Virus record (IMG/VR): IMGVR_UViG_3300005618_000059
Span: 1-22,161 of that record
From: a virus
Strand: one strand, 5' to 3'
DNA: 22,161 nucleotides
Shown here: one piece after another, positions 1 to 22,161 of the stretch
Position numbering within the stretch: the first letter of the stretch is position 1
Layout: each line of letters opens with the position of its first letter
The notes under the pieces: model-generated
The model's input: the letters and a program-made list of their open reading frames with translations, nothing else
Database searches by the model: none
What the model was told of the DNA's origin: nothing
Translations under genes and position numbers: made by a program

Positions 1-419
1 CCCACAGTCGCCCACGTCCCGTCGCCTCGAAGGAATGTGGTCGCCGACGGCGTCCCGGTCGCGACGATCCCCGAGACGCCGTGGGTGTGGTTCCCGGGGG
101 CGGCCTGCAAGGAACCGGCGCCGAGGGTCCGCAACGACCCGACCCCCGCGGCGGCGTCGGTCGGTGGAGTGACCCCGACCGACTCCCACCCGGTCCCGTT
201 GTCGTAGTACAAGGCGCCCGTCACGTCGGTGGCCTTGTAGATCCGGCCCACCGTCCCCGCGGCCGGCAACGCCGACAGCAGACCCGGCGTCAGGAAGATC
301 AGCGAGTTGGCTTCGATCCACAGACCCGCGGCCCGGATCCCGTCCTTCAGTTCAGTGAACGGGTCCGAACCCGACGAGTTCGGGATGACCAGCCCGGTGC
401 GGGCCTGCGTTACGGTCAC
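1..419 (-). CDS. Tail fiber protein, N-terminal part (truncated by window edge)
   Basis: The gene starts with GTG at 419, overlapping the TGA of the upstream gpI-like gene (GTGA), and runs open off the left edge, giving 139 codons. The first 60 residues include TELKDGIRAAGLWIEAN and a proline-rich stretch. Then come segments common in phage fibers: YKATDVTGALYYDNGTGW (about 67-84), GNHTHG (about 113-118; HxH motifs of this kind bind metal in trimeric fibers) and FLRGDGTW (about 129-136). The position directly after gpJ- and gpI-like genes is the canonical place for the receptor-binding fiber of a contractile phage, so this is probably the main tail fiber. The receptor-binding C-terminus is outside the window, so host specificity cannot be judged. 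Confidence 0.85.
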   Translation of the reverse strand, partial: MTVTQARTGLVIPNSSGSDPFTELKDGIRAAGLWIEANSLIFLTPGLLSALPAAGTVGRIYKATDVTGALYYDNGTGWESVGVTPPTDAAAGVGSLRTLGAGSLQAAPGNHTHGVSGIVATGTPSATTFLRGDGTWATV

Positions 420-1045
420 GGCGGGAACTCCCCTTCAGCGTCGGCGATCGTCTTACCCGTCCAGATCGCTTCCACGTCGGCGATCGTCTTACCCGTGTAA
501 CGGGTCTCCGCTTCGGCGATCGTCCAGCCGACGAGGACCGTGACGGTGAGCGCGAACCCCGCCGGGAGCGCCGCCTTCACCGCCGCGGTCAAGCCCGTCA
601 GGTCGACGAGTTCACCCGCGTACACCTGCACTTCGACGGCGTACGCGGACCCACCGAACCGTTCGTTCAGCGTCACGTGCTGGCCGCCCGTCAACCACAG
701 GCGGGCCGCCGCGGACACCGCCCCCGGGGTCCCCCGAGCCCACCCAGGCGCGTGGGTGACGATCGCCCGGGCCGTCGTCTCGTCCGCGCCGACAGGGACC
801 TGCGCGCCGACGAACTGGCCCAGGAACGGCAACGCACCCGCCGGGCACAGGGCCGGGTCCAGGAGCGGCTGCCACCCGACCTGGGTGTCGGTGTCCGCGA
901 CATACGCCTCAACGGTCGCCGCCGGCCGGGTCACCGCATCGCACCAGTGGAGCAGCGGCCACCCGTAGCCCTCGTCAGGGACCGTGAACGGGCCCATCGC
1001 CTGGTACAGGCGCTCAGCGGTCACCGACACCACGGGGCGTGCCAC
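416..1045 (-). CDS. Baseplate/tail protein, gpI-like
   Basis: A 209-residue protein resembling the tail protein I family of P2-like phages, which forms part of the baseplate periphery and connects wedge to fiber. Seen: GWQPLLDPALCPAGALPFLGQFVG (about 57-80), followed by an ETTARAIV...GWARGTPGAVSAAARLWLTG stretch. This matches the family's pattern of an early LLP..LA segment, then an arginine-containing helix and a KGT/RGT turn. The GTG start at 1045 has a GGGAGG ribosome site about 5 bases upstream. It lies between the J-like wedge (ends 1076) and the fiber (starts 419, GTGA overlap). Its last 37 residues are three copies of a 12-residue repeat with TIA(D/E)xE at the core, listed separately. 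Family assignment relies on both sequence pattern and gene order. Confidence 0.75.
   Translation of the reverse strand: MARPVVSVTAERLYQAMGPFTVPDEGYGWPLLHWCDAVTRPAATVEAYVADTDTQVGWQPLLDPALCPAGALPFLGQFVGAQVPVGADETTARAIVTHAPGWARGTPGAVSAAARLWLTGGQHVTLNERFGGSAYAVEVQVYAGELVDLTGLTAAVKAALPAGFALTVTVLVGWTIAEAETRYTGKTIADVEAIWTGKTIADAEGEFPP
441..530 (-). repeat. Coding tandem repeat, 36-nt period (12 residues), 3 copies
   Basis: The 20-mer tcggcgatcgtcttacccgt occurs exactly at 441-460 and 477-496. A partial third copy (tcggcgatcgtc) starts at 513, so the period is exactly 36 nt. It encodes the C-terminal tail of the gpI-like protein: VGWTIAEAETRY, TGKTIADVEAIW, TGKTIADAEGEF. The repeat keeps the reading frame. 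Copy-number change by slippage would therefore lengthen or shorten the protein without breaking it. Confidence 0.9.
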
Positions 1046-1075
1046 GGGGCCTCCCCACGGGGTTCCGGAAAGGTG

Positions 1076-2536
1076 TCAGACCGCGGACCCGGAGATGGTG
1101 CCCACCGCTGGTAGCGGCGCGACCCCCGAGAGGGTCACATCCACGGTCCCCGCGTTGACCGTCAACGACGCCACATAGGCGACACCGGTGATCGCGGACA
1201 GGACCGCGACGACCTGGTTGTACCGGACCTTGTCCGCGCCCGACCACGTCGGGGGACTGTCCGTCCCACCATCCCAGTTCGCTGGGGTCAGGTACGCGGT
1301 CACCGCGGCCGTGCACGCCGCGACCACAGCCGTCGAGTCGAACCCGGCCAGCACATGCACCGAATACACCACGTCGATCGTCGTACTGGTCGGGTCCGCA
1401 GTGTGCACCACGAACCCGACCTCACGGCGCCCATCGAGGTCCGCCTGGACCGCCGCTTTCACACCCGACGACACGCCCGCACCCGCCGCGTCCAGGGAGA
1501 CGACCGTCACCATCCGCTGGTTGCCGCTCGACGGCGCCACACCCGACGTCGGCGTCGTGACCGTCAACGTGGGGCTGGACCCGCCCGTGAACGAATCGAC
1601 CTTCGTCATCGTCGGGACGTTCGTCGACGCGTACGCGCCCATGAACTGGACGTCGATGGCCGTCCCGGGCCACGGGCCGCCCGTGCACGCCACATCCCCC
1701 GGGGCGATGTTCGACAGTGCCTCCAGCAGCGTCTGCAGGGCGCCCGCAGTCGTGTTGAACGGGACCGTCGCGGTCTGCCCGGAGAACGTGACCGCCGACG
1801 AACCACCCGCCGGGGTCCCGGTGACCGTGAGCCGCTGGACCTCGTTCACGCCCGGGTCGTACCCGTCGATCGTGTACGCCCGCGTCACGCCCGTGATGGT
1901 CTGCGCGAACACCGAGAAGTCGGCCGGGAGGATCGGGCGGGGCGCCAGCAGCCGCAGATCGACCGTCAACCGGGCCACGTACTGGTCGTCGGTTTCGGCG
2001 TCCACACCACCCGACGACACAGCCGTCGCCGTCACCGATGACAGCCACGACAGCGAATCGACCAACTCCAAGACGCCCGTCGGGACACCATTCCACGCCG
2101 TCCCGACACCGACCGCCGTCAACACGGACCCGCCCAGGTTCGTGGACCCCGGGGGGATCACCACGTCCGTGAGGGGCACGAACACCAGCAGCGTGTCCCC
2201 GGACACCCGGTACCCGACCTGTGTGCCCGCCGGGACCGTGTGCCCCAGGCTGTCCGTCGCCGCCCACGTCACCGTGACCGTCGCCGCCGCACCCGTCACC
2301 GGGGGGACACCGATCAGCCGCTGCCCGTACGCCTGGAAGATCGCGGCGGGGACGTCGCGGGCCGTGGACAGCAACTCCGCGTTGATCCGGGCGTGCGCCG
2401 CCAGCATCCACGTGTCCAGGTTCCCGTCCGCCGGCACCCACCCGGGGACGACGGACTGCAGGAACGCGACGGCGTCCGCGGTGAGCCGGTCCGGGTCGTC
2501 GTCAGCGAAATCCCCGAACGTCAAGAAACTCGACAC
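1076..2536 (-). CDS. Baseplate wedge protein, gpJ-like, with an inserted beta domain
   Basis: A 486-residue baseplate J-like protein, the wedge subunit that links hub to periphery in contractile tails. Family features seen: an N-terminal helical part with ADGNLDTWMLAAHARINAEL, then GHTVPAGTQVGYRVSGDTLLVFV (the 'G..VPAGT.v' beta region, about 98-120). These are followed by GGVDAETDDQYVARL near 177-190 and ITGVTRAYTIDGYDPG near 215-229. Between about 231 and 332 sits a separate domain that starts NEVQRLTVTG and includes LEALSNIAPGDVACTGGP. After it the J-like chain resumes with GNQRMVTVVSLDAAG. The GTG start at 2536 is set by GGAGGG about 4 bases upstream. It follows the gp25-like gene, the usual order in P2/Mu-like baseplates. 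Confidence 0.85.
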   Translation of the reverse strand: MSSFLTFGDFADDDPDRLTADAVAFLQSVVPGWVPADGNLDTWMLAAHARINAELLSTARDVPAAIFQAYGQRLIGVPPVTGAAATVTVTWAATDSLGHTVPAGTQVGYRVSGDTLLVFVPLTDVVIPPGSTNLGGSVLTAVGVGTAWNGVPTGVLELVDSLSWLSSVTATAVSSGGVDAETDDQYVARLTVDLRLLAPRPILPADFSVFAQTITGVTRAYTIDGYDPGVNEVQRLTVTGTPAGGSSAVTFSGQTATVPFNTTAGALQTLLEALSNIAPGDVACTGGPWPGTAIDVQFMGAYASTNVPTMTKVDSFTGGSSPTLTVTTPTSGVAPSSGNQRMVTVVSLDAAGAGVSSGVKAAVQADLDGRREVGFVVHTADPTSTTIDVVYSVHVLAGFDSTAVVAACTAAVTAYLTPANWDGGTDSPPTWSGADKVRYNQVVAVLSAITGVAYVASLTVNAGTVDVTLSGVAPLPAVGTISGSAV

Positions 2537-2557
2537 GCGCCCTCCGTTCCCTGATCG

Positions 2558-2869
2558 TTAAAGGTGCGGTTTGACGGCCACCGCGACGTCGGTGATCTCC
2601 CCGAGGTCCCCGAGGGCAGCGGCCACGTCCACGCCGATGTCGGCGCGGGGCTCCCACTCGGCGACCGCCGCGACGATCTCCTCCGGCAGCGGCGTCCCAA
2701 ATTCGTAGCGGGGGACACCGAACCCGGGGACCTCGACCCGCGACCCGACCGGGGTAGCGATCACACACGCCACCGCTTCGACGATGTCGTCGAGACCGTC
2801 CTGTTCGTTCACCACGAACGCGCCGTTACCGCCCACCCGGAACGGGACCGCGAAATGTGGGACCGCCAC
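2558..2869 (-). CDS. Baseplate wedge protein, gpW/gp25-like
   Basis: A 103-residue protein matching the GPW/gp25 family in length and pattern. Seen: DDIVEAVACVIATPVGSRVEVPGFGVPRYEFGTPLPEEI, the family signature (helix, then T.vGeR...P.fG.p...F). In T4, gp25 is part of the inner baseplate that nucleates sheath assembly. The GTG start at 2869 has a strong GGAGGTGA site that overlaps the stop of the preceding gene. It is followed by the J-like gene, as in most contractile injection systems. Confidence 0.9.
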   Translation of the reverse strand: MAVPHFAVPFRVGGNGAFVVNEQDGLDDIVEAVACVIATPVGSRVEVPGFGVPRYEFGTPLPEEIVAAVAEWEPRADIGVDVAAALGDLGEITDVAVAVKPHL

Positions 2870-2872
2870 CCG

Positions 2873-3175
2873 TCACCTCCACCAAGCGAGAACGACAGGC
2901 GACCCGGGGCCGATACCCGCGAACACCGCCAGGCACGTGTCACCGACCAGCGGCTTCCACCCGGCCGTGATCGCCGCCGCGACCGTCGCGTACGACCCGA
3001 GACCCCACGGTGCCGGCCCGAACGGGTTCCCCGGCGACGACAGCAACTCGAACCACGCCCCCGCCGCAGTCACCTTCGTGACCCGCCCCAACTGGGGGAC
3101 ATCCCACGGCTGCGGTGCCCGCTGCTGCGCCAAATGCACGCCCGGAGTGAACCGGCTGAACTTCGCGACATCCAT
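2873..3175 (-). CDS. Small baseplate protein, possibly spike/gpV-like OB fold
   Basis: A 100-residue protein starting at ATG 3175 and overlapping the hub gene's stop (TGATG). The middle contains short beta-prone stretches (RVTKVTAAGAWFELLSS) and the end reads VGDTCLAVFAGIGPGSPVVLAWWR. That ending resembles the closing strands of the OB-like domain in gpV/spike and other small baseplate proteins. No needle-like repeat or metal-binding HxH tip is present, so if it is a spike the tip is short or provided by another protein. Position between hub and gp25 favours the baseplate-assembly V role, but the fold is an inference from a weak pattern. Confidence 0.5.
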   Translation of the reverse strand: MDVAKFSRFTPGVHLAQQRAPQPWDVPQLGRVTKVTAAGAWFELLSSPGNPFGPAPWGLGSYATVAAAITAGWKPLVGDTCLAVFAGIGPGSPVVLAWWR

Positions 3176-4809
3176 CAGGCGTACCCGATCCCGGGGATGA
3201 TCCCGCCGCCGGCCCAGTCCCGGCCCTTCGTCGCCGAGAACACACCCACCCCGTACGCCTGGCCCCGGGCCTCGATCGTCCGCCCGTCACCGAGACTGAT
3301 CGCGATATGGTCCGAGCCCGACATACCGCCGTTGATCCCAGGGACACCCCGGTACAGGATCGCGCCCCGCGTCTTGACCGCGTCGGCGACAGGAATGAAC
3401 CCGCCAGCGTTCCGGATCAAGTAGGTTTGCGTCGACACCGGCGCCGGGAAATCGACCCCGACCTGCCGTGCCGCCCACATCACCAGACCCGAACAGTCGA
3501 ACGACGACGGGCCATGCCCGCCACCCCTGTACGGTTTCCCGGCCTGCGCCAACGCCGCCTGAACGAACCGCTCCCCGTTGCCGCCGGCGCCCACGTACTT
3601 CCCGACCGGGAGGGTCGCGATAGCTTTCGCGTCCACCGTCGACACCCCGAACCCGCCCTCGCCGCCAACCCCGGTGCCGTTCGATGACGCGTCGTGGGGT
3701 TCCTCCAGCTGCGGCGCCGGCCTGATCAGGGACACCGTGCATTTCTTCGACTTGATGGCCCGGTCCACGGTCTCCACCAGCCACGTCCCGTTCCCCGGCC
3801 CCATATCCTTCAAGACCACCGGGGACCCTGGGATGAGGTCCAGGGCCCCAGCCCACACCGTCATCGACGCTGTCGCGGACGGCTTCCCCGTGTCCCACTC
3901 AAGGTCGATGACGTCCACGCCCGCCGAGGACTCGCTGAGGGTGTACTTCGCGGCCGACCGGGACATCAGCCACGCGTCCGGCGCGAACACCACCCCGCCG
4001 CGGCGGCACATCACCCGCCAGTTGATCTCCCCCATGATGCGGGTACACGCCGTCCACGTGTCCTCACGGTTCTTCTTCTCCTGCGCCGTCGTCAGGTCCG
4101 AACCCTCAGAAAGCGCCGAAATCTGGGCCTGCAGCAGAGCCGACGCCGTCCCCGACGTCGACCCGGTAGCCGTCGACGCAGCGAGCGCGGCCTGCCGGTC
4201 CTGGGTGTCCAACACGGCGTTCCCGGACACCACATTCCCTGACGTGCCCGCCGACCCCGCCCCACCCCAACCCGTCGGCCCACCCGGCACCGTCGCCGCA
4301 GCAGCCGACGCCGACCCGCGGGCCAACTGCTCCAACGACTTCGCGCCCGGCGCATACGCCACCCTGATCCACGACACCTCGCGGACCAGCGACGCACAGA
4401 ACTCGGCCCGGGTCAACGACCCCGCCGGGGACACCTTCTGCCCCGTCCGGCGCCGCAACTCCGCGACCGCCATGTCCTCCAACGTCAACGTCAACTTGCC
4501 GGCGCGTTTCTTCACCGCCGCGACCTCGAACCCCGCCCCGTCCAGTTCCAGGGTCGCGCCCTTCAACCCCGTCGACCCCGCGACCGTCGCACCCGTCACG
4601 TCCGTGGTCGCGTCGCTCCCCCCGGACAGGAGCGCCGACCGGAGGATCGTCCGGTGGGAGTCGTTGAGGACCAGTTCCACCGTCGAAGCACCAGTGATCG
4701 TCTCGCGCATCGTGAGGGACACCAGCGACTCGACCAGGTCCGCGTACGACCGATGCGCGTCCACCCCGTTGATGACCAGAGACTTCAAGTCCAAGAGAGA
4801 CGTTGACAT
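3175..4809 (-). CDS. Baseplate hub (gpD/XkdQ-like) fused to an NlpC/P60 peptidase
   Basis: A 544-residue protein. Residues about 1-375 look like the late-control D/XkdQ hub: an N-terminal beta region, 'KLTLTLEDMAVAELRRRTGQKVSPAGSL', a Gly/Ala-rich insert near 165-215, INWRVMCRRGGVVFAPDAWLMSR near 273-295, and a 'GTWLVETVDR' strand. Residues about 405-544 form an NlpC/P60 domain. It has FDCSG with catalytic Cys439 and SDHIAISLGDG with His501. A Glu (513) occupies the usual third-residue position (IEARG). The domain would cut peptidoglycan stem peptides during injection. The ATG at 4809 is preceded by GTGGGGG. The hub follows the LysM protein in standard order, but here a cargo block of about 3 kb separates the two. 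Confidence 0.85.
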   Translation of the reverse strand: MSTSLLDLKSLVINGVDAHRSYADLVESLVSLTMRETITGASTVELVLNDSHRTILRSALLSGGSDATTDVTGATVAGSTGLKGATLELDGAGFEVAAVKKRAGKLTLTLEDMAVAELRRRTGQKVSPAGSLTRAEFCASLVREVSWIRVAYAPGAKSLEQLARGSASAAAATVPGGPTGWGGAGSAGTSGNVVSGNAVLDTQDRQAALAASTATGSTSGTASALLQAQISALSEGSDLTTAQEKKNREDTWTACTRIMGEINWRVMCRRGGVVFAPDAWLMSRSAAKYTLSESSAGVDVIDLEWDTGKPSATASMTVWAGALDLIPGSPVVLKDMGPGNGTWLVETVDRAIKSKKCTVSLIRPAPQLEEPHDASSNGTGVGGEGGFGVSTVDAKAIATLPVGKYVGAGGNGERFVQAALAQAGKPYRGGGHGPSSFDCSGLVMWAARQVGVDFPAPVSTQTYLIRNAGGFIPVADAVKTRGAILYRGVPGINGGMSGSDHIAISLGDGRTIEARGQAYGVGVFSATKGRDWAGGGIIPGIGYA

Positions 4810-4858
4810 TCACGCCCCCACTCTTGGTCAGAGAGCCGCCGCTATGTACCGACGACGC

Positions 4859-4879
4859 TACTGCGAACATATCGCAACA
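4859..4879. repeat. Left copy of an imperfect inverted repeat flanking the acyltransferase
   Basis: The sequence has the form tactgcga-N5-tcgcaaca. It matches the reverse complement of 6055-6075 at 16 of 21 positions, with all mismatches in the central five bases. Each copy is itself a short palindrome (TGCGA-N5-TCGCA). It lies between the start of the hub gene and the start of the acyltransferase, where an operator or a cassette boundary would be expected. Confidence 0.6.
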
Positions 4880-4903
4880 ACGCCTCAGGCAATCGGCCGA
4901 TGA

Positions 4904-6076
4904 ATGACCATCGACGGCTGGCGGGGGCCGACACGTCGGAATGATGCCGAGGTGAGCCTGACCACTACCCCCGCCCGCCGCCGGACCCTCGACAATGCCG
5001 AGCGAATGGCCTTCGTCGACGGATTGCGCGGAATCGCCGCCCTGGTCGTCGCCGTCGGCCACATCATCGGGATGGTCCCACCCGACCATCCCGCGACCAC
5101 GTTCGTGCGCGCGGCCTGGCGGGAGCGCCTGATCTGGCCCTGGCTGTTCGGCGGGCAGGCGGTCTGGCTGTTCATCATGCTGTCCGGCTTCGCCCTGTAC
5201 TGGAGCGAGGAGCGTCGGGTGCTGGCCGGGCGGGGGGCGACGTCGTTGCGGGTCTACGCGGCTCGCCGGTGCTGGCGGATCCTGCCGACCTACTACGTCG
5301 CCCTGGGACTCGGACTGATCGTGATCGCCGGGCTCGGCCCCTACCTGGCTCCGCCGTCGGCCAGCCTGCGGACCTTCGCCCCGGTGACACCCGGCGGGCT
5401 AGCGTCCCACCTCACCCTGATCCACAACCTCGACCCGAGCTGGATCCACCAGATCAACCCGCCGCTGTGGTCGATCGCCGTCGAGGCCCAGCTGTACCTG
5501 CTGTTCCCGGCCCTGGCTTGGGCCGGGATGCGGTGGCGCCCCTACCTGCCCGCTGTCGTGCTGGTGGCGGGCGTGACCGCCCTCGGCATGGTGTCGCCGG
5601 TCCGGCCGGTCGGGTTGGCCGCCTGGTTCGCCGTCGGGGCGGTGCTCGCGCACGTGGCCCGACGCCACACGATGCCCCGTCGCGCTCTGCTTCTGGCTGC
5701 CGGTGCGGCCGGTGCGGCTGGCTGGTACCTGGGTCCGGCCGCCACCGGCCAGTTGGCCCAGGCCGTCTGGCTGGTGGCCTTCGCGGCCCTGCTGCTGGCC
5801 CTGTCCCAGACTCCGGCCGGCCGGTGGAACGGGGCGACGTGGCCGGTATCGACCTGGCTGGGCAAGGTGTCCTACAGCCTGTACGCCGTCCACTTCCCGG
5901 TCGCGTTGCTGGTGTGGGCAGGCGTCGGGCATCTCGGCCTGTCCACACCAGCAGTCGTGCCGGTCATGCTCACCTGCGGCCTGACGGCCTCACTGGCCGG
6001 TGCGTGGGTGTGCTACCGGCTGGTGGAGGCGCCGTCACTGGCCCGGGTCCGGGCTGTTGCGAGGACATCGCAGTAA
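4904..6076 (+). CDS. Membrane acyltransferase, OafA/YrhL-type (acyltransferase 3 family)
   Basis: This 390-residue integral membrane protein is the only plus-strand gene. Family motifs appear in order: FVDGLRGIAALVVAVGH (37-53, with the Arg42 and His53 typical of the first helix), GGQAVWLFIMLSGFALY, RRCWRILPTYYVAL, PLWSIAVEAQLYLLFPAL and LGKVSYSLYAVHFPV. About ten hydrophobic segments follow one another. Such enzymes transfer acetyl or other acyl groups to sugars of cell-wall polymers, glycolipids or capsules. In phages they act as conversion genes that alter the receptor. The ATG at 4904 has no clear ribosome site; a GTG at 4952 is an alternative and keeps all motifs. It sits in reverse orientation inside a baseplate operon, bounded by inverted repeats, which fits a moron. 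The acceptor cannot be read from sequence. Confidence 0.9.
   Translation: MTIDGWRGPTRRNDAEVSLTTTPARRRTLDNAERMAFVDGLRGIAALVVAVGHIIGMVPPDHPATTFVRAAWRERLIWPWLFGGQAVWLFIMLSGFALYWSEERRVLAGRGATSLRVYAARRCWRILPTYYVALGLGLIVIAGLGPYLAPPSASLRTFAPVTPGGLASHLTLIHNLDPSWIHQINPPLWSIAVEAQLYLLFPALAWAGMRWRPYLPAVVLVAGVTALGMVSPVRPVGLAAWFAVGAVLAHVARRHTMPRRALLLAAGAAGAAGWYLGPAATGQLAQAVWLVAFAALLLALSQTPAGRWNGATWPVSTWLGKVSYSLYAVHFPVALLVWAGVGHLGLSTPAVVPVMLTCGLTASLAGAWVCYRLVEAPSLARVRAVARTSQ
6055..6075. repeat. Right copy of the inverted repeat flanking the acyltransferase
   Basis: The reverse complement matches 4859-4879 at the outer eight bases on each side. This copy includes the last codons of the acyltransferase (stop TAA at 6074-6076) and most of the first arm of the convergent hairpin. 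A third related palindrome (TGCGA-N5-TCGCG) forms the hairpin's other arm at about 6090-6104. Confidence 0.6.
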
Positions 6077-6103
6077 TAGCGGTCCATACTGCGATGTCCT
6101 CGC
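6059..6103. terminator. Perfect 17-bp hairpin between convergent genes, probable bidirectional terminator
   Basis: Arm gcgaggacatcgcagta (6059-6075) is exactly complementary to 6087-6103, with an 11-base loop. It lies between the ends of the plus-strand acyltransferase (6076) and the minus-strand fiber (6124), where a shared terminator is expected. Neither side has a U-tract, which is often the case for GC-rich actinobacterial terminators. The acyltransferase stop codon lies at the arm/loop junction. Confidence 0.7.
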
Positions 6104-6123
6104 GGGAAGCCGGGCCAGCGCTG

Positions 6124-7761
6124 TCAGTTATCGCCTTCCAGGACGACACCGATGCAGCGGTTGGTCCAGGCGGCGAGCACGTCGGATGCTGGGATGCCGA
6201 TGGCGTTGCTGTAGCTGCCCGTCATCTTGGCTGCGGCCATCCATCCACCTCCGCTGGAGGTGTTCAGCGGGAACGTGGCGGTCGTGTTGTCGCACCAGAG
6301 GAACACCGCGTAGTCGCCCGGCTCCAGGGTCTCGGCGCCGAGGTCGTAGCGGACGGCGCCGGTCGAGGGACAGGCGATCGTGCCGGAGGTCTTGAGCCGG
6401 TCGAAGCTCTTGTGATCCGTGCCCCGCAGGCGGACATAGCCCACCTGGATGTTGCCCGAGCTGGTACCGACGGCGAAGTCGACGTAGCGCACGACCGTGG
6501 GCACCTGGAGCTGGAAGCGGGAGAACAGTGCGTCGTTCGCCGTAAACCACGCGGTCATGGCGTAGTCGCGGATCGTCGATCCGGGCGGGATTACCATCGA
6601 CGGTGCGCTGGGGATCGGAGCCGGCAGCGTCATGCCACGGAACAGGCCGAACCGCCACGGGTTGCCGGTGTCCGCGCCCACCGGGTTGGACGCCGGACCG
6701 TTGCCGGTACGGAAGCTCACGGGCAGACCGGAGACGTAGACGTCCCAGTTGATCCCGTTCGGTCCGATAACGGGGATCATGCTGGACCGGTAGTGTCGGC
6801 CGCCCGCATCGAACGCGAACCCGCTGAGCGGGACGGCGCGGTCGTTGCTGCTCATCGTGGCCGAGCGGCCCGTCCAGGTGATGCCGTCGCTGGACTTGAG
6901 GTAGATCAGCCGGGTGGCGTTCCCGCTGTCCAGGATGTCGAGCAGCATGTGGTAGATGCCGCCGGCGTAGACGACGTCCAGGTGCCAGGGGTCGGCGTTG
7001 AGCGGGATCGTGCACGAGCTGGCCGCCGACCAGGTGATGCCGTCTGCACTGGTCCGGTACTCGACCCGCTGGTTCATGGTCGCCGCCGGGTGGTTGACGG
7101 TCCACATCTTGTAGTTGGTTCCGTCGTAGACCACGGTCGGGCTGAGCGCTGAGTCGCTGATCGACGGAACGTCGACGCACTGGACGGCCGCCGACCACGT
7201 CACGCCGTCGGTGGTGGTCTTGCGGTAGATCCGCTGCTTCGGGGAGCCGTCGTCCCGGTACAGCCGGTAGTACATGGCGAGCGTCGTGCCGTCGGCCAGG
7301 AGCCCGAGGTCGGGATCGGAGCCGTAGAGGAACCCGGCCGCTGTGATCTCGGTCTGCGGGACGACGGGGTTGGGCGCTCCGGTTGGGATGACCCAGTTCA
7401 CGCCGTCGTAGGACGCGCAGACCGAGGGCTGCTCGCGCAGCGCACCCGGGTAGGGGGTAAAGCCCATCCAGTACCGGAACTTCTGCGGACCGAATCCGGC
7501 CTGAATCAGATGGACGTCGCAGTGCACGACCGACGAATCGCCGTCGTACGTGGGAATGGTGAGCGGCAATACCGCCTCGCCATCGAGCGCACCCAGCCGG
7601 GCATAGGTGCCAGCAAGTGCGGATGCTGAGGCAATCGTGGTAAGTGCGTCAGCGGACAGATCCGCGCCGTCAACATACCCAGACGGGACAGCATCAGCGC
7701 GCTGCTTCGCCGCCATAGCGGCGATCATATTCGCGTAATTCACGCTGTCGTCGACACCCAC
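6124..7761 (-). CDS. Receptor-binding fiber with beta-propeller, possible depolymerase
   Basis: A 545-residue protein. Residues 5-43 form a module shared with the glycine-rich fiber at 14977-16485 (VP[S/T]G.V[D/E]G.D[L/F]S.DAL), probably the virion-docking part. Residues about 70-350 contain four Asp-box-like turns, SYDGVNW (117), TTDGVTW (183), SADGITW (238) and SSDGITW (290), plus SPTVVYDGTNYKMW. This is the pattern of five-bladed propeller glycosidases (GH43/GH32- or sialidase-like). Residues about 400-545 look like a beta-sandwich (TSSGNIQVGYVRL, LEPGDYAVFLWCDN), as in tip domains of actinophage receptor-binding proteins. GTG at 7761 is supported by GGAGG 7 bases upstream. It separates the LysM and hub genes, which normally adjoin, so it is an insertion. 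Enzymatic activity is unproven. Confidence 0.75.
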   Translation of the reverse strand: MGVDDSVNYANMIAAMAAKQRADAVPSGYVDGADLSADALTTIASASALAGTYARLGALDGEAVLPLTIPTYDGDSSVVHCDVHLIQAGFGPQKFRYWMGFTPYPGALREQPSVCASYDGVNWVIPTGAPNPVVPQTEITAAGFLYGSDPDLGLLADGTTLAMYYRLYRDDGSPKQRIYRKTTTDGVTWSAAVQCVDVPSISDSALSPTVVYDGTNYKMWTVNHPAATMNQRVEYRTSADGITWSAASSCTIPLNADPWHLDVVYAGGIYHMLLDILDSGNATRLIYLKSSDGITWTGRSATMSSNDRAVPLSGFAFDAGGRHYRSSMIPVIGPNGINWDVYVSGLPVSFRTGNGPASNPVGADTGNPWRFGLFRGMTLPAPIPSAPSMVIPPGSTIRDYAMTAWFTANDALFSRFQLQVPTVVRYVDFAVGTSSGNIQVGYVRLRGTDHKSFDRLKTSGTIACPSTGAVRYDLGAETLEPGDYAVFLWCDNTTATFPLNTSSGGGWMAAAKMTGSYSNAIGIPASDVLAAWTNRCIGVVLEGDN

Positions 7762-7774
7762 GCCACAGCCTCCA

Positions 7775-8476
7775 TCAAGGGATCGTCAGTTTCTGTCCCG
7801 CCTTGAGGTGGTTCGGGTCACGCAACGCCGGTTTCTGCGCCGCCGCCAACGTCCGCCACTTCGACGACGACCCCAAGAACCGGGCCGCCAACGCCGGCAG
7901 CGTGTCCCCACGCTTCACGACGTACGTCTTCACCTTCGCCTTCGACACCGTCCCCGACTTCGACGCCGCGGCCTTCCCCGGGCTGTTCCGCACGACCGAC
8001 TCCCCGAGCCGGTACTGCAGCAGGGACAGCGTGTACGTGACCCGGGCGACCGCACCCGAGGACGTGAGCAGCCAGTCCGAAGGGACCGCCGACTGGCACA
8101 CCCACGGGACGGTGACGGGGATCAGAGGACACCCCGACACGTACATCACCGGCGTCTCACCGACCGGCGACAGCGGGCACAGGCCAGCGACCGCGGCGAG
8201 CTGGCCGGCGAGGGACGCCCCCGACGCCCACCCGTCCAGCAGCACCTCAAGGACGCATTTCGCTGCCGCCGGACCATCCCACTCGATCACTGCCGGGCGC
8301 CTGTCCCGGGCCACCTCCACCCAGCCGCCCTGACCGTCCGACAGTTGCGGCAGGTTCTGGCCCAGCAGGGCCGTCAACGTGAACCGGCCATCCGACGACC
8401 GGACCGTCACATACCCGAGCTTCGACGGCGGAGACGGGGGGATGTACCCGACCGGTTTCGCGTTGAGGGTGCTCAC
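7775..8476 (-). CDS. LysM-domain tail/baseplate protein (gp53/XkdP-like)
   Basis: A 233-residue protein whose C-terminus (about 184-232) is a LysM domain: KTYVVKRGDTLPALAARFLGSSSKWRTLAAAQ...LKAGQKLTIP. The N-terminal part (about 20-160) is beta-rich, with SPVGETPVMYVSGCPLIPVTVPWVCQSA and TYTLSLLQYR typical of the tail protein placed between tape measure and hub in contractile phages. LysM binds peptidoglycan sugars or serves as a hub-assembly module. GTG at 8476 overlaps the tape-measure stop (GTGA). A linker rich in K, A and S (about 162-183) separates the two domains. Confidence 0.85.
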   Translation of the reverse strand: MSTLNAKPVGYIPPSPPSKLGYVTVRSSDGRFTLTALLGQNLPQLSDGQGGWVEVARDRRPAVIEWDGPAAAKCVLEVLLDGWASGASLAGQLAAVAGLCPLSPVGETPVMYVSGCPLIPVTVPWVCQSAVPSDWLLTSSGAVARVTYTLSLLQYRLGESVVRNSPGKAAASKSGTVSKAKVKTYVVKRGDTLPALAARFLGSSSKWRTLAAAQKPALRDPNHLKAGQKLTIP

Positions 8477-10443
8477 AGCCTCGCCGCCCGGTCATCGTTC
8501 CCGTGCTCCACGATCTCGGCGATCACCCTGCCGTCGGCGACCAAGTACACCGGACGTGAGTCCTGCCCGCCACCGGCGACACCCGAGAACTCCGGGACGC
8601 GGGGCAGCGGGACCACCGAAGCGCCCCGCGGCATGTTGATCAGTTCGGGTCCGCGGTCCCCGACCACCGCGGCACCAGCCGACACCGCGGTGCCACCGGC
8701 GGCCAGCAACGGGATCTGCGACCACGACCCCAACCCGGGGACATGACCGATGATCCCGTTCCAGTGGCTGGCGAACCAGTTGAAGACGCCCTTCAACGCC
8801 ATCTTCGCTACCTCCACCATCGGCTGGAACAGGGCCTTCCAGATGTCGGACCCCATCTCCCGGACGCCCGCGATGATGTCGAGGATTGCCCTACCGAACG
8901 GGCCGTCTAGAACTTTCTTGACGATCCCGAACCCGAACGTGAACATCCGTTCGATAAGGTCGACCGCGAAGCCGCCAGCCTTGCCGAAGAACTTCAGAAG
9001 ATTCCTGGGGTTCATCAACTCGCCGATGCGGGCGAAGAAGTACCAGATGTTCGCGGACGCCTCGGGGAACACCTTGTAGAAGGCTCGGCCGATAGCGCTG
9101 CCGACGGAACTGAACATCGAGAAGACGCGCCTTCCCAGCGGCCCAGCCAACGTGTCGATCTTCCCGAACAGGGGCGCGAACAGTTTCAGGAACGGGATCT
9201 TCGTCAGGATCTTCTCGATCGGTCCGGCCAGCTTGCCGATGCCGATCACACCGGCCAGGCCGAGGATCATGTCCACGGTGTGCTTCTCGAACGTGTCCTT
9301 CAGCGTGTCCAGGTCGAACAGCCCCGACATCAGCCCGATCAGGAACGGGACGGCCTGCTTACCCACGTTCTGGCCTTGGGTGAACCAGTCGATGCCCCGA
9401 AGCCAACCCCCGAGCGCTACCAGACCACCCGTGACCGTCTCCTGGATTCCCTGGCCGATGGCGTGTCCGTCGCCGGACTGGAACGCGGACACGATCCCGC
9501 CGCCGATCGAGATGCCCTTCTGCGCCAACCCGACGGCGGACGAGATGATCCCGGAAATGATGTCGGCGATCTGCGGGACCTTGTCCACCAGTTGCTGCAG
9601 CCACGACTCCATCGCGGGGAGGAACGGAGACACCCGCCGCGTCAATTCCTGCTGAACCGTGTCGAACAGGTTCGACCAGATGCCCGACAGGCTGCGGGAC
9701 TGGACGTCCATCATCCCGCCGAACTCTTTCTGCATCCCCGCCAGGATGATCGGGATCGCAGTACCAGAACTGATCTTCCCGGCTTCCATCAGCTTCGCCA
9801 ACTTGTTGCCGTCCACACCCAACGCGTCCATCAGATACTTCTTCGCGTTGATCATGTGGTTGTTCAGTTGCAGAACCTCTTGCCCGGCGATGTGGCCCTT
9901 CATCGCGATCTGGCCCATCGCCGTCACGATTCCATCCATATCAGCGGAACTGCCCCCAAATGCGGATACGGCATTTCCAATGGACGTCAACGTCCCCAGC
10001 ACCTGGTTCGCTGGGTCGCCGAACGCCAACAATTTCTGCGTCAGAGTCGTGACATCCTGGAAGTTGAACGGCGTCCGCTTCGCGAACTCCTGCAAATTAC
10101 CGATCATCTGGTCGGCGGCACCATGCGAACCCAGCAACTGCTTGAACCCGATCCGGACCTGTTCCAGGCTCGCCGTCGACTTCACCGCGAACGTCGCCAA
10201 CGCCCCCGCGCCAGCCGCCACCGTCAACGCCAAACCAGCGACCGCATACTTCATCCGGCCGACCGTCGCACCCCACAAGCCGAGGCCGCCGTACTCCTTC
10301 GACCCCGCCTCCGCCGTCCGCGACACCGACCGGATCTTCTTCTCCAGGTCGTCGACCGCGAGCTTGCCGGCCTTCACGTCGGCGACGAACCGCGCGACAT
10401 CCGCCAGGCGGAGCCGGACGACGACATCATCCTGCGAAGCCAC
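8473..10443 (-). CDS. Tail tape measure protein
   Basis: A 656-residue protein setting tail length. The N-terminus has charged helix LADVARFVADVKAGKLAVDDLEKKIRSVSRTA and then a hydrophobic segment (AVAGLALTVAAGAGALATFAV, about 67-87). The tape-measure N-terminal signature follows: SLEQVRIGFKQLLGSHGAADQMIGNLQEFAKRTPFNFQDVTTLTQKLLAFG. Several further hydrophobic helices lie in the middle and the C-terminal third. The end contains GDRGPELINMPRGASVVP, a common C-terminal motif in phage tape measures. At about 0.15 nm per residue the tail would be near 100 nm. GTG at 10443 has GAGGGGG upstream. It follows the two chaperone-like ORFs, as usual. Confidence 0.92.
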   Translation of the reverse strand: MASQDDVVVRLRLADVARFVADVKAGKLAVDDLEKKIRSVSRTAEAGSKEYGGLGLWGATVGRMKYAVAGLALTVAAGAGALATFAVKSTASLEQVRIGFKQLLGSHGAADQMIGNLQEFAKRTPFNFQDVTTLTQKLLAFGDPANQVLGTLTSIGNAVSAFGGSSADMDGIVTAMGQIAMKGHIAGQEVLQLNNHMINAKKYLMDALGVDGNKLAKLMEAGKISSGTAIPIILAGMQKEFGGMMDVQSRSLSGIWSNLFDTVQQELTRRVSPFLPAMESWLQQLVDKVPQIADIISGIISSAVGLAQKGISIGGGIVSAFQSGDGHAIGQGIQETVTGGLVALGGWLRGIDWFTQGQNVGKQAVPFLIGLMSGLFDLDTLKDTFEKHTVDMILGLAGVIGIGKLAGPIEKILTKIPFLKLFAPLFGKIDTLAGPLGRRVFSMFSSVGSAIGRAFYKVFPEASANIWYFFARIGELMNPRNLLKFFGKAGGFAVDLIERMFTFGFGIVKKVLDGPFGRAILDIIAGVREMGSDIWKALFQPMVEVAKMALKGVFNWFASHWNGIIGHVPGLGSWSQIPLLAAGGTAVSAGAAVVGDRGPELINMPRGASVVPLPRVPEFSGVAGGGQDSRPVYLVADGRVIAEIVEHGNDDRAARL

Positions 10444-10455
10444 CCGGACACCCCC

Positions 10456-10677
10456 TCAGCTCGCCCCGAACGCCCTCGCCACCACCGAACCGACCTGCGC
10501 GCCGACCGCCTGCGTCAACCGGTCCCACTCATCGGCCCGCAACTCGTTCGCCCGCTGCAGGACCAGGTCACCGAACGCCCGGTACCGGTCCGGGACATCC
10601 GCGTACGCCCACGGGAGAGGCGCCCAACCGTTCCTGAGGGCCACCGCCGCCGCCTCAACGGATGGCCCCCCCCTCAT
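10456..10677 (-). CDS. Second tail assembly chaperone-like ORF
   Basis: A 73-residue ORF directly before the tape measure, overlapping the upstream ORF by ATGA at 10674-10677 and lying in its -1 frame. The content (ADVPDRYRAFGDLVLQRANELRADEWDRLTQAV) is helical with no known motif. The only purine-rich sequence before its ATG (GGGGGA) touches the start codon, leaving no normal spacing. Translation by coupling or by a -1 frameshift from the upstream ORF is therefore more likely than independent initiation. Codons 2-4 include a run of eight G. Position is the main evidence for function. Confidence 0.55.
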   Translation of the reverse strand: MRGGPSVEAAAVALRNGWAPLPWAYADVPDRYRAFGDLVLQRANELRADEWDRLTQAVGAQVGSVVARAFGAS

Positions 10678-11153
10678 TCCCCCAGCGCGTTCTCCTCCGC
10701 GATCTGCGCGGCGTGACCCGAATGCCGGACAACCGCATCAGACAGCGACAGGACATACCCGTCGGCCTTCGTTACGTTCACCCCGAGGATCGCCCTCACG
10801 ACGTCACCGGCGGTCTCCGCGTCGGGCACCCCGAGAGCCTTCTTCAGATCCTCCGAGTCGAGGGTGAACTGTGCCTGGCCGTCGCCCTCGCCGACGATGA
10901 ACGCCTCAACCCCCATCGCCAGGATCGCCAGGTTCCCCCGGACGACCGCACCAGAGATCGCCGGGCCCTTCGCCTTCGCGGCCCTGGCCCGCTGCTTCTC
11001 GATGAAATCCGAGTCCACCGGCCGGATCCGGAACCACGCCGGGGGGTGGCCGTTCTGCCCCCACATCGACAGGGACAGGTCGGTGAACATCTCGTCGGCG
11101 AAACCCTCGACCTGCCGTGTGATCTGGTCGAGGATGCTCCCGGGTTCGGGCAT
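10674..11153 (-). CDS. Tail assembly chaperone-like protein
   Basis: A 159-residue protein located between the tail tube and tape-measure genes, the fixed place of tail assembly chaperones (lambda gpG, P2 gpE and their analogues). It is soluble and mostly helical, with LTDLSLSMWGQNGH-like and SDFIEKQRARAAKAKGPAISGAVVRGNLAILAMGVEAFI segments. No transmembrane segment is seen. The ATG at 11153 follows AAGGAG at 7 bases. The last codons read CTG GGG GAA TGA and overlap the next ORF. Sequence alone does not prove the family, so the call depends on position and on the overlapping partner. Confidence 0.6.
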   Translation of the reverse strand: MPEPGSILDQITRQVEGFADEMFTDLSLSMWGQNGHPPAWFRIRPVDSDFIEKQRARAAKAKGPAISGAVVRGNLAILAMGVEAFIVGEGDGQAQFTLDSEDLKKALGVPDAETAGDVVRAILGVNVTKADGYVLSLSDAVVRHSGHAAQIAEENALGE

Positions 11154-11198
11154 GGTGGTGCTCCTTGGGGAAGGGTGCGTGCAGGGGGATGGGTGGTG

Positions 11199-11618
11199 CT
11201 AGGCGACGCGGGAGACGGTGACCTCGACGGAGAACAAGGCCGCCGAGTTTGAGTTCGAGTCCATGTCCGGGGAGGTGCACTTCTGGAGCTTGCCGGTGTA
11301 GATGATCGGCGCCCCGTACGGCACGTAGTCGTTGTCGAGGGTCTGCTGGGTGACGACGACGTCGGCGCGGCCCACGAGGGGCTCCAGCATCTTGTACACG
11401 GCCAGGTCGCGTTCCCGCTTCCAGATCCGCTCCAACGTGACGTTCTCGATGTCCTTCGGGCCACCCAACGACAGTCGGTCCGGTACCCCCCCGGGCCGGT
11501 ACTGGGTTTGGTTCGCGGACGAACCGCCGCCGGTCTTCTTGTCCCACGAGTCGCCGATGACCGTCCCGTTGACCTGGAGGAACGTGAGGAACAGGTTCGA
11601 AGTCTGACCGTTAGTCAC
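11199..11618 (-). CDS. Tail tube protein
   Basis: A 139-residue protein directly downstream of the sheath gene, the standard place and size for the inner tube subunit of contractile tails (gp19/gpFII-like). Seen: beta-rich segments including LFLTFLQVNGTVIGDSWDKKTGGG, an ENVTLERIWKRERDLAVYKMLEPLVGRADVVVTQQTLD stretch and a final strand ALFSVEVTVSRVA. The tube-family pattern of a curved beta-sheet with one central helix fits. The GTG start at 11618 has an AAAGGAG site about 10 bases away. The gap to the chaperone-like gene (11154-11198) holds only that gene's ribosome site. Confidence 0.8.
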   Translation of the reverse strand: MTNGQTSNLFLTFLQVNGTVIGDSWDKKTGGGSSANQTQYRPGGVPDRLSLGGPKDIENVTLERIWKRERDLAVYKMLEPLVGRADVVVTQQTLDNDYVPYGAPIIYTGKLQKCTSPDMDSNSNSAALFSVEVTVSRVA

Positions 11619-11638
11619 GACCGATTACTCCTTTCAGG

Positions 11639-13156
11639 TCAGAGAGGCTGGTTGACGGGGATCTTCGTGACCGAGAACTTGAGGGTCTCGGCCGTGGTCG
11701 ACTCGCGGATCTCGACCGTGCAGTTCAGTTGTCCGGCGGCGATCGTGGTCGGGGTGTTCGGGGACGTGTAGTCCACGGCGTACGCCTCGGACGCCGTGTT
11801 ACCGAACAGTTCCCCCGCCTCCCAGTGGCCCTGGAGGATCCCCGCGGCGGCGCCACCGAGTTCGGCCATCACATGCTGGCGGCCGTCGATGATCCGGAAG
11901 ATGTACTGCTCACCCAACAGGAGCAGTTCGTCGGTGATCCGCAGCCGCAGGAATTGCGGGCCGGCCTGCCGCCACGGGCTGGACAGGGTCCCGAGGGTCG
12001 AGTACCCGTACAACTCCACCGGGGGTACTGCGGACGCCGAGTAGGCGCGGCGGAACACATTGACCGCCGCCGACCCCGCGAGGAGGTCCCGTTCGGCGTC
12101 GGTGAACGTCTGGCCGGCTCCCCCGGACGTCGTCGGGGACGTGTCCAGGACGTACCCGGCCTGACCGTTCGGGCCCGCCGCAGCGACCGCAGCAGGGCCG
12201 TTCGTGACCTGCGCACTGATCAGGCCGGCGGCGACAGCGGACCCCGGGACCGACCTGTTCGCGGCCCCCGCCGCGGCGGGCGGGATCTGCAGCCACGGCG
12301 CGAACAGCATCCCGTACTCGGGTGCCGTCGCCGCGGTCGCGACAGTCGACGCGAGGGTCGTCAACGTGGCCTGAGAGGACCCGGTGACGCCGTCGAGGAG
12401 GGCCATCCGGTTGTTCGCCGCCGCGTGGGCCATCGTCCCCGCGTGGCCGGCCGACGTGGACACGCCCATCTTCATGACGAGGCCCGGCCCGTACGACGCG
12501 GGGAACGCGTTGAGGGCGGCGGTCCACTGGGTGTCGGTGACGGACGCGATGTCGTCGATCGCGGACCCCAGGGCGGTCGCGGCGAGGACAGCCGGGTTGT
12601 TGTTCGGTGCGGCCGTCGCGGACGCGAGATCCTGGACGGTCACCCACTTCGACTGCAGGCCCCACGTGACGGCCTCACTGGGGGACGCCAGGTCAGGGGA
12701 CTGCTCGGCGATGACGGCGTCGACGAGGACGATGACCTGGAACGTGTTCGCTGCGGCACCGTTCGTGACCTGGATGGTGATGTGGCTGGTCGGCCACGCC
12801 CCCGGGCCACGCGCAACGACCTTCACCGTCTGCAGCGGCGACCCGGCCCGGTCCATCAACGTCAGGGACGCAGTGGTCGCCGCCGGACCCACCACCCGGT
12901 TGATCAGCAGGGCGGTGCCACCGGACCGGAAGAACGTCTCGGCGATGTCGTACGACAGGGCCGCCGACCCGATCGTCGCGTCACGCGCCCCATACAGGGC
13001 CGTGTAGTCACCCAACGACCGCAGCGGCGCGGTCACGTCGGCGACGAGCGGGCCCCGCTGGGTCTGTGCGGCAGCGAAAAGGGTGCCCAACCGCTGACCG
13101 GGCGTCGCCGCGGCAGCGGCAGCCGAGGTCAGCACGGACACACTGGGACGGGGCAT
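11639..13156 (-). CDS. Contractile tail sheath protein
   Basis: A 505-residue protein that contracts to drive the tube through the envelope. Sheath features: N-terminal RGPLVADVTAPLRSLGDYTALYGAR (the 'p..v.S..dF...fG' region), ALSYDIAETFFRSGGTALLINRVVG (about 67-91), and a variable outer domain. Next come EYGMLFAPWLQIPP (about 282-295) and the conserved C-terminal core: AAVNVFRRAYSASAVPPVELYGYSTL, QFLRLRITDELLLLGEQYIFRI, and a final strand with QLNCTVEIRESTTAETLKFSVTKI. The ATG at 13156 overlaps the preceding stop (TGATG). This gene establishes that the phage has a contractile tail. Confidence 0.93.
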   Translation of the reverse strand: MPRPSVSVLTSAAAAAATPGQRLGTLFAAAQTQRGPLVADVTAPLRSLGDYTALYGARDATIGSAALSYDIAETFFRSGGTALLINRVVGPAATTASLTLMDRAGSPLQTVKVVARGPGAWPTSHITIQVTNGAAANTFQVIVLVDAVIAEQSPDLASPSEAVTWGLQSKWVTVQDLASATAAPNNNPAVLAATALGSAIDDIASVTDTQWTAALNAFPASYGPGLVMKMGVSTSAGHAGTMAHAAANNRMALLDGVTGSSQATLTTLASTVATAATAPEYGMLFAPWLQIPPAAAGAANRSVPGSAVAAGLISAQVTNGPAAVAAAGPNGQAGYVLDTSPTTSGGAGQTFTDAERDLLAGSAAVNVFRRAYSASAVPPVELYGYSTLGTLSSPWRQAGPQFLRLRITDELLLLGEQYIFRIIDGRQHVMAELGGAAAGILQGHWEAGELFGNTASEAYAVDYTSPNTPTTIAAGQLNCTVEIRESTTAETLKFSVTKIPVNQPL

Positions 13157-13365
13157 CAGGCGTTGTCCTTCCGGGCGGCGGGCTTACGGCCCGGCGGGTC
13201 CAGCGGGGGGTCTTCGGGGGTGCCGGGCGGGACGTCGGACGCGACCAGCCGCCCGGCGTCCACGTGGGCGGCGGTGTGGGGGCTGTCGGTGTCCACCCAC
13301 CCGCCGGGGGGAACCATGAGTCCCCCGAGGTCCACGGGCCCCTGGGACACGTTCTTGTGCCACAC
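13156..13365 (-). CDS. Small conserved-type virion protein before the sheath
   Basis: A 69-residue protein. The start is GTG at 13365, chosen because GGAAGGAAGGT lies 6 bases upstream (13371-13381); longer in-frame versions have no such site and read through proline-rich nonsense. It begins with WHKNVSQGPVDLGGLMVPPGGWVDTD and continues AHVDAGRLVASD. This is a pattern seen in small actinophage structural ORFs of the type '(Y/W)xNVS.GP...GG..V.pG'. The basic, proline-rich tail ends RKPAARKDNA. The function is not known; its position between tail terminator and sheath suggests a neck or tail role. Confidence 0.7.
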   Translation of the reverse strand: MWHKNVSQGPVDLGGLMVPPGGWVDTDSPHTAAHVDAGRLVASDVPPGTPEDPPLDPPGRKPAARKDNA

Positions 13366-13370
13366 GGCGC

Positions 13371-13381
13371 ACCTTCCTTCC
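13371..13381 (-). promoter_or_regulatory. Strong ribosome binding site fixing a GTG start
   Basis: Reading on the minus strand the bases are GGAAGGAAGGT, 6 bases before GTG 13365. The complementarity to the 16S anti-SD tail is extensive and decides the start of the 69-residue gene. Confidence 0.75.
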
Positions 13382-13423
13382 GGGGGGTCAAGGGGTTCCC
13401 GGGCCGGGACCGGCCGGGGGGTG

Positions 13424-14020
13424 TCAAAGTTTCGTGACAGGGGTGTGGACGGTGGTGACGGTCCCGACCGTCGCGGGGGCCGTCGGGTCCACGGGAGGTG
13501 TGGCGGGGCCACCGAACCGGGACACGACCCCCGACACGTACACCTCGAACATCAACACGCATTGGGCGACCGCTTTCGTCGCGTCGAACGCGTACGGGGT
13601 GGTCTCCTCGTCCGTCCACGTCGTCGACGTCGCGAAACCCCCGAGGGAACCCTTCTGGACCAGCAGGGACCGGACCGCGGCGCCGTACAGTTTCGCGAGC
13701 CGCTGCGCGTCATCGGACGTTTTCGCTGCGACGACGACCCCGACACCGACCGCCCACACCGCGTCGACCTGACCCGACCCGCGTTCCATCGGCGGCCCGT
13801 TCAATCCCGGGGACACGACGATGACGGCGGGGAGTTCGTCGGCGACCTCACCGGACGGCAACGTCTGCAACGACTGGGCGTACACCCGGACCGGCGGCAA
13901 CGTGACCGTCTTCTGCCGGGCCACCTCATACGTGTACGCCGCCATCCACGACATGAGGGTCGCCCGGACCGCGGCCTCCACGTCGTCCCCGGTGACGATC
14001 AGACCGTACGCGGACGTCAC
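13424..14020 (-). CDS. Tail terminator-like neck protein
   Basis: A 198-residue protein. GTG at 14020 overlaps the upstream stop (GTGA) with a G-rich site before it; an earlier ATG at 14071 would overlap the neighbouring gene by 55 bases and is less likely. Seen: GDDVEAAVRATLMSWMAAYTYEVAR, LPPVRVYAQ, ELPAVIVVSPG, then AVWAVGVGVVVAAKTSDDAQRLAKLYGAAVRSLLVQKG and CVLMFEVYVSGVVSR. This alternation of helices with a conserved 'lPav.V..pG' strand and late V-rich strands resembles tail terminator proteins, which cap tube growth and join head and tail. Its place after the gpG/gpS-like gene and before sheath agrees. Confidence 0.6.
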   Translation of the reverse strand: MTSAYGLIVTGDDVEAAVRATLMSWMAAYTYEVARQKTVTLPPVRVYAQSLQTLPSGEVADELPAVIVVSPGLNGPPMERGSGQVDAVWAVGVGVVVAAKTSDDAQRLAKLYGAAVRSLLVQKGSLGGFATSTTWTDEETTPYAFDATKAVAQCVLMFEVYVSGVVSRFGGPATPPVDPTAPATVGTVTTVHTPVTKL

Positions 14021-14508
14021 GGCCCACCCCCCGGGGGTTGCAGGAGGTGCGCCCGGATCGTCGCGGTCCACTTGTTCCGGCGGGCCCGGTCGATCGTGAC
14101 CAGCTTCCGGCGGCGCCGGCCCGACCCGCGCTGAGCGAAGATCGCCTGCCGCAGGTCGGTCCCGAACACGGCCTCACTGGGGCTGATCTCCGTGACCGCG
14201 CCCGGGCCCTTACCGGTCGTCAACGCCCGCGCCAACGCGCCCGTCGCCCTCTCGACACGCGGGTCCAGGCCGCGGGCGACCTTCCGCGACAGATACTTCT
14301 GCGTCAACGGCGCCCACTTGAACTTCCCGCCCTTCGACGCGAACAGGCCCCGTTCCGTCGCCAAGAACTGGCGGTGGATCTCCAGGAACGCTGGAGTCAT
14401 GTCCTGCGCGTGGCCCGTGACACCGTCCAACCGCCGCAGGTACCCCTTGAACACGACGCCGTGGCCACCGGTGCCTTTCCCGACCTCGAACGCGATACCC
14501 AACGTCAC
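14017..14508 (-). CDS. Tail completion / virion morphogenesis protein (Mu gpG- or P2 gpS-like)
   Basis: A 163-residue protein with the pattern of this family: early helix MTPAFLEIHRQFLATERGLFASKGGKFKWAPLTQKYLSRKVARGLDPRVERATGALARALT. That is 'f...ggg.W.pLs..Y...K......l..tg.L..sl'. It ends in a strongly basic stretch (SGRRRRKLVTIDRARRNKW). Members join the completed tail to the head. GTG at 14508 has GAGGGG upstream that overlaps the stop of the preceding stopper-like gene. Confidence 0.7.
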   Translation of the reverse strand: MTLGIAFEVGKGTGGHGVVFKGYLRRLDGVTGHAQDMTPAFLEIHRQFLATERGLFASKGGKFKWAPLTQKYLSRKVARGLDPRVERATGALARALTTGKGPGAVTEISPSEAVFGTDLRQAIFAQRGSGRRRRKLVTIDRARRNKWTATIRAHLLQPPGGGP

Positions 14509-14518
14509 CGGGCACCCC

Positions 14519-14956
14519 TCACGGCGTGTACGGGACGGTCGGGGTCATCGCCTCCAGGGCGCCCTCACGGACCAGGCCGTCAGCGCCCACACCCGCCAGG
14601 CGGGCCGGGGACTGCGCCCGGACCAGAACCTCCGAGTGATGCCACCCCGACGTCAACCCGGGCCACGACTGGGGTAGGCCGATGACGTCCATGACGCGGC
14701 CCTCCCACAGGACCCGGTCACCGAACTGCAAGTCCAGTTTCACGCCACGCCGCGAGAAGATCCGCCAGTCCTCGTTCGACTGGATACCGGCCGCGTCACG
14801 GGTTTCCGTGGTCACCACCGGCTGGATCGACACGCCCGTGACCGTCACCCGGGTCGCGTTGTCCCAGTCCCGTTGAGGGAGGAGGACGCCACTGTTCGGT
14901 GACCTGAGCTGGGGGGCGCGTTCCCGGATGAACGACTGGGAGTAGATGAACGACAC
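14519..14956 (-). CDS. Head-tail stopper-like protein
   Basis: A 145-residue protein with beta-rich content: RVTVTGVSIQPVVTTETRDAAG, RGVKLDLQFGDRVLWEGRVMDVIGLPQSWPGLTSGWHHSEVLVRAQ. The compact barrel-like pattern 'vkl...GDrV.weG....V.G.p..w' followed by a histidine-bearing strand resembles stopper (head-closure) proteins that plug the connector after packaging. GTG at 14956 is preceded by a run of eight G, probably acting as its ribosome site. It would normally follow the connector gene directly; here the 1.5-kb fiber gene lies between them. Confidence 0.6.
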   Translation of the reverse strand: MSFIYSQSFIRERAPQLRSPNSGVLLPQRDWDNATRVTVTGVSIQPVVTTETRDAAGIQSNEDWRIFSRRGVKLDLQFGDRVLWEGRVMDVIGLPQSWPGLTSGWHHSEVLVRAQSPARLAGVGADGLVREGALEAMTPTVPYTP

Positions 14957-14976
14957 CCGGCACCCCCCCCAACAGG

Positions 14977-16485
14977 TCAGAAGCTGGTGACCACGATCAC
15001 GACACCGGCGCCGCCACCCGAACCTGCGCCAGAGTTGTTGCCGTTCAGGGACGCCCCACCACCCGACCCGCCGCCACCCGGCGCGGGTGTACCACCGCGA
15101 CCAGCAGCCCCCGTGATGGACGCCGCTCCGCCACCACCCGAAGTAGTGGCCAACCCGGACGCCGCCGACGCCGCTGGGCTGTCCGGTCCGTTACCACCGG
15201 GAACAGTGCCGCCGGCGGGCCGATCCGTGGACAAGCTGAACGCGGAGTTCCGGCCGCCGCTGCCGCCCGCCGACGGCGAATCACCGGAAGTGATACCCCC
15301 ACCCGACGCGCCACCGGGTCCACCTGCGCCACCCGGGGCGTTCGCGTCACCGCCGTTGGTTCCCGCCCCGCCGCTGGTGGAGGCCGTGCCACCGCCAGCG
15401 CCGGAGAACACGCCGACGACAGCCTGGCCGCCGCCGGTGCCGGCAGTGGCGGTGCCGCCGCTCCCGGCGCTGCCACCCGCAGCGACCACGAGGGCCCTGG
15501 CGATGGTGGTGCCGAACTGCGAGTTCGTCCCGGCTGTCCCAGCGTTGCCGTTCGTGTCATCGGCGGTGACTGCGGCACCACCCGTACCGGGGGTACCGAC
15601 GGTGACGGTCTCGGTCGGGTTGAGGATGGACGCGTCGACGATCAACTCAGATCGGGCGCCACCACCAGCACCACCACCGCCACACCGGACCGTCCCGGCG
15701 GCGCCACGACGCCCCGAACCGCCACCCCCACCCGGGCCGTGGACGATGACCCGGACCGTTTTCGCGCCAGCCGGCTTCGTCCAGGTCCCCGACGCCGTGA
15801 ACACCTGCACGTCAGTCGAGTTCTGGGTGGCGGCCGTCCCGAGCCCGAGGTTGGTGCGCGCGGTCGCCGCCGACGTGAGGTCGGACAAGTTGTTCGCCGC
15901 CTGCGCCAGCGCCGACAGCGGCAGGTCGTCGGCCACGACGTACCAGACGCCCAGGCTGGCCTTGTACTGCATGACGGCGCCCTGCGCCTGGTAGGTCAAG
16001 ATGAGGCTTGTTCCACCACCGGACCGGTTGAAGACGTCAGACCCACCGCAGTTGATCGTGACGGTGTTGCTGCCGCCCCGGAGTACGTGCTTGGCGGCGA
16101 CAACCTTCCCGTCTGCGGGCGCGGTCGGGAGCGTGAGAACCAGGCTCCCGGAAGTCGTGTCGAACGGAACCAGATCACCTGCCGCGGCCGTGTAGTTCGC
16201 GGTCTTGACCGCCGTCGGGGTCAGCCCGAGACCGTCGCTGCCGCCGCCGCCCGCGACACCGGTCACTGTGGCGCCCGTGAAGTCCTGCGTACCGGTGAAG
16301 ACGTTCGGGCCGGCCTTCGCCGCGTACAAGGCGCCCAGCGCCGCCAACGCGTCGGACGAGAAATCCTGTCCCTCAACGGAACCCGTCGGGACCACGCTCG
16401 CCGACTGCAACGCCACCATCGCCGCCGCCGCGGCCGTGTAGTTCCCCGCGTTCAACGCCGCCGTCAAATCGGATGCTGCGGACAC
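14977..16485 (-). CDS. Glycine-rich fiber protein inserted among neck genes
   Basis: A 502-residue protein. The GTG at 16485 is preferred because GGGGGG (16492-16497) lies 6 bases away; a TTG at 16491 would touch it. Residues about 12-50 are the module shared with the propeller fiber (VPTGSVEGQDFSSDAL). Residues about 90-190 are beta-rich (GDLVPFDTTSGSLVLTLP, GGSNTVTINCGG). Next comes the fiber segment NNLSDLTSAATARTNLGLGTAA, then FTASGTWTKPAGAKTVRVIVHG, which opens a glycine-rich domain of about 260 residues (many GGxGG, GGAGG) ending in GVVIVVTSF. Glycine-rich tips of this type (polyglycine helical sandwich) bind receptors in some T-even-like adhesins. Host-surface attachment is likely. Whether it sits on tail or head is unknown. 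Confidence 0.8.
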   Translation of the reverse strand: MSAASDLTAALNAGNYTAAAAAMVALQSASVVPTGSVEGQDFSSDALAALGALYAAKAGPNVFTGTQDFTGATVTGVAGGGGSDGLGLTPTAVKTANYTAAAGDLVPFDTTSGSLVLTLPTAPADGKVVAAKHVLRGGSNTVTINCGGSDVFNRSGGGTSLILTYQAQGAVMQYKASLGVWYVVADDLPLSALAQAANNLSDLTSAATARTNLGLGTAATQNSTDVQVFTASGTWTKPAGAKTVRVIVHGPGGGGGSGRRGAAGTVRCGGGGAGGGARSELIVDASILNPTETVTVGTPGTGGAAVTADDTNGNAGTAGTNSQFGTTIARALVVAAGGSAGSGGTATAGTGGGQAVVGVFSGAGGGTASTSGGAGTNGGDANAPGGAGGPGGASGGGITSGDSPSAGGSGGRNSAFSLSTDRPAGGTVPGGNGPDSPAASAASGLATTSGGGGAASITGAAGRGGTPAPGGGGSGGGASLNGNNSGAGSGGGAGVVIVVTSF

Positions 16486-16487
16486 CG

Positions 16488-17165
16488 TCAACCCCCCACC
16501 GAGAACACGCCGCCGCGGCGGAGACCGATAGCTCGCAGATCCTGACGCAACTGGTTGATCAACGAGGCGGGGCCGGTGCCCCGCTGATTACCCATGTACT
16601 GGACCCGGACCCCACCAACCTGCTCCTCGCGGATCAGGCCAGGGTTCACCACGAACCCCGCCGCCAACCCGAGCATGATGTCCAACAAGCCCGGCGGCAG
16701 AGCCGCACTCGACTGGTAACCCGACGACCACGTCACCTGCACACGCGGCCCCCACACCTCGCTGCCACGCTGCTGGCCCGGCCACCACCACAGCGACGGC
16801 CACCGCGCCGCCGGGAAATACTGGCCCGGCCACGGCGCGCCCGGCCACCTACGGGACAGGACATCGCCCTGGACGTAGAAGTACTGGCCCTCGACCACCA
16901 GGTGCGTCGCACCCGACATGTCGACCTCGTACACCGTCAACGGGTCCGACGGGCCCCGCACCAGGGGCCGCTGCGGCAGCACGATCCGGTCCGTCCCACC
17001 GACCAGGGTCTGGGTCTGTCCCTGCACGAACTCCAACGACAGGCCAGCCACCGACTTGATCAGACCGGCGGCCCGGTCGATCGCCAACTGGGCCTGCCCG
17101 GAATCCAGGTCAGGGTTCGCGAGGTGCGTGCGGAGCTGGTCGACGGTGAGGAACGTCAACGCCAC
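16488..17165 (-). CDS. Head-tail connector (adaptor) protein
   Basis: A 225-residue protein with the adaptor pattern (HK97 gp6 / SPP1 gp15-like): helix FLTVDQLRTHLANPDLDSGQAQLAIDRAAGLIKSVAG, a beta part with LPQRPLVRGPSDPLTVYEVDM, and a late helix LPPGLLDIMLGLAAGFVVNPGLIREEQVGGVRVQYMG. These proteins form a ring under the portal. An unusual Trp/Pro-rich loop occupies about 105-130 (six Trp in 22 residues). GTG at 17165 has GAGGGGG at about 8 bases. The stop at 16488 lies against the fiber start. Assignment follows from helix pattern and position after the head genes. Confidence 0.75.
   Translation of the reverse strand: MALTFLTVDQLRTHLANPDLDSGQAQLAIDRAAGLIKSVAGLSLEFVQGQTQTLVGGTDRIVLPQRPLVRGPSDPLTVYEVDMSGATHLVVEGQYFYVQGDVLSRRWPGAPWPGQYFPAARWPSLWWWPGQQRGSEVWGPRVQVTWSSGYQSSAALPPGLLDIMLGLAAGFVVNPGLIREEQVGGVRVQYMGNQRGTGPASLINQLRQDLRAIGLRRGGVFSVGG
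16492..16497 (-). promoter_or_regulatory. Ribosome binding site fixing the glycine-rich fiber start
   Basis: On the minus strand the bases are GGTGGGGGG, ending directly before TTG 16491-16489 and 6 bases before GTG 16485-16483. The spacing supports the GTG. Confidence 0.5.
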
Positions 17166-17187
17166 GGGACGGCCCCCTCACGGTCGT

Positions 17188-17652
17188 TCAGGACGCCGGT
17201 TCGGCGAGGGCAACCAGCACGGTCGTCCGGTTCTTACCGTCCGGGCCGGCCTCGACGGCACGGACCCGGGCACGCTCACCCGGGTTCGCCCGGACGTAGT
17301 CGATGACCTGGGGGCCGGTGTGGTCCCGCGGGTCGAACTCCCCACCGTCCTCGGCGGGGGCCGGCGGCGGCCCGTCACCGGTACCGATGCCGGTGCTCTC
17401 GCCGTCGGGGTCCGGCTCGACATCCGGGGACTCGGGTCCCGGGTTCGCCGCAGCATGCGCGGCATCCACCGCGGCCGGATCGAAATCGACCGCCCACCCC
17501 GCGTGGCCACCGACCACCACGAAATCCCTCGGGCAGTTCTGCGCCAACCACACCCCCTGATCCCCCGTGAACTCCTGCCCACGACGCGCGGACATCGGCT
17601 GGGAGTGCGGGGCGTACCAGAAGTTGACGTCATGCAATGCACGGACAGCCAT
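17188..17652 (-). CDS. Small head-region protein, function unknown
   Basis: A 154-residue protein. The N-terminal half (HDVNFWYAPHSQPMSARRGQEFTGDQGVWLAQNCPRDFVVV) looks like a small beta domain. An acidic Pro/Gly-rich linker follows (about 80-108). The C-terminal segment (FDPRDHTGPQVIDYVRANPGERARVRAVEAGPDGKNRTTVLVAL) has the pattern 'FDPseHTv.eV..Yv..nP.Er.RV...E..gknR', found as a small three-helix-like domain at the end of many actinophage head proteins. ATG at 17652 has AAAGGTAGG upstream. It lies first after the homing endonuclease, where a decoration or head-completion protein could be expected. The exact role is not recognised. Confidence 0.7.
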   Translation of the reverse strand: MAVRALHDVNFWYAPHSQPMSARRGQEFTGDQGVWLAQNCPRDFVVVGGHAGWAVDFDPAAVDAAHAAANPGPESPDVEPDPDGESTGIGTGDGPPPAPAEDGGEFDPRDHTGPQVIDYVRANPGERARVRAVEAGPDGKNRTTVLVALAEPAS

Positions 17653-17704
17653 CGCTGCCTACCTTTCACTGGACGGGGATAGTGGGCAGCGTGGCCCAGT
17701 GGAA

Positions 17705-17748
17705 CCTGCGGGACGCCGCGTCCTTCCCCGGCCACGGCGCCCCGCAGG
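17705..17748 (-). terminator. Strong 14-bp hairpin just after the homing endonuclease gene
   Basis: Arms 17705-17718 and 17735-17748 with a 16-base loop. On the minus-strand RNA all 14 positions pair, one as G-U; on the plus strand the same position is an A-C mismatch. This asymmetry indicates that the structure acts in minus-strand RNA. It starts 3 bases after the TAG of the HNH gene and has no U-tract. It may terminate or attenuate transcription between the head and neck genes, or protect the 3' end of the capsid message. Confidence 0.65.
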
Positions 17749-17751
17749 GCT

Positions 17752-18480
17752 CTAGTCGACGTCCACGGCAGGCGGGAAATTCAGGTCCGCGGCCGGGCCG
17801 AGCACCTGCAGCGCGACCACGTCGTAGGCGCGCGCCGCGGCTTCTTCCGTCGGGAACCGGCCAGGGCAGTACGCCTTACCGTTGATCCGCAGACGGGCCT
17901 GCCACTTCTCGTTGACCTTGTCCCAGGAGACGCCCCGGTACTTCGACTTCCCGCGGCCGACCGTGTTCCTGGTCGCCTTCACCTCTGCGGCGGTACGCAG
18001 GGGTTCGCCGGGGAAGTTCAGCAGCGCGTAGCTACCCCACGTGGAGAACGCCTTCCAGTCGTAGGCGCGGGCTGCGTCTTCCTCGGACATGAACGTCCCG
18101 AGGTGGTAGGTCGTGTCGTCCGTATGGACTCTGGCCACCCACCGTTGTCCGGGCATGGCGGTGACGCCCTTGAACGCCGACGACGACCCGGGTACGGCCC
18201 CCCGGTTCGCCTGGTTCAGCGAGTTGGTGGCGAGTCGCAGGTTTGACCGGCGGTTGTTGAGGCCGTTCCCGTCGCGGTGGTCGACGGGCGACCCGGCGGG
18301 GGCGGCCATGATGTGCCGGTGTACGAGCACCCACCGTTTCCCGGCGGGGGTTTCCTCTGCGAAGCGGGCGTACAGGACGTTCTTGGTCCGGTGCGTGTAG
18401 AGGCGTCGGCCGGATAGCAGGGGGACATCCTCGTCGTCGATCGTGAGGATGTCCCCCGAGATGGTGCGGAGTTCAGTCAT
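17752..18480 (-). CDS. Free-standing HNH homing endonuclease with two AP2 DNA-binding domains
   Basis: A 242-residue protein. HNH domain about 45-92: WVLVHRHIMAAP...PVDHRDGNGLNNRRSNLRLATNSLNQAN, with the DHxDxNxLxNRxxNLR signature. Two AP2 domains follow, about 102-157 (FKGVTAMPGQRWVARVHTDDTTYHLGTFMSEEDAARAYDWKAF...LNFP) and about 179-236 (YRGVSWDKVNEKWQARLRINGKAYCPGRFPTEEAAARAYDVVAL...LNFP). Such proteins cut a specific site, often in the homologous locus of a phage lacking the gene, so that repair copies the gene across. The ATG at 18480 has a weak ribosome site. It sits between the capsid gene and the next head gene with no intron boundaries seen, so it appears free-standing. Both AP2 copies look intact. 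Confidence 0.93.
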   Translation of the reverse strand: MTELRTISGDILTIDDEDVPLLSGRRLYTHRTKNVLYARFAEETPAGKRWVLVHRHIMAAPAGSPVDHRDGNGLNNRRSNLRLATNSLNQANRGAVPGSSSAFKGVTAMPGQRWVARVHTDDTTYHLGTFMSEEDAARAYDWKAFSTWGSYALLNFPGEPLRTAAEVKATRNTVGRGKSKYRGVSWDKVNEKWQARLRINGKAYCPGRFPTEEAAARAYDVVALQVLGPAADLNFPPAVDVD

Positions 18481-18502
18481 GCCGCCATTGTATCAGGGCG
18501 GC
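18481..18502 (-). other. Short hairpin between capsid and homing endonuclease genes
   Basis: GCCGCC (18481-18486) pairs with GGCGGC (18497-18502) around a 10-base loop containing TACAAT on the minus strand. It lies between the capsid stop and the HNH start and would occlude the HNH ribosome-binding region. This could lower HNH translation from the abundant late message. The stem is only 6 bp, so it is weak evidence. Confidence 0.3.
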
Positions 18503-18511
18503 ATACGGGGA

Positions 18512-19864
18512 TCACGAATGCTGGATCATGATCCCTCGCTTGTACGTAGCGGCGTCGCCGGTGTTCGCGTCCGACGGGACACCGAAGTCGCCGGTCCACG
18601 ACCACGTGGTGTTGATCTTCTGCTGGAGGTTGTCCTGCGCCGGCCGAACGATGATCACCGTGTCGATGCCAGCGGCCACGTTCACCATCGTCACGTTCGG
18701 GACCGTCGCCACACCCGTGCCGTCCAGGAGCTGGCCCTGGCCCTCCAGCGGCGCCGAGATCAGCGACCCCGCACCCATCACCATCGGCCGGTGCACCGTC
18801 AACGTCCCCGCCACACCCGACGCCGCGGTACCGCCGTCAAGGATGGTCGGGGCCTCCACGTTCCGCACCCAGTCGATCCCCAGGAACGTGCCGATCGACA
18901 TGTCCCGGAACACCGCCGAGTCGCCCCGGCCCTGGTACGCCTGCCGGAAATCCGAGTCCGCGAACAGCTGCGCCTCAGTGTCCGGGTCGACGTGCGCGAC
19001 GTAGTTCCCGTTGATCGTCGGGACGTTCATCTTCCGCAGCCGGGCCACCGCGGAACGGAACAGGGACGCCGTCGCGATGTTGCTGGCACCCAGGTCGAAC
19101 GCAGTGTTACCGGTCGGCTGGATCACCACCGGAGCAGTCGCCGCGACCACAGCCTGACCAACAGTCACCGCAGTCGCCGAACCGATCGTCAGGTTCCCCG
19201 CGCCCGACGTGGCCGAGGCACCCGTCACGGTGTTCGCGACACCAGCGATCGTCACCGTCAGCGGGTTACCGGCCGACACGGCGGTCGGGACACCATTCAC
19301 CATCTTGGTGAGGAAGCCCTCCACGTCGTGGACGGCGATCGTGGTACCCGACCCCGCGGTCGTAGTCACCCAGGTCCGGCCACCCTTGTACGCGGTATAC
19401 AGCTTGTTCCGCGCCAACTGGTTGATCGACTGGCCGGCGTTCTTGCCGAGGGTCTTCACGTCCTGGGCGTACTTGCTGGCCAGGGCGGTCAGGTTAGCGA
19501 GCATGTCGGTCTGCACCGTCTGCCCGTATTGATCCATAGACACGCTCCAGCTCTCCAGCGGGTACGTGGCGACGGACGAGTCGGATCCGGTGATCGGGGT
19601 GGTGATGACGGGGAGGAGGCCGGTGCGGGTGCTGGTCCGGGTCGAGCCGAGGCCGGCGGTCCACGGGTCGACGTCCGCGAACGCCGCGTACAGCAGTTCG
19701 GGGAACAGGGCGTCCCGGAAGATCTGCTCCAGGAACCCGTTCTGCAGCATCGGCTGCAGGGCGGCGGGGAGCGCGGACCGGATGTCGTGACGGCGGGGGT
19801 TCGGGAGGAACGGGAGGGTCCGGAGCGACCGCTCGGCGCGGTCCGGAACGGTCAGGACGGACAA
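18512..19864 (-). CDS. Major capsid protein, HK97 fold (P22/N4-gp56-like), probably N-terminally processed
   Basis: A 450-residue protein. Start TTG at 19864, because AGGAG lies 7 bases upstream. Capsid features: TYPLESWSVSMDQYGQTVQTDMLANLTALASKYAQDVKTLGKNAGQSINQLARNKLY (about 100-156, spine-helix region). Later come RLRKMNVPTINGNYVAHVDPDTEAQLFADSDFRQAY (about 276-310) and FRDMSIGTFLGIDWVRNVEAPTI (about 319-341). Between about 165 and 250 lies a beta-rich Thr/Val/Gly insert, possibly a surface I-domain-like insertion. Residues 1-27 share a spaced motif with the scaffold N-terminus (M..LT.P, then L..LPF.P...RHD), suggesting both are cut by the same protease. It follows the Prp-like gene by 3 bases. 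Confidence 0.9.
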   Translation of the reverse strand: MSVLTVPDRAERSLRTLPFLPNPRRHDIRSALPAALQPMLQNGFLEQIFRDALFPELLYAAFADVDPWTAGLGSTRTSTRTGLLPVITTPITGSDSSVATYPLESWSVSMDQYGQTVQTDMLANLTALASKYAQDVKTLGKNAGQSINQLARNKLYTAYKGGRTWVTTTAGSGTTIAVHDVEGFLTKMVNGVPTAVSAGNPLTVTIAGVANTVTGASATSGAGNLTIGSATAVTVGQAVVAATAPVVIQPTGNTAFDLGASNIATASLFRSAVARLRKMNVPTINGNYVAHVDPDTEAQLFADSDFRQAYQGRGDSAVFRDMSIGTFLGIDWVRNVEAPTILDGGTAASGVAGTLTVHRPMVMGAGSLISAPLEGQGQLLDGTGVATVPNVTMVNVAAGIDTVIIVRPAQDNLQQKINTTWSWTGDFGVPSDANTGDAATYKRGIMIQHS

Positions 19865-19867
19865 GGC

Positions 19868-20071
19868 TTACTCCTGTTGTTTGATCTCGACCCGGATGTG
19901 TGCCGGGTCCTGTTGGGCCAGCGCGTTGAGGTACGCGATGGTCAGTTCGGTGGCGACGGACACCGCCGCACATGCGCGGGCGCCGTCAAGGTCGCCGGGT
20001 TCGTCCCGGCCGTGCCCGGTGACCTCGATCAGCGTGTGTCCCGGTGCAAGCCGGGCCGAGATCGTGATCAC
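19868..20071 (-). CDS. Prp-like cysteine protease (ribosomal-processing protease/DUF464 family), candidate capsid maturation protease
   Basis: A 67-residue protein. The GTG at 20071 overlaps the scaffold stop (GTGA), and its end carries the capsid ribosome site. Seen: MITISARL, EVTGHGRDEPGDLDGARACAAVSVATELTIAYLNAL, then HIRVEIKQQE. This matches the Prp pattern: MI.v...., GHa...G.D..CAavS, a long helix, then an 'f.i.' strand. His20 and Cys34 correspond to His22 and Cys34 of Staphylococcus aureus Prp. The His-Cys spacing is 14 rather than 12, and the Asp normally three before the Cys is instead at position 29. It is shorter than bacterial Prp (about 105) and lacks the last helix. Known: host Prp trims ribosomal L27 and the phage 80alpha scaffold and capsid. 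Inferred: this one processes its two neighbours. Confidence 0.6.
   Translation of the reverse strand: MITISARLAPGHTLIEVTGHGRDEPGDLDGARACAAVSVATELTIAYLNALAQQDPAHIRVEIKQQE
19871..19875 (-). promoter_or_regulatory. Ribosome binding site for the capsid gene (TTG start)
   Basis: AGGAG on the minus strand, 7 bases before TTG 19864 and inside the last codons of the Prp-like gene. There is no other start codon at usable spacing, so the capsid starts with the rare TTG. Confidence 0.75.
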
Positions 20072-20883
20072 CCGTAGGCGGGGAGCCCGAGGCGCCGCTT
20101 CTCCGCGGCGAGGGTCTCCGGGTCGTTCCAGTTCGGTGTCGACTGGCCGCCCTTCGATCCCTGCCCGGGGTCGGGTGCGGGGGCCCGCTTCTTCGGCTTC
20201 ACCGGAGCAGCGTCCGGGTCGTCGTCGTCGGGCTTGGTGGGCCGCAGCCAGTGCGGTTTCTTCGCGAGGACATCCGCGACGGCCTTCTCGATCGCGTCGG
20301 TGTCGACGCCGGTGTCGGTGATGAACTCGCCCATGCGGCGTTCGAGGTGTTCCATGACGTCGGTCGGGTCGAGGGCGTTCGCTTCGAGGGCCGCGGTCCG
20401 CAGTTCGGACCGGACGGCCCGTTCGTTCGCGGTCTTCTCCCGCGCTGCGGCAGCGGTCGCGGCGGCCTGCGCACGTTCCAACTCGGTGCGCTGGGAGTCC
20501 TCGAACTCCTGGATCCTGGCTTGGGCGGCGGCGAGTTCCTTCCGGGCCGTCTCGGCGTCCCGGGTGGCCTGCTGCCGTTTCACCCGCTCCGCCTGGATCG
20601 ACTTCCAGCGGGGGTCTTTCGGGTCGACGTCGCCCATCAGGTCCCCGGCCGGCTTCGGTGCCGTCTTCGGGGTGGCCTTCTTGGTGGGGGGTGTCTTCTC
20701 GGCGTCGCCGGTTCCAGTGCCGCCGCCGTCGTCGGTGTCGCCGTCAGCGTCCGAGTCGTCGGCCGTGTCGCCGTCGTCGCCATCAGCGGTGTCGTCGTCG
20801 GGTTCGTCGTGGCGGGACCACGACGGGACGAACGGCAGCCAGTACAGGTCGGGCATCGCGCCCGGTGTCGTCAGGGGAGGCAT
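20068..20883 (-). CDS. Capsid scaffolding protein
   Basis: A 271-residue protein. The N-terminal 26 residues carry the motif shared with the capsid N-terminus (L..LPFVP...RHD). Residues about 26-60 are almost purely acidic/Gly (DD, DGD). A Lys/Pro linker follows (about 62-80), then a coiled coil about 95-165 (QAERVKRQQATRDAETARKELAAAQARIQEFEDSQRTELERAQAAATAAAAREK). The C-terminus is basic (KPKKRAPA...AAEKRRLG), suited to binding the inner capsid surface. Acidic head, long coiled coil and basic tail, with position just before the capsid gene, is the usual scaffold architecture. The ATG at 20883 has ACAAGG at about 5 bases. A second ATG at codon 10 would remove part of the shared motif region. 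Confidence 0.85.
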   Translation of the reverse strand: MPPLTTPGAMPDLYWLPFVPSWSRHDEPDDDTADGDDGDTADDSDADGDTDDGGGTGTGDAEKTPPTKKATPKTAPKPAGDLMGDVDPKDPRWKSIQAERVKRQQATRDAETARKELAAAQARIQEFEDSQRTELERAQAAATAAAAREKTANERAVRSELRTAALEANALDPTDVMEHLERRMGEFITDTGVDTDAIEKAVADVLAKKPHWLRPTKPDDDDPDAAPVKPKKRAPAPDPGQGSKGGQSTPNWNDPETLAAEKRRLGLPAYG

Positions 20884-20964
20884 CGCGCCTTGTCCAATCA
20901 GTCATGCCGGATGCCCGGGTCGCGTCGCGCGGCCGGGCCGTGGGGAAGGGTTCGGTGCAGCCCG

Positions 20965-20981
20965 ACCGGCGTCGCGCCGGT
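20965..20981. other. Short GC hairpin between MuF-like and scaffold genes
   Basis: ACCGGCG and CGCCGGT (7 bp) flank a 3-base loop in the 116-base gap 20884-20999. There is no U-tract. It could be a weak attenuator or just a GC-rich palindrome. The rest of the gap holds the scaffold ribosome site (AAGG near 20890) and nothing else recognisable. Confidence 0.25.
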
Positions 20982-20999
20982 GGGGACAGGTGTGGGCGC

Positions 21000-22151
21000 C
21001 TAGGAGGCGCGGAAGAGGGCGTTCAGGGCGGCCGTAGAGGTCGCCGCGTCCCGTTCACGGATCAAGTACCCGAAGTTCAGGAGGGCCGTTTCCCGGTCCT
21101 CCCGGGACGCGTGGTCCCGCATGATCTGCGCGACCGTCGGTCGGCCCGGCACCCGGAACTGGCCTTGCACGAGTTCCGTTCCGCCCGCCGGGTTACGCCG
21201 CTGGTACGGCAGGCCACGGGACATGAGGGGCCCGTACTTCGCTGCCGCCGCAGCGGACGCCGCGCGGGACACCGTGAAGTTCGTGTACCGGGCCTGGGGT
21301 GTCCCGGCGGCCTGGTCGATGCGGGCCTGCAGCATCCGTGCACCGCCGACACTGCGGCGGGTGGTGCCCGCCGTCGTGTAGGACCGGCCACCAGCGACGT
21401 ACATGCCCTGTTTCGCGTTCACGACCTGGGAAATGTCCGCGCCGTGGTCGAGGGCTTCCCGTTCCGCCTTCGTGAGGTCCGTGATGCGGCCCTGCCGGTA
21501 CAGGTCGATCGGTGAGGGGATGTCCGCGAGGCCCACGACGGCGACCGGGAGACACACGCAGGAGCATCGGGGGTGGCGTTCGAACGCCCGGACCTTGTAG
21601 ATGCGGCCCGACAGGAGCGCGCACCGGGAACAGCAGCGTGCCCCCACGACCCGGACATACCGTTGGGCGTGGTGGGCGACCATCGATGCCTGCACCGACA
21701 AGGTGCCCGCATCGGGCATCTCCGTCGCCGCGTACATGCGTAGCGCCGCCTCACCGGCCCGCAACGCGTCCCCAGGTGCCATCCCCGCAGCGACAGCGGC
21801 GTCAGCGCGGGCCGCGGGGATCGCGAGGAGAGTGTCCAGGCCGATCCCCGACGCCCCGTCCCCCGCGAACGCCGCCGCATCCACGGCCACGCCGGCTGCT
21901 GCGGGTGTAGCGCCTTGAGCGGTGAGGGTGCGGGCCACGTACCCGTCGGCCATGCCCGCGACCGCCGACTGCCCGGCCGTGAACGCACCGACCGCTTCGG
22001 GGAGCCGCCGCGCCCACCCGGGGCCGATACCGGCGGCGTCCAGTTCCCGCCACAGCATCGCCAGGACCGCCGACACCCGGCCCGTGACCGTCGCCGTCGC
22101 CGCCCGGTAGGCGACGGCCGCGTCGACCGCTGCCTGGGTTTCGTCGGACAC
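21000..22151 (-). CDS. MuF-like minor head protein with zinc-type Cys cluster
   Basis: A 383-residue protein. The N-terminal 150 residues are Ala-rich and helical. The core is VVGARCCSRCALLSGRIYKVRAFERHPRCSCVCLPV (about 168-203), with Cys173, Cys174 and Cys177, then His193, Cys196, Cys198 and Cys200. This is the 'CxxC...RHxxCxC' cluster of capsid-minor/MuF-like (VG-like) proteins that bind the portal or capsid interior and may be ejected with DNA. The later part has QVVNAKQGMYVAGGRSYTTAGTTRR and QAAGTPQARYTNFTV, typical of the family. GTG at 22151 has GGGG in the last ten bases of the window, so the start appears complete. The portal gene would be expected just beyond the right edge. Confidence 0.85.
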   Translation of the reverse strand: MSDETQAAVDAAVAYRAATATVTGRVSAVLAMLWRELDAAGIGPGWARRLPEAVGAFTAGQSAVAGMADGYVARTLTAQGATPAAAGVAVDAAAFAGDGASGIGLDTLLAIPAARADAAVAAGMAPGDALRAGEAALRMYAATEMPDAGTLSVQASMVAHHAQRYVRVVGARCCSRCALLSGRIYKVRAFERHPRCSCVCLPVAVVGLADIPSPIDLYRQGRITDLTKAEREALDHGADISQVVNAKQGMYVAGGRSYTTAGTTRRSVGGARMLQARIDQAAGTPQARYTNFTVSRAASAAAAAKYGPLMSRGLPYQRRNPAGGTELVQGQFRVPGRPTVAQIMRDHASREDRETALLNFGYLIRERDAATSTAALNALFRAS

Positions 22152-22161
22152 CAGCCACCCC

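Follow-up and report, generated by a model that had tools for sequence, protein, structure and literature searches.

The scaffold protein and the major capsid protein of the virus analysed here begin with the same short motif, and the leaders that carry it are very probably paired substrates of a small phage-encoded Prp-like cysteine protease whose gene lies between theirs, both leaders being removed at RH↓D (the arrow marks the presumed cut). The window, i.e., the whole stretch of DNA analysed, is a viral record of 22,161 nt in which the head genes (MuF-like, scaffold, Prp-like and capsid) all lie on the minus strand (Table 1). The virus infects soil bacteria, and its arrangement resembles that of Staphylococcus phage 80alpha but with a protease of its own and a different tag sequence. 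It is already known that the host Prp cuts both proteins of 80alpha, and that a phage protease of clan CR cuts the head protein of Cp-1. In the open-access literature searched, neither paired leaders accompanied by a Prp of the phage's own nor the WFxLxRH↓D motif reported below was found described.

Table 1. Head operon features of the window, in positions of the whole stretch
Feature	Position	Strand	Basis or remark
Scaffold protein gene, 271 aa, acidic then coiled-coil	20068..20883	-	phrog_4708 head scaffolding E 2e-9; PF06810 33 bits
Miniature Prp-like cysteine protease gene, 67 aa, putative dyad His20 + Cys34	19868..20071	-	4-bp overlap with scaffold gene
Putative catalytic His20 codon, Prp-like protein	20012..20014	-	Invariant in alignments A1, A3, A4, A5
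Putative catalytic Cys34 codon, Prp-like protein	19970..19972	-	Invariant in alignments A1, A3, A4, A5
Major capsid protein gene, 450 aa, TTG start, N4-gp56-like	18512..19864	-	phrog_1357 major head protein E 4e-23; TIGR04387 45.9 bits (below cut-off)
AGGAG ribosome-binding sequence, good spacing to capsid TTG start	19871..19875	-	Sequence
MuF-like minor head protein gene, neighbour, rival protease	21000..22151	-	phrog_1522 E 1e-44; weak TIGR01641 SPP1 gp7
Scaffold leader, residues 1-25, predicted removal, cut H25↓D26	20809..20883	-	RH↓D register in ~140 related loci and Firmicute Prp sites
Capsid leader, residues 1-26, predicted removal, cut H26↓D27	19787..19864	-	D27 aligned to start Met of leaderless Prp-less relatives
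Shared motif copy, scaffold: LPFVPSWSRHD, residues 16-26	20806..20838	-	Sequence alignment
Shared motif copy, capsid: LPFLPNPRRHD, residues 17-27	19784..19816	-	Sequence alignment

The Shared N-Terminal Motif

The scaffold protein begins MPPLTTPGAMPDLYWLPFVPSWSRHDEPDDD and the capsid protein, from its TTG start, MSVLTVPDRAERSLRTLPFLPNPRRHDIRSAL. Aligned as MPPLTTPGAMPDLYWLPFVPSWSRHD and MSVLTVPDRAERSLRTLPFLPNPRRHD, they share M..LT.P followed by L..LPF[VL]P...RHD with a one-residue gap, exactly as the sequence-only reading had claimed, and 13 positions are identical. This N-terminal stretch of 26/27 residues is the best local alignment between the full scaffold and the full capsid. The first 30 residues of each protein score 46 against one another, compared with a mean of 18.6 (s.d. 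3.9) for shuffles, none of 5000 of which reached 46. Once the N-termini are removed, the similarity of the two bodies falls to shuffle level, the score being reached by 173 of 300 shuffles, which confirms that the proteins are otherwise unrelated. Neither LPF.P nor RHD occurs in any other window protein checked. The gene between them was likewise correctly read as Prp-like, with matches to PF04327 (E 5e-4; 20.7 bits, under the 27-bit cut-off) and phrog_4478 (E 2.6e-5). An alternative scaffold start at the second Met (residue 10) would retain the conserved core of the motif; what relatives conserve is not the initial M..LT.P but the core that closes with RHD.

Conservation and Co-Variation among Relatives

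A capsid search yielded 5 related loci, an alignment of Prp sequences 66 from viruses and 15 from genomes, and a capsid profile some 80 others, the sets sharing contigs; a search of plasmids added nothing useful. The relatives comprise phages and prophages of actinobacteria and viral contigs from soil, the genome loci coming from Streptomyces, Streptosporangiaceae, Catenulispora, Glycomyces and Sphaerimonospora, and the annotated phage among them being Streptomyces phage Kromp (MH744420). In some 140 related loci, which comprise 79 distinct combinations, the gene order is always scaffold, Prp, capsid; both structural proteins carry W-F-x-L-x-R-H-[D/A] at their N-termini, and a Prp-like gene of 62-67 aa always lies between. 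Stated more fully, each of them has, near the N-terminus, a sequence that fits W-F-x-[L/I]-x-R-H-[D/A/E/N] or comes close to it. All three parts were recovered by script in 141 loci, and the remainder consists of contig ends, pattern misses settled by eye and one frameshift. Wherever both ends and the Prp gene are complete, the motif is present on both partners; loss of the motif from one partner while the protease persists, which the sequence-only reading had named as refuting it, was looked for and found in no locus. Two kinds of apparent exception were rejected: loci such as L091, L107, L147, L148 and others, which carry the motif and seemed to be Prp-less, encode a Prp with a CAAIT, CAAVT or CAYVT variant, and the scaffold of L033/L133, which seemed to be without the motif, has it behind a contig frameshift.

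The paired copies (scaffold/capsid) read, for instance, WFDLARHD/WFDLARHD in L003, WFQLTRHD/WFRLDRHD in Kromp, WRFQLDRHD/FRFDLGRHD in L081, WLFDLARHD/WAFDLGRHD in L085 and WLFLLNRFD/VFRLDRFD in L164. P2 is Arg in every pair and P1 is His in nearly all, with Phe at P1 in the scaffolds of L004, L025, L164 and L166 and in the capsid of L164. In the 49 kb of Kromp examined, the motif occurs at two N-termini only, those of scaffold and capsid. Three loci (L031, L032 and L079, capsid gene from 3192) carry two tandem copies at the capsid N-terminus (WFRLDRHD ... WFDLGRHD).

The two copies also change together. Scaffold-motif and capsid-motif distances are correlated over the 79 distinct combinations (Mantel 0.645), and the co-variation persists after regression on capsid-body distance, the one covariate used to control for relatedness (partial Mantel r 0.569, p 0.0002; 0.51 without the window lineage). 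For this analysis, the motif register of L037, L064-L066, L081, L146, L166 and L168 was set by hand. All 7 capsids without Trp at P7 are paired with scaffolds that are also without it, and none of the 67 pairs with a scaffold Trp contains such a capsid. With the motif found on both partners where Prp is present, absent where it is not (see below), and co-varying between its copies, the proposal of a common protease site is strongly supported.

Within this set, the window is, by its sequence, a divergent variant, LPF[VL]P...RHD, accompanied by a divergent Prp; a search for further relatives of the variant with their own Prp retrieved only L009, a near-identical contig.

The Small Prp-Like Protein

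PF04327 matched in all 18 relatives scanned (best E 8e-10) and phrog_4478 'peptidase' in all 46, and both the His of a GH pair and the Cys of CAA[V/I][S/T] are invariant in the corresponding 18- and 46-sequence alignments. Kromp (28.7 bits) and three prophage relatives (27.6-31.7 bits) exceed the PF04327 cut-off that the window protein falls short of. Scores against the NCBIfam equivalog 'ribosomal-processing cysteine protease Prp' are 13-23 bits, against cut-offs above 120, and the 62-67 aa of the small proteins are less than full length, known Prps having about 95-120 aa. Some 36-40 central residues are missing relative to S. mutans Prp and a full-length phage Prp; between its His and Cys, the window protein is four residues longer. 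Sequence profiles match 2g0i (SMU.848; E 2e-4) and 4peo/7kld (0.05). The AF2 models give a beta-beta-helix with pLDDT 76 and 87 (the latter with 46 sequences); a Foldseek search of both models against the PDB retrieved no Prp structure, so that membership of the Prp fold is putative. We have filed the protein as a miniature divergent Prp relative (PF04327, MEROPS C108, clan CR) outside the standard members. The usual active-site sequence is CAAVS, and variants that keep the Cys occur, namely CAYVT in L148 (925-1113), and CAAIT and CAAVT among L091 (2268-2456) and L107 (2277-2468).

Among 297 Actinomycetota genomes, PF04327 exceeds its cut-off in one, through the prophage gene of the reference genome, and in three host genomes the prophage copy is the sole one. 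As the genomes examined carry no Prp of their own, the hosts appear unable to supply the activity in the way that the Staphylococcus host does for 80alpha.

The Predicted Cut Site

Published Prp sites are LKLNLQFF↓A in L27, LKLNLQHF↓A in the 80alpha capsid and LKFNLQFF↓A in the 80alpha scaffold (PMC9405229; PMC5744158). Firmicute phages that encode a full-length Prp (95-101 aa) in the head operon (L255, L257-L260, L262, L265, L266 and L270-L275) bear L27-like LQxF leaders on scaffold and capsid alike. Examples are RMLQLF↓A and MMLQLF↓A in MT835606, KMNLQLF↓A and RMNLQKF↓A in Brochothrix phage BL3, and KLNLQLF↓A and KFNLQRF↓A in Lactococcus phage PLgT-1. Acutalibacter phage Fontainebleau has FNLQLF↓D on both proteins, with Asp instead of Ala after the presumed cut, so that its F-N-L-Q-L-F↓D and the actinophage F-D-L-A-R-H↓D agree at P6, P4 and P1'. 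This shared register, together with the Phe found at P1 in a few actinophage motifs, places the predicted cut at RH↓D. The residues differ from those of the L27-type site LQ[FHL]F↓A, being WFxLxRH↓[D/A] in the relatives and LPF[VL]P...RH↓D in the window, while the register is the same. In the window, Pro and Trp replace the mainstream hydrophobics at P6 and P4, so recognition must differ there; its hydrophobic residues sit further upstream, in LPF[VL]P, alike in scaffold and capsid.

A second line of evidence comes from Komagataeibacter phage phiKX1 and from 80 related viral loci, whose capsids are homologous to that of the window. No Prp gene was found in the stretches examined around them (0 of the 80 loci), no leader is present on the capsids read, which start M[A/G/S]I.NFPA.LQP, and the motif is absent from the start of the scaffolds found. 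In the alignment, the start Met of these capsids falls on D27 of the window capsid, and no gap intervenes before the conserved Pro, so that a cut at RH↓D would give the leader-bearing phages the capsid N-terminus that Prp-less relatives have natively.

The sequence-only reading had guessed at cleavage near LPF[VL]. This is not favoured: LPF is peculiar to the window lineage and absent from all others, R-H-[D/A] is near-invariant and matches LxLQxF↓A, the known Prp site, in its register, and it is D27 that aligns with the Met of the Prp-less capsids. The predicted cut thus falls 7-8 residues beyond LPF[VL].

In the mechanism that we infer, which takes in the activity of the small protein as well as the timing, exact bond and assembly role of the cut, the scaffold-Prp-capsid operon would be translated and the phage's own miniature Prp would recognise the tail of each leader and cut after the His of R-H↓D, taking 25 residues off the scaffold and 26 off the capsid. 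In most relatives the site would be W-F-x-L-x-R-H↓[D/A], in the register of the Firmicute F/L-x-L-Q-x-F↓[A/D]. The Kromp capsid (gp7) would then acquire the N-terminus DIRTTLPAAIRAI, with D21 as its first residue. Peptides spanning the predicted cut would be ...WFRLDRHDIRT in Kromp and ...LPFLPNPRRHDIRS in the window.

Alternative Explanations

The leader might instead be primarily a shared tag for docking or folding, whose partner could be a chaperone, the portal or, in the role of an assembly factor, the Prp-like protein, with cutting secondary or absent. Assembly of 80alpha requires the scaffold N-terminus but can do without cleavage of scaffold or capsid (PMC5744158), and a small Prp without part of the classical protein would suit such a role. 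However, conservation peaks at the residues fitting the Prp P6-P1' pattern and drops before them, the His and Cys of the small protein are invariant although a mere binding protein would not need them, and the predicted new capsid N-terminus is that of the leaderless relatives. We consider this explanation unlikely. Even with cleavage as the preferred reading, the 80alpha precedent leads us to expect that the scaffold leader would matter for assembly whether or not the cutting does.

It is very improbable that the leaders are cut not by Prp but by the MuF-like neighbour. In favour of this idea, Kromp gp4 is annotated 'capsid maturation protease' and phrog_1522 is called a head maturation protease, but the protein has no peptidase domain match in Pfam or NCBIfam and is weakly similar to the SPP1 gp7 minor capsid protein. 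Moreover, the motif co-varies with the Prp sequence in scaffold and capsid (partial Mantel 0.37 and 0.39, respectively), and LQxF leaders accompany Prp in Firmicute phages too. The MuF-like gene of the window is the counterpart of Kromp gp4 (L007, 3440-4456), and its product resembles minor head proteins of the MuF/SPP1 gp7 kind.

It is scarcely credible that recombination carried the leader from one of the genes into the other, where it would persist as a neutral relic; the match is indeed confined to the N-termini, but the motif is kept on both proteins, with matched substitutions, down to about 50% capsid identity, and the two genes differ in leader length and in what precedes the core. Chance resemblance of two short ends, for which one could point to just 13 identical positions in the window pair, is refuted by the shuffles and by conservation in all related loci.

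Comparison with Known Systems

Among the closest known systems is 80alpha, in which the host Prp cuts capsid and scaffold between F and A (PMC5744158). Both systems place the same short leader on capsid and scaffold, which a Prp-family cysteine protease cuts in 80alpha and is predicted to cut here, and hydrophobic P6 and P4 residues are common to 80alpha and the mainstream actinophage motif (PMC5744158, PMC9405229). They differ in that 80alpha relies on the host Prp and the L27 site LQ[FH]F↓A, while here a shortened phage Prp would act on WFxLxRH↓D in hosts that, where checked, are without Prp. In pneumococcal phage Cp-1, a clan CR protease shortens the major head protein by an N-terminal extension of 48 residues (Martin 1998, cited in PMC12445089). 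This is likewise a phage-encoded Prp-clan protease acting on the N-terminus of a head protein, but the sources consulted mention no paired scaffold leader. The Firmicute phages (Fontainebleau, BL3, PLgT-1 and MT835606) likewise encode a Prp within the head operon and have leaders on both scaffold and capsid, and are unlike the window in the full length of the enzyme and the L27-like LQxF↓[A/D]. Kromp has the same gene order (gp5-gp6-gp7), gp6 annotated 'protease' and the motif on both proteins; beyond that annotation, no description of the shared leader or site was found in the literature searched. Virions of Kromp grown on S. coelicolor M145 and purified with CsCl have been published (PMC13175485).

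These results would extend Prp-type head processing to a large set of actinobacterial phages with Prp-lacking hosts, with a new motif and a protease of about 62 residues. They name exact candidate bonds, suggest an annotation rule (paired leaders beside a tiny Prp) and provide dozens of natural enzyme-substrate-substrate triples for specificity studies. They also bear on why such leaders exist, since the cut itself is dispensable in 80alpha. There is perhaps an even chance that the miniaturised Prp has switched specificity two or more times, once in actinophages, from F↓A to RH↓D, and again in the window lineage, to an extended LPF[VL]P...RH↓D, with both substrates following each time; if so, these phages form a natural series of one protease co-evolving with two substrates.

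Two other genes of the window, both on the minus strand, are worth recording. Immediately after the capsid gene, and still inside the head operon, lies the gene of a 242-aa protein with HNH_3 and AP2 domains, of homing-endonuclease type (17752-18480). A 504-aa ORF (14977-16491) occupies the position of a tail/fibre-like protein, and its C-terminal half is long, glycine-rich and of low complexity.

Follow-up and report, generated by a model that had tools for sequence, protein, structure and literature searches.

A very small cysteine protease of the Prp type, encoded by a phage and co-translated between its own presumed substrates, very probably trims both the scaffold protein and the major capsid protein (MCP) by removing an N-terminal tag after an Arg-His pair. 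The analysis centres on a window (the whole analysed stretch of DNA, 22,161 bases long and filed as a virus record) from a phage of soil actinobacteria; its tail sheath and tail tube genes mark this phage as contractile-tailed. The original prediction, made from the letters of this window, was that a small phage-borne Prp trims scaffold and capsid; judged from sequence comparison, it is well supported by the conservation of the catalytic residues, a fixed gene order, paired tags on the two proteins and the joint absence of tag and Prp from sister phages.

The gene (‘mini-Prp’) runs on the minus strand, an orientation that the original prediction did not give, from a GTG start at 20071 to 19868, and encodes 67 residues: VITISARLAPGHTLIEVTGHGRDEPGDLDGARACAAVSVATELTIAYLNALAQQDPAHIRVEIKQQE. 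The gene, its predicted catalytic codons and its immediate neighbours are the following.

20068..20883, minus strand: scaffold protein, 271 aa, with a predicted propeptide at residues 1-25 (PF06810, E=6e-8; phrog_4708, E=2e-9)
19868..20071, minus strand: predicted mini-Prp cysteine protease, 67 aa, GTG start (open reading frame; PF04327, E=5e-4; 61-member family, all matching PF04327)
20012..20014, minus strand: His20 codon, corresponding to His22 of Staphylococcus aureus Prp (SaPrp); invariant in 61/61
19970..19972, minus strand: Cys34 codon, corresponding to SaPrp Cys34, the predicted nucleophile; invariant in 61/61
19958..19960, minus strand: Ser38 codon, corresponding to SaPrp Ser38; invariant in 61/61
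19871..19875, minus strand: AGGAG ribosome-binding site of the MCP gene, lying within the last codons of the protease gene (from the sequence)
18512..19864, minus strand: MCP, 450 aa, TTG start, with a predicted propeptide at residues 1-26 (phrog_1357, E=4e-23; capsid alignment)

The stop codon of the scaffold gene and the start of mini-Prp overlap by 4 nucleotides (GTGA), and the mini-Prp stop codon (TAA) is followed by GCC and then by the TTG start of the capsid gene, an arrangement that bears out the proposed translational coupling of the small reading frame to both neighbours. In pairwise comparisons of close relatives, changes at third codon positions outnumber those at first or second positions by a factor of 2.4-2.8, which places the frame under protein-level selection; this bias, together with the existence of a 61-member family, rules out a chance or antisense reading frame. 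A near-twin contig, 98.8% identical across 8.4 kb, has three differences in the mini-Prp gene, two of which are synonymous.

Taken alone, the window protein would be judged a borderline Prp: it matches the Pfam profile PF04327 (Peptidase_Prp) with 20.7 bits (the curated cut-off is 27) over positions 11-57 of 90, and phrog_4478 (‘peptidase’) at E=2.6e-5. The family as a whole is not borderline. Scans in which six members served as queries turned up 66 viral loci and 15 contigs of actinobacteria (Streptomyces, Streptosporangiaceae, Catenulispora, Glycomyces and Sphaerimonospora); the sequences come from phage contigs, prophages of Actinomycetota and phage Kromp. All 61 distinct homologues match PF04327 at E<=0.01 (the best at 8e-10), Kromp gp6 reaching 29.6 bits and so exceeding the cut-off. 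The relation to PF04327 on which the original prediction had been made to depend is therefore present, and the His and Cys motifs that it had read in the 67-residue product are in place, Gly19, His20, Cys34 and Ser38 being invariant in 61/61 distinct sequences. Cys34 would act as the nucleophile with His20, Ser38 being supporting; both catalysis and its timing we infer. All complete copies measure 62-67 aa, and no member has a full-length Prp domain (about 90-110 aa), so that a family with the Prp profile match and the catalytic core (Gly-His and Cys-x-x-x-Ser) is nevertheless classed as a Prp variant and not as an ordinary Prp. A weak PF04327 match in Actinomycetota (locus L093) was discarded; it is located in an unrelated stretch.

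The same small size bears upon the fold. The family profile matches the solved Prps (2g0i, 4peo/7kld and 1s12; best E=2e-4), and in each of the three a second, weaker alignment sets mini-Prp residues ~36-61 upon the last ~24 residues of Prp. Each of these C-terminal alignments is weak taken singly, but that all three structures align separately by their N-terminal half and by their C-terminus favours an internal deletion, and makes a simple C-terminal truncation less likely. Mini-Prp is thus likely, on these alignments, to be a Prp that has lost the central part of its domain and whose two helices have merged, the Cys helix continuing directly into what would be the C-terminal portion of helix 2 and then the final strand; such a merger would probably require a dimer. 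The ‘shortened copy’ of the original prediction accordingly holds as regards length, although what has been lost seems to be an internal segment, with the end of the C-terminal helix and a strand retained. An AF2 monomer (pLDDT 89.5) consists of a beta-hairpin followed by a single 27-residue helix, with an unpaired C-terminal stretch that would fit a dimer. A structural comparison with SaPrp had been proposed; neither Foldseek nor VIA retrieved a solved Prp from the PDB with this monomer, a result that is uninformative at such small size. The top structural match in BFVD (probability 1.00, TM 0.66/0.72) is A0A6J5LQL6, a ‘Cysteine protease Prp’ of an uncultured Caudovirales phage, which is similarly small (61 aa) but has 24% identity and an E-value of only 0.01.

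The second line of evidence lies in the presumed substrates. Scaffold and MCP are unrelated proteins, yet in mini-Prp phages their N-termini have a common motif, F-x-[LI]-x-R-H↓[D/A] (the arrow marks a predicted or known cut), as in Kromp (GWFQLTRHDD in the scaffold, SWFRLDRHDI in the MCP), in locus L002 (HWFDLARHDE and PWFDLARHDV) and in the scaffold of locus L025 (LFNLARFDD). Among non-redundant loci, F.[LI].R[HF] is found in the N-terminus of 55/57 scaffolds and 52/53 MCPs; the exceptions look like a contig that starts within the scaffold gene, a mis-picked frame and one substitution of Tyr for Phe. Elsewhere in the same proteins the motif occurs in none of 8,550 scaffold and 20,075 MCP background residues, and among the plausible genes of the Kromp genome it was not found outside scaffold and MCP. 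A prophage that was located later (L260), and was not used to define the motif, also obeys the rule. The corresponding tags of the window phage are as follows.

20806..20838, minus strand: predicted scaffold cleavage tag LPFVPSWSRH↓D, residues 16-26 (aligns with the MCP N-terminus; F-x-L-x-RH motif of relatives)
19784..19816, minus strand: predicted MCP cleavage tag LPFLPNPRRH↓D, residues 17-27 (alignment with the scaffold; absent from 80/80 phiKX1-like sister MCPs)

These two tags have diverged from the family motif, which tells against cleavage in this phage, and yet are alike, with two extra residues between Phe and Arg-His in both presumed substrates. The N-termini of the window scaffold and MCP (MPPLTTPG-AMPDLYWLPFVPSWSRHD and MSVLTVPDRAERSLRTLPFLPNPRRHD) align along their entire length with a score of 46, which was reached by 1/5000 shuffles and belongs to the best-scoring segment pair between the two proteins. 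The resemblance of scaffold residues 1-26 (20883-20806) to MCP residues 1-27 (19864-19784) extends through the whole propeptide, beyond the tag, as if one had been copied from the other. Most relatives have a loop between His and Cys that is 4 residues shorter than that of the window protein (residues 21-30, 20011-19982). Kromp has a loop of family-typical length and the tag WFxLxRH↓D, whereas the window phage has the longer loop together with tags that are 2 residues longer, which suggests, in this one lineage, a co-variation of protease and tag.

A cut after Arg-His (RH↓D) in both tags would remove about 25-26 residues from each protein of the window phage. The predicted register, F(P6)-x-L(P4)-x(P3)-R(P2)-H(P1)↓D/A(P1'), coincides with the position at which SaPrp cuts in staphylococcal phage 80alpha (FNLQFF↓A and LNLQHF↓A), where the tags are KFNLQFF↓A on the scaffold and KLNLQHF↓A on the capsid protein (PMC9405229, PMC5744158). 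In the staphylococcal enzyme, Asp31 and Gly29 keep the substrate's P3 Gln in place, Phe42 stacks on the P1-P2 Phe-Phe pair, and a D31A mutant is inactive (PMC9405229). In mini-Prp, position 31 is Gly in 60/61 sequences and Ala in the other, so that an aspartate essential to SaPrp has been lost family-wide, which tells against proteolysis, and position 42 is Gln in 58, His in 2 and Glu in 1. The 45 non-redundant scaffold/MCP pairs vary at P3 and all have Arg at P2, a residue contained in the motif by which they were selected. The changes at positions 31 and 42 of the enzyme thus go together with the loss of P3 Gln and P2 Phe from its presumed substrates. P1' is often Asp, which is larger than the Ala or Ser of known Prp sites and counts against cutting at RH↓D.

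The loss of Asp31, and of half of the Prp domain, would also be expected of a Prp-fold protein that is not proteolytic, and that instead serves assembly, as a chaperone or adaptor which couples scaffold and capsid by binding their shared tags. A role in tag binding is made plausible by 80alpha itself, which can do without cleavage but not without an intact scaffold N-terminus (PMC5744158). The invariance of Gly19, His20, Cys34 and Ser38 in 61/61 sequences is, however, hard to explain without catalysis, and the end of the tag coincides exactly with the start of untagged sister capsids; a purely tag-binding protein is accordingly considered unlikely.

Those sister capsids serve as a natural control. 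At capsid loci of the Kromp type mini-Prp is present in 77/78, the remaining contig ending just upstream, while 80/80 loci of the phiKX1 type have neither mini-Prp (in the fetched flanks) nor motif nor N-terminal extension, although both counts are of loci related by descent and do not represent independent events. The sister capsids begin MAIANFPASLQ, which aligns with the residues after the predicted cut (DVRSTLPAAIQ), and cutting at RH↓D would therefore give an MCP equal in length to the untagged sisters. A very unlikely alternative is that the Prp homology is incidental, the tag being either the target of some unrelated host protease or an uncut signal that only directs assembly. A co-assembly role has indeed been proposed for the 80alpha tags (PMC5744158), and the MCP motif could also be retained for such a role; against this stand the absence of the tag from 80/80 Prp-less sister loci, the fit of its register to the known Prp site, and the full-length Prps of other phages (described below) that accompany LQxFA-type tags on scaffold and capsid.

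Trimming by mini-Prp also has to be weighed against the possibility that another phage protein matures the head. The original prediction held that no head protease of the ClpP, U9 or U35 type was visible between MuF and capsid, and this stands: none was found in the Pfam or PHROGs matches of the intervening genes, and the gene order on the coding strand leaves room only for scaffold and mini-Prp. It is complicated by the MuF gene itself: the PHROG that its product matches is called ‘head maturation protease’, though the product showed no protease domain.

21000..22151, minus strand: MuF-like minor head protein, upstream of the scaffold (phrog_1522, E=1e-44; conserved C..C and HPRCDC; 33/35 homologues match PF25310)

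On the strength of that name, and of the annotation of Kromp gp4 as ‘capsid maturation protease’, the MuF-like protein might be held responsible for maturation and the small reading frame be merely accessory. Its conserved residues, however, are those of the MuF cysteine motif; it contains no Pfam protease domain, and 33/35 homologues match the VG15 family (PF25310); structure comparison, limited to the folds listed, gave no protease fold or clear relative; and the tag tracks mini-Prp. The name may merely reflect a convention of genome annotation, and this reading is extremely unlikely. The PHROG 1522 members in this analysis resemble MuF minor head proteins, and the label of this PHROG may mislead annotation. 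Two other genes of the window may be recorded: an HNH endonuclease with AP2 DNA-binding domains (17752-18480, minus strand), homing-endonuclease-like and situated in the head operon downstream of the capsid gene, and an O-acetyltransferase of the O-antigen acetylase type (4904-6076, plus strand; phrog_3333, E=2e-33), which lies within an otherwise minus-strand tail module, looks like inserted cargo, and may modify the host surface.

The hosts provide a reason for a phage to carry such an enzyme. Across 396 Actinomycetota genomes, PF04327 was matched above its cut-off in one alone, the seed genome, by way of its prophage; the other 395 gave no such match, as had been expected of actinobacteria in the original prediction. 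Its further claim, that actinobacterial L27 normally has no N-terminal extension, agrees with five carrier genomes, in which L27 begins MAHKKG and so has no cleavable extension, a feature also absent from some bacteria that do bear Prp (PMC9405229). With neither Prp nor a long L27 in its host, the phage would need its own enzyme. The mini-Prp locus is carried by 4/298 Streptomycetaceae genomes.

The closest known system is S. aureus Prp (PF04327; PDB 4PEO, 7KLD), which trims gp46 and gp47 of 80alpha as well as L27. Mini-Prp resembles it in the Gly-His...Cys-Ala-x-x-Ser core, in a profile match in two parts at both ends of the protein, in having scaffold and MCP as (presumed) substrates with an N-terminal tag common to both, and in the F-x-L-x-x-[F/H] spacing ahead of the scissile bond. 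It differs in size (62-67 aa with a mid-domain deletion, as opposed to 106 aa), in the replacement of Asp31 and Phe42, in a substrate P2-P1 of Arg-His instead of Phe-Phe or His-Phe, and in being encoded by the phage between its own substrates with no L27 role in these hosts, whereas the 80alpha protease is supplied by the host. The SaPrp sequence used as query is presumably correct, agreeing with the PDB alignments and with a 100% match in a Staphylococcus phage record (OR844993), which may contain host sequence.

The claim that this would be a ‘distinct maturation system’ has to be qualified. Gp6 of Streptomyces phage Kromp (MH744420, AYD81607), an orthologue of 62 aa in the matching slot with 39% identity by tblastn, is already called ‘protease’, if by annotation only; and Latilactobacillus phage TMW 1.1447 P1 and Dorea phage DO134P1 likewise have a Prp near scaffold and capsid genes whose products carry LQxFA-type tags (MKLQLFA/MNLQHFA and MANLQLFA, respectively). 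These Firmicute phage Prps differ from mini-Prp in being full-length (about 95-105 aa), in keeping Asp31, in a P3 Gln, and in an operon position near the portal or upstream of the scaffold. Their genes (L090 5001-5315 in the Latilactobacillus phage, L091 4001-4285 in the Dorea phage) belong to head modules and are unannotated or ‘hypothetical’, and phage-borne Prp may be commoner than the literature implies; in open-access papers, nothing was found on phage-encoded Prp or Kromp gp6. Phage-borne Prps and the ‘protease’ annotation of the mini-Prp family were already in public data.

Capsid trimming by Prp has hitherto been known as a service rendered by the host to staphylococcal phages. A minimal, phage-borne Prp in hosts that have none would allow the purpose of trimming to be separated from the essential function in L27: with no host L27 role, the mini-Prp gene could be mutated without harm to the host. 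The family would also supply a roughly 62-aa protease that is predicted to recognise 7 residues (FxLxRH↓D), and a set of natural relatives in which a joint change of specificity in a protease and two unrelated substrates could be followed. More tentatively, and with somewhat less than even confidence, it may represent a self-contained capsid-maturation system particular to phages of Prp-less actinobacteria, in which a partner subunit, possibly domain-swapped, completes one of the smallest proteases known, and in which specificity has changed from LQFF↓A to LxRH↓D along with the tags.
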